Positions 1 through 64,000 of a stretch of 64,000 bases of DNA are shown here, in pieces. Position 1 is the stretch's first letter; every line of letters starts with the position of its first letter. This DNA is from Alcanivoracaceae bacterium (GTDB taxonomy: Bacteria > Pseudomonadota > Gammaproteobacteria > Pseudomonadales > Alcanivoracaceae). Location of the stretch: contig JARGPN010000001.1 of NCBI GenBank assembly GCA_029213045.1, positions 124,001 through 188,000 on the forward strand, in the 5' to 3' direction. The position numbers were made by a program, and so were the translations under genes. The notes beneath the pieces were generated by a model. The model was given only the letters and a program-made list of their open reading frames with translations, had not been told where the DNA came from and did not search any database.

Positions 1-108
1 TTACGTTTGGTGTTGCTGAAAGGGGTTGGTCACTCAGTGGTCACCGCCGATTACGACGACAATAAATTGGATGAACTATTGCATCGCGTTTGCGAAGCAG
101 AGGGTTAA
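1..108 (+). CDS. aroB: 3-dehydroquinate synthase, C-terminal end (partial)
   Basis: This is the last 35 codons of a gene that begins outside the window, read in frame 1 and ending with TAA at 106-108. The opening residues (LRLVLLKGVGHSVVTADYDD) match the conserved C-terminal strand of AroB, the second enzyme of the shikimate pathway, which cyclises DAHP to 3-dehydroquinate in the cytoplasm. The following damX-like gene fits, since aroK-aroB-damX is a common gammaproteobacterial order. Too little is present to judge the catalytic site. Confidence 0.8.
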   Translation, partial: LRLVLLKGVGHSVVTADYDDNKLDELLHRVCEAEG

Positions 109-109
109 C

Positions 110-1405
110 TTGAACGCCGAGTCGAACGCATTAAGCCAAGAAGAAATCGTCGAAAACGTCAGCCGTATCGTGCAAAGCGGTCGACTGGCATTGCTGACGA
201 GTGAAGAGCCTGGCTTGTTGTCGTCAACACTGGGCGACATCGCTGTTTCAATGATGGACTTCGGCGCCGATGTGATTCGCATGGACGCGCTGGACGCCAA
301 CACCCCAGCGGACATCATTAGTACGCTGTGCAGCTACCTTGGTGTCAGCGGGCAAGACTTGATGTCTGGTCTGCGCATTCGTGGCGAAACAGGTAACCCT
401 GTGTGCATGGTCGTCGATAACAGTGAATGCCTAGAAGGTAAGTCACTCGACGTCTTGCGCAAATTGGTCGAGGGCACGTCATGTGGCATTGGCGTCTTGC
501 TTGGCGGTGAGCCCGATCTCAATTTATATGTCTGCGACGCCGGCATCCCCGCGTCACTTTCTTTGGATCTCGACGAGCAAGGGTTGTTGACCCCTGCTGA
601 TCATGATGACGATGCGCCCAGTGTTGTGAGTCAGCTGCCTTGGCGTCATTTGGCTGCCGCAGCAGGGTTAGGTTTGCTGATCTGGCTTTTCTGGCCATCA
701 GAGAAAAGCGATCAGAGTGGCGACATCAGACAATTAGAGCTGCCTGTTTCTGTCTCTGAAGATGCAAACGCAGATAAGCCAGCCAATGACCAATCGGCGC
801 TTGATTACCCCAGTGATTCTGAAGCGGTTGTCGCCGAAGGCAGCAAAGTCTTTAACTCAAAGGGTGAGCTGACAACACGCGCCAATGTTAACGAAGAACC
901 TATTCAGGCGCCCAAGCAGGTAAAGTCCGAGCTTGGTTCGTCAGCGCAACAGGCGACTGTTGCTGTCGAGCCTAAGCCAGCGCCCGTAAAGGCGCCTGAG
1001 CCCGCCCCCGCGCCTAAGCCGGTGGTTAAGGCGCCAACGCCAAAGCCGACACCAAAGCCAGCACCGGCGAAGCCGCCGGAGCTCACGGGACTGTCTGCAG
1101 AGCTTGGCTATCATCAGGAAGAGTGGATATTAACCCGTGCAGGCAGCGAATGGCTGATGCAGGTGGCGCTCGCCACCAATGAAGACGGTGCGCGCCAGTT
1201 GCTCGATCAGATTGGCCGCAGCAAAAGCGTTTACTATCGCGCGGACCGAAACGGCCGCTCTGTGTATATCGTGTTGGCCGGGCCATGGGCCAGTCGAGAT
1301 GCAGCCGTCGCCGGAAAAATGACGCTCCCAGCGAGTTTGCGCGCGCTCGGCCCGTTCCCCAGACAGGTCTCTGGAATCCAAAAAGAAATCACTGCAAACC
1401 GCTGA
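110..1405 (+). CDS. damX: DamX-like SPOR-domain inner membrane protein
   Basis: This is a single-pass membrane protein of the DamX type, which binds denuded septal peptidoglycan during division. In order it has a cytoplasmic N-terminal region resembling a degenerate AAA/GspA-like domain, a short hydrophobic segment at about residues 180-197 followed by the periplasmic side, a long Pro/Ala/Lys-rich linker (about 285-325, with KPTPKPAPAKPP-type repeats), and a C-terminal SPOR domain of about 85 residues. The reading frame is open upstream into aroB. I chose TTG at 110 because GAGGG lies 5 bases before it and it avoids overlap; ATG at 71, inside aroB, is the alternative. The Walker A motif expected of a true ATPase is not visible, so the N-terminal domain is probably not catalytic. 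Confidence 0.8.
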   Translation: MNAESNALSQEEIVENVSRIVQSGRLALLTSEEPGLLSSTLGDIAVSMMDFGADVIRMDALDANTPADIISTLCSYLGVSGQDLMSGLRIRGETGNPVCMVVDNSECLEGKSLDVLRKLVEGTSCGIGVLLGGEPDLNLYVCDAGIPASLSLDLDEQGLLTPADHDDDAPSVVSQLPWRHLAAAAGLGLLIWLFWPSEKSDQSGDIRQLELPVSVSEDANADKPANDQSALDYPSDSEAVVAEGSKVFNSKGELTTRANVNEEPIQAPKQVKSELGSSAQQATVAVEPKPAPVKAPEPAPAPKPVVKAPTPKPTPKPAPAKPPELTGLSAELGYHQEEWILTRAGSEWLMQVALATNEDGARQLLDQIGRSKSVYYRADRNGRSVYIVLAGPWASRDAAVAGKMTLPASLRALGPFPRQVSGIQKEITANR

Positions 1406-1529
1406 ATGCACGGGCTATTTGTCCGCCAGCAGTCCAATGTGTAGAATGTCCCTCCCTTTTCGCCGTCTCCGTTACCTTGACGCGCATTGCCTTCGGTAAG
1501 TCTCTGATTTTCAAAGAGGAATGATTTTG

Positions 1530-4500
1530 ATGCAGCAGAATAAGACGCTGGTGCGCGGGCTCCATGAGCCCGAAGAATTCCGCGATAACTGCGGTTTTGG
1601 TCTAATTGCCCAGATGGAGGGCAAGCCAAGCCACGAGTTGGTGCAAACAGCTATTGAAGCGCTCACGTGTATGACGCATCGAGGCGGCATTAACGCGGAC
1701 GGTAAAACCGGGGACGGCTGTGGCTTATTGCTGCAAAAGCCTGATTCGTTTTTCCGTAAAGTCGCGAAAGAACTTAATGTCGCTTTGCCGGACGCATATG
1801 GCGTGGGAATGATTTTCCTGAGTCCAGACGCGACCGAAGCGGATGCGCAGAAAGCAATTATCGCTGAAGAAATTGAGCGCCAAGATTTAACCGTGTTGGC
1901 ATGGCGAGATGTGCCAGTTAACGCGGAGTGCCTTGGCCCTATTGCGCTGAAGTCGTTACCAGCGTTTGCGCAGATATTAGTCGGCGGTGAGGGTCTTTCT
2001 GATCTCGAATTAAATCGCCGACTATTTTTCGCCCGTCGCGCGGTAGAAAAACGCATTGTTGCAAACGATCATTTCTACGTTTGTTCTTTATCTGCCACGG
2101 TCATCTCCTACAAAGGGTTGATGATGCCGGTAGATCTGCCAACGTTTTATTTGGACCTTGGTGACGCTGCCATGGAAACCGCGATTGTGGTTTTCCATCA
2201 GCGCTTCTCTACCAACACCATGCCGCGTTGGCCGTTGGCCCAGCCATTCCGCTATCTCGCACACAACGGCGAAATTAATACCGTGGAAGGCAACCGCAAT
2301 TGGTCTGTGGCGCGTACGCCGAAATTCGCTACCGAGTTGCTGCCAGATCTAGATGCGATTTCTCCGTTAGTAAATCGCACCGGCTCTGATTCTTCGAGCA
2401 TGGATAACATGTTGGAAGTGTTGCTGTCTGGTGGAATGGATTTATTCCGCGCCGTGCGCATGATGGTTCCGCCTGCGTGGCAGAACGTTGAATCCATGGA
2501 CGCCGATTTACGCGGCTTCTACGAATATAACTCCATGCACATGGAACCTTGGGATGGCCCTGCCGGTATCGTATTAACCGATGGCCGTTACGCCGTGTGC
2601 TTATTGGATCGCAATGGTTTGCGCCCATCGCGTTGGGTTATTACTAAAAATGGTTTTATTACGCTGTCGTCAGAAATCGGCGTGTACAGCTATAACCCAG
2701 AAGATGTTGTCGCGAAAGGTCGCGTTGGGCCTGGGCAAATTCTCGCGGTAGATACTGAAACCGGCAAGTTATTGCAGACCAGTGAAATCGACGATGCGCT
2801 AAAAGTGCGTCATCCGTATCGCCAGTGGTTAAAAGAAAACGCGCTGCGCATCGAAGCGGATTATGACACTGAAGTTGTGCGTACCGATGAGGTGAGCCCG
2901 CAAGACATGCTGGCCTACCAAAAGCTATTCCAAGTCACCTTTGAAGAGCGCGATCAAGTAATTCGCCCGCTCGCCGAAGCAGGACAAGAAGCGGTTGGCT
3001 CCATGGGCGACGACACGCCAATGGCTGTGCTGTCGCAGCGTCAACGTCCGCTGTACGAATATTTCCGTCAGCAATTTGCGCAGGTCACTAACCCACCGAT
3101 TGATCCATTGCGCGAAGCAATTGTAATGTCGCTGGAAACTTGCGTTGGCGCAGAACGTAACGTATTCGAAGAAACCGCAGATCATGCAGACCGTGCAATT
3201 TTGTCGACGCCGATTTTGTCGCACTCAAAATTCACCAACCTGCTAAAGATTAAGCGCTCAGGCTATGAGCACGAGCGTATTTCCCTACACTACGATCCAG
3301 CGATTGGTTTGCAGCAAGCGGTATTGAATGTTTGCGATCAAGCTGAAGCGGCAGTGAAAAGCGGTAAAGTATTATTGGTGCTGTCTGACCACGGCATTAG
3401 TGCAGACAAACTTACCGTTCACGCGTTGATGGCGACCGGTGCTGTGCACCATCGTCTGACCGAGAAAGGTTTGCGTTGCAGCGCCAACATTATTGTTGAA
3501 ACAGCCACCACCCGGGACTCGCATCACTTCGCTGTGTTGTTTGGTTTCGGTGCGACGGCGGTTTACCCGTACCTCGCTTACGACGTGATTGCCGATATGG
3601 TGCGCACTGGTGAGCTGCTGGGTGATCCGGTGGAAATGCAGAAGTATTTCCGCAAAGGCATCAACAAAGGCCTACTGAAAATTCTCTCGAAAATGGGCAT
3701 CTCAACCATTGCTTCCTATCGCGGCGCACAGCTTTTCGAAGCAATCGGCGTGGCGAAAGAAGTGGTTGATATCTGTTTTCGTGGCGTGCAAAGCCGTATT
3801 GCCGGTGCAGAGTTTGTCGATTTCGAAGAAGATCAAAAAATTCTCCAAAAAGACGCATGGAAACAACGCAAGCCGATTGATCAAGGCGGCGTGCTGAAGT
3901 TTATCCATGGCAAGGAATATCACGCCTTTAATCCGGATGTCGTGCACGCGATTCATAAAGCTGTGAACTCTGGTGACTACGAAGACTATCGTGTGTTTGC
4001 GGACTTAGTGAATGATCGCGGCGTTGCAACGTTGCGAGATCTTCTGAAGATTCGCACAGATATGACGGCTATTTCTGTGGATGACGTTGAACCCATTGAA
4101 AATATTTTGCCGCGTTTCGATTCTGCGGGCATGTCCTTAGGAGCGTTGTCTCCAGAAGCGCATGAAGCGATTGCCACGGCAATGAACCGCCTTGGCGGCC
4201 GTTCAAACTCGGGTGAGGGCGGTGAAGATCCTGCTCGTTTCGGCACTGAACGTGTATCCAAAATTAAACAAATTGCCTCCGGTCGATTCGGTGTAACGCC
4301 GCACTACTTGGTGAATGCAGAAGTGCTGCAAATCAAAGTGGCGCAGGGTGCTAAGCCCGGTGAGGGCGGTCAGTTGCCCGGCGGTAAGGTGAATGACCTG
4401 ATCGCGCGTTTGCGTTACTCGGTGCCAGGCGTCACGCTGATTTCGCCTCCGCCGCATCACGACATTTATTCCATTGAAGATTTGTCTCAGCTTATTTTCG

Positions 4501-5993
4501 ATCTAAAACAGGTGAATCCAGCGGCGCAAGTTTCCGTGAAGCTGGTATCAGAGCCTGGTGTCGGTACCATCGCGGCGGGTGTAGCCAAAGCGTATGCGGA
4601 TTTGATCACCATTTCTGGTTATGACGGCGGTACAGCGGCAAGCCCGCTTACCTCTATTCGCTATGCAGGTTCGCCATGGGAGCTTGGATTATCCGAAGCG
4701 CATCAGGCACTGCGTGCGAATGATTTGCGTGGAAAAATTCGGCTGCAAACTGATGGCGGCTTGAAGACGGGTGTTGACGTTGTTAAAGCGGCAATCCTTG
4801 GCGCAGAAAGTTTTGGTTTCGGCACGGTGCCGATGATCGTGCTCGGCTGTAAGTATCTGCGAATCTGTCACTTGAATAACTGCGCTACTGGCGTGGCGAC
4901 TCAGCGTGAAGATTTGCGCAGAGATCATTTTATCGGCGCACCAGAAATGCTGATGAACTACTTCCGTTTTGTGGCAGAAGAAGTGCGTCAGTTGCTCGCC
5001 TCGCTGGGCGTGAAAACGCTTGCGGAGCTTATCGGCCGCACTGATCTCCTCGAAAGAATGGAAGGCCTGACGGCGAAGCAGAAGAAACTCGATTTGTTGC
5101 CGTTGTTGCGCAACGATCTAATTTCAGCGGATAAGCCTCAGCACTGTGAAGTCACACGCAATGAGCCGTTTGATAAAGGCGAATTAGCGGAAGAGATGGT
5201 CGTCGATATTCTGCCGGCCATTGAGAATAAGTCGGGTGGTTCATTTAACTACAAAATCACCAACTGCAACCGTTCTATCGGTGCTCGTATTTCCGGTGAA
5301 ATTGCCAAGCGTTACGGCAATACAGATATGGAAAGCGCGCCGATTCGCATCCGTTTTGTCGGTACGGCAGGGCAAAGCTTCGGTGTGTTTAACGCCGGCG
5401 GCTTGCACATGTATATCGAAGGCGACGCGAACGATTACGTCGGCAAAGGCATGGCTGGCGGTAAGTTGGTGATTCGTCCGCCACAAGGCAGCGATTTCAA
5501 GAGCCAAGAAACCGCCATTGTGGGTAACACTTGCTTGTACGGTGCTACCGGCGGAAAGTTGTTTGCGGCGGGTAGTGCGGGCGAACGTTTCGCTGTGCGC
5601 AACTCCGGTGCTCACGCCGTTGTCGAAGGTGCAGGCGATCACTGCTGTGAATATATGACCGGTGGCTGCATCACCGTGTTAGGTGCAACGGGCTACAACT
5701 TCGGCGCGGGCATGACAGGCGGTTTCGCTTACGTGTTGGATTTAGACAATAACTTCTTCGACAAAATTAACCCTGAGTTAATTGAGTTGCATCGTATTAG
5801 TACGGAAGCAACTGAAGCGCACCGCAGTCACTTGCTGCGTGTATTGCGCGAATACGTCGAAGAAAGCGGCAGCGAGTGGGGCCAACATATCTTAGATAAC
5901 TTCGACGCCTTTGGTCGTAAGTTCTGGTTGGTGAAGCCAAAGGCCGCTAATTTAACGCAGCTGCTGAAAAGCACACGCGCGAACCCGGCTTGA
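1530..5993 (+). CDS. gltB: Glutamate synthase (NADPH), large subunit
   Basis: The large subunit of GOGAT makes two glutamates from glutamine and 2-oxoglutarate, with GltD supplying electrons. About 1487 residues, the usual length. The N-terminal glutaminase domain has its nucleophile Cys at residue 21 ([10 protein letters not shown]), so about 20 residues should be removed as a propeptide. An FMN/synthase domain follows, with the 3Fe-4S cysteines in [13 protein letters not shown] (C-x5-C-x4-C, about residue 1107), then the C-terminal Gly-rich beta-helix domain. The frame also offers ATG at 1521, but AGAGGA ends directly against it. The ATG at 1530 has the same AGAGGA at a 9-base spacing and is preferred. 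gltD follows 14 bases downstream, so the two form an operon. Confidence 0.96.
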
Positions 5994-6004
5994 TGAGGTG
6001 CTGA

Positions 6005-7429
<1,425 letters not shown>

Positions 7430-7454
7430 TCGCGTGCGAATTCGCTGCGGATTT

Positions 7455-7482
7455 AAAGGGCTCGCTTAGCGGGCCCTTTTTT
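7455..7482 (+). terminator. Intrinsic terminator after gltBD
   Basis: An 11-bp stem (AAAGGGCTCGC with GCGGGCCCTTT, one G-T pair) with a 3-base loop runs into a stretch of T. It lies 26 bases after the gltD stop codon and before hemE. Confidence 0.85.
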
Positions 7483-7548
7483 CATCTGGTATATTTGACG
7501 TCGACAATGCACTGTCCCCAAATCTTCTCAAATTAAAAAGAGCTGCGC

Positions 7549-8598
7549 ATGACCGAATTGAAGAATGATCGCTTTCTTAAAGCACTGGCGCGAGAGCCAG
7601 TGGATCGCACACCGATTTGGATGATGCGCCAAGCGGGGCGCTATTTGCCAGAATACCGAGCCAGTCGCGCTAAGGCCGGCAGCTTTATGGATTTGTGTAC
7701 CAATCCTGAGATGGCGTGCGAAGTTACCTTGCAGCCTTTAGAGCGCTATCCGCTCGACGCAGCCATTCTTTTCTCCGACATTCTGACTATTCCTGATGCC
7801 ATGGGCTTGGGATTGTATTTTGAAACGGGCGAAGGCCCTCGCTTTAAAAAGACGGTTCGTACCGAAGCGGAGGTGCAGGCACTGGAAGTTCCGAACGTTG
7901 ACGATAGCCTTGGCTATGTAATGAAAGCCGTCAGCACAATTCGTTCTGCATTGAATGGCCGTGTACCGTTGATTGGCTTTTCTGGCAGTCCGTGGACACT
8001 CGCTACCTATATGATCGAAGGCGGCTCTTCGAAAGATTTTCGCCGCGCCAAGGCGATGATTTACGATCAACCAGAAGTCGCTCATCTGCTGTTGGATAAG
8101 TTGGCGCAAACCGTCACCGAATATCTAAACGCGCAAATTCGCGCGGGCGCCCAGGCTGTGCAGATTTTTGATACGTGGGGCGGCGCACTTTCTGCGCAAG
8201 CCTATGAAGAATTTTCATTGCGCTACATGCGACAAATTGTTGCGGGCCTAATTCGCGAGCACGATGGACGCAAAGTGCCGGTGATTTTATTTACTAAGAA
8301 CGGCGGTCTTTGGTTAGAGAAAATGGCAGACACAGGCTGCGACGCGCTTGGACTAGATTGGACTATCAATATTGGCGACGCGCGTCGGCGCGTCGGCGAT
8401 AAAGTTGCGCTGCAAGGCAATATGGATCCAGCAGTGTTGTACGCTTCTCCAAAAACAATTCGCGCAGAAGTAAAACGCATACTCACTGATTTCGGCGACC
8501 ACCCGGGCCACATCTTTAATTTAGGCCACGGCATTACGCCAGAGGTTGACCCCGAGCATGCGAAAGCATTTATCGAAGCGGTGACTGAATTAGGGTAA
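7549..8598 (+). CDS. hemE: Uroporphyrinogen decarboxylase
   Basis: This cytoplasmic haem-pathway enzyme removes the four acetate carboxyl groups of uroporphyrinogen III to give coproporphyrinogen III. The 349 residues match the family length. The N-terminal signature [18 protein letters not shown] carries the substrate-binding arginines, and the second signature [17 protein letters not shown] (about residue 145) is present, as are the catalytic-loop FSDIL Asp and the C-terminal FNLGHGITP. It has its own start after the gltBD terminator. The next gene follows 23 bases later on the same strand. The aroB-damX-gltBD-hemE order matches Pseudomonas. Confidence 0.96.
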
Positions 8599-8621
8599 CG
8601 CCGTGAAAGGGATTTCAACTG

Positions 8622-9398
8622 ATGCGCCTTAGATTTCTTTGTTTTGTATTTATTGGATTGCTTCTGTCTGTTTCTGTTAAGGCGGCTACCGCTGTAGTCG
8701 ACGCGATTGAAATCGCCCGCAATGGTGAGTCAAAAGACACGGTTTGCGCGCGTTCTTTTCAGCAGGCTAACGGTAAAGCGGTAGACGAGCTATTTGAGCA
8801 GGCGCGAGAATCCGATCAGTACCATCCGGTTTTAGACAAAATGCAATGGCAGGGCGAATCACGGGCATCGCTAGAGGCTTTGCTTCGTCAGGGAATTTCT
8901 GATGGTTTGGACTACATGACTGTCCAGGAGGTATGGACAGGAAAAAGTTGTTTAAACAAAGGCATTGCGTCAACGGATTTGGATGCTCTGTTCACGCAAA
9001 TCAAAGAAAAATACGCATCAAAAGCGCCTCCCGCTGCTAGGGAGCCAGAGCAGAATGAGGGCTCCGCGTGGGGGCTTTCTATGTTTATGAATTCGTCTCG
9101 ATTAGGCGAAGCCCTTGCTGAATTGTCCATTGCGCGAATGGCGGTGGTGGAGTATTGGCTGCAACAAGGCGTCTGGCCAAAATCGTTGGCGCAGTTAGGT
9201 TTTACATCGGACGAGTTGGTGAGTTCGAAGACGTTAAAAGAAGTGACGCTAGAAAAAGGTGGCGTTATCCATGCGTTACTAAAAGGTAACCTAGACGGTG
9301 AATGGATTCGTTATCGCCCGCTAAAACAAGGCATGAATAGCATCGGCTGGGAGTGTGAAACGTCGGTAAAGGTCATTGGCAACAATCCTTGCTCCTAG
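8622..9398 (+). CDS. Secreted protein with type IV pilin-like C-terminal domain
   Basis: The protein has a typical signal peptide (residues 1-21, cleavage after VKA) and no class III prepilin N-terminus. The C-terminal third (about 160-258) resembles the globular part of a type IV pilin. It has an alpha-helical ELSIARMAVVEYWLQQGVWP stretch, a beta-rich GEWIRYRP segment and a final disulfide-type loop, WECETSVKVIGNNPC, as in pilin D-loops. The middle part is not recognised. It lies 23 bases after hemE and is probably co-transcribed. It may be a soluble periplasmic pilin-fold protein; the role is unknown. Confidence 0.7.
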   Translation: MRLRFLCFVFIGLLLSVSVKAATAVVDAIEIARNGESKDTVCARSFQQANGKAVDELFEQARESDQYHPVLDKMQWQGESRASLEALLRQGISDGLDYMTVQEVWTGKSCLNKGIASTDLDALFTQIKEKYASKAPPAAREPEQNEGSAWGLSMFMNSSRLGEALAELSIARMAVVEYWLQQGVWPKSLAQLGFTSDELVSSKTLKEVTLEKGGVIHALLKGNLDGEWIRYRPLKQGMNSIGWECETSVKVIGNNPCS

Positions 9399-9410
9399 CG
9401 CAAGGATTGT
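9382..9410 (+). terminator. Hairpin overlapping the stop codon of the pilin-like gene
   Basis: A perfect 11-bp inverted repeat (ACAATCCTTGC / GCAAGGATTGT, 7-base loop) spans the TAG stop codon. No T-run follows, so it may stabilise the mRNA end or act as a weak terminator between two convergent genes. Confidence 0.4.
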
Positions 9411-9436
9411 CTGTGCGTTTCAGTGCGTAGCTATAA

Positions 9437-9895
9437 TTACATACCAAACTTTCTAAGCTGATAGACGTTCTGTGTTAGCGCGACGACTTCACCGGTGGCG
9501 TCTTTAATCTCAACATCCCACGTAAATTCGCATTTTCCGTTTTCTTCTGTGGCCGCCTCGATGCGTGCAATTTCATGGTCATCAATGCTAACTTCCACCG
9601 TGACATCGGTTGTGGCAGGGCGGCGGAAGCGAATGCTCATGTCCTTCACAATCGGGTAGTACTTGTTGGTATCGAAACTGGATAGGTAAACGACTCCACC
9701 TGGCAATTCCGCCAGCGTATATAGCGCACCCGCATACATAGTGCCGACATGATTTTTATTTAGCTCTAAAGGCATTAGCATTTTGCAGTAGCCGCGCTCA
9801 ATATCGAGCACCTTGACGCCACAGCGACTGACAAATGGAAATGAGTTTTCTGCAGCGTGGCGAATACGTTCGAGTTGTTCGGCGGTTAGGCTCAT
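9437..9895 (-). CDS. Hotdog-fold thioesterase-like protein (DUF4442/PaaI-like)
   Basis: This 152-residue single-domain hotdog protein probably acts as, or descends from, an acyl-CoA thioesterase. The long central helix segment with NKNHVGTMYAGALYTLAELPGG is the typical hotdog helix and substrate pocket. DVTVEVSIDDHEIARIEA and CEFTWDVEIKDATGEVVA form the strands. The start ATG has GGAGGT six bases upstream on the minus strand. The gene is divergent from the polysaccharide deacetylase gene with about 60 bases between them. The substrate cannot be predicted. Confidence 0.75.
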   Translation of the reverse strand: MSLTAEQLERIRHAAENSFPFVSRCGVKVLDIERGYCKMLMPLELNKNHVGTMYAGALYTLAELPGGVVYLSSFDTNKYYPIVKDMSIRFRRPATTDVTVEVSIDDHEIARIEAATEENGKCEFTWDVEIKDATGEVVALTQNVYQLRKFGM

Positions 9896-9956
9896 GTTTT
9901 ACCTCCAGCGTGGAGGCTTCATGCTAGCATTAGTTGCTAAACGGGAGGCTGCCTCA

Positions 9957-10988
9957 ATGTTCAAATTATTGATGCAAAGTGTCATGTTGATGTTTGCTCT
10001 ATGTGGCAATGTCGCGCACTGCGCAGTCATTCTCCAGTACCATCATGTCGCAAATGATACACCGCCTGCCACGTCTGTTTCCCCAGCGCAATTCTCCGCA
10101 CATCTTGATGCATTAGAAAGATTGAAGTTTCGTGTTATTCCGTTAAATCAGCTATTAGATGAAGTGAAAGAGGGGCTGGACCCACGAGAAAACGTGGCGG
10201 CCATTACCTTTGATGATGGCTATGCGGATATCAACCAAAACGCACTTCCTTTACTAGAGAAAAAAGGTTGGGTGGCGAGTGTTTTTGTTACCACCGATGA
10301 AATCGGTGCAGGCAGCAGTATGCTTACTGCGGAGCAGCTTCAGGATATTTCGGCGCGCGGACACCTGGTGTTAAATCACTCGGCATCGCATGCCTATATG
10401 ATTCGTCGTCAGCAAGGTGAATCAGAAAATGCGTGGATATCGCGCGCGCGTGCGGAAATTAATGGCGCACAAAGCGAATTGGGAAAAGTGTTAGGAAAGG
10501 AACCCGTTAAGATATTTGCCTATCCATATGGGGAGCAAAATAGCGCGCTACAGGCGTTGCTTAAAGATCTTGGTTATATCGCGCTTGGGCAGCAAACCGG
10601 CGCGCTTGATGCCAATACGAATTGGCAGTTAGTGCCGCGCGTGTCGATTAACAGCCGTTATGCGGAGTGGGAAGCGCTCGAGAACAAAGTGCTCGCATTG
10701 CCGATGCCGGTGCAAAATGTCCTTCCGCCGGACGGCGTTACCGAGAATAGTGAAGAAACCCTAGTGCTTACCTTGCCGCTGGATTGGCGAACTAAATCGT
10801 TAAATTGTTTTGCGTCGAATCAACCTGTGCGTCCGCGCATCGTTGTTAATACATCTTCGAACCTGATTGACGTGATTTTAAATACGCCTGTTCCGCACGG
10901 CAGAAGTCGGGTTAATTGCACCGCGCCGGCGGGGGAGGGTCGGTTTTATTGGTATTCTTGGATGTGGATTCGCCAAGACGAAAACTAA
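9957..10988 (+). CDS. Polysaccharide deacetylase (CE4/NodB-like), secreted
   Basis: A putative exported carbohydrate deacetylase of 343 residues. It begins with a signal peptide (MFKLLMQSVMLMFALCGNVAHC) and then ILQYHHV, typical of PgaB/IcaB-like enzymes. The NodB motif TFDDGYAD (about residue 87) gives the catalytic Asp and metal Asp. The second metal motif is seen in LNHSASH (H-x3-H), and FAYPYGE follows. The frame continues upstream, but ATG at 9957 has GGGAGG at 8 bases and gives a clean signal peptide. It may trim N-acetyl groups from an exopolysaccharide or from peptidoglycan; no synthase genes lie nearby. Confidence 0.85.
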   Translation: MFKLLMQSVMLMFALCGNVAHCAVILQYHHVANDTPPATSVSPAQFSAHLDALERLKFRVIPLNQLLDEVKEGLDPRENVAAITFDDGYADINQNALPLLEKKGWVASVFVTTDEIGAGSSMLTAEQLQDISARGHLVLNHSASHAYMIRRQQGESENAWISRARAEINGAQSELGKVLGKEPVKIFAYPYGEQNSALQALLKDLGYIALGQQTGALDANTNWQLVPRVSINSRYAEWEALENKVLALPMPVQNVLPPDGVTENSEETLVLTLPLDWRTKSLNCFASNQPVRPRIVVNTSSNLIDVILNTPVPHGRSRVNCTAPAGEGRFYWYSWMWIRQDEN

Positions 10989-11022
10989 GAGATTTTCTAG
11001 GCTCGAAGTCTAATGCGGTGTG

Positions 11023-11790
11023 CTAATAACTCGGGAATTGTTGGAATTGATTCGCTCGAATGAGCGCTCGAAGCGTGTGAATGTAAGTGTCTCCGATCGC
11101 TGAGTAGCCGTGCAGTCCTGCGGCAAGCGCTTGGCCCTCTATGTCTTCGCCCTTTGCGCGTGCCTGCTCGCGGATGATGCGCAGTTGCGCATAACGAGGA
11201 TGGGAGTTTAAGTTGCGCATATACAGGCGCACGCTCTCTGCGGGGGAGTCAAAGCTTTGTACTTCATAGGTTGCGTCCGCAGGGCGCTTGCCCGGCACGA
11301 TGCCGCAACCTTTTTTAAAACACCATTGTCCGAAAAAATTACTGCCTTCTTGTGCAAACCGAGATTCGCCCCACGCGGACTCCATGGCTGCCTGAGCAAG
11401 AGCAAGATCAGCAGGAATAATATCTAAACGCCGCAGCAGTATTTGCATCCACTGCTTATCATAGTCTTCCGTTTCAGCGAGCCGATAGCGCTTCCCCATG
11501 CTGGCTAGCCACTTCATATCGCTGTTGTCGAGCTCTGCGTTGTTTAGTACTTTCGCTTCGAGTTCTGTCGCATACTTTCGTTGCTCAAGTAAGCGTCTAT
11601 TGTTTTTCTGAATGAGCGGCAACAGCACATTTATCATATTCGCTTTGCGTGCTTCGGTGGGGTCTTCAGGAATGGGCCATATTGGCGGCGGTGGCCGGTT
11701 GAGGTACGACTGAAGTAGCCATGCGGCAGTGCCAATGGTCGTTGATAGTGTTAGCACCAAGGCAACACGCCAAACGAATTTACGCGCCAT
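11023..11790 (-). CDS. bax: Bax-like N-acetylglucosaminidase domain protein
   Basis: This 255-residue envelope protein has an N-terminal membrane anchor or uncleaved signal (about residues 7-27), a short Pro-rich stretch (NRPPPPIWPIPEDP), and a glucosaminidase-type peptidoglycan hydrolase domain. The catalytic-region motif is LAQAAMESAWGESRFA (about residue 140), and NFFGQWCFKKGCG and YEVQSFDSPAESVRLYMRNL follow as in E. coli Bax. It is convergent with the deacetylase gene, 34 bases away. It probably cleaves between GlcNAc and MurNAc in the periplasm. Confidence 0.85.
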   Translation of the reverse strand: MARKFVWRVALVLTLSTTIGTAAWLLQSYLNRPPPPIWPIPEDPTEARKANMINVLLPLIQKNNRRLLEQRKYATELEAKVLNNAELDNSDMKWLASMGKRYRLAETEDYDKQWMQILLRRLDIIPADLALAQAAMESAWGESRFAQEGSNFFGQWCFKKGCGIVPGKRPADATYEVQSFDSPAESVRLYMRNLNSHPRYAQLRIIREQARAKGEDIEGQALAAGLHGYSAIGDTYIHTLRALIRANQFQQFPSY

Positions 11791-11882
11791 ACGTTATGAA
11801 GCCGCGACGATTAGCGAGTGTATTGAAATAAGCTGAAGGTGTTTTCGGAAAAGCCATACGCATTAATGTCGACGTTGAACGA

Positions 11883-12221
11883 TTAACTCGAAATTAACGC
11901 GTCGGTGCGTGCAGCACAAATAAAATCATTGCGGTGCAGGCCGTGAATTTTGTGGGTCCACCAAGTGACGGTAACGCTGCCCCACTCTGTGAGAAGGGCA
12001 GGATGGTGGTCTAATGATTCTGCAAGCTCGCCCACGGCATTAGTAAACGCTAGCGCACCGGCAAAATTTTTAAATGTAAAAATTCGCTGAAGCTTTTGCA
12101 CGCCGTCTTCCTCAACCAATTTCCAGTCGGGAATTTGCGCCTTAAGTTGTTGCGTTTCATCGTCATTGACGGTGGGCGCATCGGCGCGACAAGCTTCGCA
12201 GGTTTCTTTTACAAGTGTCAT
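11883..12221 (-). CDS. phhB: Pterin-4a-carbinolamine dehydratase
   Basis: A 112-residue protein of the PCD/DCoH family, which dehydrates 4a-hydroxytetrahydrobiopterin and so recycles the pterin cofactor of aromatic amino acid hydroxylases. The family core is evident: [20 protein letters not shown], then the histidine motif [13 protein letters not shown] and [17 protein letters not shown]. The start ATG at 12219-12221 overlaps the stop codon of the upstream lipoprotein gene by four bases (ATGA), so the two are translationally coupled. No phenylalanine hydroxylase gene lies in the window. Confidence 0.9.
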
Positions 12222-12955
12222 CGTGTTCCGACTGTCGGCGGCGCGCACAGGCGCACCGGATCATCCTTAAGTTCACCCGGCGCCATCCGTGCCAACATGC
12301 GCCGCGTGCGTTCTAGCTCTGTATCATCGCGCTCTATGCCCGGAATTTCCATACCATCGGCGATGCGAAGTAGGGCTGATTTCATCGTCTCTTGCATCAA
12401 CGCGGGTTGGCGGTGCTGAACAATATAGGCGCGTTCGCCTTTCTTGAACAACAGCAAACCGTAGTAGTAAGTGCCCGTTACCGGTGGGGCTTTGGGGTCT
12501 TTGCTGGCGTCGATATCTAAGCTGACAATGGTGAACAGAGATTGCGCTTCTCTTTGCTGCAAGAATTCCCGATGTACGACTTCGGCGGATTTCACCATCG
12601 CAGCCTCGGAAATAATGCCGCGCAAATAGGCGTTCAGCACCAGATTCAGTAATGTCTGATCCGAAGCAAAGCGCGGTGCGCGAATATTGGGGTTGTTTTC
12701 GAGGAGCAGGTAATCCAGGCGGAACATACGTCCGCTGCTATCCCATAAGGTGGTCGAGCCGCCATAGCGGTCGCAACGCTCGTCCAGCGCTACCTTGCCT
12801 CGGAAAGTATTCAGGCTAAGGTCAATGCTGTACGCACCCGCAGGCGCATTGTAGGTATCTCCCTCGCGGGAACCTTGCAGATTTTGGCAACCGGACAGCA
12901 TCAAAACGGCAGCAAGTGCCATCATGCGCGCCGGGAGCAGGCGTCTTTTTGTCAT
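12218..12955 (-). CDS. Putative lipoprotein, unknown function
   Basis: A 245-residue protein beginning [23 protein letters not shown], a lipoprotein signal with lipobox LSGC. The start at 12955 is chosen because it places the charged n-region directly before the hydrophobic stretch; a longer N-terminus is possible. After the lipobox I recognise no domain. The C-terminal half has mixed alpha/beta character, with [23 protein letters not shown] in the middle. It overlaps phhB by four bases and is probably co-transcribed with it. Confidence 0.7.
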
Positions 12956-13040
12956 TATTAGTGTCCCGAAAAGCATGCAAACGCTCCGCATGATAGCACA
13001 GAGCGCGGCACTGTCACTGACGATGACGCCTTACTTTAAA

Positions 13041-13442
13041 TTATTGTGGTTCAGGCAGACGGTTAATCGGGTGCACGACTTTAAAGGAGCGCTCCGCCGC
13101 CATTTTGTTATAGCTCTGGAAGGCGTCGTCGCTGTCGGCGAAAACACGTGGGGTTAGGCTATCGAGGCGCTTGCAGCCGTCGATACGGCCGAGCACTTTG
13201 TTAAAGCGCTTCAGGGCTTTGCCCATATCGTCGATATTGATTTGCTGATTCATTGCACTGTCGCATTGTCCTGACGGGGCGTTAAACGATTTCGGCTCCG
13301 GCGACACCAGCACGTGGTGGACCAAGTCGCGGCTCGCCGCGTCGCGGATTTCGAAGCAGTCTGACGCCCAGTAGTAATAGCATTGCTGAGCTTGGCCAGT
13401 GCTGGCGAGAAGTAACGTAAAGATCGCAAGAACAGAGCGCAT
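13041..13442 (-). CDS. Small secreted cysteine-containing protein, unknown
   Basis: A 133-residue exported protein with a signal peptide (MRSVLAIFTLLLASTGQAQ). Four cysteines remain in the mature part (QQCYYYWASDCFE, SGQCDS, DGCKRL), likely as disulfides in the periplasm. No family is recognised. Its ATG overlaps the TAA of the upstream desaturase gene (TAATG, 13440-13444), so it is translationally coupled to it. The longer frame upstream lies within the desaturase gene. Confidence 0.65.
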   Translation of the reverse strand: MRSVLAIFTLLLASTGQAQQCYYYWASDCFEIRDAASRDLVHHVLVSPEPKSFNAPSGQCDSAMNQQINIDDMGKALKRFNKVLGRIDGCKRLDSLTPRVFADSDDAFQSYNKMAAERSFKVVHPINRLPEPQ

Positions 13443-14269
13443 TAGTTCGACTCCTGTTGTCGTGCTCGCCGCTCTTTTTCCGGCATCCACTGCAGGAATA
13501 AGGTGCGAGTAATAAGATGTGGTGGAATGCGATCACGAATCCGTTCGTGCAGTGCGGGAAGTTTGCTCCAGTGCAACCCAGGCAACATGTGGTGCGCGGT
13601 ATGAAAGCCAAGATTCCAGCTGGTGATGTTGTAAAGCTTGAGTTCGACGTTGCGAGATGCTTCGAAGTGATTGTCGAGTCCGGTACCGGCGTGCTGTCCC
13701 CAAGTATTGTCGAGCAACAGCACGAGTAGCAGCATCATGGGCAAAACAAACACGATCAGTGCGCGAACTGGGTCGATCAGTAACAGCGCCAGTAACGGTA
13801 GGTTCGCCAGCATAAACATGCGCTTGAACTTACTGTACACGTGCGGATGGTCACGCCCGATCTTGATGATTTCAGGATAAATTCGCGCGGCATTGACTAC
13901 GTCAAAGTACAGGCGGCTCATCATACGGCCATCGCCGTGTTGCCATGGCGCGGGATCTTCATGCGGATTTAGGTAGTGGCGGTGATGGCCGATATTGTGG
14001 TGAATCGTCCAGCTGTAAGGCGACGTGCCTGTCTGCAAGTAGAGGACCATCTCATAGACGCGGTTCAGCCATTTAACCCGAAAAGTGTTCACGTGATGAT
14101 GGTTGTGGCAGATGGCGCCGCTAGACACCTGAATACCGAAAAGTAGGGCTACGCAGCCGAACGCAACCAAATGACTATCAATCGCAAAAAACGCAAACAG
14201 TTGTGCAGCAGCGACAAGTAACACCACGGCAACAGCTGGGAAATCAGATTGATAGCGAAAAAGGCTCAT
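13442..14269 (-). CDS. Membrane fatty acid desaturase/hydroxylase family protein
   Basis: A 275-residue integral membrane di-iron enzyme of the fatty acid desaturase superfamily. The histidine boxes are visible: HNHHHVNTF (about residue 55), HHNIGHHRHYLNPHEDP (about 90) and HTAHHMLPGLHWSKLP (about 230). Hydrophobic segments at about 10-50 and 145-185 are the membrane helices. The protein is shorter than typical acyl-lipid desaturases, so the lipid substrate and the position of attack are uncertain. It is the first gene of a two-gene unit with the small secreted protein. Confidence 0.8.
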   Translation of the reverse strand: MSLFRYQSDFPAVAVVLLVAAAQLFAFFAIDSHLVAFGCVALLFGIQVSSGAICHNHHHVNTFRVKWLNRVYEMVLYLQTGTSPYSWTIHHNIGHHRHYLNPHEDPAPWQHGDGRMMSRLYFDVVNAARIYPEIIKIGRDHPHVYSKFKRMFMLANLPLLALLLIDPVRALIVFVLPMMLLLVLLLDNTWGQHAGTGLDNHFEASRNVELKLYNITSWNLGFHTAHHMLPGLHWSKLPALHERIRDRIPPHLITRTLFLQWMPEKERRARQQESN

Positions 14270-14413
14270 TTTTGCGCTTCTAGTCTAGGAAAAAGAGGCT
14301 AGTCTACACAAAACGCGGGTCAGGACAACGGCTGAATGCGCCAGTCGGAGCACAACTGTATCCGAAAGTGACTGTTTTTAGCCGTATTTAGATAAAGGGT
14401 ATGCTTTGCAGGA

Positions 14414-15085
14414 TCAGAGGGCGGTAATACACGGGGCTTGCGCGTAGCTCACCGCCATAACGCGACCCTTGGATCCGGCCGTCGTGGCTGCCATGCGGAT
14501 GTCGTCCGCGCGTAATCGCGGGTGTGAACCGTCGAAAAATTTACCCGCTGATTTGGCATTGAGTGTGCGCTCTACTGCGTCGGTCAGGCTTACGCCATCG
14601 CCGCCTAACAGTCCACGAATGTACTCTGCGCAGGCAACGTCTTCGTCGCCAGTGGGGTGCGAGGCAACCAGCACCACGTGGCTTGGGCGTTTGCTCAAAA
14701 TATAGGCCGCTGTCGCCTCCGCGTTGATCAATCCTGCCACCAGCACTTCCGCACTGTCGCGCGCCCGCAGCGTAGCAATTACGCCGTTGGTAGTGCGTTG
14801 CACTAGCTCGCGGTTGGTGAGCGGGGTGTTTTGTATTTCCCACGGAGAGTTGCTGAAATCGAAACCGTCTATGGGGAGGGCGTCAATTTCGCCGGCCAGC
14901 AAGAGGTCAGGCTGGGTGGCTTTCATCGCCAGCGCTTCGGGGGCGGTGGCGACGAGATAAATACGGGAAGCTCCGCCTTCAAACGCGAAGTGAGCGGTAG
15001 TGAAGGCGCGGATGACATCAATCACAACTGTGATGCCATCCGGATTCGCAGGAGGGAAATGACCTTGGCTAATCAGTACTTCCAT
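14414..15085 (-). CDS. comB: 2-phosphosulfolactate phosphatase family protein
   Basis: A 223-residue ComB-family protein. ComB hydrolyses 2-phospho-3-sulfolactate in coenzyme M synthesis, but homologues are widespread in bacteria lacking CoM, where the role is less clear. Recognisable features are VVIDVIRAFTTAHFAFEGGA near the N-terminus, LLAGEIDALPIDGFDFSNSP, and TTNGVIATL with VASHPTGDEDVACAEYI, all typical of the family. It stands alone, with no sulfolactate genes beside it, so a general phosphatase role is equally possible. Confidence 0.85.
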   Translation of the reverse strand: MEVLISQGHFPPANPDGITVVIDVIRAFTTAHFAFEGGASRIYLVATAPEALAMKATQPDLLLAGEIDALPIDGFDFSNSPWEIQNTPLTNRELVQRTTNGVIATLRARDSAEVLVAGLINAEATAAYILSKRPSHVVLVASHPTGDEDVACAEYIRGLLGGDGVSLTDAVERTLNAKSAGKFFDGSHPRLRADDIRMAATTAGSKGRVMAVSYAQAPCITAL

Positions 15086-15125
15086 TCTTAACGCATTTCC
15101 TCAGAGCGAGCGAAGGGGGCAAACC

Positions 15126-15659
15126 TTAAAACAATAAGCCAATGCCCCATGTCGCATTATTGAAGATTTCTTCTTTGTCATCGTTATAACGTTCGCCGGA
15201 AATAGAAAACGTGAGACGGTCGGCCAGCAGCATTCTATCTTTCGGTGTGTTTTTGCCGGTTAAAAAATCCACCACGGCGCGGAAGTTGAAATCAGAGCGC
15301 AGACGCAACACGTCACCATGATTTCCGTAGCCGTACTGGAACATCAAAATACGGCTAAAGCCGACACCGGCGTAAACGTTGTTAACACGTTCACCGTCCG
15401 CTTCGAATTCGCTACCACCGGAAGGCCGTACGGGCGAGTCGCCAAACTTTTTTGTCGCAATGCCGGCGTTGAGCGCGACACTGGAATAGTTAGCATCGAA
15501 GTAAAAGCCAGAGCCAATATTTTCCGTTGGGTCAACGCGACCGACCGACACCACTGTGCCGCGCAGCACTCTGCCGCCGTCGTACAAGCCCTCAGCCAGC
15601 ACTGTGTTGCTGAACGCGCTGAGAGACAAGCCAAGTAAAGCAATAGCAATCCGCTTCAT
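15126..15659 (-). CDS. Putative small outer membrane beta-barrel protein
   Basis: A 177-residue protein with a signal peptide (cleavage after NTVLA). The mature chain alternates polar and hydrophobic residues, as in membrane beta strands, and ends with WGIGLLF, a C-terminal aromatic expected of an outer membrane protein. Strands such as GFYFDANYSSVALNAGIA and NNVYAGVGFSRILMFQYGYG are consistent with a small eight-stranded barrel. The start at 15659 is chosen for the signal peptide. The function is not known. Confidence 0.65.
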   Translation of the reverse strand: MKRIAIALLGLSLSAFSNTVLAEGLYDGGRVLRGTVVSVGRVDPTENIGSGFYFDANYSSVALNAGIATKKFGDSPVRPSGGSEFEADGERVNNVYAGVGFSRILMFQYGYGNHGDVLRLRSDFNFRAVVDFLTGKNTPKDRMLLADRLTFSISGERYNDDKEEIFNNATWGIGLLF

Positions 15660-15767
15660 TATTATTTTCCTTGCGTGATAAACGTCAGCCGACATTATGC
15701 CTGAGCTAATCAGGTGTGCGCACCTGTTGAGGTGTCTTGTGTGGAAATGATTTTCCTCAGTGTGCAA

Positions 15768-16457
15768 TCAATCGAGCAGTGTACGCGCCAGTGCCCACAC
15801 TTCCACTGATTGCGCGCCCGCTGCGAGCAAACATTGGCTGGCTTCAGACACTGTCGCGCCGGTGGTGACGACGTCATCAATCAGCAAGAGGCGCAGACCA
15901 TGAACAGGGCGCACACAGGAAAACGCATGGGAAATATTTTTTGCCCGCGCCTTGGCGGACATTCCCTGTTGGGTGCGTGTAGGCCGTTGCCGCCTTAAGC
16001 AAGAAAGCACCGGCATGTCCCATCGCGCGCCAGCGGCGTGAGCCAATCGGTGTGCTTGGTTAAAGCCGCGCCACCAATGTCGTCGCCAGTGGAGCGGGAT
16101 GGGCACGGCGGCATCGAAGTGGCCAGGCGCTGTGGCGGGCAGCAAATCGAACAGCGCACGCTCAACGTCTAAGCGCCGTCGATACTTATAAGCAGGCAAC
16201 AGAGTATTAAGCGGATATTGGTAGCGATAAGGCGCATGAAGTGCGGAAAACGCAGGCGGGCGATGCAAGCATCTTCCGCAAAGTGGGCGTTCACTATCAT
16301 TTATAATGCTGTGAAATGGTAATCCGCACCGGCAAAGCGAGCCGTTGTTGGGGGCGAGGTCGGCGGAGCAGGGCTGACAAATACCGTGCATAGCGGTGTA
16401 GCAGACCGACTGACAGAGGAAGCATCTCGCTGTTTCAATCGTATGTATTTTGTTCAA
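15768..16457 (-). CDS. comF: ComF family phosphoribosyltransferase-like protein
   Basis: A 229-residue ComF/GntX-type protein linked to DNA uptake in competent bacteria. The N-terminal zinc-binding part has CFLC, CQPC, CRC and CGRC pairs (residues about 12-75). The C-terminal half is a type I phosphoribosyltransferase fold with the PRPP loop LLLIDDVVTTGATVSEA. The apparent start is TTG at 16455-16457. A later ATG (about residue 24) would remove the first zinc ligands, so TTG is preferred. It is divergent from bioB, as in many pseudomonads. Confidence 0.88.
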   Translation of the reverse strand: MNKIHTIETARCFLCQSVCYTAMHGICQPCSADLAPNNGSLCRCGLPFHSIINDSERPLCGRCLHRPPAFSALHAPYRYQYPLNTLLPAYKYRRRLDVERALFDLLPATAPGHFDAAVPIPLHWRRHWWRGFNQAHRLAHAAGARWDMPVLSCLRRQRPTRTQQGMSAKARAKNISHAFSCVRPVHGLRLLLIDDVVTTGATVSEASQCLLAAGAQSVEVWALARTLLD

Positions 16458-16491
16458 CAGTAAACCTATCCTTGGTGTGTTAAGTTGACAG
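16457..16491 (+). promoter_or_regulatory. Candidate BirA operator of the bio operon
   Basis: Two half-sites, CAGTAAACC (16458-16466) and AAGTTGACAG (16482-16491), are inverted and 15 bases apart. That spacing and the GTAAACC half match the known BirA box layout (TTGTAAACC-N15/16-GGTTTACAA). The right half covers the -35 hexamer of the bioB promoter, the position expected for repression. Symmetry is imperfect (6 of 9 bases). Confidence 0.4.
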
Positions 16492-16513
16492 TGAGAGGCG
16501 GCATTCCTAATCT
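16485..16513 (+). promoter_or_regulatory. Sigma70 promoter of bioBFHCD
   Basis: A perfect -35 hexamer TTGACA (16485-16490) and a -10 hexamer TAATCT (16508-16513) are separated by exactly 17 bases. Transcription would start near 16520, about 50 bases before the chosen bioB ATG. Confidence 0.75.
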
Positions 16514-16573
16514 GAGCGCATTCCCTTGTGCACTTTTATCCGCACTCAGAGTAGTCAGCCCGGAGTCATCAGC

Positions 16574-17698
16574 ATGAATGCCCCAGTTTCTGTCGTCGCG
16601 ACGCCGTCAGCGTCAATCTCTGTCCGCCATGACTGGCATCGTGAAGAAATCGCCGCGCTGTTCGCTCTTCCGTTTAATGATTTGCTCTTCCAGGCGGCCA
16701 GCGTGCACCGCCAACACTTCGACCCCAATGCCGTGCAAGTCTCCACCTTGCTGTCGATTAAAACCGGCGCCTGCCCAGAAGATTGCAAATACTGCTCCCA
16801 GTCCGGTCACTACAACACTGAGCTAGAAAAAGAAAAGCTCATGGAAGTACAAAAAGTGTTGGCAGAGGCGCGGCTCGCCAAAGAAAAGGGCGCGTCCCGA
16901 TTTTGTATGGGCGCCGCATGGCGTAGCCCTCGCGACAAAGACATGCCCTACGTGCTGGATATGGTGCGTCAGGTAAAAGAGATGGGTTTAGAAACATGCA
17001 TGACCCTTGGCATGCTGTCCGGTGAGCAAGCGCAATCTTTATCGGAAGCAGGGTTGGATTATTACAATCACAACCTCGATACCTCGCCAGAATATTACGG
17101 CAAAGTTATTTCCACCCGTACCTATAACGATCGTTTGCAAACCCTCTCGCACGTCCGCGATGCGGGCATGAAAGTGTGTGCCGGTGGCATCGTCGGTATG
17201 GGCGAGGATCGTAAAGATCGAATTGGATTGTTGCAGCAGTTGGCTAATCTGCCTGCGCACCCCGAATCGGTGCCCATTAATATGCTGGTAAAAATCGAAG
17301 GCACGCCGTTGGCCGATGTAGCCGATTTAGACATGTTTGAATTTGTTCGCACCATCGCGGTGGCGCGGATTGTTATGCCTGAATCTTTTGTGCGCTTGTC
17401 AGCAGGCCGCCAAGAAATGAACGACGAAATGCAGGCGCTGTGTTTCTTCGCTGGCGCGAACTCGATTTTCTACGGTGAGAAATTACTGACCACCGATAAC
17501 CCCGACGCAAACCACGATCAGCAACTTTTTCAGCGTTTGGGTATTCACCCGCTGGATCCACGAAGCGAATGCTCCGACGAAGCGACTGAAGAAGCGTTAT
17601 TGGAAAGCGTCGAAGCGCAGCAGCGTGCCAGCGAAACGGCGCCTTTGTATTACGACGCCAACAAGCGCGCTGCTAAACACGTTTTAAACAAAGCGTAA
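16574..17698 (+). CDS. bioB: Biotin synthase
   Basis: This radical SAM enzyme inserts sulfur into dethiobiotin. The 374 residues have the 4Fe-4S motif [12 protein letters not shown] (C-x3-C-x2-C, about residue 69) and the family blocks [33 protein letters not shown] and [10 protein letters not shown], plus the sacrificial-cluster Arg in [10 protein letters not shown]. The frame opens at a TTG (16526), but ATG at 16574 has GGAG upstream and fits the predicted transcription start. It is the first gene of bioBFHCD. Confidence 0.97.
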
Positions 17699-17709
17699 TA
17701 TCCTCGGCT

Positions 17710-18888
17710 ATGGCTCCTGCAAAGCACGGCGCGTTTGATCTGTCGTCAGCACTGGATCAACGTCACGCCCAGCAGCGTTATCGTCAGCGTGCCACACAGC
17801 AAATTGCGTGTGGCCGTGAGGCAGTAGTCGACGGAAAAAAATACCTCAACTTTTGCAGTAACGATTATTTGGGTTTGGCGAATCATCCCGACGTGGCGGC
17901 TGCATTTGCTCAAGCTTCGGCAGACTTCGGCGTCGGCAGCGGCGCATCGCATCTTGTCTGCGGGCACAGCCATTATCACCATCAATTAGAAGAGCAGCTG
18001 GCGGACTTCTGTCAAACCGAGCGCGCATTGCTTTTTTCCACCGGTTACATGGCGAACTTCGGCATCATCACTGCGCTGTTAGATAAACAAGATGCCGTAT
18101 TTGAAGATAGACTCAATCATGCTTCGTTAATTGATGGTGGCTTGGCAAGTGGCGCACGGTTTCGTCGCTACTTACATGCGGATGCCAGTAGCTTGCAAGA
18201 ACAACTGAAAATATCCACCGCGCGCCGAAAGCTCGTGGTCACCGATGGCATTTTCAGTATGGATGGCGACGTTGCTCCGCTTAAAGACCTGATGTCGCTG
18301 TGTGAAAAACATGACGCTTGGTTGATGGTCGATGATGCGCACGGTTTTGGCGTGGTTGGCGAGCAAGGGCGTGGCGTGGCATCGCTAGTGACGCCGGCAG
18401 AACGGCCGCAAATTATCGTGGGCACGTTAGGCAAAGCGTTCGGCACGTTTGGTGCTTTTGTGGCCGGTAGTGAAGCGCTTATTGAAACGCTAATTCAATT
18501 TTCGCGCAGCTATATCTATACCACCGCACTCCCGCCCGCAGTGGCCGCAGCATCCTTGAAAAGTTTGGAAATACTTCGTGCCGCCGATGATCGTCGAGAA
18601 CATTTGCGCCAACTGGTGAGCAAGTTTCGTGAAGGTGCTCAGCAAATTGGTTTGCAGCTAATGCCGTCTGAATCGCCGATCCAGCCTATCGTGATTGGTG
18701 GTGACGGCGACGCTCTAGCGCTTAGCCATAGCCTAAAAGATTCTGGGTTTTTAATTTCCGCCATTCGCCCGCCGACGGTGCCGGAAGGCAGTGCTAGATT
18801 GCGGGTTACCTTGTCCGCCGCGCATTCGCTCGCGGATGTTGATGCGCTGCTTGTGGCGTTGTCGCGGGCACATGCAGCGAAGAAATAG
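17710..18888 (+). CDS. bioF: 8-amino-7-oxononanoate synthase
   Basis: This PLP enzyme condenses pimeloyl-ACP/CoA with alanine to give KAPA, the first ring-forming precursor of biotin. The 392 residues include YLNFCSNDYLGLANHP, the glycine/His motif GSGASHLVCGH, VDDAHGFG (cofactor Asp) and the PLP-lysine region VGTLGKAFGTFGAF (about residue 240). It begins 12 bases after bioB and is the second gene of the operon. Confidence 0.96.
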   Translation: MAPAKHGAFDLSSALDQRHAQQRYRQRATQQIACGREAVVDGKKYLNFCSNDYLGLANHPDVAAAFAQASADFGVGSGASHLVCGHSHYHHQLEEQLADFCQTERALLFSTGYMANFGIITALLDKQDAVFEDRLNHASLIDGGLASGARFRRYLHADASSLQEQLKISTARRKLVVTDGIFSMDGDVAPLKDLMSLCEKHDAWLMVDDAHGFGVVGEQGRGVASLVTPAERPQIIVGTLGKAFGTFGAFVAGSEALIETLIQFSRSYIYTTALPPAVAAASLKSLEILRAADDRREHLRQLVSKFREGAQQIGLQLMPSESPIQPIVIGGDGDALALSHSLKDSGFLISAIRPPTVPEGSARLRVTLSAAHSLADVDALLVALSRAHAAKK

Positions 18889-18922
18889 GCCGCCAATATT
18901 TAAGCAGGAACACTGTTACACC

Positions 18923-19744
18923 ATGACGCCACTTTTACCGTTTCATAACACCTATCGCTGCACAAACGAAGCACTCAACGATGCCGCACCAGAATTGGTG
19001 TTGCTGCACGGCTGGGGCTTGCATTCAATTGTGTGGGACGACGTTATGCCCGCATTGCTGGAGAACTTTCAAGTCACAGTGATTGATTTGCCCGGCATGG
19101 GGCAAAGCCCATTGCCGAATGCTGATTACACCTTGGATTTTCTGGTCGAAAAAGTCGCGTCAGTTATCCCCGAAAAATGCCATCTGATTGGCTGGTCGCT
19201 GGGCGGCTTGGTGGCCCTTTCGCTTGCGGAAAAAATGCCAGAGCGCGTGCAGTCATTAGTCACTGTTGCGTGCACGCCGAAGTACGTCAGCGACGATTCG
19301 TGGCCCACTGCCATGGCGCCGGAAATTTTGGACAAATTTGCAGAGCTATATGAAGAAGACAACGCTGGCACGCTTATTCGCTTTCTTGCGCTTAACGCAA
19401 AAGGCAGCGACACCATGCAAGACGACGTGCGCAAGCTAAAAGATATTTTATATTTCTGCGGCCTGCCCGCGCCCAGAGCATTGCGCGAGGGACTGAGAAT
19501 TCTGCGCGACACTGACTTGCGCGGTGCATTACAGTCTCTTCGTGTTCCCGCCCTGATGGTCTTTGGAGAGAAAGACCATATTGTGCCGGTTGCAGCCATG
19601 AGCGCTATAGAGGCCATGAGCGTGAACAAAAACGTAAAGGTGGCGATGATGCAAGGCGTCTCCCACGTTCCCTTCGTCACAGCTCCCGATATCTTTGTAC
19701 AAGCCGTCAATGATTTCTGGCGTGAAAGCGGAGTGCTAGCGTGA
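18923..19744 (+). CDS. bioH: Pimeloyl-ACP methyl ester carboxylesterase
   Basis: BioH removes the methyl group that BioC places on the growing pimeloyl chain and so ends that phase of synthesis. It is a 273-residue alpha/beta hydrolase. The oxyanion motif is LLHGWGLHSIVW, the nucleophile elbow GWSLGG (Ser at about residue 91), the acid lies in GEKDHIVP and the catalytic His in GVSHVPF. The frame runs back into bioF, but the ATG at 18923 gives the normal BioH length. Its stop overlaps the GTG start of bioC (GTGA). Confidence 0.93.
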   Translation: MTPLLPFHNTYRCTNEALNDAAPELVLLHGWGLHSIVWDDVMPALLENFQVTVIDLPGMGQSPLPNADYTLDFLVEKVASVIPEKCHLIGWSLGGLVALSLAEKMPERVQSLVTVACTPKYVSDDSWPTAMAPEILDKFAELYEEDNAGTLIRFLALNAKGSDTMQDDVRKLKDILYFCGLPAPRALREGLRILRDTDLRGALQSLRVPALMVFGEKDHIVPVAAMSAIEAMSVNKNVKVAMMQGVSHVPFVTAPDIFVQAVNDFWRESGVLA

Positions 19745-20532
19745 CCGATCTTGCGGTAGCTAAAGCATTCGGTAATTCAGCGCACAGCTATGATGCCTAC
19801 GCGCAAGTGCAGTTGGCGACTAATCGCTCGTTAATAGAATTGTTGCCGAATGAATTGCATGGCGCAGAAAAAAAATATATCGCGCTGGATATCGGCGCGG
19901 GCACCGCACCAATGGCGAGACAACTGTCCGAACGCTACGACCAGTGTCGGTGGTTGGCGTTAGATATTTCCACCGACATGCTTATCGAAGCGAAAACGCG
20001 CGGCCGTTTAGATAACGGTTGGTTGCCTGTTTGTGCCGACGCCAGCGCTTTGCCCCTTCCCGCGAATAGCGTATCGCTAATTTACTCATCGTTTGCACTG
20101 CAATGGTGTGCGTCGCCGCAGGCTGCGCTGTCTGAAATGCATCGCGTGCTTTGCTGTGGTGGTAACGCAGTGATCGCTGTACCAGTAGACGGCACTATGC
20201 AGGAGTTTAGAAAAAGCTGGCGTGCCTGCGACGAAAATATGCATTTTAATGTTTTGCCTTCCGCGGCTGAATGGCTGGCCGCAGCCCAGCAAAATAATTT
20301 TGCGGTGCAGCAGGAGCAATCATTGCAGCTTATCGAGCATTACGACGATGTACGTGCTATCGGAAAAATGCTCAAGTCTACCGGTGCCTATCGCGTGCAG
20401 CGCGATCAGCCAGTGGGGCTGATGACACCAAAAAAATACGCGGCGCTGTCGCAGCATTACGATGCCTACCGAACAGCGCAAGGCTTGCCCGTAACGTGGC
20501 AGGTGCTGTTCTTATCGTTAACCAAAATATAA
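19741..20532 (+). CDS. bioC: Malonyl-ACP O-methyltransferase
   Basis: This SAM-dependent methyltransferase masks the free carboxyl of malonyl-ACP so that the fatty acid system can build pimeloyl-ACP methyl ester. The 263 residues begin with GTG, overlapping the bioH stop by four bases. The SAM site is seen in ALDIGAGTAPMA (about residue 45) and LALDISTDML, and the family opening VAKAFGNSAHSYDAYAQVQ is typical of BioC. The BioC/BioH pair shows that the organism uses the E. coli type of pimelate route. Confidence 0.94.
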   Translation: MTDLAVAKAFGNSAHSYDAYAQVQLATNRSLIELLPNELHGAEKKYIALDIGAGTAPMARQLSERYDQCRWLALDISTDMLIEAKTRGRLDNGWLPVCADASALPLPANSVSLIYSSFALQWCASPQAALSEMHRVLCCGGNAVIAVPVDGTMQEFRKSWRACDENMHFNVLPSAAEWLAAAQQNNFAVQQEQSLQLIEHYDDVRAIGKMLKSTGAYRVQRDQPVGLMTPKKYAALSQHYDAYRTAQGLPVTWQVLFLSLTKI

Positions 20533-20542
20533 GTAGCAGAAA

Positions 20543-21169
20543 ATGGCCGTTCTGAAAGGTAAGTTTTTTATTGCAGGCACTGACACCGGTGTGGGCAAAA
20601 CATGGGTGAGCTGTCGCTTGTTAGAAAAAGCGGCGCAGAGCGGCTTGCAATGTTATGGCTTAAAGCCAGTGGCGGCAGGGTGTGAAGAAACTATAGATGG
20701 CTGGCGCAATGAAGACGCCGTGGCATTGATGCAAAGCGCGTCGGTAAAGCTGGATTACGACTTGGTGAATCCGATAGCGTTAAAAGCCGCTATGGCCCCG
20801 CATATCGCGGCAAAAAAAGAAAACCGGACGTTGCGACTGCCGCGCTTGCCTGGCTACATTAATGGCGCATTGCTCACACACAAAGCAGATCTGGTGCTGA
20901 TCGAAGGTGCCGGTGGTTGGCGCGTGCCGCTGAACGATTTTGAAATGTTGTCCGGCATTGCGGTGCACATGGAGCTGCCGGTGATATTGGTGGTGGGTAT
21001 GCGCTTAGGCTGTATTAATCATGCATTGCTCACCGCCGATGCCATTTGCGCAGACGGTTGTCACTTGGCGGGTTGGGTGGCGAATGATCTCGGCGAACCA
21101 ATGGAAGAGCTGGAAGAAAATATCGCGACGTTAGAAAAGCTCATGCCCGCACCTAGAATTATTTTATAG
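20543..21169 (+). CDS. bioD: Dethiobiotin synthetase
   Basis: This ATP-dependent enzyme closes the ureido ring of dethiobiotin from DAPA and CO2. The 208 residues are slightly shorter than E. coli BioD. The P-loop is GTDTGVGKT (residues about 10-18), followed by YGLKPVAAGCE and the second nucleotide motif VLIEGAGGWRVPL. It is the last gene of the operon, 10 bases after bioC. bioA (DAPA aminotransferase) is absent and must lie elsewhere, as in Pseudomonas. Confidence 0.95.
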   Translation: MAVLKGKFFIAGTDTGVGKTWVSCRLLEKAAQSGLQCYGLKPVAAGCEETIDGWRNEDAVALMQSASVKLDYDLVNPIALKAAMAPHIAAKKENRTLRLPRLPGYINGALLTHKADLVLIEGAGGWRVPLNDFEMLSGIAVHMELPVILVVGMRLGCINHALLTADAICADGCHLAGWVANDLGEPMEELEENIATLEKLMPAPRIIL

Positions 21170-21174
21170 CGCTC

Positions 21175-21642
21175 TTAAAGAATGCCGTTGTCTAAACCCG
21201 CGGCCATATACAGCCCGAGTTCCTCGCACTGCTCAATAAAGGCATCATTCCAGTCGCCACGGCATACAACAATGTCCTGCGCCAGTTTCCAGCGAAGCCC
21301 CGTTAAGATGGATTCAAGTGCGCGCTGTGTGCCCGTGCCGTCGTGGCCCGCCCGAATATACACAGCGCACGGCAGCCCCTGTTTTTTCTCAAGCACGGGG
21401 TAATAACTGCGATCAAAAAAATCCTTTAACGCGCCACTCATATAGCCAAGGTTTTCGGTGGTGCCAAGAATAATTCCGTCTGCGTTGAGTACATCATCGG
21501 GCCCCGCGTCGAGTGGTGGTTTCCACATCACCGAAACGTTTTCGATATCCGCATGCTGTGCGCCGCGCAAAACCGCATCCACCAATTTTTGCGTGTTCGG
21601 CGACGGAGCGTGGGCGACGACAAGTAATTTCTTTTTCGACAT
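21175..21642 (-). CDS. Flavodoxin-like NAD(P)H-dependent oxidoreductase
   Basis: A 155-residue flavodoxin-fold protein of the FMN reductase/WrbA group. VVAHAPSPNTQKLVDAVLRGA near the N-terminus is the FMN phosphate-binding region, and GIILGTTENLGYMSGALKDFFDR is the usual second FMN loop. The electron partner is unknown. It is convergent with bioD, with only five bases between the two stop codons and no clear terminator. Confidence 0.8.
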   Translation of the reverse strand: MSKKKLLVVAHAPSPNTQKLVDAVLRGAQHADIENVSVMWKPPLDAGPDDVLNADGIILGTTENLGYMSGALKDFFDRSYYPVLEKKQGLPCAVYIRAGHDGTGTQRALESILTGLRWKLAQDIVVCRGDWNDAFIEQCEELGLYMAAGLDNGIL

Positions 21643-21762
21643 GAATCATTCCGAGGCAGCGTAAGCCTCTAGGCTACTCGGGTTGCGCGGGATAGAAAAG
21701 GCGCGGTTGCGTGCGGATAAATTGAAGGAAGGGGCATTCGGAAGTGAAACAATTGACAGCAT

Positions 21763-21781
21763 GGGGCTCGTGGTGAGCCCC
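21763..21781 (-). terminator. Hairpin downstream of the PhaC-like gene
   Basis: A perfect 7-bp stem (GGGGCTC / GAGCCCC, 5-base loop) lies 10 bases beyond the stop codon of the minus-strand hydrolase. No T-run follows, so terminator function is only possible. Confidence 0.35.
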
Positions 21782-21791
21782 AGCAAAATCA

Positions 21792-22946
21792 TCAGCCAGT
21801 CTTTTTAGATTTTTGTTGCTTGCCGCTTCGCGCGGCTAACCAGTCGGCCATTAGCCACCAGCTTTGCGCCGGTGCTTTGCTGCCGCTAACGATGCCCATG
21901 TGGCCGCCGTCTACTTCAACTAGTGTTTGGTCGGTGCTACCGACTTGATTGAGCAACGCGCTGGTGCATTCTTTCGTCACAATAATATCTTGCTTGCCAA
22001 CAATGGCGAGAATGTTTGCCTGAATATTTTTTAGCGTCGCGTTACTGTTGGGCATGGGGAGCTGGCCGTGCGCGAGTACATTGTCCACCCATAGGTACTG
22101 AATAAAGTCCTGCACCACGGCGCCTGGGTACGCGACCATCCGATCTAAAAACGCCGCATTGGTAGCGTGGGCCGAGACAAAATTTCTATCGTGCAGTTTT
22201 TTCAATAATTCCGTGTAGCCCTGCAAGCTGCCAATGGGGTTGGTCAGTTTAAAGCCCAGCGCATTTCCCCAGCCCGGCGCACGGAAAAAACGTTTACGAG
22301 AATCATGTACGCGCCAACCCCAGCGTCGTTCAACCCAACGTAGTTGTTTGCTTAAACGCTGATATTGGCGGCCAAGGTCGCCGTTGGCGTGGTAGTCGTT
22401 GGGTGCGCCGACTAGCGCCAAATTTACAATATCCTTGTCGCCAAGGGCGGTGGTGCAATAGCTGAACATGCCGCCAAAGCTCCAGCCGTGCAGTGATAAT
22501 TTTTGCGAACCGCTGTGCTCGCGCACTTTTTGCAGCAATGCAGGCAGGAAGTCCGCAAAGTAAGTCGCCAGACTTTGATGGTTATGGCGAGCGCTTGGTG
22601 TGCCCCAATCGACCAAATACACTTCAAAGCCACGGGCCCGTAAAAAGCGAACAAGGCTGCGCTCAGGGAACAGGTCGTAAATCAGCATGTTCACCGCGAG
22701 AGGGGCGACAATGACCAGTGGAATAGGGAAGGGCTGCGCCTCAACGTTGACCGTTTTGCCGTCGATGGTGATGTGCGTTTCGGCAAGCGGCGGGTAATAG
22801 CGAAGGCGAACGATATCGTCCTGGGCAATCACCTCGTACGGGGTATGCCCCGCTTGCACCAAATCGTTAGAAAGCGCGAGCCAATCACGGGCATTACGTA
22901 AGGCGTGACGACTAGCAGACAGACGGCGACGAGCGAGCTTTAACAT
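21792..22946 (-). CDS. PHA synthase-like alpha/beta hydrolase with serine nucleophile
   Basis: A 384-residue alpha/beta hydrolase related to poly(3-hydroxyalkanoate) synthases of the PhaC group. The shared core is visible: PLVIVAPLAVNMLIYDLFPE, RFLRARGFEVYLVDWGTPS, and the acid and histidine regions IVGKQDIIV and VDGGHMGIV. The nucleophile elbow is LHGWSFGG (about residue 170), with Ser where true PhaC enzymes have Cys (G-x-C-x-G-G). It is therefore more likely a hydrolase than a polymerase. No phaB, phaP or phaR genes lie near. The gene is divergent from the ABC transporter gene across a REP-rich region. Confidence 0.8.
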   Translation of the reverse strand: MLKLARRRLSASRHALRNARDWLALSNDLVQAGHTPYEVIAQDDIVRLRYYPPLAETHITIDGKTVNVEAQPFPIPLVIVAPLAVNMLIYDLFPERSLVRFLRARGFEVYLVDWGTPSARHNHQSLATYFADFLPALLQKVREHSGSQKLSLHGWSFGGMFSYCTTALGDKDIVNLALVGAPNDYHANGDLGRQYQRLSKQLRWVERRWGWRVHDSRKRFFRAPGWGNALGFKLTNPIGSLQGYTELLKKLHDRNFVSAHATNAAFLDRMVAYPGAVVQDFIQYLWVDNVLAHGQLPMPNSNATLKNIQANILAIVGKQDIIVTKECTSALLNQVGSTDQTLVEVDGGHMGIVSGSKAPAQSWWLMADWLAARSGKQQKSKKTG

Positions 22947-23129
22947 AAAGTATTCAGAGCTGGTTGGCGGAGGGGCAGTTTAGGCATTTCAGTGCGCGCG
23001 TCACTGACCAAACTGCTCAGGCGAGCGGCGATAAGGCAAATGCTGCCGTGGGATTTTCAGTGAGGATAGGCTCGCCTATTCGCCATGCAGGAGTTCTGTT
23101 GCTGCGTTGACACACTTTTCACGGCAGCA

Positions 23130-23395
23130 ATCGCTTGCAGGCAAGCTCCCACATAGATCAAAACAAAACCTAAACAACACCAGCCCAGCAAACCGCACAG
23201 CCCCTGTGGGAGCTTGCCTGCAAGCGATTACTGCCTCGGTCACCGCTCCATCGTCTGCAGGCAGACTCCCACATAGATCAAAACCAAAACTTAAAAAGAA
23301 CACCAGCCCAGCAAACAGCACGGCCCTTGTGGGAGCTTGCCTGCAAGCGATACTGCCTCAATCACTGCTCCATCGTCTTGGGGCAGACTCCCACA
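23130..23395. repeat. REP cluster A (five palindromic elements)
   Basis: Five 24-base REP elements lie at 23130-23153 (-), 23205-23228 (+), 23250-23273 (-), 23328-23351 (+) and 23372-23395 (-). Each begins TGTGGGAG and continues with a stem-loop and GAT. Plus-oriented copies have stem GCTTGC/GCAAGC, and two of the minus-oriented copies have GTCTGC/GCAGAC. The plus copies are 123 bases apart. The cluster fills most of the 551-base divergent gap between the PhaC-like hydrolase and the ABC transporter. Apart from the REPs and the A-rich linkers (tagatcaaaaccaaaact) I see nothing in this gap. Confidence 0.9.
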
Positions 23396-23497
23396 TAAAT
23401 CAAAAAAGCCGATAAAGGAATTCCCAAACCACCAGCCATGCCCACGCCTCATATTCGCGCTACAATACCGTCCCCCCGAATCGCCGGAATCACTTCT

Positions 23498-25309
23498 ATG
23501 CAAACTTCCAGCAGTTGGCAGGCACTAGGTCGACTTTTACGTTACGCCCACGGCTATCGCTCACGCATTATTGCCGCTTCTGCCTGTTCCGTTATCAACA
23601 AGCTTTTCGATATCGCACCAGAAATTCTGATCGGTATCGCTATCGACGTAGTGGTTAACCAGCAAGAAAGTTTCGTCGCCAAACTCGGCTTCGCCAGTGC
23701 CAATGAACAAATTATCGTGCTGGGCGTACTCACCTTTTTAATCTGGGTCGGCGAATCTGTTTTCGAATATCTACACCTAATACTCTGGCGCAACCTCGGC
23801 CAGCGCTTGCAATCCGATTTGCGCCAAGATGCCTACGAGGTTTTGCAACGCCACGACATGGCATTTTTCGAAGGCCGCAGTTCTGGCGAACTTGTTTCAA
23901 TCCTTAACGATGACGTCAATCAACTCGAACGCTTCCTCGATGGCGGCGCAAACGACTTAGTGCAGGTTGGCGTCACCGTGGTAGCCGTGGGTGCGGTGTT
24001 CTTCGTCATTTCCCCTTTAATCGCGTTGCTCGCCTTTACGCCCATGCCCATCATCGTTTGGGGGGCATTTTATTTTCAGCGTAAAGCCTCACCGTTATAC
24101 AGCGGTGTGCGTGATCGTGTCGGCACACTAGCTAGTCGCTTGGCCAACAACATCGGCGGCATGGCCACCATCAAAAGTTTCACCGCGGAAAAACAAGAAG
24201 CCGAGCGCTTGCGCATTGAAAGCGAAGCCTATGTTGAAGCAAATCGCAAAGCGATTTCTGTCAGCTCTGCCTTCGTGCCGATTATTCGCATGGCAATTTT
24301 GGCGGGTTTCTTGCTGACGTTTATTGTCGGCGGTATGAAGGCGCTAAACGGTGAATTAAATGTCGGTGCCTACGGTGTTTTAGTGTTCCTGACGCAACGA
24401 CTTCTATGGCCTCTCACGCGCCTCGCGCAAACCGTCGATTTATTCGAGCGCGCCATGGCGAGCAGCAAGCGTATTCTCGATTTAATGCAAACCCAACCGG
24501 GCGTAAGAGACGAAGGGGAATCGAGCTTCCCCGACACAGTGCGCGGCGAAGTCACCTTCGACAACGTAAGTTTTACCTACCCGCAAACACGCTCTGGCGT
24601 GCAAGGCATTTCTGTTACGGCAAGTGCAGGAAAAACCTTAGCGTTGGTCGGCGCAACCGGCTCGGGTAAATCGACGCTGATTAAATTGCTGTTGCGATTC
24701 TATTCGCCCGACGCAGGAAAAATTCTTATCGACGGTGTCGCTGTCGACGAGGTGCCATTAAACGAGTTGCGCGGCGTGATCGGGTTGGTTAGCCAAGACG
24801 TTTTCCTCTTCGAAGGTTCGATTCGCGAAAATCTTGCCTATGGCAAACCAGACGCTAGCGACGCCGACATAGAAGCGTGCGCTCGCCTTGCAGAAGCGTG
24901 GGAATTTATTGAGCGGCTACCCAATGGTATCCATACACAAGTGGGCGAGCGTGGTGTGAAGCTTTCCGGTGGTCAGCGCCAGCGCCTTTCGTTAGCGCGA
25001 GCGTTATTAAAGAACCCGCCCATTCTGGTGCTCGACGAAGCCACCAGCGCCGTGGATAACGAAACCGAAGCGGCCATTCAAAAGTCGTTGGCGAAAATTG
25101 CCCATCAGCGCACCGTCATTATGATTGCGCATCGCTTATCCACCATTGTTCATGCCGACCAAATTTTCGTCATCGATCACGGGCGCGTAGTAGAGCAGGG
25201 CACACACCGAAAATTAATTGCTAAGCGGGGCCTGTATGCGGCTCAATGGAATGTACAAACGGGGCAGGCAAGTGGACCATTGAAAAGATTATGGCCGTTT
25301 CAGCCATAA
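23498..25309 (+). CDS. ABC exporter, fused permease and ATPase
   Basis: A 603-residue half-transporter of the MsbA/type IV exporter group that should work as a homodimer in the inner membrane. Residues about 1-320 are the six-helix membrane domain. The ATPase has Walker A GATGSGKST (about 390), Q-loop GLVSQDVF, signature LSGGQRQR, Walker B ILVLDEATSAVD and switch AHRLST. The frame extends back to 23438, but ATG at 23498 has GGAA at 8 bases and is preferred. The substrate (lipid, peptide or drug) cannot be told, and no accessory protein is beside it. Confidence 0.9.
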   Translation: MQTSSSWQALGRLLRYAHGYRSRIIAASACSVINKLFDIAPEILIGIAIDVVVNQQESFVAKLGFASANEQIIVLGVLTFLIWVGESVFEYLHLILWRNLGQRLQSDLRQDAYEVLQRHDMAFFEGRSSGELVSILNDDVNQLERFLDGGANDLVQVGVTVVAVGAVFFVISPLIALLAFTPMPIIVWGAFYFQRKASPLYSGVRDRVGTLASRLANNIGGMATIKSFTAEKQEAERLRIESEAYVEANRKAISVSSAFVPIIRMAILAGFLLTFIVGGMKALNGELNVGAYGVLVFLTQRLLWPLTRLAQTVDLFERAMASSKRILDLMQTQPGVRDEGESSFPDTVRGEVTFDNVSFTYPQTRSGVQGISVTASAGKTLALVGATGSGKSTLIKLLLRFYSPDAGKILIDGVAVDEVPLNELRGVIGLVSQDVFLFEGSIRENLAYGKPDASDADIEACARLAEAWEFIERLPNGIHTQVGERGVKLSGGQRQRLSLARALLKNPPILVLDEATSAVDNETEAAIQKSLAKIAHQRTVIMIAHRLSTIVHADQIFVIDHGRVVEQGTHRKLIAKRGLYAAQWNVQTGQASGPLKRLWPFQP

Positions 25310-25410
25310 TGTCGGGGGAAGGATCGGTATGTGTAGGCGCGCATGTCGGTGCATGCTGAGCACTTCTTCTATCCTTAGCAAAATACATAGTAGCCAAATC
25401 AGGAGTAAAT

Positions 25411-25806
25411 ATGGACGTTTATAAAACCCCAGAGAGCGAATTAGCGGGTGGTGCAGTCAACGGAATGACAGCGAAGCAGGTTGAAGAAATTGCCAGCCGT
25501 CGCAAATTAATGCTGAACTCGTTTTGGGCTCAGATTGGATTGTTAGTGGTTGCGGGTATTATTTTTGGTGTTTTAGGTGGTGATGTTGGAATGACGGTTG
25601 CTGCTGTGGTCTATGCGGTGGGTGCTATCGCTGGCGTAGTCTGCTTTGTTGTCATGTTGATGCTGACGAATACCTTGCATGGCGGCGGTTGGGTGGCGGG
25701 TAATTTTATCCTCACCATGATTGTTCCCTTGTATGTGTTGTTCGCGATTATCGTGCTGAACCGTAATGCAAAAGAACGCCTAAAAGCGGCCGGTGCACTA
25801 GCGTAA
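25411..25806 (+). CDS. Small four-helix membrane protein, unknown
   Basis: A 131-residue protein with four hydrophobic segments (about residues 38-55, 60-72, 74-92 and 98-115) and a soluble N-terminus. The opening DVYKTPESEL resembles the short Tyr-x-x-Pro headers seen in many small bacterial membrane proteins with unknown roles. AGGAG precedes the ATG. The gene ends in a strong bidirectional terminator. No function is proposed. Confidence 0.7.
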   Translation: MDVYKTPESELAGGAVNGMTAKQVEEIASRRKLMLNSFWAQIGLLVVAGIIFGVLGGDVGMTVAAVVYAVGAIAGVVCFVVMLMLTNTLHGGGWVAGNFILTMIVPLYVLFAIIVLNRNAKERLKAAGALA

Positions 25807-25823
25807 TTGTTTTATTTCGCTAA

Positions 25824-25855
25824 ATAAAAAACGGGCCCATGAGGCCCGTTTTTTT
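25824..25855. terminator. Bidirectional intrinsic terminator
   Basis: The stem ACGGGCC / GGCCCGT has a 5-base loop and is flanked by A-rich sequence on the left and seven T on the right. It can serve both the membrane protein gene (+) and the convergent desaturase gene (-). Confidence 0.85.
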
Positions 25856-25887
25856 ATGCACGTTTCTAAACTAAGGCATTTCTCTTT

Positions 25888-26997
25888 CTAAGCAGCAACC
25901 GGCGCGGAGTTTTGGCTGGTTTGCTTTTGTGTATGCATTCTATTGGCGCGCTTGAATGTGCCCATATCATTAAAGCGCACGCCATTCGCTTTCAAAATTG
26001 GCAGCGCTTTGCTTGCCGTCATTTGGCGAATGTAGAACGGGTCTCTCACCACAAAGTGATGAATCGCATGGGTCGTGCCGAAGTTGAAACAGAACAGCTG
26101 CAGTGGCGCTAACCACCAAACGTTCATCACTTGGCATTGCTCAACGATAAACCCAGGCTTGTTGTCGCCGTAGTAATGCATGTTGGATGAAATAAAGTGC
26201 AAGCAGAACGTCCGCAATGCGTTGGGTGCAAACAACACTACTGCCAATGTTGTAATCCAAGGCATTTGCTCAAGCAGTAGCGTCGGCCAAGGAATCTGAG
26301 CGCCAAATAACCATGCTACGCCGTTGGCGACATGAAACAGAATAAAGCCGTGCCACAGAGTATGTGAAATAACGCCCAGTGGTTGATAGGTTAGCAAGCT
26401 GATCAAGCGAAAATGCTTCAAGTCTTGTTTGGTCACTTTGCCTTCGCGATATAAGCGCGAAGGTTCCGTCAGATATTTTTTCGCACGAAGATACACCGCC
26501 AACATATTATCGCCGACCATAATGAAACGGCGCAGGCCCCACTTTTCTCCATTGGTGATGCCACGCTCTTCAATATCGGTCTGCGTGCCGGAGTTTTTGT
26601 GGTGATGGAAGTGCAGATGACGACGCACCCAAGGGTTCGCCGTAAACGGACGAAATAAATACACGCCTGCCATCATCAATTGATGAACGAGTTTATTCTT
26701 TTTGAAATACATCCAATGAATAAGATCGTGCTCAAGTTCGTGCAGCAGGGATGTCCAAAAAGCGGTGCCGAGGATGACGGCCCATGCAGGCATAACGCCT
26801 TGGACATAGAGCCATGCATTAATGATACAGCCTGCGATGCTAACGATAAAAATGCTTAAGCCAATAGCATCTTGATGTTGCAGCCAGCTGTGGCGCGCGC
26901 GTACTTCGTCGCTAACGCCAATGAGTTCACGTTGAATCTTTTTATCCAACGCTTTATCTGCTGCGTTGGCCGTAGCACAATCAATAGTGGTGGACAT
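25888..26997 (-). CDS. Fatty acid desaturase (membrane di-iron)
   Basis: A 369-residue membrane desaturase with three histidine boxes: HELEHDLIHW (about residue 90), HLHFHHHKNSG (about 135) and the C-terminal HAIHHFVV (about 325). Hydrophobic segments at about 55-85 and 210-260 fit the usual four helices. Start ATG at 26997 has GGAGG upstream on the minus strand; the longer open frame lacks support. It is divergent from an AraC-family regulator gene, which probably controls it. It could introduce double bonds into membrane acyl chains, but the regiospecificity cannot be read from the sequence. Confidence 0.85.
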   Translation of the reverse strand: MSTTIDCATANAADKALDKKIQRELIGVSDEVRARHSWLQHQDAIGLSIFIVSIAGCIINAWLYVQGVMPAWAVILGTAFWTSLLHELEHDLIHWMYFKKNKLVHQLMMAGVYLFRPFTANPWVRRHLHFHHHKNSGTQTDIEERGITNGEKWGLRRFIMVGDNMLAVYLRAKKYLTEPSRLYREGKVTKQDLKHFRLISLLTYQPLGVISHTLWHGFILFHVANGVAWLFGAQIPWPTLLLEQMPWITTLAVVLFAPNALRTFCLHFISSNMHYYGDNKPGFIVEQCQVMNVWWLAPLQLFCFNFGTTHAIHHFVVRDPFYIRQMTASKALPILKANGVRFNDMGTFKRANRMHTQKQTSQNSAPVAA

Positions 26998-27161
26998 GGT
27001 CAACCTCCTAGACAATAACCACGCCACAATAGCGCAACAAAAAAACAGCGGCACAACCCTTGCCGCCATTCGTTTGACTGGCGATGCCAAAAACGACAGA
27101 AATTAGGTAGTGTGTACTCAGAAACAGAGCCCGCCGCCGCACAATAAGAGTTATTCGCGCA

Positions 27162-28151
27162 ATGTCAGAACTGCAAGGTACCGTCGCAATACTACTTCGC
27201 CCCGTTGCGCTGATGCTGCAACGCGCAGGCATCGATCCCGAGCCGGTGTTTGCACGCCACGGATTAAGTGTTGCGGATACCGGCAACCCACAAGCATTTA
27301 TTGAAGCGGAAGCCTCAACGGGGTTGCTCACAGATGTGGAGGCACTTATGAACGATGCTTCCATCGGCATTCGTGCGGCGCGTCTTGGTGAGTATTCGAC
27401 ATTCGGCGGCTTGGGCGTTGCGCTTGCCGCGGGCGGCAGCGTCATGAGCGTGCTGCAACGGATTACCCGCTTTCATCGGCTGATCAGCGACGTGGTGACC
27501 TCGGAGCTCAGTGAAGACGATCAGTTTATTGCGATTCACTTCACGTCGCGTGGTGATCATTCACCGCACCCGCAAGCCATATTATTTGTGATGGCGTGTA
27601 TCGTGCGTTTACTACGATTGCGTATTAGCCCCACGTTAAACCCAGCGAAAGTGGCTGGCCCATTTGTGAGTGAAGAATTTAGTGCAGCCATCACGCGCTA
27701 CTTCCGTGCGCCGATAGAAACCGCACAGCACTTTTCCCTGTTTTTTGATCGCGACTCCGCGCGCATGACATTGCAATCAAGCGATACTCAGCTTGCGGCG
27801 ATGTTAGATGCGACCCTGAATCAACGTTTAGCCGAAGTGGAAAAAGGATCGCTCGTTGTGCAGTTGTCGTTGTGGGTAGAAGAAGGGTTGCCAGAAGGGG
27901 AGCCATCGCTCGGTGACGCCGCCAAGAAATTTAATTTAAGCGTGAGAAGCTTGCAGCGGCGGTTATCCGAAGAAGAATTAACCTGGAAACAGTTAATCGA
28001 AAACACCCGCAAAACATTAGTAGAGCGACACTTGCGCACCCCCGGCATGAGCGTCACCCAACTCGCTTTCCTATTAGGCTTCTCCGACGTCAGCTCGTTT
28101 TCCAGAGCCTTCAAAAAATGGTACGGCGTAGCCCCAAGTCAATTTAAATAA
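27162..28151 (+). CDS. AraC-family transcriptional regulator
   Basis: A 329-residue regulator with an N-terminal AraC-type ligand-binding domain of the OruR/ArgR group (LLRPVALMLQRAGIDPE onwards) and a C-terminal double HTH (about residues 230-329). The second helix-turn-helix carries the family signature VTQLAFLLGFSDVSSFSRAFKKWYG. It starts 164 bases from the divergent desaturase gene, so a role in fatty acid or membrane response is a reasonable inference. The gene ends at a REP cluster. Confidence 0.88.
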   Translation: MSELQGTVAILLRPVALMLQRAGIDPEPVFARHGLSVADTGNPQAFIEAEASTGLLTDVEALMNDASIGIRAARLGEYSTFGGLGVALAAGGSVMSVLQRITRFHRLISDVVTSELSEDDQFIAIHFTSRGDHSPHPQAILFVMACIVRLLRLRISPTLNPAKVAGPFVSEEFSAAITRYFRAPIETAQHFSLFFDRDSARMTLQSSDTQLAAMLDATLNQRLAEVEKGSLVVQLSLWVEEGLPEGEPSLGDAAKKFNLSVRSLQRRLSEEELTWKQLIENTRKTLVERHLRTPGMSVTQLAFLLGFSDVSSFSRAFKKWYGVAPSQFK

Positions 28152-28170
28152 ACCCGACGTAGCACGCCCC

Positions 28171-28487
28171 TGTGGGAGCTAGCCTGCAAGCGATTAAGCC
28201 TCGATCACTGCCCCATCGTCTGCAGGCAGACTCCCACATAGATCAAAAGAAAAACTTAAAAAAGAACACTAATCCAGCAAACAGCACAGCCCCCTGTGGG
28301 AGCTTGCCTGCAAGCGATTAAGCCTTGATCGCTGCCCCATCGTCTGCAAGCAGACTCCCACATAGATCAAAAACCAAAACCTAAAAAAGAACACCAACCC
28401 ACCAATGAGCACAGCCCCCTGTGGGAGCTAGCCTGCAAGCGATTAAGCCTCGATCACCGCCCCATCGTCTGCAGGCAGACTCCCACA
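28171..28487. repeat. REP cluster B (three tandem 124-bp units, six REPs)
   Basis: Each of three tandem units contains a plus REP and a minus REP: 28171-28194/28215-28238, 28295-28318/28339-28362 and 28420-28443/28464-28487. Unit starts are 124 and 125 bases apart. The 20-base inner spacer (near TAAGCCTCGATCACTGCCCC) and the A-rich outer linker are also repeated. The whole 368-base gap between the convergent AraC and Lrp genes is taken up by this array; no other feature is seen there. Confidence 0.92.
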
Positions 28488-28519
28488 TAGATCAAAACCA
28501 AAACTTAAAATCCGACCAA

Positions 28520-29011
28520 CTATTTTCCTAAATAAGTCAGCGGCACTGCCATGGAATCTCTCACCTTCCTCATCACAAAACTAGAATGCACACCACTTAC
28601 CCCTTCAATCCTAGTGATTTTATTCAACAAAAATTGCTGATACGCATCCATGTCCGGCACCACCACTTTCAACATGTAGTCCGCTTCTTGCCCAGTCACC
28701 AAATAACACAACTGCACCTCGGCAAATGCACTCACCGTTTGTTCAAAGTTCTCAAACCGTTCCGGTGTATGCCGATCCATACTGATCTGAATAATGATGG
28801 TCAGATCCAACCCGAGCGCTTTCTGATTTAGCAAAGTGGTACGGCCCACAATAATGCCTGCTTCTTCCAACGCCTTAATCCGCCGCGAACACGGCGACGG
28901 CGACAGCCCCACCTTTTCTGCCAGCTCCAAATTGGATAGTCCGCCATCGCGCTGCAAGGCATCCAGTATTTGGCGGTCAAAACGGTCGAGTTTATGCGGG
29001 CTACGGGCCAT
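28520..29011 (-). CDS. Lrp/AsnC-family transcriptional regulator
   Basis: A 163-residue feast/famine regulator. The N-terminal HTH is in LDRFDRQILDALQRDGGLSNLELAEKVGLSPSPCSRRIKALEE, and the C-terminal RAM/AsnC effector domain follows, with YLVTGQEADYMLKVVVPDM. ATG at 29011 has GGAAGG upstream; the frame runs further back to a TTG without support. It is divergent from leuA (284 bases between), so control of leucine synthesis or its own gene is likely. Confidence 0.9.
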   Translation of the reverse strand: MARSPHKLDRFDRQILDALQRDGGLSNLELAEKVGLSPSPCSRRIKALEEAGIIVGRTTLLNQKALGLDLTIIIQISMDRHTPERFENFEQTVSAFAEVQLCYLVTGQEADYMLKVVVPDMDAYQQFLLNKITRIEGVSGVHSSFVMRKVRDSMAVPLTYLGK

Positions 29012-29176
29012 ATCGGCAATATCCTTCCATATAAAGAGTTTATCTGGCAATTAATCACCAATATTCTCGCCTAGAGAGCCTAATTAGCAAGCCCATTGCG
29101 CGAATTAGTGCCTAGAATGTGCTCCACGCTATTCATTAAAAGCGTTGCTCACGCGCCACAAGCGCAACAGCAAACA

Positions 29177-29264
29177 GGCCGCCCCGCCGCACCCAAGGCG
29201 GACGCGGCCTGGTAATACCGGCGCTGGCCCTTATCCCAGGGCGCCGCGTTTGCTCCCACAAGGA
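29177..29264 (+). promoter_or_regulatory. Structured 5' leader of leuA (three hairpins)
   Basis: Three consecutive stem-loops lie just before leuA. At 29177-29209 GGCCGC/GCGGCC and CCGCC/GGCGG pair. At 29220-29245 GGCG/CGCC and CTGG/CCAG pair. At 29250-29264 GCTCC pairs with GGAGC. The third sits 31 bases before the ATG. A 32-codon frame (ATG 29117 to TAA 29215) ends inside the leader but has no ribosome site. No T-run follows any stem, so simple attenuation is not obvious. Confidence 0.45.
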
Positions 29265-29295
29265 GCCCACACAGCACACCAACAGGAGCACCACC

Positions 29296-31002
29296 ATGGC
29301 ATTCGATCACCGCAAATATCGTCCTTTCGCGCCGGTCGCAAAACCGGATCGTCGCTGGCCCAGCCGCGTTATCGAGCGCGCCCCAGATTGGTGTGCCGTA
29401 GACCTGCGCGACGGAAACCAAGCGCTAGTAAAGCCCATGACCGTGCCGCAAAAGAAAGAACTGTTTGCCCTGTTGGTGAGCGTCGGCTTTAAAGAAATTG
29501 AAGTGGGCTTTCCTGCTGCTAGCCAAACCGATTTCGATTTTGTCCGCGCACTGATCGAAGACAACTTAATTCCCGACGACGTTACCGTGCAGGTATTAAC
29601 TCAAGCACGCGAAGACTTAATCGCCCGCAGCTACGAAGCGTTAGAAGGCGCTAAGCAAGCCGTGATGCACGTGTACAACTCCACCTCACGCGTGCAACGC
29701 GAGCAAGTGTTTGGCTTAGATAAAGCCGGCATCAAAAACATTGCTACCAACGGCGCGCAATGGGTCAAAGACTACGCCGCCCGTTACCCGAAAACCGATT
29801 GGACATTCCAATACTCACCGGAGTCTTTCACTGGCACCGAATTGGATTACGCCATTGATGTGGTCGATGCCGTGAACAATGTTTGGCAGCCACACACCGG
29901 ACAAAAAGTGGTGATCAACTTGCCTGCCACCGTGGAAGTGAGCACCCCCAACGTGTACGCCGACATGATCGAAACCGTGATCGACAAAATGCAGCACCGC
30001 GAACACGTGCGCATTAGCTTGCACACACACAATGATCGCGGCTGTGGCGTAGCCGCCGCTGAACTCGCCGTTATGGCCGGCGCGGACCGCGTAGAAGGCA
30101 CCTTGCTCGGCAACGGCGAACGCACCGGCAACATGGATTTAGTCACCATGGCCATGAATTTATATTCCCAAGGCATCGACCCAAAGTTGGATTTTTCCAA
30201 CATGAAAAATATTGTGGCGGTAGTGGAAAGTGTCACCGACATTAAAACCCATCCACGTCACGCCTATGCTGGTGAATTAGTGTATGCCGCATTTTCTGGC
30301 AGCCACCAAGATGCCATCCGCAAAGGCTTAGCCATTTATGCTCAAGCAGAAAACAAAATAGAAACCCCGTGGGAAGTTGCCTACTTACCTATTGATCCTG
30401 CCGACGTCGGTCGTCGCTACGAAGAAGTCGTGCGCATTAATTCGCAATCCGGCAAAGGTGGCGTTGTGCACGTATTAGAACGCGACTACAGCATTACCTT
30501 GCCGCGTTGGTTGCAAGTGGAGTTTGCCAAGGTGGTACAAAAGGACGCAGAAGACAGCGGTGGTGAAATCAATGCTGCACGCATCCATCAGCTATTCAAC
30601 CAGCGCTATCTCGCGACCGAGCGGAGTTGGCAGATGCACTCCTACGATTTGCATCGTACCGCAGAGGGTGTGCAAACCACGATTAGCATCGGCGACCAAG
30701 GTGGCATCCAAACTGTTTTGAAAGGACAGGGTAGTGGTGCCGTTTCAGCTCTGGCGGATGCGTTATCGCGGCGGTATGGCGAGTCAATTAGTGTGGAATC
30801 TTTTGATGAATTTTCGCTGGGTGATAATACCGATGCCAGTGCCATGGCCTGCGTGCGCGTCAAGGTGGGAGAGAGACTGCACAGTGCAGCAGCGCTTGCT
30901 CAGGACACTACCTCTGCAGCACTACAAGCCGTACTGAATGTTGCGGGACAGCTTCTAGTAGACGCGGGTGTCGATGTAAGTGATCGTGCGGTGATTGTAT
31001 AG
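29296..31002 (+). CDS. leuA: 2-isopropylmalate synthase (LeuA type 2)
   Basis: The first committed enzyme of leucine synthesis condenses 2-oxoisovalerate with acetyl-CoA. The 568 residues match the longer LeuA2 form. Catalytic motifs are VDLRDGNQALVKPM (metal Asp and Arg, about residue 35), SLHTHNDRGCGVAAAE (His-x-His metal pair, about 238) and GADRVEGTLLGNGERTGN. The C-terminal part after about 430 is the regulatory domain for leucine feedback. A GGAG lies 9 bases before the ATG. The gene has a bidirectional terminator, so it is a single-gene unit. Confidence 0.96.
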   Translation: MAFDHRKYRPFAPVAKPDRRWPSRVIERAPDWCAVDLRDGNQALVKPMTVPQKKELFALLVSVGFKEIEVGFPAASQTDFDFVRALIEDNLIPDDVTVQVLTQAREDLIARSYEALEGAKQAVMHVYNSTSRVQREQVFGLDKAGIKNIATNGAQWVKDYAARYPKTDWTFQYSPESFTGTELDYAIDVVDAVNNVWQPHTGQKVVINLPATVEVSTPNVYADMIETVIDKMQHREHVRISLHTHNDRGCGVAAAELAVMAGADRVEGTLLGNGERTGNMDLVTMAMNLYSQGIDPKLDFSNMKNIVAVVESVTDIKTHPRHAYAGELVYAAFSGSHQDAIRKGLAIYAQAENKIETPWEVAYLPIDPADVGRRYEEVVRINSQSGKGGVVHVLERDYSITLPRWLQVEFAKVVQKDAEDSGGEINAARIHQLFNQRYLATERSWQMHSYDLHRTAEGVQTTISIGDQGGIQTVLKGQGSGAVSALADALSRRYGESISVESFDEFSLGDNTDASAMACVRVKVGERLHSAAALAQDTTSAALQAVLNVAGQLLVDAGVDVSDRAVIV

Positions 31003-31028
31003 ATCATTTAAAGCGGCGGTTTAGAGAT

Positions 31029-31059
31029 TAAAAAGGCGAGCACTAGGCTCGCCTTTTTA
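31029..31059. terminator. Bidirectional intrinsic terminator after leuA
   Basis: The stem GGCGAGC / GCTCGCC with a 5-base loop is flanked by AAAAA on the left and TTTTT on the right. It separates leuA from the convergent small lipoprotein gene. Confidence 0.88.
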
Positions 31060-31077
31060 ACTATTGCTGAGGGCTGA

Positions 31078-31371
31078 TTAATCCTTAAGGTCTTCAGCCA
31101 TGGCGTCCATTTTTTCACCGGCATCTTCAGCGACATCTTTCATGTCTTCGCTGGCGTCTTCCATTGCATCCTTGGCATCTGACATGGCGTCATCAACCGC
31201 TTCGCCTGCGTTTTCCATCGCACCGTCGTTGTCTACGGCGTCGCTGACTGTGTCAGCGGCGTCTTCCATGGTTTCGCCTACCTTTTCTGCAGGTGTGTCG
31301 GCATTATCGCTGCAGGCGGCCAGGGAAAAAGTGAATAGGGCTGCGAGAATGAGCTGCATAAAACTTTTCAT
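31078..31371 (-). CDS. Small acidic repeat-rich lipoprotein
   Basis: A 97-residue lipoprotein with lipobox LAAC at residues 17-20. The mature part is almost entirely Ala, Asp, Glu, Met, Lys and Gly in approximate 7-11 residue repeats (such as DAMSDAKDAMEDASEDMKD). It is very acidic and predicted to be a long amphipathic helix. No enzyme motif is seen. It could act as a small envelope spacer or stress protein. It has its own transcription unit, convergent with leuA. Confidence 0.75.
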   Translation of the reverse strand: MKSFMQLILAALFTFSLAACSDNADTPAEKVGETMEDAADTVSDAVDNDGAMENAGEAVDDAMSDAKDAMEDASEDMKDVAEDAGEKMDAMAEDLKD

Positions 31372-31792
31372 AGTAATTCCTCGTGTTGTCGTTGCTGGTG
31401 GGGTGTGGTCACGCGCGTGTAGGAAGAGTCAGCGTTAATGTAATTAAAGGCCGCTCAACATATTTCACGATCGCTGCCTGACCACCGTGGCATTGTAGGC
31501 GTCATAAATTCAACTGAATACTGCAATGCCAATAAACACTCTAATAATTATTCGCGAGTTTGGTGTGAGACAGTTCACGTCTGCCCAACTTGCAGGTGAT
31601 GATTTGCTAGTGTTACGGGAAATTGGTCATGGAAGTGGGCTGGGTCGCTGCAGACGAATTCGTCGCCGGGAGCCGATATGAAACGAAGCGGCCTGCGGGG
31701 CCTTTTGGCCTTGATGTAGTGCGAAAGCCCTTATTCCCGCTGCACTTTTCCCCTAGAATGCCCGCAGTCATTAAATCTGGAGCATCAATTGT
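31372..31792. other. Divergent intergenic region, 421 bases, no gene seen
   Basis: This gap lies between the acidic lipoprotein gene (-) and the YebC-family gene (+). Open frames in it lack ribosome sites and family resemblance. A small GC-rich hairpin (GGCC-TGCGG-GGCC followed by TTTT) occurs near 31693-31709. Promoters for both genes should lie here, but none is convincing. Confidence 0.5.
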
Positions 31793-32509
31793 ATGGGCCG
31801 CGCTTACCAAAACCGCAAAGAATCCATGGCTAAAACCTCGGACATGAAGGCCAAGGTGTATAGCCGTTATGGCCGTGAAATTTATGTCTGTGCTAAGTCT
31901 GGCGGGTTTGATCCGGCGGCGAATTTGGCGCTGCGAGGTCTAATTGACCGCGCCAAGAAGGACCAAGTGCCTGGCCATGTGATCGATAAGGCGCTTGAAA
32001 AAGCCAAGGGCGGTGGTGGCGAAGACTTCGCGCCGGCGCGTTACGAGGGTTATGGCCCCGGTGGCAGCATGGCGATTATTGATTGCTTGACGGATAACCC
32101 GAACCGCACATTTGGTGATGTGCGCAATGCGTTCACCAAGGCCAAGTGCAAGATTGGCACGCAGGGCACCGTGGCCCATATGTTCGATCATGCGGCGATT
32201 TTTGTGTTCTCGCACGATGACGAAGATGCGGTGTTAGAAGCGCTGATGGAAGCAGACGTGGACGTTACCGACGTGGAGAACGAAGACGGCAAGATCTCTG
32301 TGTTTGCGCCAAATACGGAATACGCCAAGGCTCGTCAGGCGCTGACCGATGCGTTTGAAGGCATTGATTTCGATGTGGATGAAATTCAGTTTATTCCGCA
32401 GAGCTATGTGACGGTGGAAGGCGACGATCTGGTGTTGTTCGAGAAGTTTATGTCGATCCTCGACGACTTAGATGACGTGCAGAACGTATATCACAACGTC
32501 GAAATGTAA
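31793..32509 (+). CDS. YebC/PmpR-family DNA-binding regulatory protein (YeeN-like)
   Basis: A 238-residue protein of the YebC/TACO1 family, known both as transcription regulators and as factors that help translation of difficult sequences. The family core is [52 protein letters not shown] (about residue 83) and [23 protein letters not shown]. The N-terminus ([27 protein letters not shown]) is closer to E. coli YeeN than to YebC. It is a single gene with no ruv genes beside it, unlike canonical yebC. Confidence 0.9.
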
Positions 32510-32628
32510 TGCAGCGCAGTGGCATGTTGGATGCCGCGTTGGTTGTGATAAAAAACCGATTTACGGCCATGCTGATCACTGAATTAAAAAGTAACCTCGT
32601 CCTTATCCCCTTGCGGGAGTAAAGAAGT

Positions 32629-32696
32629 TGTGGGAGCTTGCCTACAAGCGATTCAACCTTTGCATATACCGAATCGCTTGCTGGCAAGCTCCCACA
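32629..32696. repeat. REP cluster C (one inverted pair)
   Basis: A plus REP (32629-32652) and a minus REP (32673-32696), both with GCTTGC/GCAAGC stems, face each other 20 bases apart. They lie between the convergent YebC-family and DUF2505 genes. The outer A-rich linker of the other clusters is absent, so this is the simplest form. Confidence 0.88.
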
Positions 32697-32758
32697 GATA
32701 CAGTGCCCTCCGTCGTGATACGTGGCGGAATGTCGGGCGCTTTTCAAACTAACTTATT

Positions 32759-33262
32759 TCAAAGATAACTCGGCGCAAATTCCGCCATCACTTCTTGCGC
32801 GTGGTGTGAATCGCGTTCGAATTTCTTTTTCAAATCTGCGCCCAGTACCTTGGCCAGCTTGTCGCCGATCAGTGGAACGTTGATCTTGACGGAGAAGTTT
32901 AGCTTCAACACGCAGCCGCCTTCATCGTCGGTTAGCGTCATGTCGCATTTCACCACGGCGGGCATACCTTTGAATTGAATGTCGAGGTTGCCGCGCAGGG
33001 TGGCCTGATCCCAGCTATCGATTTGCACAACGGTAATGGTGTCGGGCACAAACTTGCGCGCGAAAGCGGGGACGTCGACATCGATATCAACATGGCGGCT
33101 TACGGCAATGCGGGTTTTACCGTCGCTGTGTTGTTCTTCAAGCACCTGAATATTGCTGGCGCCGGCTCCGGTGTATTTGTTGATGAAATAGTCTTTGTTG
33201 CCGAACACCTGCACCACTGCGTGGGCGGGGAAAGGGTAGTGGTTGGATTCCTGAAACTGCAT
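32759..33262 (-). CDS. DUF2505 family protein
   Basis: A 167-residue protein of the DUF2505 family, whose fold is thought to resemble START/polyketide-cyclase lipid-binding domains. The start is FQESNHYPFPAHAVVQVFGN and the core is VSRHVDIDVDVPAFARKFVPDTI, followed by CVLKLNFSVKINVPLIGDKLAK. No catalytic residues are known. A second, broken copy of this gene occurs at 42712-43200, so the window has one working and one decayed member. The role is unknown. Confidence 0.8.
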   Translation of the reverse strand: MQFQESNHYPFPAHAVVQVFGNKDYFINKYTGAGASNIQVLEEQHSDGKTRIAVSRHVDIDVDVPAFARKFVPDTITVVQIDSWDQATLRGNLDIQFKGMPAVVKCDMTLTDDEGGCVLKLNFSVKINVPLIGDKLAKVLGADLKKKFERDSHHAQEVMAEFAPSYL

Positions 33263-33497
33263 AGCGGCTCTCTAGGAAGTAATAGTCAAAGTGATACCTA
33301 GGACAGTGAGGCTTAGGTGGTCATGTTGGGGTGAAGACGTTGCGCTGCTAAGACGAGCAAAACCAGTGGAGTGTTAGCTTAGCGCCGTTGGTCGGCGTCC
33401 GCTTCCCGTCTGGTTGACAATCCTACCGCGTTAAACTTAGATTGCGAGCACTATCTAACAATAACCGAGCAATTACCCGCTCTGCGTGAGGCCTGAT

Positions 33498-35246
33498 ATG
33501 CGCTATGACCTGATTATTCGACACGCCCGCTTTTTTGATGGCCTTGGCGGGGCGTCCCGTATTGCCGATGTGGCGGTGAAAGACGGCAAGGTGGCCGAAA
33601 TCAGTGAGTCGGGTCTGGGCGCGGTGGAAGCCGAGCGAGAGATCGATGCGACAGGGCAGTGGCTGACGCCCGGATTTATCGACCTGCATACCCACTATGA
33701 CGCGGAAATGATCGTTGCGCCGTCGTTGTCGGAATCCGTTCGCCACGGTGTGACGACGTGCTTTATTGGCAGTTGCTCCATCAGCATGATCTTTTCTGAG
33801 CCGGAAGATGCGTCGGATATTTTTACCCGCGTGGAATCGATTCCGCGTGAGTATGTGTTGCCGATTTTGCGCGAGAAAAAAACCTGGAGCGATGCGGCGG
33901 GTTACGTGGCGTTTTTAAAGCAGCATCCGTTCGGCCCGAACATTGCTAGCTACATGGGCCATTCCGATTTACGCACGGCGGTGCTTGGCTTAGGCCGCGC
34001 GGTGGACGGAAAGGTGACGCCGTCCGAAGCCGAAATGAAAAAAATGGAAACGCTGCTGCAAGAGGGCATTGACCTAGGGTTGCTCGGCATGTCGAGCATG
34101 ACCAATCCTTGGGACAAAGTGGACGGTGATCGTTATCGCTCCAGCGCATTGCCGTCGGTGTATGCCCATTGGCGTGAATATCGTCGGCTGCATAAATTGT
34201 TGCGCGATAACGATTCAATTTTGCAGTCGGCGCCAAACCTCACGACAAAAATTAATGCATTGTTTTTTTTAGTGACGTCGGCGAGCTTATGGTTCCGCCG
34301 CGCGTTGCGCACCACGTTGATCACCTTGATGGACCCTAAGTCTGATCCGTGGTTGTCGCGCTTGGCCGCAGCCGGCGCAAACTTTTTTAATCGTTGTTTC
34401 GGCGCAGATTTTCGTTGGCAGGCGTTGCCGAGCCCGTTCAAGGTGTATTCCGACGGCATCGATTTTATTGTGTTCGAAGAATTTCCCACCGGCGAAATGG
34501 CATTGCACTTGGAAGAAGATTTAAAGCGCAACGAATTGTTTGGTGATCAGTCCTATCGCGACGCATTTAAGCGAGACTACCGCAAGCGCTTCGGCGGCCG
34601 CGTGTGGCACCGCGATTTTGGTGATGCATGGGTGGTGGATTGCCCCGATGCCAGCGTGGTCGGTAAGTCCATTGCCGATGTGGCCCGTGAGCGCAATCAA
34701 CATGAAGTGGATACCTTCCTCGATTTAATTATCGATCATGGTCGTGGGTTGCGTTGGCGCACGGTGATTGCCAACCATCGCGATGAAATTGTGCGTAAAA
34801 ATATTGCTGAGCCCTGTGCATTAATTGGTTTTTCTGATGCGGGTGCGCATTTAAGAAATATGGCGTTTTATAATTTCCCGTTGCATGTGTTGCAGCATTC
34901 GTTGCAGGCAAATCCTGCTTTAACGCCGGAAAAAGCCGTGTGGCGTTGCTCGGGCGAAATCGCCGAGTGGTTCGGCATTGAAGCCGGCACATTGCGTGTC
35001 GGTGATCGCGCTGACATGGTAATTATTGATCCGATTGCGCTGCAAAAAGCAGATTTAGAAGTGTACGCAGAAGCGTCGTTCGATGAGTTAGGTGGCTTGC
35101 AGCGCATGGTCAATCGCAACGACGATGTGGTGAAGGCGACCATCATTAATGGTCAGCTGGCGTGGGATGGCTCACAATACCATTCCGAATTAGGCAAGCG
35201 CACCGGCTTTGGTCGCTTCCTGCCACGCACGCAGCACGCACAGTAG
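33498..35246 (+). CDS. N-acyl-D-amino acid deacylase-like amidohydrolase
   Basis: A 582-residue metal-dependent hydrolase of the amidohydrolase superfamily, closest to D-aminoacylases. The metal motif is PGFIDLHTHYDAE (His-x-His, about residue 56). GVTTCFIGSCSISM follows, with LIGFSDAGAHLRNM giving the late catalytic Asp. VGDRADMVIIDP near the end is the typical beta-sandwich return. The start at ATG 33498 has GTGAGG upstream; a GTG twelve bases earlier is also open. The TetR gene follows 9 bases downstream and may regulate it. The substrate is not known. Confidence 0.85.
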   Translation: MRYDLIIRHARFFDGLGGASRIADVAVKDGKVAEISESGLGAVEAEREIDATGQWLTPGFIDLHTHYDAEMIVAPSLSESVRHGVTTCFIGSCSISMIFSEPEDASDIFTRVESIPREYVLPILREKKTWSDAAGYVAFLKQHPFGPNIASYMGHSDLRTAVLGLGRAVDGKVTPSEAEMKKMETLLQEGIDLGLLGMSSMTNPWDKVDGDRYRSSALPSVYAHWREYRRLHKLLRDNDSILQSAPNLTTKINALFFLVTSASLWFRRALRTTLITLMDPKSDPWLSRLAAAGANFFNRCFGADFRWQALPSPFKVYSDGIDFIVFEEFPTGEMALHLEEDLKRNELFGDQSYRDAFKRDYRKRFGGRVWHRDFGDAWVVDCPDASVVGKSIADVARERNQHEVDTFLDLIIDHGRGLRWRTVIANHRDEIVRKNIAEPCALIGFSDAGAHLRNMAFYNFPLHVLQHSLQANPALTPEKAVWRCSGEIAEWFGIEAGTLRVGDRADMVIIDPIALQKADLEVYAEASFDELGGLQRMVNRNDDVVKATIINGQLAWDGSQYHSELGKRTGFGRFLPRTQHAQ

Positions 35247-35255
35247 TGATTGTTT

Positions 35256-35900
35256 ATGTCCAACGCCGCCGCTAACAATACCACGCGTCGCACCCAGGCT
35301 GAGCGCCGCGAAAGCACCATTGCTAGGCTGGTTGACGCAACGATCAGTTGTTTAGTCTCGGCGGGTTATAGCGGCACCAGTGTGAAGGCGATTGCCGAGC
35401 AGGCAGGGCTATCCCAAGGCGCGATTTTTAGACACTTCGCCACGCGTCAGGAATTATTAATGGCCACCATGGAAGCGATTGATGATCGTTTTATTGATGG
35501 CTATCGCGCGTTTGTCAGCGAGTTACGCAAATCCGACACCGATGAAATCCGCGTCGCGGTGTTAGCACTGCACAAGATTACCAATACGCCGGAGCAAATT
35601 GCGTGGTTTGAAGTGCAGCAAGCAGCACGCACGGATCTGGCGTTGCAAGAAGCGTTTCGGCCGATTTTTTTGCGTAACCAAAAAAAGAACATCGCCCTCG
35701 CCAGCGAGCTGTTCCCCGATACGATTAATGCTTTCCCCATGCAAGATGTGATGGTGCAGTTGCTTATTCAAGTGTTTCATGGGCAAACACTGGATGCACA
35801 TATCGAGCAGAGTGAGAGCAAGGCGCAGGCCATGCTTGATGCCACCACCCAGTTGGGGCATATGGGGTTTCAGATGTTGAGTTCGTTAAATAAGCGTTAA
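35256..35900 (+). CDS. TetR-family transcriptional regulator
   Basis: A 214-residue TetR regulator. The HTH is in TIARLVDATISCLVSAGYSGTSVKAIAEQAGLSQGAIFRHFATRQELL (about residues 20-65), and the C-terminal ligand domain shows the usual helices. ATG at 35256 is used rather than the TTG six bases earlier. It is separated from the amidohydrolase gene by 9 bases and so is probably co-transcribed with it and may sense its substrate. Confidence 0.88.
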   Translation: MSNAAANNTTRRTQAERRESTIARLVDATISCLVSAGYSGTSVKAIAEQAGLSQGAIFRHFATRQELLMATMEAIDDRFIDGYRAFVSELRKSDTDEIRVAVLALHKITNTPEQIAWFEVQQAARTDLALQEAFRPIFLRNQKKNIALASELFPDTINAFPMQDVMVQLLIQVFHGQTLDAHIEQSESKAQAMLDATTQLGHMGFQMLSSLNKR

Positions 35901-36038
35901 ATTCCGCTGTTTTTATCTCGTCACAAAATATGTTCTTTCTGTCATTTCGGTAATCTTATTCTGTAGTAGCATTGGGTCTGTTGGTGGTGCGCAGCGTTTT
36001 GCTATGTGCTACCGGAAGCATAAACAGGGAGTGGAATA

Positions 36039-36236
36039 ATGCGAATAGCGTTAGTGTTGGTCATGGCAAGCTTAGCTGTGGCGTGCAGTAGCCGAGGCGT
36101 ATACGAGAATGTGCAGCTAGACAGGCAAAATCAATGCGCCCCATTGCCGCCTGGGCAATACGAGGATTGCATGGAAGGCTATACGCAACCGTACGAAGAA
36201 TATGAGCGTGAACGCCAAGAATTGATTACGGAATGA
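36039..36236 (+). CDS. Small lipoprotein, unknown
   Basis: A 65-residue protein with lipoprotein signal MRIALVLVMASLAVAC (lipobox LAVAC). The mature part contains two further cysteines in QNCAP-like and YEDCMEG contexts and ends in a charged stretch (EEYERERQELITE). GGGAGTGG lies 6 bases before the ATG. It stands 66 bases before mtfA and may be in the same transcript. No family is recognised. Confidence 0.6.
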   Translation: MRIALVLVMASLAVACSSRGVYENVQLDRQNQCAPLPPGQYEDCMEGYTQPYEEYERERQELITE

Positions 36237-36302
36237 TGTTGCGTTTTCGTGGTAGCCGTTTCTTGAACGCCTTCCTGTATTTACCGGTCGATCGGAATAG
36301 AT

Positions 36303-37094
36303 ATGTTTAGCTTGCTGCGCCGTTTTTTTGAGAATCGACGAATTACAAAAATGGCGTTCACAGTGCAGCAGTGGGAAGGCGCTGTCACCGATTGGCCGCT
36401 TATGCAGCGCTATCAAGGTGCTGAGCGTGACGCCTTGCGTGATATGGCGTTTCGTTTTCTGGCCAGAAAAAGCATCGCGTCTGGCGGTGAATTTATTGTT
36501 ACCGATGCAATGTGTTTGAAGCTTGCCACGATGGCGTGTGTGCCTGTGTTCAAGCTGGGTTTGGATTGGTATGACGAGTGGCAAACGGTGATTTTGTATG
36601 AAACCGATTTTGTACCGAATCGCCCCTATGTAGGTGATGATGGATTAGTGCATAACAGTGCGCCGGGGTTAAGCGGTGAAGCATGGTTGCGCGGGCCGGT
36701 GATTTTATCTTGGAGTGCGGTGTGTGATACCGGTGCCGAGGCGCGACACGGCAAGGCCAGCAATGTGGTGATTCACGAGCTTGCGCATAAGCTCGATATG
36801 CTTCGTGATGGCGCGAACTGCGCACCGCCGATGCATCCAGATATGCGTCCGGGGGAATGGCACGATGTGTTTTCGTCGGCATGGGAGCGTTTGCAAAATG
36901 ATTGGCAGCATCATCGTCCGTTGCCCTTGGATGAATATGGGTTAACAAACCCTGCTGAATTCTTTGCAGTGTGCAGCGAAACGTTCTTTGAAGCTCCAGT
37001 GAAGTTAAAAGAAGAAATGCCCAATGTGTATCGATTGATGATGCAGTTTTATCGTCAGGACACAGCCGCTGATAAAGTGCGAGTCGGCGTTTAG
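36303..37094 (+). CDS. mtfA: MtfA-like zinc metallopeptidase (M90)
   Basis: A 263-residue protein of the MtfA family. E. coli MtfA binds the glucose repressor Mlc and has zinc-dependent aminopeptidase activity. The zinc site is VVIHELAHKLDMLRDGA (HExxH, about residue 155), with a third ligand probably in NPAEFFAVCSETFFE. The domain up to 140 (VTDAMCLKLATMACVPVF) matches the family. There is no ptsG or mlc in the window, so the original partner is not shown. Confidence 0.88.
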   Translation: MFSLLRRFFENRRITKMAFTVQQWEGAVTDWPLMQRYQGAERDALRDMAFRFLARKSIASGGEFIVTDAMCLKLATMACVPVFKLGLDWYDEWQTVILYETDFVPNRPYVGDDGLVHNSAPGLSGEAWLRGPVILSWSAVCDTGAEARHGKASNVVIHELAHKLDMLRDGANCAPPMHPDMRPGEWHDVFSSAWERLQNDWQHHRPLPLDEYGLTNPAEFFAVCSETFFEAPVKLKEEMPNVYRLMMQFYRQDTAADKVRVGV

Positions 37095-37202
37095 ACTTTT
37101 AGGCTCGGCTTTCTTTTATGAATACTCATTTCTAATAATCCCCTCAAGTTAAATTCCTGTCTTTAGTGAAAAGAACAACCCTGCATCGAGTTTTTTTTTC
37201 AA

Positions 37203-37390
37203 TGTGGGAGCTTGCCTGCAAGCGATGGTGCGGTGATCGAGGCAGTATCGCTTGCGGGCAAGCTCTCACATGGGGCTGTGCGGTTTGGTGTGTGGGTGTT
37301 CTTTGGTTTTTGTTTTGCTCTATGTGGGAGTCTGCCTGCAGACGATGGTGCGATGATCGAGGCAGTATCGCTTGCGGGCAAGCTCCCACA
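37203..37390. repeat. REP cluster D (four elements, two 120-bp units)
   Basis: Elements at 37203-37226 (+), 37247-37270 (-), 37323-37346 (+) and 37367-37390 (-) form two units 120 bases apart. The order is reversed compared with clusters A and B: reading the minus strand gives the same GCTTGC-type, linker, GTCTGC-type pattern. The 308-base gap between mtfA and the convergent amidotransferase gene holds nothing else. Confidence 0.9.
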
Positions 37391-37402
37391 GGGGAGTTGG
37401 GT

Positions 37403-38104
37403 TTATTTTAGGGTTTGGCTTAACGCTGTTAGTAGTTTGGCCATTAGTTGATTGGCGTGTTTGAATTTTGGTTCGCTGTGCAAAATTTCTTTTGCGGTTT
37501 GTATGTAGGTGTTTGGTACCAGTTCATCGGCGCATTCTTTACACAAGGCTTGTGCGCCTTCTCGGGTCGTCTCTAAATGAAACTGCAGGCCTAGTACTTT
37601 GCCGTTGTATAAATAGGCTTGGTTAGCACAGCCTTCACTTTTGGCTAAGTGTTGTGCGCGCTCAGGCAACGAAAACGTATCGCTGTGCCAATGAAAAACT
37701 TGGTCGGCTTCACTCAGAATTTTTCCTATCGCTGTTTCTCTGCTTTGTGCATTAACCTGAATGGGCAGCCAGCCAATTTCCACATGCGGGTTGCGGGTAA
37801 CCTTTGCGCCGAGTGTGTCGGCGATCAACTGCCCGCCTAAACAAATTCCCAGCACGGTTTTATCGGCATCAATACACGCCCGAATAAATGCCTTTTCACT
37901 TTTCAGCCACGGATATTCATCGTAATCGTAAATCCCCATGGGGCCGCCCATGACGATAAGCCAATCAATATCATTGATGTCGGGAAACGCATCGTTGGCA
38001 TATAAACGGGTAACAGTGATCTGGTGCTGATGGTCGATAAGCCATTGCTCGATACTGCCAAGGCCTTCGAAAGGGACGTGTTGTAAATAATGTACGCGTG
38101 CCAT
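37403..38104 (-). CDS. Class I glutamine amidotransferase-like protein
   Basis: A 233-residue stand-alone glutaminase domain related to the GMP synthase amidotransferase part. The nucleophile is in VLGICLGGQLIAD (Cys about residue 83), the oxyanion part VMGGPMGIYDYDEYPW comes before, and the His in GLQFHLETT comes late (about 175). Related proteins act on gamma-glutamyl compounds or pair with amidoligases, neither of which is present here. ATG at 38104 has no competing start. Confidence 0.85.
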   Translation of the reverse strand: MARVHYLQHVPFEGLGSIEQWLIDHQHQITVTRLYANDAFPDINDIDWLIVMGGPMGIYDYDEYPWLKSEKAFIRACIDADKTVLGICLGGQLIADTLGAKVTRNPHVEIGWLPIQVNAQSRETAIGKILSEADQVFHWHSDTFSLPERAQHLAKSEGCANQAYLYNGKVLGLQFHLETTREGAQALCKECADELVPNTYIQTAKEILHSEPKFKHANQLMAKLLTALSQTLK

Positions 38105-38153
38105 CTATTGTCCGGTGTTACGCCGCTTGCGGCGAAAATAAATAATCCGTTGC

Positions 38154-38909
38154 TCAGAAATACACAGATTCGAACACGGCCAGGCCTGTGCCAGCTTCAG
38201 TTTCAAGAAATAATTTTTCGCCGTCGATGCGATAGCTGCGCGTGTTATCCAGTGCGGCAAACATGGCGGCTTCAAGTGCGCCGATGCTCGCGCATGCCAT
38301 GCGCGTTGCGGAAATATTTTTAAATTTTAGCGTGTCGAATTGATGGGTATAGCGACCGTTAAAGTCGTTGCAGCCGCCGTGGCCTTTTACCTTGTTGTCT
38401 TCGGTCAGAATTAAATGCGGCTCGCCGCGCGCGTCCGGGGCAATGTCGGAAAGATCGCTAACAGAAATTAATTTCCAATAGGTATTGGTGAGCGAGGCGC
38501 GCGGTAAATTGCAGTCAAAGCTTTCTTTCACGCCGTTGAATTTATCGATAACTAAATGTGCTTGTTTGGTGCCAGGTTCCATGCCGTCGAGAAGGTCGAT
38601 ATGGGTGTCCACCGAAACGATCATCGGTTCCAGTGTTTTGCGCCCACCCTCTAAGTACGAGCGTTCTAACTTTAATGCTTTTTCTGATGGTGCGACGGGC
38701 CAGCGTTTGCCCGTTTCGCATTCGGTGAACATTGCCGCGTCAGCGTAATACACGTACTGGCCGATGCGACTGGTTGTTTCACTTTGCTCAGACGCGGCCG
38801 TGCCTGCGTTATCGTCAGTGTTTTTGCTGTTGCTGCTGTCGTCGCCGCAGGCGCTTAAGCAAAAGAGAGACACTGCCGTAAGCAGGATAAATGGGGCACG
38901 TTGGAGCAT
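38154..38909 (-). CDS. META-domain lipoprotein
   Basis: A 251-residue lipoprotein (lipobox LSAC after a hydrophobic signal). The N-terminal half (YYADAAMFTECETGKRWPV onward) resembles the COG3015/NlpE-type copper-related domain. The C-terminal half is a META/HslJ domain with LTEDNKVKGHGGCNDFNGRY and MACASIGALEAAMFAALD. The pair of domains is found in envelope stress lipoproteins. It lies between the amidotransferase and mtgA genes in the same direction. Confidence 0.8.
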   Translation of the reverse strand: MLQRAPFILLTAVSLFCLSACGDDSSNSKNTDDNAGTAASEQSETTSRIGQYVYYADAAMFTECETGKRWPVAPSEKALKLERSYLEGGRKTLEPMIVSVDTHIDLLDGMEPGTKQAHLVIDKFNGVKESFDCNLPRASLTNTYWKLISVSDLSDIAPDARGEPHLILTEDNKVKGHGGCNDFNGRYTHQFDTLKFKNISATRMACASIGALEAAMFAALDNTRSYRIDGEKLFLETEAGTGLAVFESVYF

Positions 38910-38940
38910 GTTCTGATCCTTTTCCTTGGAAATATTCGCG

Positions 38941-39654
38941 TCAGGGTATGGCTACTTTATCAAGTCGCCGCAGGATAATCCCTGTTTTTTGTTGTAACCA
39001 CTCGGTGCTTCCAACGCGTTGATAATAGCGCGGCTTAGGCAGCATGGCGGCAAGACGCGACGCTTGCCAGCCATTGAGCTGTGCGGCGGAGACACCGAAG
39101 TAGTGACGCGATGCGGCTTCAATGCCGTATAGGCCATCGCCCCATTCCGCGTAGTTTAAATACAATTCGAGAATGCGCTGTTTGCTCAGGAATAATTCTA
39201 ACTGCAGGCTGATGATGGCTTCTTCAGCCTTGCGTCCGTAACTACGCGAGCCAGTGAGAAAAAGATTTTTGGCGAGTTGTTGCGTAATGGTCGAGCCGCC
39301 GGCAACGCGTTCGCCTTGGCGCAAATTCTTTTTAAGCGCGTGCTGAATACCTTCTACATCAAACCCAATATGCTGAACAAACTTGCTGTCTTCCGCGCCA
39401 ATAACCGCGCGTTTTGCGTGGTTGGAAATTTGATTATACGGAACATAAATATGTGTGAGCGTTGCGTTGGGATTGTGTACTTGCAAGCGCGTTAAGCTGC
39501 GCGACATAAATGCGGTGTGTTCAGGGTTGTGGTGTTTGTACCAAAGCACCCAGCCGCCGAACCAACATTGCAGTGCAATAAAGGCTAGCAGCAGAAGCAG
39601 CACTAAGCGTTTGAGTTGGCGTCGCACAGATTTCCACATTCGCCGAGGTTCCAT
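38941..39654 (-). CDS. mtgA: Monofunctional peptidoglycan glycosyltransferase
   Basis: A 237-residue GT51 enzyme that polymerises lipid II into glycan strands without a transpeptidase domain. A membrane anchor lies at about residues 17-35. The catalytic motif is IGAEDSKFVQHIGFD (first Glu, about residue 87), followed by GGSTITQQLAKNLFL (second Glu region) and RKAEEAIISLQLELFLSKQRILELYLNYAEWG. The SKF variant replaces the more common QKF after the catalytic ED, a conservative change. The start at 39654 lacks a clear SD; ATG 15 bases later is possible. Confidence 0.93.
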   Translation of the reverse strand: MEPRRMWKSVRRQLKRLVLLLLLAFIALQCWFGGWVLWYKHHNPEHTAFMSRSLTRLQVHNPNATLTHIYVPYNQISNHAKRAVIGAEDSKFVQHIGFDVEGIQHALKKNLRQGERVAGGSTITQQLAKNLFLTGSRSYGRKAEEAIISLQLELFLSKQRILELYLNYAEWGDGLYGIEAASRHYFGVSAAQLNGWQASRLAAMLPKPRYYQRVGSTEWLQQKTGIILRRLDKVAIP

Positions 39655-39738
39655 TTTTTACAGGGGGAAATTGTCGGAGTAATTGATCTGGGGAAGTGTA
39701 TGGCGTTGCCACTTGCCGCGCTGTGATCTATGGCCCGG

Positions 39739-40692
39739 TTAGTGGGCGGTGTTGCTTTGAAGTTCCATGCCGTCAAAATTTTCTGCGGAGGCAGCGTGCG
39801 CTTGGTTGATCGATTCGTGCTGTAGCCAGCCCATCATATTGTCGGCGACTTGCTGCCATTGTTTGCTTTGCAGTAACAGGTGAGGCCCGTCGGGGTAATA
39901 AATATAGCTCACGTGGTTTTGCCAATGTTCGCGCAAGCGGGCAATGGACACGGCGGGAACAGAGGCGTCTTTGCCGCCGTACATCAGTAGCGTGGGGGTG
40001 CTGAGGGTGGGCGCAATATTGCTGGCGCGGTCTGCGTAGCGAATTAATCCTTGGTAACTTTTCATGCGCACTTCGCGGTGCACGAGCGGGTCTTCGGCAA
40101 GGCGTTGTGCGGCGACGGGGTTAAAGCGCGGGTCGTCGCTGCTGCGCGGCACCTCTAATAAATATCCCGGGCGCACTAGCGACACAGCACCGATGGCGAC
40201 GTTCCACGCGTAGCGCCAAGGGATGCCTTCACGTACGGCTGGGGCGAGGAGGATTAATCCTTCGATGTTTAATTCTGGATGGCGCGCGGTGACGTTGATG
40301 GCGACCGCACCGCCGAGGCTTTCGCCGAGTAAATAGATGGGAATGTTTTTGTGTTTGGCTGAAATGCTGCTGAAGCGATTGAGCAAATCGTTTTCGAGCG
40401 TGTCGGCGCCGGGCCAAGTTCGTGCGTCGTCATTGCTGCCGAAGCCGTGTTGGTCCCACGCGTAAACCGCATAGCCCTTTTCGGCAAACCACGGGCCGAT
40501 TAAATCGAAGGCGGCGCTGTAATCGCCGAAGCTGTGCAGGGCAATGATCACGCCGGTCGGAGGGGTGCTAGGCAGCCAACTTTTTAATGGCGCGGCGTTC
40601 GCTGGTGTCATCTGCTCTTCCCCCAATGCTGGCTGGCTTAACAATAAGCTCAGCAAGCACGACAGTAAAAAGGCGCGAGTGTGTATTTTCAT
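39739..40692 (-). CDS. Secreted alpha/beta hydrolase (monoacylglycerol lipase-like)
   Basis: A 317-residue exported hydrolase with signal peptide MKIHTRAFLLSCLLSLLLSQPALG. The core follows the lysophospholipase/monoglyceride lipase pattern: VIIALHSFGDYSAAFDLIG, YAVYAWDQHGFG, nucleophile elbow LLGESLGGAVAI (Ser about residue 140), acid in LMYGGKDASVP and His in YPDGPHLLLQ. The frame extends upstream into REP sequence, so the ATG at 40692 with the signal peptide is the true start. It probably acts on acyl esters in the periplasm or outside. Confidence 0.85.
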   Translation of the reverse strand: MKIHTRAFLLSCLLSLLLSQPALGEEQMTPANAAPLKSWLPSTPPTGVIIALHSFGDYSAAFDLIGPWFAEKGYAVYAWDQHGFGSNDDARTWPGADTLENDLLNRFSSISAKHKNIPIYLLGESLGGAVAINVTARHPELNIEGLILLAPAVREGIPWRYAWNVAIGAVSLVRPGYLLEVPRSSDDPRFNPVAAQRLAEDPLVHREVRMKSYQGLIRYADRASNIAPTLSTPTLLMYGGKDASVPAVSIARLREHWQNHVSYIYYPDGPHLLLQSKQWQQVADNMMGWLQHESINQAHAASAENFDGMELQSNTAH

Positions 40693-40744
40693 GGCGGTCA
40701 GTATCCCGTGCACTGAGTGCAGCCCGCGTGAAGGCACAGGCCCG

Positions 40745-40983
40745 ATCGCTTGCGGGCAAGCTCCCACATAAAAATAACCCCACACCGGTCAGCAGTGTCA
40801 TCTGTGGGAGCTTGCCTACAAGCGATACTGCCTCGATCACTGCAGCATCGTCTGCAGGTAGACTCCCACATAGATCAAAAGCCAAAACACCAACTCATCA
40901 CGCCGCACCGCCCCATGTGGGAGCTTGCCTGCAAGCGATAACGGCAGTGATCGAATCCAAAAGCCTGCCTGCAGGCTCCTACA
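40745..40983. repeat. REP cluster E (five elements, three stem types)
   Basis: Elements lie at 40745-40768 (-), 40803-40826 (+), 40847-40870 (-), 40916-40939 (+) and 40960-40983 (-). The last has a third stem type, GCCTGC/GCAGGC, with TAGGAG in the head. The cluster sits between purK and the secreted hydrolase, both on the minus strand, and ends four bases from the purK stop codon. No other feature is seen in this 295-base gap. Confidence 0.9.
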
Positions 40984-40987
40984 TAAA

Positions 40988-42046
40988 TCAGTGGTCGACG
41001 AACCAGTCCAGGACGACTTGGTAGTTGTCGGGCATTAATTTAAGCAGTTGGGCGGTGGTGTCGCGCAGGTGCGCGGGGGTGTCGGAGACTAAATTCACAT
41101 GGCCGAGTTTTCTGCCAGGGCGAACTTCTTTGTTGTACCAAGTGAGGTGCGAGCCAGGAACGGTAAGCCACTGGTCGTTTCGTTCTACGCCAAGCAAGTT
41201 AACCATCACTGTCGGCGCAAGCACCACAGGGCGGGTGAGTGGCAAGCCAGCGACAGCGCGCAGGTGCAATTCAAACTGACTGATGTTGGCGCCCGTCATC
41301 GTCCAGTGGCCGCTGTTGTGAACACGGGTGGCGATTTCGTTGATCAGCAAATCATCGCCAACACGGAACAGTTCCATGGTCATCACGCCGTGGTAATCGA
41401 CAGCATCCATGAGCGCGCTAAGCATTTTTTCCGCTTGCGGCTGCAAGTGTTGACGCTCTGGCACGGGCGATTGCGACGCGAGCAAGATGCCGTTCTGATG
41501 CAGGTTGCGCACCAGCGGGTAAAACACTTTTTCGCCTTGGGCATTGCGCGCGCCAATGATGGACAGCTCTTCAGAAAAGCCAATGCCTTGCTCGGCAATC
41601 GCTTGTCCGCGCCAGCCTTCTAGTGACGGCACTGCTTCGCTTTGCTTCAGCCATAATTGGCCTTTGCCGTCGTAGCCGCCGCGACGCTGTTTCAACAGCA
41701 CGCGCTCGCCTAATTGGGCAAACACCGCGTCGGTATCCGTGTCGTCTTCGAGGGCCAGCCAAGGTGCAGTGGCGAGGCCGAGCTTATCAAGCAGGGATTT
41801 TTGAATCTTGCGATCAGCCAAATCCTGAATGGTGTTCAGGTTGGCGAAATTGGGGTGTGCCGCGAGGCTTTCCGTGGTGGCATTGCTCGGCCAGTGTTCG
41901 CGCTCAGCGGTGACCAGATCGTCCGCGCCGAGCTGCTGCGCGCCGATGTCTTCAATGCCGACGGGCAGCACATCAATGGCGAGAGGCATGCCCGCATGGC
42001 GCATGAGCATGCCGAGTTGTCCGTTGCCCAATACCCAGATTTTCAT
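40988..42046 (-). CDS. purK: N5-carboxyaminoimidazole ribonucleotide synthase
   Basis: This ATP-grasp enzyme carboxylates AIR with bicarbonate in purine synthesis. The 352 residues start [19 protein letters not shown], the typical PurK N-terminus. ATP-grasp motifs [15 protein letters not shown] and the later [15 protein letters not shown] (metal/ATP) are present. Its start overlaps the purE stop by four bases (ATGA at 42043-42046), so the pair is translationally coupled. Confidence 0.95.
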
Positions 42047-42531
42047 GCACGTGGATCCGGCTTGCTGAGCACGTCGTCGGTTTGCTTCTGACGGAATGCT
42101 TGGATGCGCTTAGTTAATTCTGGATCGCCAATAGCAAGGATTTGCGATGCCAGCAGACCCGCATTGAACGCGCCCGCTTCGCCAATCGCCAGCGTGCCGA
42201 CGGCAACGCCCTTTGGCATTTGCACAATAGACAGCAAGCTGTCTTGGCCGCTTAACGCACGGCTTTGAACCGGCACGCCCAGAACAGGTAAATGCGTTTT
42301 AGACGCGACCATACCAGGCAAGTGCGCCGCGCCACCGGCGCCCGCGATAATCACTTTGAAACCCTTGTCGGCCGCTTCGCTGGAAAACGACATGAGTTTG
42401 TCCGGAGTGCGGTGCGCAGACACCACTTCCACATGGAAGGGAACGCCAAATTGCTCGAGCACACTGGTGGCCGCCTGCATGGTCGGCCAGTCGCTACTGG
42501 ACCCCATGATCACAGCTACAACAGGTTGCAT
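42043..42531 (-). CDS. purE: N5-carboxyaminoimidazole ribonucleotide mutase
   Basis: PurE moves the carboxyl group of N5-CAIR to C4, completing the step begun by PurK. The 162 residues contain [11 protein letters not shown] (phosphate-binding loop), [11 protein letters not shown] (active-site His) and [19 protein letters not shown], all class I PurE motifs. It is the first gene of purEK. A minus-strand terminator at 42562-42582 insulates it from the decayed gene upstream. Confidence 0.96.
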
Positions 42532-42561
42532 AGGACTCTCCTGAACAAGCCTCTAAAACAC

Positions 42562-42582
42562 AAAAAGCCGGCATAAACCGGC
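42562..42582 (-). terminator. Intrinsic terminator upstream of purE
   Basis: Read on the minus strand, GCCGG and CCGGC form a 5-bp stem with a 6-base loop followed by TTTTT. It would end transcripts from the decayed DUF2505 copy before purE. Confidence 0.7.
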
Positions 42583-42711
42583 GAGGGGGTGAATTAAACC
42601 CGTATCGCGCTGGAAAAGCGAGAGTATAAGGGGCTAAACGTCGGTGAAACAGGGTCAAAATCGTCGTGATTGCTGCTCTTGGGAGCGGACTAGGGGTGTG
42701 GAACGCCAGGG

Positions 42712-43200
42712 TTAGTAACGCGTGGCGATTTTAGCCATTGCCTGTTGTGCTTGCTCTGAATCCTTCTCGAGTTTTCCTTTAGGTCTCGTGCCAACAGGCG
42801 GCCGAGCTTTTCCCCACCAGTGGCACGCTCACCTTGACTGAAAAACGTAGGTTCAGAACCGTCTGATTATCTTGCTCCGTCAGCGCCATATCGCAGCGAA
42901 CTTCTGCCGCATGCCCTTGAAACGAATGTCGATGCGGCCGGAATATCCCACGCATCTGTTTGCACCAGAGTAATGCTGCTGGGAACGAATTTGTGTGGGA
43001 AGGCGGGCACGTCAATGTCGGCGCTGACCATCGCGGTTGATGGTGATTCGGCTGTGTCCTGCTTCGCGTTTTACTTCTGATAACTGAATCGCGCTGGCAC
43101 CGGCGAGCCGGTATTTATTCAAAAATAGTCTTTGTCGCTAAACACTTTTAGTACGACGCCGACTGGATAGGGGTAACGGCTTTGTTCCTCGAATATCATC
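42712..43200 (-). pseudogene. Decayed second copy of the DUF2505 gene
   Basis: Reading the minus strand from ATG at 43200, the translation starts MIFEEQSRYPYPVGVVLKVF and aligns with the intact protein at 32759-33262. The frame then breaks at least four times. A lost T in YFLNKY gives an early TGA (near 43125), a shift occurs near 43040 before SADIDVPAFPHKFVPSSIT, another near 42925, and two more lie around VGEKLGRLLARDLK near the end. The final TAA is at 42712-42714. Motifs lie in all three frames in the correct order, so this is a pseudogene and not a new short gene. Confidence 0.85.
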
Positions 43201-43251
43201 GTTTGTGCTCGTCAGAAATGCGCGCGGCAAATGCCGCGCTGATGCGTCGGG

Positions 43252-44106
43252 TTAGTGATTGCGCGCAGGTTTATCGCTGAGCAATCTCAGCACCCAAAGT
43301 TGAATAATTTGATAAGACGAAGGCAGAAAACGTGCCATCCAATCGAATATGCGCGCATCCGGCCCGATTAAAACGCGGCGCGAATTTTTGCGCACGGCGT
43401 TAATAATTACCCGTGCCGCTTTTTCTGGGGTGGTGATAAAGCTTTTTTCATAGCGGGCACTGGCTTGTTCTGCGCTCAGGCCGAGGGCCTGTTCAACGCT
43501 GGCCGATTGGCGAGCGGAGCGCGCCACATTGGTTTTAATGCCGCCGGGGTGAACGCAGGTGGCGCTGACGCAGGAGCCGGTGTAGTCGAGATCTTGACGC
43601 AGTGATTCGGTAAAACCGCGCACGGCAAACTTGGTAATGTTGTAGCCGCTCATCAAGGGTTGCGCCACCAAACCAAACACACTGGAAATATTGATGATGT
43701 GGCCTTCGCCGGACGCGGTGAGGTAAGGCAGAAATGCTTTCGTGCCGTAAATCACACCCCAAAGATTAATATTGGTGATCCATTCGTAGTCTTCCAGCGT
43801 TAGGCCTTCAACGGTGCCGGACAGTGCGACGCCTGCGTTGTTGAAAATCAGGTTCACTTTTCCATGGTCAGCCACAACCTGGTCCGCCCACTGAAACATT
43901 GCATCGCGATTACTGACATCGAGTGTTTGCGTGGTGATGCGTACGCCGCTGTTGGCAAGCATCGCCGCGGTTTCGTCTAGCCCGCTCTCATTAATGTCGG
44001 CGAGCGCCAGATGACAACCCTGTGTTGCCAGCGCCTGTGCCAAGGCGCGGCCAATGCCCGAACCAGCGCCGGTAATGGCGGCAACCTTGTTAGAAAAATC
44101 TTTCAT
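43252..44106 (-). CDS. Short-chain dehydrogenase/reductase (SDR 1)
   Basis: A 284-residue classical SDR. The cofactor motif is AITGAGSGIGRALAQALA (TGxxxGIG, residues about 11-19), NNAG follows at about 90, and the catalytic Ser, Tyr-x-x-x-Lys are in INISSVFGLVAQPLMSGYNITKFAV (about 140-165). The C-terminal PDARIFDWMARFLPSSYQ is typical of membrane-associated SDRs that act on lipids. It is the last gene of a minus-strand set with a second SDR (32 bases upstream), a GMC oxidoreductase and a third SDR. Confidence 0.87.
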   Translation of the reverse strand: MKDFSNKVAAITGAGSGIGRALAQALATQGCHLALADINESGLDETAAMLANSGVRITTQTLDVSNRDAMFQWADQVVADHGKVNLIFNNAGVALSGTVEGLTLEDYEWITNINLWGVIYGTKAFLPYLTASGEGHIINISSVFGLVAQPLMSGYNITKFAVRGFTESLRQDLDYTGSCVSATCVHPGGIKTNVARSARQSASVEQALGLSAEQASARYEKSFITTPEKAARVIINAVRKNSRRVLIGPDARIFDWMARFLPSSYQIIQLWVLRLLSDKPARNH

Positions 44107-44138
44107 GCGGGTCTGTTTCCTGATGCGTTTTGTTTTTG

Positions 44139-44939
44139 TTAAGCGTTGCTTGCGGCGCGAATTTTATTCGCGCCAATCAGGCGGCTAATGCTCGGGAAGT
44201 GACGAATGCCGAACGCCAAGAACTTCGATTGGGCGCCGGGAATAATGATCAGCCGATTTGAATTCATGCCCTTGAGGACACCGTCTACGCACTGCTCAAT
44301 GGTGAGCTTAGGGATAGTTAAGGTGTGCGCACGATTTTCTGGCGTGCGGCTTTTATCCAGCGCATCCACCATCGGTGAATCAAACTCAGGCGGGCAGGCC
44401 ACTTGCACCTGAACACCCTGTGGTTTTAATTCGAAATTCAAACTTTCGGTCAGGCCTATCAGCGCAAACTTAGAGCTGCAATAGGCAGCGTAACCAAACA
44501 CACCGGTAAGGCCTGCGATCGATGCGATGTTAACGATGCGTCCGCGTTGTTGTTTGAGCTGCGGTAAAAGGGCGCGGATGGTATTCACCGTGCCGAAAAA
44601 ATTGATCTCTAACGTATCGCGAAAATCTTTATCGCTCAGCGCCTGAAAATAGCCTTCGCGCAGAATGCCGGCTGAATTGATCAGCATGTCTAGCCCGCCC
44701 ATTTCCACCGCGGCGGCATTGAGTGCGTCGGCGGAGGCAGGATCAGACACATCAATGGAATAGCCTTTCACCTTCGCACCAGGAATCTCCGCACGAATCG
44801 CGTCCTCCGCTTGCTGTAATTTTTTTGCATCGCGGGCCACCAGTGCTAATTGGTTGTGGTTGGCGGCTAAGCGTTTTGCCAGCGCCAGGCCCAGGCCAGA
44901 TGAACCACCGGTAATTAAAATTTTCTTATCGCGAATCAT
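44139..44939 (-). CDS. Short-chain dehydrogenase/reductase (SDR 2)
   Basis: A 266-residue SDR with LITGGSSGLGLALAKRL (cofactor), INSAGILREG (NAG-like) and the catalytic set IVNIASIAGLTGVFGYAAYCSSKFAL. The sequence pattern resembles 3-ketodihydrosphingosine reductase (FPVQ... KDS reductase type: EFDSPMVDALDKSRTPE). This is only a resemblance. It starts two bases from the GMC oxidoreductase stop, so they are co-transcribed. Confidence 0.86.
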   Translation of the reverse strand: MIRDKKILITGGSSGLGLALAKRLAANHNQLALVARDAKKLQQAEDAIRAEIPGAKVKGYSIDVSDPASADALNAAAVEMGGLDMLINSAGILREGYFQALSDKDFRDTLEINFFGTVNTIRALLPQLKQQRGRIVNIASIAGLTGVFGYAAYCSSKFALIGLTESLNFELKPQGVQVQVACPPEFDSPMVDALDKSRTPENRAHTLTIPKLTIEQCVDGVLKGMNSNRLIIIPGAQSKFLAFGIRHFPSISRLIGANKIRAASNA

Positions 44940-44941
44940 GG

Positions 44942-46555
44942 TTAGGCTCCTTTGTGCGGAAACAGGTCGGCAAAACGTTCCGCCATGGCGGTAATCGTGA
45001 GGCTGGGGTTAACGCCGACATTGGCGGGGATGGCGCTGGCATCCATAACGTATAAATCGTCGTAGCCGAACACTTCATGCTTGGTGTTGACCACGCCTTG
45101 CTCGGGGGTTTCACCGATGACCGCGCCGCCAAGGACGTGCGCAGTGACCGACATATTGCCAACACTTTCTACCACCATGTTTTGAGCAATGCCGTTGCTC
45201 GCGGCGGCGAAAGCACGCGCCGCGTTATTGGCTTGCGGCAAAAACGACGGCGTGCGTCCGCCTACGGCTAACTTTGATTTCAGTCCGTAGCGGAATCCGC
45301 GCAGCAGCGTGCGGCCGTAGTCAAAAGCCAATTCATTGTCGGCGTGCTGCATGACGGTGAGGTAAGTCGTTCGCTTATACCAATTACGCGAAAACCACGC
45401 GCCAATGCCGTGCGATGGTTTAAGCACAAAAGCGAGCAAGGTTTTCAGCGCACGTATCAGCGGACGCGTGCCGTCAATCATCGGCATCATGTAAAACTTC
45501 ATTGGGCCGTAACTGGGCGGCAACCGATTCTGGGTGACATGGGTTTTGTCATCCGGATAAAAATGGGTGGAAATACTCGCGCCATGCGTGACATCGACAT
45601 TGCTGTCGCGCGCCAAAATGCCAACCAGTGCTTCACTGTTCGTGCGCACGCGTTTGCCCAAAGCCTTGGAAATGTTAGGCAGCGTTTTATAACGATCGCG
45701 ACTGGCGAATAATAATTCCTGTGTGCCCAGCGCACCGGCAGCGACAATCACTTTACGTGCGTGCAATGACGCAATAGGCGCCTGCGTCAGGCTGTTCACC
45801 AAATGCAATGCGTAGCCGCCAATAGCTAGCGGGCTGATATGAGTGACCTTGTGCTCGGGCAATACCTGCACACCTTGCTGTTCAGCAAAGTAGAGGTAGT
45901 TTTTATCGAGGCTGTTTTTGGCGCCCACAGAGCAACCGGTGAAGCATAATCCGCACTGCGTGCAGCCTTTGCGTTCCGGACCTTTGCCACCGAAATAAGG
46001 GTCGTAACCTGCCTGTTTCGGATCACCAAAAAATATACTTTGTGGTACGGCACCAAAACTGTCCTGCGCGCCCATGCTGGTGGCGGCTTGTTCTAGCCAT
46101 TCATCTTGAATGCCGCGATAGGGGTTGTCTTCGATGCCGAGCATCTTTCGCGCGGTGACAAAATGCGGTGCTAATTCGGAGCGCCAGTCAGCGTTTAAAT
46201 TACGCCAGACAGGGTCTTGATAAAACGCGTCTTTAGGTTCCAGTGAGACGGCACCGTAAACAATGCTGCCGCCGCCGACGGCGACGCCGCGCAAAATAGC
46301 AACGTGTTGATACACCTCTTGCGCAAAAAAACCTTTCTGGCCCAGTGCGGGCATCCACGCCAGCGCCGATGCACTGGTGGCGGCTTCATCAAAATCTTTG
46401 TTGGTTAAGCGGCGGCCTTGCTCAAGCACAGCCACGCGCCAACCTTTTTCTGCGAGGCGCAGTGCGCTAACGCTACCGCCAAATCCGGAGCCAATAATAA
46501 TCACATCAAAATCGTAGTCGCTTTCTAACACCGGGCGATTGGCGGTAGCGCTCAT
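44942..46555 (-). CDS. GMC-family oxidoreductase, ChoD-like
   Basis: A 537-residue FAD enzyme of the glucose-methanol-choline group, closest in pattern to mycobacterial ChoD and related cholesterol oxidase-like proteins. FAD motif VIIIGSGFGGSVSALRLAEKG is at about residues 15-35 and the second GMC block is VAVGGGSIVYG. An unusual CTQCGLCFTGCSVGAKNSL motif (about residue 200) has four cysteines spaced as in ferredoxin-like sites. The C-terminal region NVGVNPSLTITAMAERFAD is the family histidine/asparagine region. It likely oxidises a lipid or sterol-like alcohol, with SDRs acting on the products. Confidence 0.85.
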   Translation of the reverse strand: MSATANRPVLESDYDFDVIIIGSGFGGSVSALRLAEKGWRVAVLEQGRRLTNKDFDEAATSASALAWMPALGQKGFFAQEVYQHVAILRGVAVGGGSIVYGAVSLEPKDAFYQDPVWRNLNADWRSELAPHFVTARKMLGIEDNPYRGIQDEWLEQAATSMGAQDSFGAVPQSIFFGDPKQAGYDPYFGGKGPERKGCTQCGLCFTGCSVGAKNSLDKNYLYFAEQQGVQVLPEHKVTHISPLAIGGYALHLVNSLTQAPIASLHARKVIVAAGALGTQELLFASRDRYKTLPNISKALGKRVRTNSEALVGILARDSNVDVTHGASISTHFYPDDKTHVTQNRLPPSYGPMKFYMMPMIDGTRPLIRALKTLLAFVLKPSHGIGAWFSRNWYKRTTYLTVMQHADNELAFDYGRTLLRGFRYGLKSKLAVGGRTPSFLPQANNAARAFAAASNGIAQNMVVESVGNMSVTAHVLGGAVIGETPEQGVVNTKHEVFGYDDLYVMDASAIPANVGVNPSLTITAMAERFADLFPHKGA

Positions 46556-47001
46556 GCTGCACGCTCTAGTAAAAACGGCATCGGAAAATGGCGCAGCACG
46601 GGCACGTCCACAAAGGTAATGCCGAGCAGCGTGTTGTCATCAATAGCGCGCAGCTCATCGCGCACCCAGCGCCATGGCGCCGGTGCTTCAGCACCATAAC
46701 GCAACGCAACACCGGCGCTGCCATCCACGTAGGAGGTCACGTCTTGCACGGTCATGTTCAGCGCATCGACACGTTCGCCTTTGCGCAGCAACACATTGGT
46801 GGCAGTGCCATCGGTGATAAAACGTTTGCCTTGCCAGCCGGGCAGGCCGGTGAGTTCCAACGTCGGCTTGCCAGACAGACGCATCCAAAACGGGCCGATA
46901 AAACTGGCGCGGAAAAAGCCGTGTCGGATTTTTGCATCAGGCACGGGTAGGCTGCTGTAAAGTTTTTTCAATGCGCCAACACTGGCGGTACGGTAATTCA
47001 T
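46552..47001 (-). CDS. Small conserved protein of the GMC/SDR operon, unknown
   Basis: A 149-residue protein with no recognised family. It is basic near the N-terminus (LKKLYSSLPVPDAKIRHGFFRASFIGPFWMRL) and has several beta-prone stretches (RFITDGTATNVLLRKGERVDALNMTVQD). Its stop codon overlaps the ATG of the GMC gene by four bases, which strongly suggests that the two proteins are made together, perhaps as partners in electron transfer or lipid presentation. No signal peptide. Confidence 0.7.
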   Translation of the reverse strand: MNYRTASVGALKKLYSSLPVPDAKIRHGFFRASFIGPFWMRLSGKPTLELTGLPGWQGKRFITDGTATNVLLRKGERVDALNMTVQDVTSYVDGSAGVALRYGAEAPAPWRWVRDELRAIDDNTLLGITFVDVPVLRHFPMPFLLERAA

Positions 47002-47053
47002 GGGGTTTCCCTTTATTAGGTTTGCCTTTAATCAGAATAAATAGTCGAGGTTT

Positions 47054-47899
47054 TTAGTCTGCAATTGGTGACGTTTTTTCTGGCGCTGCAGTAAGACGAT
47101 CAGACGGCCCCCACAAACCCAACATGCGAAACAGACGAATTGAAAGTCGCGGCATTTTTCTAAACGTCGCGACGGCTGCCCACAGTAAAGCCGGGAACAC
47201 CACCTCGCGTTCGTTTTTACGAATCGCGGTGACAACGCGGCGTGCTACCTGCTCGGGTTCGGAGACCGGAAACAGCGACGAAATTTTGGGGTACCAACCC
47301 ATATCGGCATCGTTGCGTTCGAAGTAGCCGGTGTTGACCTGCGCTGGGCACACCAGCGACACGCCGACACCGGTGCCGCGCAACTCTTCATAAAGACTCT
47401 CCGACAAACCCACCATGGCATGACGCGCACTGGTGTACGGCACCATAAACGGCAGCGGGAAAATGCCGGCGGGACTGGTCAAATTGACGATATGACCGAC
47501 GCCTCGTGCACGCATGCCTGGCACCAATGCATGCACCGCGGTCAGCGCCGGCAGTAACGGCAGTTGAATGGCGATGTCGCATTCCTGCGCGCTCATTTGA
47601 TGTAGCGGCTTGAAGGTACCGGCGCCGACGTTGTTGATCAGAATGTCGACCGGGCCGAGCTCTGCTTCTACCTTTTCTAATGCCGCGCGCATTGCGCTGG
47701 CATCGCCGAGATCACAGCTGATTGCCAGCGCCGTCGCGCCAGCTTTCGTTAGCTCGCGTTGCAGCAGGTCCAATGCATCGTGTCCGCGTGCCAACAGCGC
47801 CACCGTACAACCGGCGCTGGCAAGTTCGCGGGCAATGGCACGGCCAATGCCCGCGGAGGCGCCGGTGACTACGGCTACGCGTCCAGTCAGATCTTTCAT
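47054..47899 (-). CDS. Short-chain dehydrogenase/reductase (SDR 3)
   Basis: A 281-residue SDR, first gene of the minus-strand set. VVTGASAGIGRAIARELA is the cofactor motif, INNVGAGTF the NAG region, and HIVNLTSPAGIFPLPFMVPYTSARHAM carries catalytic Ser and Tyr with Arg-His after SA in place of the usual Tyr-x-x-x-Lys; the expected Lys is not in its normal position (YTSAR). The enzyme may thus be altered or use Arg. The C-terminus resembles the other two SDRs. The TetR gene is divergent, 179 bases away. Confidence 0.82.
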   Translation of the reverse strand: MKDLTGRVAVVTGASAGIGRAIARELASAGCTVALLARGHDALDLLQRELTKAGATALAISCDLGDASAMRAALEKVEAELGPVDILINNVGAGTFKPLHQMSAQECDIAIQLPLLPALTAVHALVPGMRARGVGHIVNLTSPAGIFPLPFMVPYTSARHAMVGLSESLYEELRGTGVGVSLVCPAQVNTGYFERNDADMGWYPKISSLFPVSEPEQVARRVVTAIRKNEREVVFPALLWAAVATFRKMPRLSIRLFRMLGLWGPSDRLTAAPEKTSPIAD

Positions 47900-47942
47900 C
47901 AGTCGGTGCCTCCGAGGGTGGCGGGGGGAATATCACCCTCGC

Positions 47943-47972
47943 ATTTAACGTAACTTAGATGTTACATTAAAT
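47943..47972. promoter_or_regulatory. Dyad operator between SDR 3 and tetR
   Basis: Two 12-base arms, ATTTAACGTAAC and GTTACATTAAAT, are inverted with one mismatch and separated by TTAGAT. The inner GTAAC/GTTAC core is perfect. Lying in the divergent gap, it is the obvious site for the TetR protein. Confidence 0.6.
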
Positions 47973-48078
47973 GAATTGGGCGTCAATGACCCTCGGTCGG
48001 CTCGGATGCCGTCGTGTTGTAACCACGCTAGACTTGCCGCCGCCAAGTTAGTGACGTAGCCGTCATCGGAGAGCCGCA

Positions 48079-48768
48079 GTGCCCAAAAGCAAGCCAGAGT
48101 CCAAGCCCCAGTCGCCCGAGTCCAAAACCGAGTCGCGCCAGCGTGGTCGGCCACCCGTCAGCGGTGACGCGCTGGCCGAGCGTCAGGCGGGCGTGCTTTC
48201 CGCCGCCGGACAACTGCTGGCGGAAAAAACCTCCAGCGATATCACCGTAGAGCAGCTAATTCAGGTGGCAGGTACCTCTAGGCCAACGTTTTATCGCTGG
48301 TTTCCCGGCGGCATCGAGCAGGTAGTAGAGATGCTGATCGCGCGCGCCAACCAAGACCTGATCGGAAGAATCGTGTCGGTGGTGGCAGAGACCTCCGGGC
48401 TAGAGCAGCGCATCGAAGCGGGCGTGCGCGCCTACTTCGAATGGGCGCGCGACATGGGCCCAGTGACATACGGCATTTATCGCGAGGGCTTTGACGAGGC
48501 CTCGCCCGCGTGGCGCTATCGGCAACAAACCATCGCCACCGTGGTTGGCATCGTCCGGCAACAGGCCGAAGCGCTCGGCTTTGCGCATCTTAGTGAACTG
48601 TCGATTGAAACGCTGGTGAGTTGGATTGAAAGCGCAGGTGCTACGTTGTTTCGTCACTACCCCGTGCAAGCGGAGCAGATTGAAGAACAACGCTGGCTCA
48701 CTACGGAGATGTTTTTGGCGATGATTGACGTGGTGCGGCGTGATTCGCGGGGTGGGGTTGGGAGCTAA
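48079..48768 (+). CDS. TetR-family transcriptional regulator
   Basis: A 229-residue TetR protein starting with GTG and GGAGAG upstream. A charged, Lys/Ser/Pro-rich tail (residues 1-30) precedes the HTH in AGVLSAAGQLLAEKTSSDITVEQLIQVAGTSRPTFYRWFPGGIEQ. The C-terminal domain is expected to bind the pathway ligand. It is divergent from the SDR/GMC operon, with a dyad in the shared gap, so it most likely represses that operon and itself. Confidence 0.88.
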   Translation: MPKSKPESKPQSPESKTESRQRGRPPVSGDALAERQAGVLSAAGQLLAEKTSSDITVEQLIQVAGTSRPTFYRWFPGGIEQVVEMLIARANQDLIGRIVSVVAETSGLEQRIEAGVRAYFEWARDMGPVTYGIYREGFDEASPAWRYRQQTIATVVGIVRQQAEALGFAHLSELSIETLVSWIESAGATLFRHYPVQAEQIEEQRWLTTEMFLAMIDVVRRDSRGGVGS

Positions 48769-48929
48769 GGTTGGTTGCTCGAATGACGTCGTAATTGTGA
48801 GCGTAAGGGATCGTTTGGTCTGCGATAAATCGATCTTGCGGCGTCATCTTGAGCGGTGCGAGTAAGGAAGGACGTGGATGTCCCTTTGTTTGTTTGCGCT
48901 ATTGCCGTATTAGCAACCCAGCAGAGAAA

Positions 48930-49031
48930 GGCATCGCGAAGCGACAGCACGCGCCCAGTTATCTAAAGCTGCTTGTTGAGATTGGCGTGTTGCAGGAAAA
49001 AACAGCGGGCAATGAAAAGCTTTTCCTTAAC
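48930..49031 (+). pseudogene. C-terminal fragment of a Fic-family protein
   Basis: An open stretch without a plausible start encodes GIAKRQHAPSYLKLLVEIGV then LQEKTAGNEKLFLN. This matches the C-terminal winged-helix part of Fic proteins (AKRQ-A--YLK-L---G-L----G-EKLF). No HPFxxGNG core is present nearby, so it is a fragment. The rest of the 48769-49130 gap holds nothing recognisable, except a 47-codon minus-strand frame (49106 to 48963) that begins after a GGAG. That frame lies antisense to this fragment and could be a real small gene. Confidence 0.5.
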
Positions 49032-49130
49032 CTCTGTTTCAGCAAGCAACCCCTTGGCATTAACAGTGTCCATTATCTGTTTTAAAAATACTTCGGAATT
49101 GCTCATCGCCAGCTCCAGCTCGATAAGGCA

Positions 49131-51875
49131 CTACATTATCGAGGAGAACCCTTTTAAATCTCTATTTTCGTGTACGTCATCATGGGCAATCAAAATGTAC
49201 TCCCATGGCTTGCCACCATTTTGGGTCAGGTAGTCTGTTGCATTTGCACACCACTTTTTGGCTGCCTCCGCTTTACTTTCTACCAAGGTGTCAGTGATGT
49301 CTCGGCGAGCTTTGGTTTCCACCATTATGACTCTGTCATCAAGTTCAGCGACAAAATCAGGAAGATACTCGCGATGATGAATGCCGTCTTTATAGTAAAT
49401 TTTGAATTGCCCACTAACAGGCTTGAACCACTTAATGGCTTCACGTTCCAGAATCAGAGCGAATGTACGCTCAGTGTCAGAATCAAACTTCTGAACATCG
49501 TAGAGACATCTACGAAAGCCACCAAAAAGCATTTTTCTAATTTTTCCTTTATCTTGCAAGGTGCTACGTACATTATGAATCTCTTTCTCACCAGTGGTAT
49601 AAGCAGCATCACACAAGGGCACAAAACCGGCTGTAATGGAGGTTTCATAGCTACTGGCTTTTTCCCAATAGTGTTCAGCCATTTGCGCATGTATGTTCTC
49701 GGCGATTCGCTTGCCAAAACCGAAGAAGATATTGTGTAGCTCATCTTCGCTGTATTCACGAATATCGCGAAAGAAATTGACTGATTGTGTCGCCAGATCG
49801 TAAATCAGCTCCGCATGTTCATCGTAGGAAATATCGTCATAGTCCACCAAATGTTCAACAATATAATCTTCTAAGCGGGTGTACTTCCGTTCGGGAAGCG
49901 AAGAGATGCTGACCTGCTCATTGGTCTGTAGACTCTGTGAAATCAACTCTCGGTTCGTCGGTTGAAGATTTAACTGTCCCATTTCTAACAAAAACGGCGT
50001 ATATCCGTAGGTGATTTCACCAGAAGGCATAACAACGATGCGCGGTATATCAATCGTTTGCTCAACCACTAGCACTGTCGCTTTTGCGATGACTTCTTGC
50101 AGGCTCACTTTTTCCATGTCTTCTAGCAAAGATTGTTGCTGCCCACTAAGTTGCTCAGAAACAGCTTTATATACCTCGGCTTGAACATCGTCATTCAATA
50201 AGGCTTTGCTAGTAGGTGCCTCATTCGGCTTGTTTTGATAGCTTTGCAGAACACGTAACGTGGTTAAAGCCACCTCCCGTTCAGTGACCCCGCTAAAAAC
50301 AGGCTTAGTAACCTCATCCGGTGACTTACCTGGAGCTGAATAATCGAACCCTGTGGCACTTTGCACAGACTTACCCGTAAACAAACCTTCCAAGCGAGAT
50401 GTTACCGCTACGCTATCTTTAGGTTGTTCGGTATCATCTTTATCCAGAATGACCTGACGTAAACGCAGAGGGTTGTTGGGATTATTGGCCTCATCAACAA
50501 TTTCTTGGAAACGATCATGTGCAACAATGTTTAGACGATCGACAGCATCCACACCCGTTCGCTTACCGTAGGGTAGGCGCAAGCCACGGCCGATCGACTG
50601 TTCAATAAGCGTTCTTGCATTTGCAGCGCGTAAAGGAACAATGGTGTAAAGGTTGGTAACATCCCAACCTTCTTTCAACATATTCACATGGATGACAATT
50701 TCGGTAGGTTCATCGACACTTTCGACAGCCAATAAGCGCAAAATCATTTCTTCTTCGGCTGCACCGCTTTGGGAGCTATCTACCTGAATGGCTTTGCCCT
50801 TATAGGCGCCATTAAAAAAACTGTCCGATTCGATCCGCTCCAGTAATTGCGCCGCATGTGTTGTGTCTCGCGCAATGACCAACATAAAAGGCTTTACCAC
50901 TTTTACGCTGTGTTGTTTCGCATAGGTAAACAACTCTAATTTAGTAGCTTCATGTAGTCGCACACCATCTTCCAGTTTTACCGTTTCTAGTCCTTCGGGG
51001 CTGTATTGTTTGGGGTCAAAATTACGTTGCGTGACTACGGCTGGCTCTTTTACGAATCCATCGTCCATAGCGCATGCCAGCGGGTAATCCACTATCACAT
51101 TTTTAAAGGGCACAGGGCCGCGATTTGACTCGGTAAAAGGCGTTGCCGTTAATTCCAAACCTAATCGTGGATTTAGCTCATTGATGGCACGCATTCCGGC
51201 ACTGGCTCGGTAACGGTGTGACTCGTCCATTAATAACACCAAGTCATCCAGTTCAGACAGATAATTGAAATAACTATCACCTAAGTATTCTGATAAGCGC
51301 TTCATGCGTGGAGCCTTACCACCACGCACTTCAGACACTATTTTTGAGATGTTAAAAATATTGATGCGCACTTCCTGGGCTTGACCAAATAAGTCTTGTT
51401 TAAGCTGGGCACCTTTTTGTTCGTAATTGTCTCCGGTAATCACTATCGGGCGATTGACTGCGAAATCTGCAATGCCTCTAAATACATACTTAGAAGATGC
51501 CGTATCATCAAAATCAGCAATTAATTTGTTATAAATTGTGAGGTTAGGTGCTAATACAAAGAAATTATTAATGCCATGAGCTTGATGCAAATAGCTAATA
51601 AATGCACCCATCAAACGAGTTTTACCCACACCCGTTGCCAAGGCAAAACACAAAGATGGAAACTCACGTTCGAAATCCGAAAGGGTAGGAAACTCGGCAC
51701 TCAAAGCTTTAAGCAAAGATTCAATATCACGAGATTGCTCTAGCGTATCCGGAGCGGACTCTATTGCCTGAGCTAGCGCAATAAGTGAATCTTCTTGAGG
51801 CTTTCGCAAACTCAAGCGACCAGTGATTGCTTTAAGAATTCGTGCATTTGTTGGGTTGATTGTATTTGCTGTCAT
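49131..51875 (-). CDS. Type III-like restriction subunit (helicase-nuclease, Res)
   Basis: A 914-residue superfamily II helicase with a C-terminal endonuclease domain, as in Res of type III systems. Helicase motif I is LATGVGKTRLMGA (about residue 81), motif II LMDESHRYRA (about 215), motif III ELTATPF and motif VI QSIGRGLRLPYGKR. The nuclease motif LPDFVAELDDRVIMVETKAR (about 840-860) contains D...ExK of the PD-(D/E)xK type. It is the last gene of the five-gene operon, 14 bases after mod. GC is clearly lower than in the genes left of 48.8 kb. Confidence 0.92.
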   Translation of the reverse strand: MTANTINPTNARILKAITGRLSLRKPQEDSLIALAQAIESAPDTLEQSRDIESLLKALSAEFPTLSDFEREFPSLCFALATGVGKTRLMGAFISYLHQAHGINNFFVLAPNLTIYNKLIADFDDTASSKYVFRGIADFAVNRPIVITGDNYEQKGAQLKQDLFGQAQEVRINIFNISKIVSEVRGGKAPRMKRLSEYLGDSYFNYLSELDDLVLLMDESHRYRASAGMRAINELNPRLGLELTATPFTESNRGPVPFKNVIVDYPLACAMDDGFVKEPAVVTQRNFDPKQYSPEGLETVKLEDGVRLHEATKLELFTYAKQHSVKVVKPFMLVIARDTTHAAQLLERIESDSFFNGAYKGKAIQVDSSQSGAAEEEMILRLLAVESVDEPTEIVIHVNMLKEGWDVTNLYTIVPLRAANARTLIEQSIGRGLRLPYGKRTGVDAVDRLNIVAHDRFQEIVDEANNPNNPLRLRQVILDKDDTEQPKDSVAVTSRLEGLFTGKSVQSATGFDYSAPGKSPDEVTKPVFSGVTEREVALTTLRVLQSYQNKPNEAPTSKALLNDDVQAEVYKAVSEQLSGQQQSLLEDMEKVSLQEVIAKATVLVVEQTIDIPRIVVMPSGEITYGYTPFLLEMGQLNLQPTNRELISQSLQTNEQVSISSLPERKYTRLEDYIVEHLVDYDDISYDEHAELIYDLATQSVNFFRDIREYSEDELHNIFFGFGKRIAENIHAQMAEHYWEKASSYETSITAGFVPLCDAAYTTGEKEIHNVRSTLQDKGKIRKMLFGGFRRCLYDVQKFDSDTERTFALILEREAIKWFKPVSGQFKIYYKDGIHHREYLPDFVAELDDRVIMVETKARRDITDTLVESKAEAAKKWCANATDYLTQNGGKPWEYILIAHDDVHENRDLKGFSSIM

Positions 51876-51889
51876 TTTATATCCCGCCC

Positions 51890-53551
51890 TTAGCCTTGTC
51901 CGTTATCGTCTAACATTTCATCTTGAAACAAACCACCTTGCGATGGATCGGGCTTAGGCTTTTCCTGCATGGGTAGGTTTTCTACATTTAAACTGTAATC
52001 GTCATGCCCATACTCACAGCGCGACAACACCATTTTGGGGATCTTTTTTAGTGTAAGGTTAGGGAAGCGATCGGCCTTGCAGCGAAATGCGCTGCAACAA
52101 ACCAGCACACTACAATCTTCACCCACTTCTTCACTCAACGCCTGTAACTGCTCAACAGAGAGCGTCTGCGTAGTGACATAAATTCTATCTTGTTCGGTGG
52201 AATAGCCATGATTCCACCATTTGGAGTCTGAAGGCGCGTACGTAAAGCCTTCTAGTTTGCATATGGCTTCGGCCAACATGGCGGCATCATAATCTTTGCT
52301 GATCACCCAGCGGCCCCAGCGATCTTGCTCTAATAGTGATGGGGCTAAACGGTAATAGCGGAAGCCACCACCACCTTGCCAGTTAACTGACTTGGTGATT
52401 CCGCCTTCATCCTCACCGTTAATCACTTTTTGAAGACGAGGGATAATATGCGTATGACAATGATCGCCAAGTTCAACCATTATCCACTTACGACCCATCT
52501 TATGGGCAACAGCACCCGTAGTACCCGAACCAGCAAAGGAATCTAAAACTAAATCACCAGGGTTTGTGGCGATATGTAAAATTCTTTCAATTAGCCTTTC
52601 TGGCTTTGGTGTACTAAATGCGTTTTCTGCCTTGTACAATGCATGCATTTCCTTTTTTGCTTCATCTGTGTGGCCTGCTTCTTCGTGGGGCCACCAAGTC
52701 CATGGTGCCATCCCCTCTATATCTTTCAAAAACTGAATTCGGGCTGGAACAGCATTTCCATCCTTACCAAAATATATTCGATTCTCTGAAAGTAGTTCTT
52801 TAAATTTCGGCTCTATAACTTTCCAACACGAACCTGCTGGTGGCGTATGAACTTTCCCTGTTACTGGAGATACTATTTCGTACATTTGATTAGGTCTATA
52901 ACCCTGCGCCGACAATGAAACTGACCGCCAAAGACCTCGAGGATCCTTGTTTCTATTTTTATAGACTTTTTTCTGTTTTTCACCCAGAGGAAGTTTATTT
53001 CTTATAGCCTTAAATTTATTTTTATCTTTTACATAAACAAGCACATATTCGTGAGCATCACCTATCGACTCTCTATTTTCCCTAGAATACCGTTTCTGCC
53101 AAACGTTCGTTGCTAAATAACAATCTCTGCCACACAACTCATCCATAACTACTCTAAGGTAAGGCATCTCTCGGTCATCGATAGACACCCAGAGAGATCC
53201 TTCATTAGAATCAAGCAGTCTCCAAATAATTTCTAGTCGTTCTTTAATTAAACTCAACCATATAGAATGCTCTACCCCATCATCATAGTGATCAAAGGCA
53301 CTTCCGGTGTTGTATGGAGGGTCTATGTAAATACATTTAACTTTTCCAATGTAATCCCGCTCTAAAGATTTTAGCGCCAGCAAGTTATCCCCAAAAATCA
53401 GCTTGTTATCAAAGATATCGGTTTCAGAAACTTTGTGGCTTGCATGGTAGGACTTCGACGGATCTTCCAATAAAATTCTTGGCTCTAGTTTCGGCCGTTT
53501 ATCTTTACCGATCCAAGTAAGTTCTAATTTAGTTTTGTTTTTACTACTCAT
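51890..53551 (-). CDS. Adenine-specific DNA methyltransferase (type III-like Mod)
   Basis: A 553-residue beta-class N6-adenine methyltransferase. Motif IV IDPPYNTGSAF (about residue 77) precedes motif I VLDSFAGSGTTGAVAHKMGR (about 335), the order expected for the beta class. The middle part (about 130-320) should be the target recognition region. The C-terminal domain (about 400-553) is long. It pairs with Res to form a type III modification-restriction unit. It lies 13 bases after the AIPR gene and 14 bases before res. Confidence 0.93.
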   Translation of the reverse strand: MSSKNKTKLELTWIGKDKRPKLEPRILLEDPSKSYHASHKVSETDIFDNKLIFGDNLLALKSLERDYIGKVKCIYIDPPYNTGSAFDHYDDGVEHSIWLSLIKERLEIIWRLLDSNEGSLWVSIDDREMPYLRVVMDELCGRDCYLATNVWQKRYSRENRESIGDAHEYVLVYVKDKNKFKAIRNKLPLGEKQKKVYKNRNKDPRGLWRSVSLSAQGYRPNQMYEIVSPVTGKVHTPPAGSCWKVIEPKFKELLSENRIYFGKDGNAVPARIQFLKDIEGMAPWTWWPHEEAGHTDEAKKEMHALYKAENAFSTPKPERLIERILHIATNPGDLVLDSFAGSGTTGAVAHKMGRKWIMVELGDHCHTHIIPRLQKVINGEDEGGITKSVNWQGGGGFRYYRLAPSLLEQDRWGRWVISKDYDAAMLAEAICKLEGFTYAPSDSKWWNHGYSTEQDRIYVTTQTLSVEQLQALSEEVGEDCSVLVCCSAFRCKADRFPNLTLKKIPKMVLSRCEYGHDDYSLNVENLPMQEKPKPDPSQGGLFQDEMLDDNGQG

Positions 53552-53564
53552 GTTTTAAATGCCC

Positions 53565-55268
53565 CTATGTGTTGGCCAATGCGGCCATTACAGGGCCTTT
53601 TAATGTTTGTAAATCGTTCTGGTTTTCAAATACTGATTTCGGAGACTTATCAAAAGCTTTCTTGTTAAATTCCGTGATAACTCGCTGAATAATGTTTTGC
53701 GCCTCAATTCCAACCAGGTTTTTTTGAACCAAGGTCAAAGCAACTTCTTGCTCAAGTTTTAAGCCGAATTTGCGACACATCACCAAATAACAAACCATCC
53801 AGCGTGAATGAGAAATAATTTCTTTATCTGTGCCTTGCGCATTCTTTACCTCGCGCGTAATTACCGAGATTACTTCCTGGCAAATTTGAACGGCTCGCCA
53901 CAAGACTCGAGCCTCTAATGTGTCAGGGAAAATGGACTTATAGGTTGATTCGTTTTCAGCAGTTTTTGCGCGTGAAAACAACTTCTTGCTGTCTTTTTTT
54001 GCCAAGGCCACAAGGTGTAATGACTCATCTGTAGAGTATGAGCAAGCCAGCGCCCGCGCTGCGAACTCTAAATTAAATGTTTCGTCATCCTGCAAACCAC
54101 CTTTGTAGCGATAATTTATTCCGCTATTGGCTAGAGTTTTTGCCCATTGTTGCTGGTTTTCATCCAAAGCTGCAAAGTCCACATCAGAAACTGCATTTTG
54201 ATTATTTCTAAACTGTGTAACAGATTCACCAAAACGGTCCGGAGCATTTTCTAAGCTAATGATTGTTGCCATAACCTTAGCTGTTGATTGGTTTTCATCC
54301 TCACCAATGGCATCGGCAATGCAACTAACAGTTTGAGCGCCATTAATTACTGACACGCCTCGTAGGCGAAATTTACCTAGTCGATTGGTTTCATCATGAG
54401 CTGATATTTGCTGTATTTCATCGCAAAGCAGCGTTACGCCATTATTGAAGTAAAAGAAGTTTTCAGGCGTGTTCGTTAAGGTACTAACTATATCGATGTT
54501 AACCGCTGTATTACCCTTAAATTGACGTATGTTGGCGTTGAATAGGTGGTCACCGTGCAGCGTTTTAAAGGCTTTAATTTGGTCTGCATCTAGCCCACCG
54601 TAGTAACAGGGGTAAGGCTCGGATAAAAAACCAAACTGCTCTAGCTCAATATCCAGCGAGATCGGAGCCGCTAGCCTTTCACTTAAATGGTATTGGTGGA
54701 AAGACTCTAATCCGGCATTAACAAAGCGAAGAAAATTTGTTCTGGCTGGTGAGGTAAAGGCGCTTACAAGATCCCCCATCATTCGCCGTCTATCATCCGA
54801 CAATGCGCTACCGGTATACACCAAAACGGCTTTTACTTGGCACACGCCAGAATCTAATGCACGATCAATAAGCGGTATTTTTGCTTGCAAGTGTTGATTG
54901 AAGCGATCGTATTGCTTACGCAATAAGTCTCGAATCCCATTCTCGAATTTATTCACATCTCCAAGCGCCGGTTCGCCGACACCTCGATCAATATATTTCG
55001 ACTGAATTAACCAAATAGTTTCGGTGGCATCAACGTAAACTGAATCAACTCCGTGATCATCTCCGCCATCGATAGAGGCTGTCACCGCATCCTCAAGGGA
55101 AGCGCCAACCTCAGAAACCAAATAATAAGCCGCCAATGCCTTAGAGAAAAAGTTTCGTTCTTTCGCAGTATCTCCAGAACCTGTACCTTCTATGAGCCCG
55201 TCAAACTTTGAATGAAGCAATTCGCACAATTGCATTAACTCTAATGGCTGAACTCCTATTTTAGCCAT
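53565..55268 (-). CDS. AIPR family protein (phage-resistance associated)
   Basis: A 567-residue AIPR-type protein. The family core is visible in FYFNNGVTLLCDEI (about residue 270), RLRGVSVINGAQTVSCIADA and FRNNQNAVSDVDFAALDENQQ. The N-terminal part (VDSVYVDATETIWLIQSKYI, about 70) resembles a PD-(D/E)xK-like nuclease strand, with QSKY as the putative Q-x-K. AIPR proteins were first noted in abortive phage infection. The ATG at 55268 shares a base with the helicase stop codon (TGATG), so the two are translationally coupled. The mechanism is not established. Confidence 0.85.
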   Translation of the reverse strand: MAKIGVQPLELMQLCELLHSKFDGLIEGTGSGDTAKERNFFSKALAAYYLVSEVGASLEDAVTASIDGGDDHGVDSVYVDATETIWLIQSKYIDRGVGEPALGDVNKFENGIRDLLRKQYDRFNQHLQAKIPLIDRALDSGVCQVKAVLVYTGSALSDDRRRMMGDLVSAFTSPARTNFLRFVNAGLESFHQYHLSERLAAPISLDIELEQFGFLSEPYPCYYGGLDADQIKAFKTLHGDHLFNANIRQFKGNTAVNIDIVSTLTNTPENFFYFNNGVTLLCDEIQQISAHDETNRLGKFRLRGVSVINGAQTVSCIADAIGEDENQSTAKVMATIISLENAPDRFGESVTQFRNNQNAVSDVDFAALDENQQQWAKTLANSGINYRYKGGLQDDETFNLEFAARALACSYSTDESLHLVALAKKDSKKLFSRAKTAENESTYKSIFPDTLEARVLWRAVQICQEVISVITREVKNAQGTDKEIISHSRWMVCYLVMCRKFGLKLEQEVALTLVQKNLVGIEAQNIIQRVITEFNKKAFDKSPKSVFENQNDLQTLKGPVMAALANT

Positions 55269-58147
55269 CAAACAACTTCCCATGTAATGGTAAACAAATG
55301 ATGCTCTTCGATTTTTTGATTCATCTTTTCTTCTAATACCGTGATTAACTCTTCACGCCTATCATCAACCTCATCTTGCTTATCAAATAGATCTCTGCGT
55401 TTTTTGTTTCGTAGTCGCTCCAAATCTTTCAAGCGTTTTTGCCAATGAAGCTTTTCGTTAAGGTCTGGAGCGACTTTCGCTGTTCTGCGAACCTCACGGA
55501 TCTCACGGTCGGTTTCTTTAATATCCTGTTCCAATACAACCTTAAGATCATCAGACCAAGCTTCTAGCTTTTCCACTTCTGCTTCGAAATACTGCAAGTT
55601 GCGATTAGTTATTTCCTCCAGTATTTCGGTTTTTCTACGCGACAGCTGATCTTGTAGGTGTGAGGCTTCTGAGAATGACGAATTAATAGCCTTAGAAATG
55701 GGAAACGCCATTAGCTTTTCGAGCACTTCAGGGCTCATTGCTTCGCTTTTGGCGGCATTATTGAAGCCTGTGAGCACGATGTAGTCTTCCGCTCGTTTCA
55801 TCGATTCAACGGTAAGCTTTGTGGCTTTGAGCTGGCCGGACTGCCCCTTGAGTGCTTGCACAACTGAAACCTTAGTAGGTTTAGCATCAGAGCAAAAAAC
55901 AAGATGTGTTGGTTTTAAGGTATGCGCTTTGGCGGTATTAATAACCCATTGCGCCAATGGGTGTTTTAAACGATAAAGATGGCATTCGCCTTTGCGACGA
56001 GGCAATACGTATTCGCCAGTAGAAATCTCTTCTGGTGCTTGAGGAGGTAAGTCTTTGATAATAAAACCTCCCTCTATCTCATTAAAGTGAGTACCTAGCT
56101 CGCTTTTTGTGAGTGCGAGCAACATTCGCTCATATTTATCTAGTGATTTATCTGTATCCACTTTGATGTTCTGTAAAACATCTTCATCAAAGTGCTCAAA
56201 AAGCTTTTCGCGCGTATTAACCATTTGCAGGTTTATTTCGTGGGCTAGATCCTCTTGAAGCTTGTCAAACTCCCGTTGAATATCATGAGCATCACGGTAG
56301 TTGTCGTAGATATTTTTAATTCGTCGCTCGAAATCGACACCACTTTCGATGGCGCCAAGTACTTCATCGGATGCACCAAATACACCATCAAAGATATTGA
56401 ATTTAAGCCTTAACAATTCGTGAACACGCTTATCAGCTTCATTGGTGGAATCAATGAAGTTCAATACAACCACGTCATGTTTTTGACCATAACGATGGCA
56501 TCGACCTATACGCTGCTCGATTCGTTGGGGGTTCCACGGTAAATCATAATTTATGACAAGCGAACAAAACTGAAGGTTTACACCTTCTGCTGCCGCCTCC
56601 GTTGCAATCATGATCTTGCCTTGATCACGGAAATATTCAACTAGCGCGGCGCGAGTATCGGAGGTTTTTGATCCGGTGATTTTGTCGCTTCCTGCATGCT
56701 TAAGCGTCCAATCTTTATAGATTTTCTTTGCTTGAGCATCATTATTAGTACCGTTGAATAATACAATGCCATCTTTGTATTGGCTCTTTTTTAGTGTTCT
56801 TAGCAGGTAATCTTGGGTTTTTCTCGATTCTGTAAATATGATGGCTTTCTCTTGCGCACCAATTTCGCTAAGTTTTTGGAATGCGATTTTTAATGCATCT
56901 AAGAGTTTCTCGCCCTTGGCGTTGTCACCGATGTTTTCAGCAAGTTCGATAAAGGCACCAAGCTCTTCTATTTCATCTAGGATAGACTGCCTATCGGTAA
57001 GAGGCGTAGAGTATGGGTCGTCGTCATCCCATTCCTCTTTAGTTTCGACAAAAGCCTCATATTCGGCTTCAAATGCTTTTGTTAGAGACTGCTCGGTTAG
57101 GCCTTCAAGTAGTCTTCTTCTAATAGTGTCTAAAGCACCAGCTATTGCGAATGATGATGAAGCCAATAGCTTCCACATCACCATTGAGATCAACTGACGT
57201 TGACCATCCGGTAATGCATTAAGATTGGGGCGACGCAAGTAACTGGAAACTAGTTGGTAAAGTAACTGCTCATTCGACGATGGCGTAAATTCCTCTACCA
57301 TGGGAATGCGCTTAGTGTATTTGACGTAAGCTTCGACATCTTTTCTTAAAGTGCGCTTGCAAACGGGCTTGATACGTTGCCTCAACTCACTAAACGAGAT
57401 GGCATCATTAATTCGCCCGTATTTAATGCGGAAGCTATCGAGATCGCCAAATATTTTTTCATCAATGATGCTCACCATTCCATACAATTCGAGTAAGGAA
57501 TTTTGTAGTGGTGTAGCAGTTAACATCACTTTATAGGTATTGCCGATGGCATCAGCAATAGCTTTAGCGATTTTATTGCCTTTTTTATAAACGTTTCTGA
57601 GGCGGTGCGCCTCATCGATTACTGCAAGATCCCACTGCGGGATCATTTGAATATCATCCGCTTTGGCTTTGGCGAATTGGTATGAGCAAATGACAACGCC
57701 TTCCTCAATATCGAAGGGATTCTTCTGGCCGTCCTTTTTAGCTTTTTTGTAGCTATCACCATCAAGGATTGTGGCATCAACACCAAATTTTTCTTGTAGC
57801 TCTTGATGCCACTGCTTGCGGAGGTTGGCCGGCACAATAATAAGAATACGGCGGCGTCTTTCAGCCCACTTTTGGGCGATAATAAGCCCAGCCTCAATGG
57901 TCTTACCTAGGCCAACTTCATCGGCCAAAATCACTCCGTTTGATAGCGGGTTACGAAAAGCGAATAGAGCTGCATCAACCTGATGAGGATTGAGGTCAAT
58001 CTGCGCGTCCATAATGGCGCCTGTTAACTTATCCTCGTCTTCACTATCGAGACGGCGGGTGAGTTGCCATGCGAAATACTGGGCTTGGTGCTTACTGTAT
58101 TGTTCCTTGCATGATTGGCCATTTGTTGAGTGCTCATCAATTTTCAT
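55268..58147 (-). CDS. SNF2-family helicase with C-terminal coiled coil
   Basis: A 959-residue Snf2/RapA-type DNA translocase. Walker A is ADEVGLGKTIEAG (about residue 76), Walker B VIDEAHRLRN (about 180), motif III LTATPLQNSLLELYG, and the second RecA lobe has IFTESRKTQDYLL and RIEQRIGRCHRYGQKHDV (about 550). Residues about 830-950 are rich in Glu/Lys/Arg and should form a long coiled coil ending in HLFTITWEVV. ATG at 58147 overlaps the regulator gene by 11 bases. Such helicases occur with DNA methylases in defence loci such as DISARM class 1 (DrmD), but no drmA/B/C genes are here. Confidence 0.9.
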   Translation of the reverse strand: MKIDEHSTNGQSCKEQYSKHQAQYFAWQLTRRLDSEDEDKLTGAIMDAQIDLNPHQVDAALFAFRNPLSNGVILADEVGLGKTIEAGLIIAQKWAERRRRILIIVPANLRKQWHQELQEKFGVDATILDGDSYKKAKKDGQKNPFDIEEGVVICSYQFAKAKADDIQMIPQWDLAVIDEAHRLRNVYKKGNKIAKAIADAIGNTYKVMLTATPLQNSLLELYGMVSIIDEKIFGDLDSFRIKYGRINDAISFSELRQRIKPVCKRTLRKDVEAYVKYTKRIPMVEEFTPSSNEQLLYQLVSSYLRRPNLNALPDGQRQLISMVMWKLLASSSFAIAGALDTIRRRLLEGLTEQSLTKAFEAEYEAFVETKEEWDDDDPYSTPLTDRQSILDEIEELGAFIELAENIGDNAKGEKLLDALKIAFQKLSEIGAQEKAIIFTESRKTQDYLLRTLKKSQYKDGIVLFNGTNNDAQAKKIYKDWTLKHAGSDKITGSKTSDTRAALVEYFRDQGKIMIATEAAAEGVNLQFCSLVINYDLPWNPQRIEQRIGRCHRYGQKHDVVVLNFIDSTNEADKRVHELLRLKFNIFDGVFGASDEVLGAIESGVDFERRIKNIYDNYRDAHDIQREFDKLQEDLAHEINLQMVNTREKLFEHFDEDVLQNIKVDTDKSLDKYERMLLALTKSELGTHFNEIEGGFIIKDLPPQAPEEISTGEYVLPRRKGECHLYRLKHPLAQWVINTAKAHTLKPTHLVFCSDAKPTKVSVVQALKGQSGQLKATKLTVESMKRAEDYIVLTGFNNAAKSEAMSPEVLEKLMAFPISKAINSSFSEASHLQDQLSRRKTEILEEITNRNLQYFEAEVEKLEAWSDDLKVVLEQDIKETDREIREVRRTAKVAPDLNEKLHWQKRLKDLERLRNKKRRDLFDKQDEVDDRREELITVLEEKMNQKIEEHHLFTITWEVV

Positions 58148-58385
58148 TTGAATCACCCTCAATTTCTTCTTTTATATGCTCTGCCAAACCACCAAGCTCC
58201 ACATTAAAGAACTCGCACAATTTATCGAGTACTTCAGTTGTAGTGTTATAGCCTTTTTGATTAGAGACTTTCGATAGTGTGGTTCTATGAATTCCAGTAG
58301 CCTTGGAGATTTCCTCTAAGGTGATACGTCGGCTCTCCTGGAACTCCTTTTCAGCAATTAGTTCTTTCAAGCGAAATCTGATCAT
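58137..58385 (-). CDS. XRE-family (Cro/C1-type) small regulator
   Basis: An 82-residue DNA-binding protein. The HTH is in RITLEEISKATGIHRTTLSKVSNQKGYNTTTEVLDKLCEFF (about 22-62). It is the first gene of the operon and its 3' end overlaps the helicase gene. GAGG lies 8 bases before the ATG. The promoter and a 34-base palindrome lie just upstream, so the protein probably controls its own operon. Confidence 0.88.
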   Translation of the reverse strand: MIRFRLKELIAEKEFQESRRITLEEISKATGIHRTTLSKVSNQKGYNTTTEVLDKLCEFFNVELGGLAEHIKEEIEGDSNEN

Positions 58386-58411
58386 TCAGGCGCCTCGTCT
58401 GTGAATGTTTA

Positions 58412-58439
58412 AATATATCAAAGTTCAAATATAGATCAA
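58412..58439 (-). promoter_or_regulatory. Promoter of the defence operon
   Basis: On the minus strand TTGATC (-35, 58434-58439) and TATATT (-10, 58412-58417) are 16 bases apart. TTTGAT/TTTGAA motifs repeat within it. Transcription would start about 20 bases before the XRE start codon. Confidence 0.6.
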
Positions 58440-58441
58440 AC

Positions 58442-58475
58442 ATTACAAATGATGCGCGTGCGCATCATTTGTAAT
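58442..58475. repeat. 34-bp perfect palindrome upstream of the XRE promoter
   Basis: Two perfect 16-base arms, ATTACAAATGATGCGC and its complement, are separated by GT. The palindrome ends two bases from the -35 box, a position suited to an operator or activator site. It lies 57 bases from the XRE start codon. Confidence 0.7.
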
Positions 58476-58675
58476 TTGGAGCACTGATAGCACTTCTGAG
58501 ATAGCCGATGACAGCTTAGATAGGCTGGCGCTTTATGCTTGCCCCTTCTGTGGAGGCTCAATGCACCTTTGGACAGCCATAACCGGCTCCGGGTCGGAGC
58601 CAAGAGTTCAATTTATAGCCGCGCGACCCGTTTTTTTGGTATTATTTCCCTCTCATTGTCGTCGGCTGATGCGTT

Positions 58676-58849
58676 ATGTCTGACCTTTCTCTCGAAGCCA
58701 AAAAGGCCTATTTTTCTAAGGTGCAGCGCAGCAATTATGCGGCTAGCTTGCGGCTGGAGGGTTTCACGGTGAAAGAAGACGGTGTGAAGCATAGGTCACG
58801 TAAAGCGGCTGTTCTTGCTCATACTCGGCGAGTCAAAGCTGAGGGCTGA
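58676..58849 (+). CDS. yhfG: YhfG-family Fic antitoxin-like protein
   Basis: A 57-residue protein beginning MSDLSLEAKKAYFSKVQRSN, with the YhfG pattern of LEAKKAYFSKVQRSNYAASL and RLEGF. YhfG proteins bind and restrain a downstream Fic enzyme in a FicTA-type module. The frame ends at TGA 58847-58849 and a broken fic reading frame begins three bases later, the normal gene order. The start codon ATG has only a weak ribosome site. Confidence 0.72.
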   Translation: MSDLSLEAKKAYFSKVQRSNYAASLRLEGFTVKEDGVKHRSRKAAVLAHTRRVKAEG

Positions 58850-58851
58850 AT

Positions 58852-59050
58852 ATGGACAAGTATGGGGTAGGGCAGTTATTGCTACCCCGACAGTGATGTT
58901 CTGAAAAACCTGCTCGGCCTCGAAGACGAAGGGGCGTTATCAGGGGCCGAGCGCTAAATTACGGCTCTCGCCGCTGAAGATATCGAATTAGAATCCCCTC
59001 CTTACAATCTCACGACCCTCCAGCAAGAATCTCGGGACAGCCATCAGTGA
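58852..59050 (+). pseudogene. Decayed fic gene (N-terminal part only)
   Basis: ATG at 58852 gives MDKYGVGQ. After a frameshift the text continues YCYPDSDVLKNLLGLEDEG, then ALSGAER and a TAA stop, and ITALAAEDIELESPPYNLTT and LQQ, as in the N-terminal region of YhfG-linked Fic proteins. The frame then fails and the HPFxxGNGR catalytic motif is absent. At least one frameshift, one nonsense codon and a truncation are present. The remaining sequence to about 59190 holds nothing recognisable. Confidence 0.72.
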
Positions 59051-59190
59051 TTATGGGATTGAGGCCTTTGGGGGTATTTGAATCGTTTGTACATCAAAGG
59101 CATGGCTGGGTAGCCTCCGCGTTGATTTCCCAAAGCTCTATGGCTCAGTTGTTCACCGCATGTCGGTGATGCCCAGTAGTAGATAGACAG

Positions 59191-59226
59191 TACCCAATAT
59201 GGGTCATATAGTACCCATATTGGGTA
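59191..59226 (+). promoter_or_regulatory. Nested dyad operator before the HTH-nucleotidyltransferase gene
   Basis: TACCCAATATGGGT (59191-59204) and ACCCATATTGGGTA (59213-59226) are perfect inverted copies 8 bases apart. Each half is itself an ACCCA-n3-TGGGT palindrome. The site lies 32 bases before the GTG start and a T-run follows, so it could be an autoregulatory operator or, less likely, a terminator. Confidence 0.6.
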
Positions 59227-59258
59227 TTTTTTTGGCTCCATAATTCGAGGGTGCACAG

Positions 59259-59837
59259 GTGGCGACAAGCATAGGCGATGCGCTGTTTACTAAGGCGCAA
59301 CAAAAGGTGCTGGGGCTGTTTTTCGGTCGGCCGGATAAGAGCTTTTATGTCAACGAGGTGGTGCGCTTTGCTGCTATGGGCAAGGGTGTGATTAGCCGCG
59401 AGTTGGCTAAGTTGGCGGGCGCGGGCTTGTTGGTGGTGAGTAAGCAGGGCAATCAAAATCATTATCAGGCTAATGCCGCGTCGCCGGTGTTTCATGATTT
59501 GGTTGAGATCGTTAAAAAAACCTTTGGTGTGACTGGGGTGTTGCAAGCGGCGTTAGCGCCAGTATTGCCCCAGTGCGAGCATGCCTTTATTTACGGCTCG
59601 ATGGCCAAGGGCGGGGGCCATGCTGGCAGTGATGTTGACGTCATGCTGGTGGGGAGTGAGCTAGGTTACAGCGATATTATGCGCTTGCTAGAAGGGGCTG
59701 AAACGCAATTGCAGCGGCCTGTTAACCCGACGATCTATACACCCTCCGAGTTCGCTGAACGCTTGGCTGATGGGCAGAGCTTTGTAACGAAGGTGATGGC
59801 GCAGCCGCGAATGGATTTATTGCAGAGTGATGCTTAG
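59259..59837 (+). CDS. HTH-nucleotidyltransferase (MNT-type) protein
   Basis: A 192-residue protein. Residues about 10-70 are a winged helix (FYVNEVVRFAAMGKGVISRELAKLAGAGLLVV), and residues about 107-190 form a minimal nucleotidyltransferase domain with YGSMAKGGGHAGSDVDVML (G-S, then D-x-D at 125/127). Such proteins are antitoxin or regulator partners of HEPN-type proteins. It starts with GTG, close after a nested dyad that it may bind. The partner-like gene behind it is truncated. Confidence 0.8.
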   Translation: MATSIGDALFTKAQQKVLGLFFGRPDKSFYVNEVVRFAAMGKGVISRELAKLAGAGLLVVSKQGNQNHYQANAASPVFHDLVEIVKKTFGVTGVLQAALAPVLPQCEHAFIYGSMAKGGGHAGSDVDVMLVGSELGYSDIMRLLEGAETQLQRPVNPTIYTPSEFAERLADGQSFVTKVMAQPRMDLLQSDA

Positions 59838-59882
59838 CAGGGATATTTAACAAGGATGTTTTACACCAAGGCAGGAGCCAAC

Positions 59883-59990
59883 ATGGAAGTACTCGATAAT
59901 TTAGTCCGCATTCATCAATTAAAAATCGAACCCGCGTCCGTCAGCAATCCAGCTGCAGATCTGCATGCTCAGCCGTGTCGATCGATTTAG
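59883..59990 (+). pseudogene. Truncated partner (HEPN-like) of the nucleotidyltransferase gene
   Basis: A 35-codon frame with AGGAG 7 bases before ATG starts MEVLDNLVRIHQLKIEPAS. This resembles the N-terminus of HEPN-like partner proteins that follow HTH-MNT genes (--LDNLV-I-QLK-E). After about 20 residues the similarity stops and TAG ends the frame at 59988-59990. No continuation is visible before the convergent hipA end, so the partner has lost most of its length. Confidence 0.5.
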
Positions 59991-60063
59991 GTCCCAACGG
60001 CTCGACGGGCAGGGCGATGATCCCAGTTGCCATTGTTTGATCTACGACAGACGCACAGCCTAG

Positions 60064-61320
60064 CTACACCCACTCGCGTAGCGCTTTCTCTACTTGTTTC
60101 TTGACGATGTTCTGAACGCTCGCCAATGACGGCAAGTTGCCATGGGTATCCTGAAACGCTGCCAGCCAGTCGTCGGCGTTGTCATGCAGGCGCTCCGCCT
60201 GCGCGCGTATCAGTCGCTGGATCAGTCTGGGTGCCACGCCAAGCTGCGCGGCAAATTCGTCCCAGTGATTGCGATGCAGGTTTTGCGGGTCGTCCTTGCT
60301 GCCTACCGGCAAGGCCAGCCGATGGCTGACGCGTGGAATCGCGAGCGTACAGACCAGGTCGTAGAACGGCGCCAGTTGCCAGCCGCCGCCGTCCACGGCC
60401 AGTAGCGACAGGTTTTTCAGGTGGCCGTCGGCATTGCCGGCGAGGGCGTTGAATATCTGCCAGTTCGCCAGCGTTTGTATGTCTTTGGCCGGTTGTACCG
60501 AATGCTCGCGCAGCAGGTTGGCGATGTTGGCAAACGCGTCGGGTGAGCCGGTGTACTTGTCGGTGCGGGAGAGGCCTTGTGCCTGACACAGGTCCTCTTG
60601 ATGCAGGCGAACGACGTGGCCGTCATGCTGCTGGCGATCAAAGCGTTGCCCCAGCGACAGCAGGTGCTCGCCGAGGGTGATCAGTTCAACCGGTGCGGCG
60701 GGCAATGCCAGTTGTGTGGCCAGGTAGGTGGTGTAGGCCTCGACCAGTGGGACATTGCGCAGGTCCTGCACGGGTAGTTTGAGAATGTGGGTAGAGGCTG
60801 CGCCCTGTGCCGGCAGAGAGAATTGCCAGTTGCCGTTGTGCTGCATTGCTCGCACGGCAAGTTTGTCCTGGGCGCCGGCCAGTGACAGCCGTGGTGGCTC
60901 GTCGCCGGCCACCCACTGGCCGCGTCCGGTGCGGATGGCGTCTTCCAGTACCTGGTTGTCCAGTGTGGTGGCGCTGTCGGCCTGGGTCGTGGGCGCCTGT
61001 CCGTCGGGCAACAATTGCAGGGCGCCAGCGCAATCGCCGCCGAGCTTTTCGAGCAGCAGGAAATCGTCATCGGCGATGCCCAGTCGGCGTACCAGACGAT
61101 CGCGGGCGCCGCCCTCGGGCAGCAGGTTGGCAAAGAAATGGTGGCCGCGCAGGTCCGGCGGCAGAAAATCCCCGGTCTCGTTCAGGGGCAGGGAGCAGGA
61201 AATCGGCCAGCCGGACGTCAGCCAGCTTCCGTCGTAGACAAAGGCCATTTGCCGGGTGGGGTTGGCAATAAGCCGGCCTACTTGCTGATGCTGATACCAG
61301 ACCGTCAGGGTATTAGTCAT
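60064..61320 (-). CDS. hipA: HipA-family serine/threonine kinase toxin
   Basis: A 418-residue HipA kinase. The N-terminal subdomain LTVWYQHQQVGRLIAN and the FFANLLPEGGARDRLVRRLG block are typical. SLAGAQDKLAV (about residue 142) is the ATP-binding loop. Catalytic ALAGNADGHLKNLSLL and the metal motif APFYDLVCTLAIP (about 290-330) are intact. E. coli HipA phosphorylates glutamyl-tRNA synthetase and causes persistence. ATG at 61320 overlaps the end of hipB by 8 bases. GC is high, unlike the neighbouring restriction operon. Confidence 0.92.
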   Translation of the reverse strand: MTNTLTVWYQHQQVGRLIANPTRQMAFVYDGSWLTSGWPISCSLPLNETGDFLPPDLRGHHFFANLLPEGGARDRLVRRLGIADDDFLLLEKLGGDCAGALQLLPDGQAPTTQADSATTLDNQVLEDAIRTGRGQWVAGDEPPRLSLAGAQDKLAVRAMQHNGNWQFSLPAQGAASTHILKLPVQDLRNVPLVEAYTTYLATQLALPAAPVELITLGEHLLSLGQRFDRQQHDGHVVRLHQEDLCQAQGLSRTDKYTGSPDAFANIANLLREHSVQPAKDIQTLANWQIFNALAGNADGHLKNLSLLAVDGGGWQLAPFYDLVCTLAIPRVSHRLALPVGSKDDPQNLHRNHWDEFAAQLGVAPRLIQRLIRAQAERLHDNADDWLAAFQDTHGNLPSLASVQNIVKKQVEKALREWV

Positions 61321-61561
61321 GAGCGCGGCCCTTTCTTGGCCTGGCAATCAGGTCCACGCCGGCCAGCTGGGCGATCTCCAGCGCCAGGCCCAGCCGGGCG
61401 GTTTCCTTGCCGCGCTCCAGTTCGGACACAAAGCGGGTGCCGACGCCGGCAATTGCGGCCAGCTCCGCCTGGGTCAGGCCCTGAGCCAGGCGGGCAGCGC
61501 GGATCTGGCTGCCGAAGTCCTGCGCCGAGCGTATGGGGGGCGGGGGCTGGGTGGTTGGCAT
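61313..61561 (-). CDS. hipB: HipB-like antitoxin/repressor
   Basis: An 82-residue XRE-family protein. The HTH is in IRAARLAQGLTQAELAAIAGVGTRFVSELERGK (about 20-52), and the C-terminal GRAHD tail is short. It neutralises HipA and represses the operon. ATG at 61561 has AGGA upstream. Three evenly spaced GATC-centred palindromes upstream are its likely operators. Confidence 0.9.
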   Translation of the reverse strand: MPTTQPPPPIRSAQDFGSQIRAARLAQGLTQAELAAIAGVGTRFVSELERGKETARLGLALEIAQLAGVDLIARPRKGRAHD

Positions 61562-61577
61562 AGCGGCGTTCCTGGAA

Positions 61578-61691
61578 ATTCCTGATCGGGAATAATTGCA
61601 TGGTTTTTGTTCGGTTTCTAGGTTTTGATACTGATCGGGAATAAATTTGTGGAATGGGGTGCTTTTTGCCTGGATATTACCGATCGGTAGT
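61578..61691 (-). promoter_or_regulatory. Three evenly spaced hipBA operators
   Basis: The sites are ATTCCTGATCGGGAAT (61578-61593), GATACTGATCGGGAAT (61627-61642) and ATTACCGATCGGTAGT (61676-61691). Each has a GATC centre and the centres are exactly 49 bases apart. The first lies 16 bases before the hipB start codon. They differ from the E. coli TATCC-n8-GGATA operator. Confidence 0.7.
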
Positions 61692-61841
61692 TTTTTCTGG
61701 GGGATGCAAAAGGCATGGTTGGGCGTTGAGACGCATGCATATAGGAAGTGCTGACTTGGAGTGTTGTCACCAGGTCCTTGTTGGCTGGTGGCAGCGGCGG
61801 ATTGCCGGAGATTTCGTTAGCCGACAGTGTTAGTGGAAGGG

Positions 61842-61863
61842 CAGGGCGTAGCCCTGGCTTTTT
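61842..61863 (+). terminator. Intrinsic terminator (plus strand)
   Basis: The stem CAGGGC / GCCCTG with a GTA loop is followed by GCTTTTT. No gene is seen on the plus strand before it (61694-61840), so it may be what is left of a transcript lost with an insertion. Confidence 0.55.
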
Positions 61864-61869
61864 ATAAAA

Positions 61870-61983
61870 CCGGCGGGAAGATTCGCTAATCGCTTTTGGC
61901 GATTAGCTCACCCCTTCGGGGCCGCACGCGTTGCGTGCGTTCTGCGCGAAATAGTTATTTCGCTTGTCGAACCCGAACGCGGG
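61870..61983. repeat. Array of perfect short hairpins flanked by T-arm-like halves
   Basis: Five hairpins follow each other: GCTAATCGC/GCGATTAGC (61885-61907), CCCC-TTCG-GGGG-type (61911-61921), CGCACGC/GCGTGCG (61923-61939), GCGAAATA/TATTTCGC (61946-61963) and CCCG/CGGG (61972-61983). On the minus strand the array sits between GGGTTCGAC (61974-61966) and CGAATCTTCCCGCCGG (61885-61870), which look like two halves of a tRNA/tmRNA T-arm. Confidence 0.7.
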
Positions 61984-62005
61984 GTCTCATCCACACCAAC
62001 TCGAC

Positions 62006-62059
62006 CCAAATACTAAAAAGGGCCCACTCCTTTCGGAGTGAGCCCTTTTTAGTATTTGG
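62006..62059. terminator. Long bidirectional terminator hairpin at the ssrA-like end
   Basis: An almost perfect 25-position stem (one C/A mismatch) with loop TTTC spans 54 bases. The left arm begins CCAAATACTAAAAAGGGC and the right arm ends CCCTTTTTAGTATTTGG. It overlaps the terminal CCA of the tmRNA-like fragment and would be the original ssrA terminator. Confidence 0.8.
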
Positions 62060-62088
62060 TGGAGCCGGCGGGAGACTAACCCGCTAGC
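62057..62088 (-). other. tmRNA (ssrA) 3'-end-like fragment, probable att site
   Basis: On the minus strand the end reads GCGGGTTAGTCTCCCGC and then CGGCTCCACCA. The 5-bp T-stem and 7-base T-loop are kept and the acceptor and CCA match tmRNA 3' ends (GCGGGTTCGACTCCCGC in intact genes). The T-loop has lost the invariant C and A of TTCGA. No tmRNA body or tag frame adjoins it. Integrases often use the ssrA 3' end as attachment site, so this fits an att remnant. Confidence 0.6.
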
Positions 62089-62457
62089 CATAACCATTTG
62101 ATTTATAAGCCAGCTTCCCGGGCGCTAGGCGGCGGTACCTTCGAAAATTGTACCACAGAAATGTCTATGAAACCGGTTTCATTTTTTGGAAATTGGACCT
62201 AGAGGGTTTGGCCTCAAAGGGCAGATTTCTGAGCGTTAGCGGCTAGGGCGAGCCCAATTGATTTGTGGGTGGTCATAATGACTATTCCGGACCCAGACGC
62301 TCTAGGGCTAGAAGAAGAGCCTCACGCCTAGAACAAAAAGCTTCGGGTGACTGCTCGTCTTGTCGGACTCGGCTGGATCGATATCCATCTCGATGCCCGA
62401 ATTATGAACCCTTTTCAAGAAGTAGCGCCATGCTCCCTCCTGTCCCTCTTTCCCCTT
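62089..62457. other. Gap after the att-like site, 369 bases, no gene seen
   Basis: It contains a loopless 16-base palindrome ATGAAACCGGTTTCAT with a T-run (62167-62188) and otherwise nothing recognisable. Open frames here lack ribosome sites and resemblance to known proteins. No integrase is present. Confidence 0.5.
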
Positions 62458-64000
62458 CTAGCAAACTGGAGCAGATGGACAGATGTTGGCATACGCACAC
62501 CGGCTGCAGTGTCTTCCCTTGCTCGGAGAAATTACTCCTGATAGGTAGTTGACGGCAGCCTTGAATGATTTCGTGCTTTCAATCCTTCTTGCTCCGGGAA
62601 CGTTATCGCTCTTATCTGACATAACATAATGTAAACTTAACTTCTTACTTCCTTGGACAAGTAAGCCCGGAACTACAGGTTTTAATATTGTCTGAGCGCT
62701 TGAAACGCCGGATCGACTAAATTTAATCATGGCAAATTCTACGCTGTGAGGATTCTCAAGAATGAATCCCCACGGCAATTGAATGGTGACACCGCCAACA
62801 ATGGATTTCGGCTCACAAAGTATTCCGCCCTTAGAGATAATAATCTTTATTAAATCTATTCCTTTCGAAAATGCCGTGTTTGCGTCTTTCCAAAGCTTCG
62901 GGTCTTCAACTTGATCTGGAAGGCCATATTCAGACCATATTTCGCGGGAAATCTCGTTGGGGTCAATCTGCTCTCCGCCGGCAAACCGCTTTAACAAGTG
63001 CATTATGGCCCATCGGGTTTGAATTGAAATGTCTATATCCGTCTCAGGCTTTAGCTTTAGAATCCGTGAGTACCAATACTGAAGTGAACAAGTAACATAA
63101 CTCCTAAAGTGCTCGTAATTAATTTCTGGTTCAGGGGTAAAGCGATTTACTGCAGGAGAAAGACTTTGTGGTAGATAATTTTCGCTGAAATCTACGTCGA
63201 GATACTTCTTTGGATAATGATCCCACTGAGGCGCGAAGTTATCTCGGCCGAACTGCCCGTCTTGATAAATATAAAGATGGTTTCTTGCCCGTGATACAGC
63301 GACATATAAAAGATTGTTTCTTTCGACCGCCTCCTCCATGTCATATTCATCCTTGTTACTCCCAAGTGACTCTGGAGGAACCATCGTCATTACATCGTCC
63401 TCAGGCCTCCAAGTCGGTGCCTTTGAGGAGTAATAGCCGCTACTCGCATACCCCAAGTGAACAGCATCAAACTCCAAGCCTTTGCTGCCGTGTACTGTAA
63501 GTAGTCTAACGCCGTCTAGAGCCTCGGCCTCTGGTGGCAGCTCTCGGCTTGCAAGCTCTTCACCAATTCTTTGCCGCAGGTGCTGGCGAATCAAAAAGCG
63601 GTAGAGACGGTAGTCCTTCGCATTTGCCGCGCCATTGCGAACCGCGTAGCAGAACTGCCAAAGAGCTAGTTTTGATACCCAAGCTTCAACTGAGTTCTCT
63701 TCTGTTCCGGGAACATTAAACCTGCTTTCCAGAAGTAGATCGCAGACAAGTGCCCATGTGCTAGATTGACGATTCCATTTGCCTATCAATTGATTGAGGT
63801 TTCTTATGGCCTGTTGGCCTTGCAAGGAAAGATCAAGGTGCTGATGATTAAGCCACCGGCCGCGCTGCAATGTTGGCCTGCTTTTGGTTTTTTCGAGAAG
63901 TGCTTCAATGTCCGCTAAAGGCATATCTAAACCATCTATGCCCTTCAGGCCGATTAGGGATTTTGGATTCCGCTCAACCAGAAGCTGCATTAGGCAATAA
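62458..64000 (-). CDS. UvrD-type helicase with Fe-S nuclease-like C-terminus (partial)
   Basis: The N-terminus lies beyond the window; 514 codons are visible and the frame stays open to the edge. Motif V is RLLTVHGSKGLEFDAVHLG and motif VI NNLLYVAVSRARNHLYIY, as in UvrD/PcrA. The C-terminal 230 residues resemble the PDDEXK_1/AddB-Cas4 type: a lone Cys in SYVTCSLQYWYSRI and three in CSRCAYANIC near the end, the usual four Fe-S ligands. The catalytic GxxD and ExK pair is not evident (IQLPWGFILENPHSVEFAMIKF), so the nuclease may be inactive. It may belong to an island that continues to the right. Confidence 0.85.
   Translation of the reverse strand, partial: YCLMQLLVERNPKSLIGLKGIDGLDMPLADIEALLEKTKSRPTLQRGRWLNHQHLDLSLQGQQAIRNLNQLIGKWNRQSSTWALVCDLLLESRFNVPGTEENSVEAWVSKLALWQFCYAVRNGAANAKDYRLYRFLIRQHLRQRIGEELASRELPPEAEALDGVRLLTVHGSKGLEFDAVHLGYASSGYYSSKAPTWRPEDDVMTMVPPESLGSNKDEYDMEEAVERNNLLYVAVSRARNHLYIYQDGQFGRDNFAPQWDHYPKKYLDVDFSENYLPQSLSPAVNRFTPEPEINYEHFRSYVTCSLQYWYSRILKLKPETDIDISIQTRWAIMHLLKRFAGGEQIDPNEISREIWSEYGLPDQVEDPKLWKDANTAFSKGIDLIKIIISKGGILCEPKSIVGGVTIQLPWGFILENPHSVEFAMIKFSRSGVSSAQTILKPVVPGLLVQGSKKLSLHYVMSDKSDNVPGARRIESTKSFKAAVNYLSGVISPSKGRHCSRCAYANICPSAPVC

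Follow-up and report, generated by a model that had tools for sequence, protein, structure and literature searches.

A mobile type III-like restriction operon that appears to carry an exchangeable second defence

Five genes on one strand of the window (the whole analysed stretch of 64,000 nucleotides from an Alcanivoracaceae bacterium) combine a type III-like Mod/Res pair with an SNF2 ATPase, an AIPR protein and an XRE regulator, and raise the question of whether the five products form one machine or a restriction unit that carries a further defence. A check of the open reading frames placed all five on the minus strand at 49131-58385. From upstream to downstream, they are:

58137-58385, minus strand: XRE/Cro-type HTH regulator, 82 aa (PF13443 44 bits, PF01381 31.6 bits)
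55268-58147, minus strand: SNF2-family ATPase, DrmD/RapA-like, 959 aa, read from ATG (PF00176 127 bits)
53565-55283, minus strand: AIPR/AbiU-family protein, the cargo of the slot, 572 aa (PF10592 137 bits, cut-off 25)
51890-53551, minus strand: Mod, beta-class adenine-methylase type, 553 aa (PF01555 156.7 bits)
49131-51875, minus strand: Res, SF2 motor and C-terminal PD-(D/E)XK nuclease, 914 aa (PF04851 80.1 bits)

The XRE and SNF2 genes overlap by 11 bases when SNF2 is read from its ATG (a TTG at 58162 is also possible), SNF2 and AIPR overlap by 16 bases, and gaps of 13 and 14 bases separate AIPR from Mod and Mod from Res, respectively. The uniform direction and short overlaps or gaps described in an earlier, sequence-only reading were thus confirmed. 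The identical five-gene order was found in two relatives (L002 and L003), and their proteins are 84-97% identical to those of the window with the exception of Mod (58% and 72%). The order SNF2-AIPR-Mod was found again in the more distant loci L004, which has the start of Mod, and L005. Because the order recurs in these loci, the arrangement is more than chance. The extent of the common unit was obtained with blastn:

49025-58470, no strand assigned: unit common to the operon and its two relatives L002/L003, with unrelated flanks on both sides

Homology to L003 and L002 ran from 58455 or 58470 down to 49025-49026. The five genes form a mobile, predicted anti-phage operon. The earlier claim that they look like one system holds in the sense of one unit with sharp ends; it was not supported in the sense of one obligatory machine, as AIPR is missing or truncated elsewhere.

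Two features were detected upstream of the XRE gene:

58442-58475, no strand assigned: candidate operator ahead of the XRE gene, a perfect 34-base palindrome (arms of 16, spacer of 2)
58412-58439, minus strand: weak sigma70-like promoter match, 9/12 matches

The arm of 16 bases compares with a longest arm of 12 in 2000 shuffles, the palindrome was also flagged by the terminator scan, and its outer edge is position 58475, which had been given earlier as the end of the operon. XRE would probably repress the operon at this candidate operator. The palindrome is not kept in L002 or L003, in which the longest perfect arms are 4 bases, and was therefore rejected as a conserved operator. The upstream region contains 12 sigma70-like sites, fewer than the shuffle mean of 19.4, and therefore the match at 58412-58439 is no evidence of function. 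Accordingly, the single promoter proposed earlier was not substantiated. An HTH gene was found upstream in 6/33 chassis loci with two small HTH profiles, and annotated plasmids have HTH genes of unlike sequence, so that XRE was rejected as a universal partner. The XRE protein matched mad1 of MADS with 18 bits, and no further mad model was among the matches listed (best 25 for Mod and SNF2). Apart from an HTH protein, MADS comprises the MAD methylase, a kinase and further partners.

The classification of Mod and Res as a type III-like pair was supported. Mod is a beta-class N6-adenine methylase in which motif IV (DPPY) precedes motif I (FxGSG) and the middle is swappable; it matched PADLOC MTase_III with 719.5 bits and EcoP15I Mod (4zcf_A) with 4.6e-44. 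Its catalytic columns are kept in 33-35 of 35 rows, the remainder being gaps, and the tyrosine of DPPY is F in five rows. Res combines an SF2 motor with a C-terminal PD-(D/E)XK domain and matched PADLOC REase_III with 667 bits, and the Walker A, DExH, PD and ExK residues are kept in all 31 Res rows. The match to EcoP15I Res (4zcf_C, 3.2e-07) is confined to positions 369-436 (68 positions). With phage P1 Res, the Res of the window scored 52 bits, and the Res of a sister chassis with a Mod of about 640 aa was nearer, at 215 bits. Two regions within the pair were delimited:

52561-53237, minus strand: variable central part of Mod (target-recognition region), in which DNA homology to one or both close relatives is missing
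49245-49514, minus strand: endonuclease domain of Res (PD...ETK), PF19778 at residues 788-877, 20.3 bits, under the cut-off of 23.4

The blastn gap in Mod spans 52561-53237 in comparison with L002 and 52612-53123 in comparison with L003, and it was also seen in the protein alignment.

The SNF2 protein is DrmD/RapA-like, in accordance with the relationship to DrmD mentioned in the sequence-only reading. It matched PADLOC DrmD with 662 bits, RapA chains with 1.1e-44, and NCBIfam DrmD_b with 669 bits, below the cut-off of 950; 34 or 35 of the 35 rows retain its motif columns, and the remainder is a gap. The SNF2 profile matched 22/369 genomes of Gammaproteobacteria (E 1e-100) and 19/398 of Pseudomonadota (E 1e-200), both including the genome of the window, and 22/345 of Bacteroidota (E 1e-200), including that of L005. 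A Mod-type gene lies downstream in 59 of 69 SNF2 loci; the remaining ten comprise L004, whose end holds the start of Mod, L061, a remnant that continues into Res, and eight loci that reach a contig end. Thus, this SNF2 subfamily usually adjoins a Mod-type gene and is not normally found apart from mod/res, a possibility that had been raised for SNF2 and AIPR alike. For AIPR it applies, as in 10 of the 12 AIPR-bearing genomes among the 369 Gammaproteobacteria AIPR is not in an SNF2-Mod-Res chassis. Nine of these ten were viewed at the locus, one of which was confirmed as MZA, and the tenth (G226) had no match of the SNF2 profile.

SNF2-Mod-Res is a recurring chassis. The survey lists 79 loci, of which 35 have SNF2 together with a window-type Mod, that is, a Mod of the kind found in the window operon; other chassis types have a Mod of about 640 or 1100 aa, and these as well as loci cut by a contig end were left out of the 35. 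L054, which duplicates L002 and whose genome the SNF2 profile matched as well, was dropped, and the match places in G1062 and G1019:C59 were left out of the locus set. Window-type Mod occurs without an SNF2 match in seven of 26 genomes (G042, G057, G136, G183, G232, G305, G328), and hence SNF2 is not strictly required; three of these loci (L107, L110, L111) are on long contigs.

The position between SNF2 and window-type Mod turned out to be variable. Cargo families were assigned by Pfam and then by BLAST to reference cargos picked among same-strand ORFs. The slot contains a cargo in 31 of the 35 loci, and AIPR in 13. AIPR is absent from the other 22, of which 18 have another cargo and four have none, so the slot is optional. 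Without the window's own locus and three loci found via AIPR, the numbers are 27/31 for any cargo and 9 for AIPR. The other cargos match the Dsr2 (478 bits), IetS (853), IetA (328), HEC-01 (HEC-01A 586), Schlafen and SMC-like families. DUF4391 was absent among the slot proteins scanned. The cargo of L040, 359 aa in length, had no Pfam or PADLOC match. All 44 family-labelled slot genes lie on the SNF2 strand, which is partly by construction because of the choice of same-strand reference cargos. The slot also contains 12 unlabelled ORFs of at least 75 aa, seven on the SNF2 strand (one HepT-like) and five on the opposite strand, the latter without a Pfam match. Unrelated cargos were found in loci whose SNF2 proteins are about 80% identical, and in close pairs the DNA homology ends at the slot edges (blastn). 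On the SNF2+Res tree there were at least 18 cargo changes among 15 cargo states. The 18 changes compare with a minimum of 22 across 500 label shuffles; the fit of cargo to the tree is thus closer than under shuffling, and exchange is not free.

Public E. coli genomes have the same arrangement plus an Abi gene and bear no system name; the AbiD cargo of strain LS45 scored 238 bits. In two E. coli strains, AIPR is whole in one and only its C-terminus is left in the other, while the rest of the operon is 99.7-99.8% identical and Mod (99.8% identical) and Res (99.9%) are both intact. AIPR is truncated in five E. coli genomes, and the two viewed retain SNF2, Abi, Mod and Res. In MB46, the stretch shown has the SNF2 and Abi genes and no Mod or Res. 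Because unrelated cargos sit beside SNF2 proteins about 80% identical, homology ends at the slot edges and AIPR is truncated in E. coli, AIPR looks like a plug-in and not like an obligatory subunit.

Taken together, the second defences carried by a single restriction unit appear to be swappable. The order of the genes, the conservation of catalytic residues, the exchange of both the slot and the target-recognition region, and the E. coli truncation locus are the computed basis of the reading that we favor, with modest confidence: a mobile restriction operon that is based on methylation and has a second defence as a plug-in. Mod would methylate adenines, with its swappable target-recognition region determining the site, and thereby mark self DNA, and Res together with Mod would translocate on and cut unmarked DNA in type III fashion. 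SNF2, a RapA/DrmD-like DNA motor, would most likely be the partner of Mod/Res and aid restriction by clearing or remodelling DNA or proteins. The slot gene would be an exchangeable effector, and AIPR, as a probable PD-(D/E)XK nuclease, may act here as a separate second line once restriction has been evaded.

A serious alternative, although we would not expect it to prevail, is that the cargos are autonomous defence modules that share the operon for expression and mobility and are connected with SNF2, Mod and Res neither physically nor by signalling, which would make the slot a hot spot for hitch-hiking. Dsr2 and IetA/IetS, which several cargos match, work alone elsewhere. Unrelated cargos, two or more per slot, are present in L036, L039, L078, L089, L093 and L094, and cargo is also found upstream of window-type Mod in L107-L110, where no SNF2 was found (L107 and L110 being on long contigs). 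The 764-aa neighbor in L111 was not counted as cargo because it is a radical-SAM protein. Type III-like loci without SNF2 also have neighbors, one of them Abi_2. When a neighbor was defined as a gene of at least 200 aa on the same strand ending at most 250 bases before Mod, it was present in 27/35 chassis loci versus 4/8 type III-like loci without SNF2 (p 0.19), and in 23/31 after removal of the own and AIPR-found loci (p 0.22). With this one criterion and a control of eight loci, an enrichment of neighbors in the SNF2 chassis was thus not demonstrated. The retention of cargos along the branches of the tree and their shared strand argue against complete autonomy, but both would also fit co-regulation alone.

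It is possible, but rather doubtful, that the chassis gates the cargo, i.e. that SNF2, Mod and Res restrain an effector or signal to it on unmodified DNA or upon inhibition, as with PrrC, with AIPR as a suicidal or DNA-degrading effector. The precedent of PrrC and the proposal of HEPN toxins in restriction-modification operons, as given in PMC3710099, are in favor of gating, and so are toxin-like cargos: AbiD in E. coli, the HepT-like protein in L039, Schlafen in L051, L080 and L081, and Fic, which adjoins SNF2 in L044 on a contig that stops short of Mod. However, the cargo families are structurally unrelated and a shared contact is therefore hard to picture, some cargos probably act alone, and the two E. 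coli operons viewed with truncated AIPR retain SNF2, Abi, Mod and Res. Still more speculative is the idea that SNF2-Mod-Res is a general sensing chassis in which SNF2 or Res activates or releases the slot effector on unmodified or protected DNA. If true, one methylation-based detector of self and non-self would drive outputs as unrelated as a DNase, an NADase, a protease and a HEPN RNase.

The sequence-only reading had taken a QSKY motif of AIPR as a hint of a second nuclease. The relevant part of the protein is:

54657-55265, minus strand: AIPR N-terminal domain, residues 7-209, modelled PD-(D/E)XK nuclease fold (D72, D76, D80, Q94, K96)

The motif D-x-G-x-D...Q-(S/A)-K is present in all 17 AIPR rows and lies within the nuclease-like fold of the model, which strengthens the hint. 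The structure model of residues 7-209 (pLDDT 88.3) has the order helix-strand-strand-helix-strand, as in restriction endonucleases. VIA yielded five matches with Z of at least 8, namely FokI (two entries; Z 10.2, rmsd 4.0, 155 aligned), HamA (8.1), N.BspD6I and MspJI (8.0). The FokI score exceeds the Z of 7-8 that, according to the tool, models usually reach when they have no clear match; unrelated proteins, e.g. a glutaminase, also reach Z 5-6. Foldseek with both AIPR models gave no significant match at E 0.001, and a sequence search of solved structures with the AIPR profile returned nothing significant. From the VIA scores and the motif, the AIPR N-terminus is probably a PD-(D/E)XK nuclease. 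PMC3506569 states instead that this domain is HEPN, and AIPR matched PADLOC AbiU (106 bits), by name an abortive-infection family. That AIPR is an RNase toxin which acts in abortive infection via RNA cleavage is nevertheless improbable in view of the model topology, the VIA matches and the invariant motif.

Even less probable is one obligatory machine of five proteins, a new restriction complex to which AIPR contributes a second nuclease. The tight spacing with overlaps and the conservation of the whole unit in L002 and L003 would suit it, but the absence of AIPR from 22/35 chassis loci and the natural truncation in E. coli that spares Mod and Res led us to reject AIPR as an obligatory subunit.

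What seemed a one-off five-gene operon is thus a member of a widespread modular family in which a fixed restriction chassis exchanges its DNA target and its second-line effector. Unlabelled slot genes, such as the L040 cargo, become candidate anti-phage effectors, and the E. coli pair with whole and truncated AIPR makes the dependence of the effector on the restriction-modification enzyme directly testable.

The statement of the sequence-only reading that no named system has AIPR in this place stood, as no named system of XRE-SNF2-AIPR-Mod-Res make-up was found in the open-licence literature. The operon resembles type III restriction-modification systems (EcoP1I/EcoP15I) in the motif order and swappable middle of Mod, in the domains of Res and in the adjoining mod and res genes, and differs from them in the additional SNF2 and slot genes and in a Res that is only distantly related. 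It shares with DISARM a DrmD-related SNF2 adjoining a methylase, but that it is a divergent DISARM is hardly credible and membership was rejected, because the DrmD_b score is under the cut-off, the models matched by Mod and Res are those of type III, and no match to PF09369 (MZB), used here as the hallmark of DrmB and its relatives, was found in the genome of the window (99.92% complete; as a control, the profile matched in 8/14 genomes). The slot gene belongs to PF10592 like the AbiU/AIPR family including MzaE of MZA, but membership in MZA was also rejected, as AIPR scored 55.1 bits against MzaE with a cut-off of 1050, and neither MutL nor Z1 was found among the eight window proteins scanned. 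Lamassu, CBASS and type III CRISPR likewise combine a constant core with varied effectors; here, in contrast, a restriction-modification unit serves as the core and has no known signal to the effector. AIPR genes are described as common in restriction-modification operons in PMC2292703 and PMC3506569. A further parallel is a second-line effector gene inside a restriction-modification operon, for which PMC3710099 gives PrrC, held by its type I partner, as well as HEPN, RhuM and DOC toxins. Whereas the HEPN-linked toxins described there are spread over diverse operons, here one chassis carries many unrelated families in one place.

The operon occupies 58385 to 49131 of the window, with its genes in the following order:

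minus strand, from 58385: XRE-type regulator, 82 aa
minus strand, from the ATG at 58147: SNF2-family ATPase, 959 aa
minus strand: AIPR protein, 572 aa
minus strand: Mod methylase, 553 aa
minus strand, to 49131: Res, 914 aa

The first two junctions overlap by 11 and 16 bases and the last two leave gaps of 13 and 14 bases, which confirms the arrangement on one strand with overlaps or 13-14-base gaps that was described in the sequence-only reading. The G+C content is 0.41-0.45, compared with 0.47-0.61 elsewhere in the window (2-kb steps). The five-gene unit was also found in two other genomes, Zhongshania aquimaris (L003) and a Pseudomonadales bin (L002), with proteins 84-97% identical to those of the window except for Mod (72% and 58%, respectively). 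Homology to both loci has sharp borders at about 49025 and at 58455-58470, and the flanks are unrelated. A shared unit with sharp ends in unrelated surroundings indicates, at the level of sequence comparison, that the operon is mobile as one unit.

About 1.6 kb upstream, on the same strand, lies a gene for a HipA-like kinase toxin (60064-61347; HipA_C 160.6 bits, Couple_hipA 81.7 bits). A helicase-nuclease that matches UvrD C-terminal and PDDEXK_1 extends from 62458 to beyond 64000; read past the window end (locus L059), it has 1112 aa and is a further sign of a defence island. A second long inverted repeat, of 16 pairs and with T after it, is located at 59189-59228 on the plus strand and adjoins an ORF at 59259.

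SNF2 was present in 69 of the 79 listed loci, and a Mod-type gene followed downstream in 59 of these 69, so that for SNF2 the proposed association with mod was borne out. SNF2 together with a Mod resembling that of the window (window-type Mod) occurred in 35 of the 79. In this SNF2-Mod-Res chassis, the slot between SNF2 and Mod held a cargo of at least one gene in 31 of 35 loci and none in 4; leaving out the window's own locus and three loci found via AIPR, the value was 27 of 31. AIPR was among the cargo in 13 of 35 loci, or 9 of 31 after the same omission. The other cargo families, and the genes of a second slot, were:

L066: SIR2 (Dsr2)
L039: AAA+ with subtilase (IetA/IetS by PADLOC), beside HTH-M78 and HepT-like genes
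L042: AAA+ with subtilase (IetA/IetS by Pfam)
L037: AAA_13 (PDC-S06)
L036, L038, L069, L089, L094: SMC-like ATPase
L046: AAA_21 with DUF4276 (HEC-01A)
L041: AAA_21
L051, L080, L081: Schlafen AlbA
other cargo: HTH-M78, Bro-N, RhuM, DUF3800 and others
L066:12452-13534, L089:13068-14216, L040:2852-3373, L042:5473-6021: second slot between Mod and Res, YhcG (DUF1016) nuclease or Zeta-toxin-like

The Mod-Res interval contained YhcG in 4 of the 31 loci reaching Res; L040 and L042 have a Zeta-toxin-like gene there, and L037 has a transposase. GmrSD (L043, L068) and Fic (L044) also follow SNF2, at loci that belong to sister chassis or are cut by a contig end. All 44 family-labelled slot genes share the strand of SNF2, the reference cargos having been chosen among same-strand ORFs, and five slot ORFs on the opposite strand had no Pfam match. 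The slot of Hymenobacter glacieicola (L005:9983-13561) holds two different AIPR genes in tandem. A 359-aa slot gene (L040:5034-6113) without Pfam or PADLOC match is a candidate new effector. At two loci a tandem pair of Mod genes precedes Res (L055:7201-10459, L074:7062-10402), perhaps giving two specificities for one Res.

As a control, eight type III-like loci without the chassis SNF2 were taken from the same genomes, and a gene of at least 200 aa ending within 250 bases before Mod was counted as a neighbour. Four of the eight had one (DUF1828 twice, Abi_2, and one without Pfam match), compared with 27 of 35 chassis loci, which is no significant excess (p 0.19); without the own and AIPR-found loci, the excess was likewise not significant (23 of 31, p 0.22). 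The notable feature of the chassis is which cargo families it carries and how many. Upstream of one type III-like Mod without chassis SNF2 (L151:5499-10886) there are genes of Schlafen-like, TOTE primase-helicase and Abi_2 type.

On a tree of SNF2 and Res, the 15 cargo states required at least 18 changes (7 for AIPR presence), whereas 500 shuffles of the cargo labels gave 22 or more (mean 24.9), showing that cargo is exchanged often but also inherited. SNF2 is 79-82% identical among L036 (AIPR and SMC ATPase), L039 (IetA/IetS and others) and L046 (HEC-01A and DUF4276) despite their unlike cargo. Eight pairs were compared at the DNA level, three of which were alike in cargo (the same AIPR, or a close match) and were chosen for the other breaks. 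In pairs with unlike cargo, homology ends near the SNF2 end and restarts at the Mod start. In all eight it is lost in the middle of Mod for about 510-770 bases and then returns through Res.

The association was not reciprocal for AIPR, for which the expected link to mod/res usually did not hold: it occurred in 12 of 369 Gammaproteobacteria, but inside the chassis in only 2, and in nine viewed of the other ten genomes neither SNF2 nor Mod of the chassis kind adjoins it. One such locus (L116) is MZA by PADLOC (MzaB, MzaC, MzaE), and L117-L120 resemble it by gene size and order. Window-type Mod without a chassis SNF2 match was found in seven genomes, with a defence-like gene upstream in L107-L110, a radical-SAM neighbour in L111, a 379-aa gene without clear family in L112, and a contig end cutting L113. 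L107, L110 and L111 sit on long contigs; elsewhere, the contig may stop short of SNF2.

At E 1e-100, the SNF2 profile was found in 22 of 369 Gammaproteobacteria and 6 of 57 genomes of relatives, and at E 1e-200 in 19 of 398 Pseudomonadota (own genome included in all three) and 22 of 345 Bacteroidota (including that of L005). Plasmids often carry the chassis (46 records at E 1e-100, 28 typed conjugative). Carriers include a planctomycete plasmid and a non-conjugative Deinococcus plasmid with the order SNF2-AIPR-HTH-hypothetical-VapC-Mod-hypothetical-Res. A related chassis, at L137:8984-18401 and L128:11766-21518, has no cargo, and its SNF2 is followed by Mod (about 1040 aa) and Res (about 1120 aa). 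It sits on an E. coli chromosome (strain M8, beside tRNA-Leu) and on plasmid pEC316_2; a distant search gave partial 60-80% SNF2 matches in 149 E. coli genomes, two of which were viewed.

E. coli offered a natural comparison, as 29 of 5426 complete genomes encode an SNF2 closely related to that of the chassis on Salmonella plasmid pR18.1595_113k. Strain LS45 has the order HTH-SNF2-AbiD-AIPR-Mod-Res. In CFSAN064036 the chassis is the same (Res at 99.3% identity); no AIPR gene is annotated, the Abi protein is 67% identical and the middle region of Mod differs. The LS45 AIPR gene is at least 80% present in 19 genomes, and only its last third in 5. Two of these 5 were viewed, and both have SNF2, Abi, Mod and Res annotated at full length; in the one compared with LS45, Mod is 99.8% and Res 99.9% identical. 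Loss of AIPR can therefore leave Mod and Res in place. The chassis itself decays too: in the stretch viewed, MB46 shows SNF2 and Abi genes without Mod or Res.

With 137 bits, the AIPR protein lies above the PF10592 cut-off of 25, and it matches AbiU (106 bits). Its residues 7-209 were modelled with a mean pLDDT of 88.3, and five VIA matches reached Z of at least 8: FokI (10.2 and 9.6, two entries), HamA (8.1), N.BspD6I (8.1) and MspJI (8.0), all nucleases of the PD-(D/E)XK class. Shedu, Card1 and Can2 scored about 5, among unrelated proteins at 5-6. The motif D-x-G-x-D...Q-(S/A)-K is present in 17 of 17 aligned AIPR sequences. On the model, the N-terminus is likely a PD-(D/E)XK nuclease; against this count the lack of a Foldseek match at E 0.001 with AIPR models and a passage of PMC3506569 that calls the N-terminus HEPN.

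Most likely, Mod would mark self DNA, Res together with Mod would cut unmarked DNA, SNF2 would be an assisting DNA motor, and a second defence, expressed along with these three, would come from the slot gene. The slot gene may act autonomously, which is favoured by the activity of Dsr2 and IetA/IetS on their own in other hosts and by cargo adjoining Mod and Res at loci where SNF2 was not found. Alternatively, it may be held (gated) by the chassis, for which a precedent is PrrC with its R-M partner, as described in PMC3710099.

Effectors embedded in R-M operons, as the proposed second defence would be, are a published idea, and AIPR in such operons is noted in passages of PMC3506569 and PMC2292703. 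No publication naming the SNF2-slot-Mod-Res make-up was found in the open-licence literature searched, and within it the earlier statement that no named system is known with AIPR in this position also held. Mod is a beta-class methylase, with DPPY preceding FAGSGT; its best PADLOC match is type III Mod (719.5 bits), and it is homologous to EcoP15I Mod (4.6e-44). Res combines an SF2 motor with a nuclease of the PD...ETK type at the C-terminus; the columns for Walker A, DExH, PD and ExK do not vary in any of the 31 aligned Res sequences. Its relation to EcoP15I Res is distant, the match (3.2e-07) covering only a short stretch. SNF2 matches RapA (1.1e-44), and its DrmD_b match to DISARM DrmD (669 bits) lies below the cut-off of 950.
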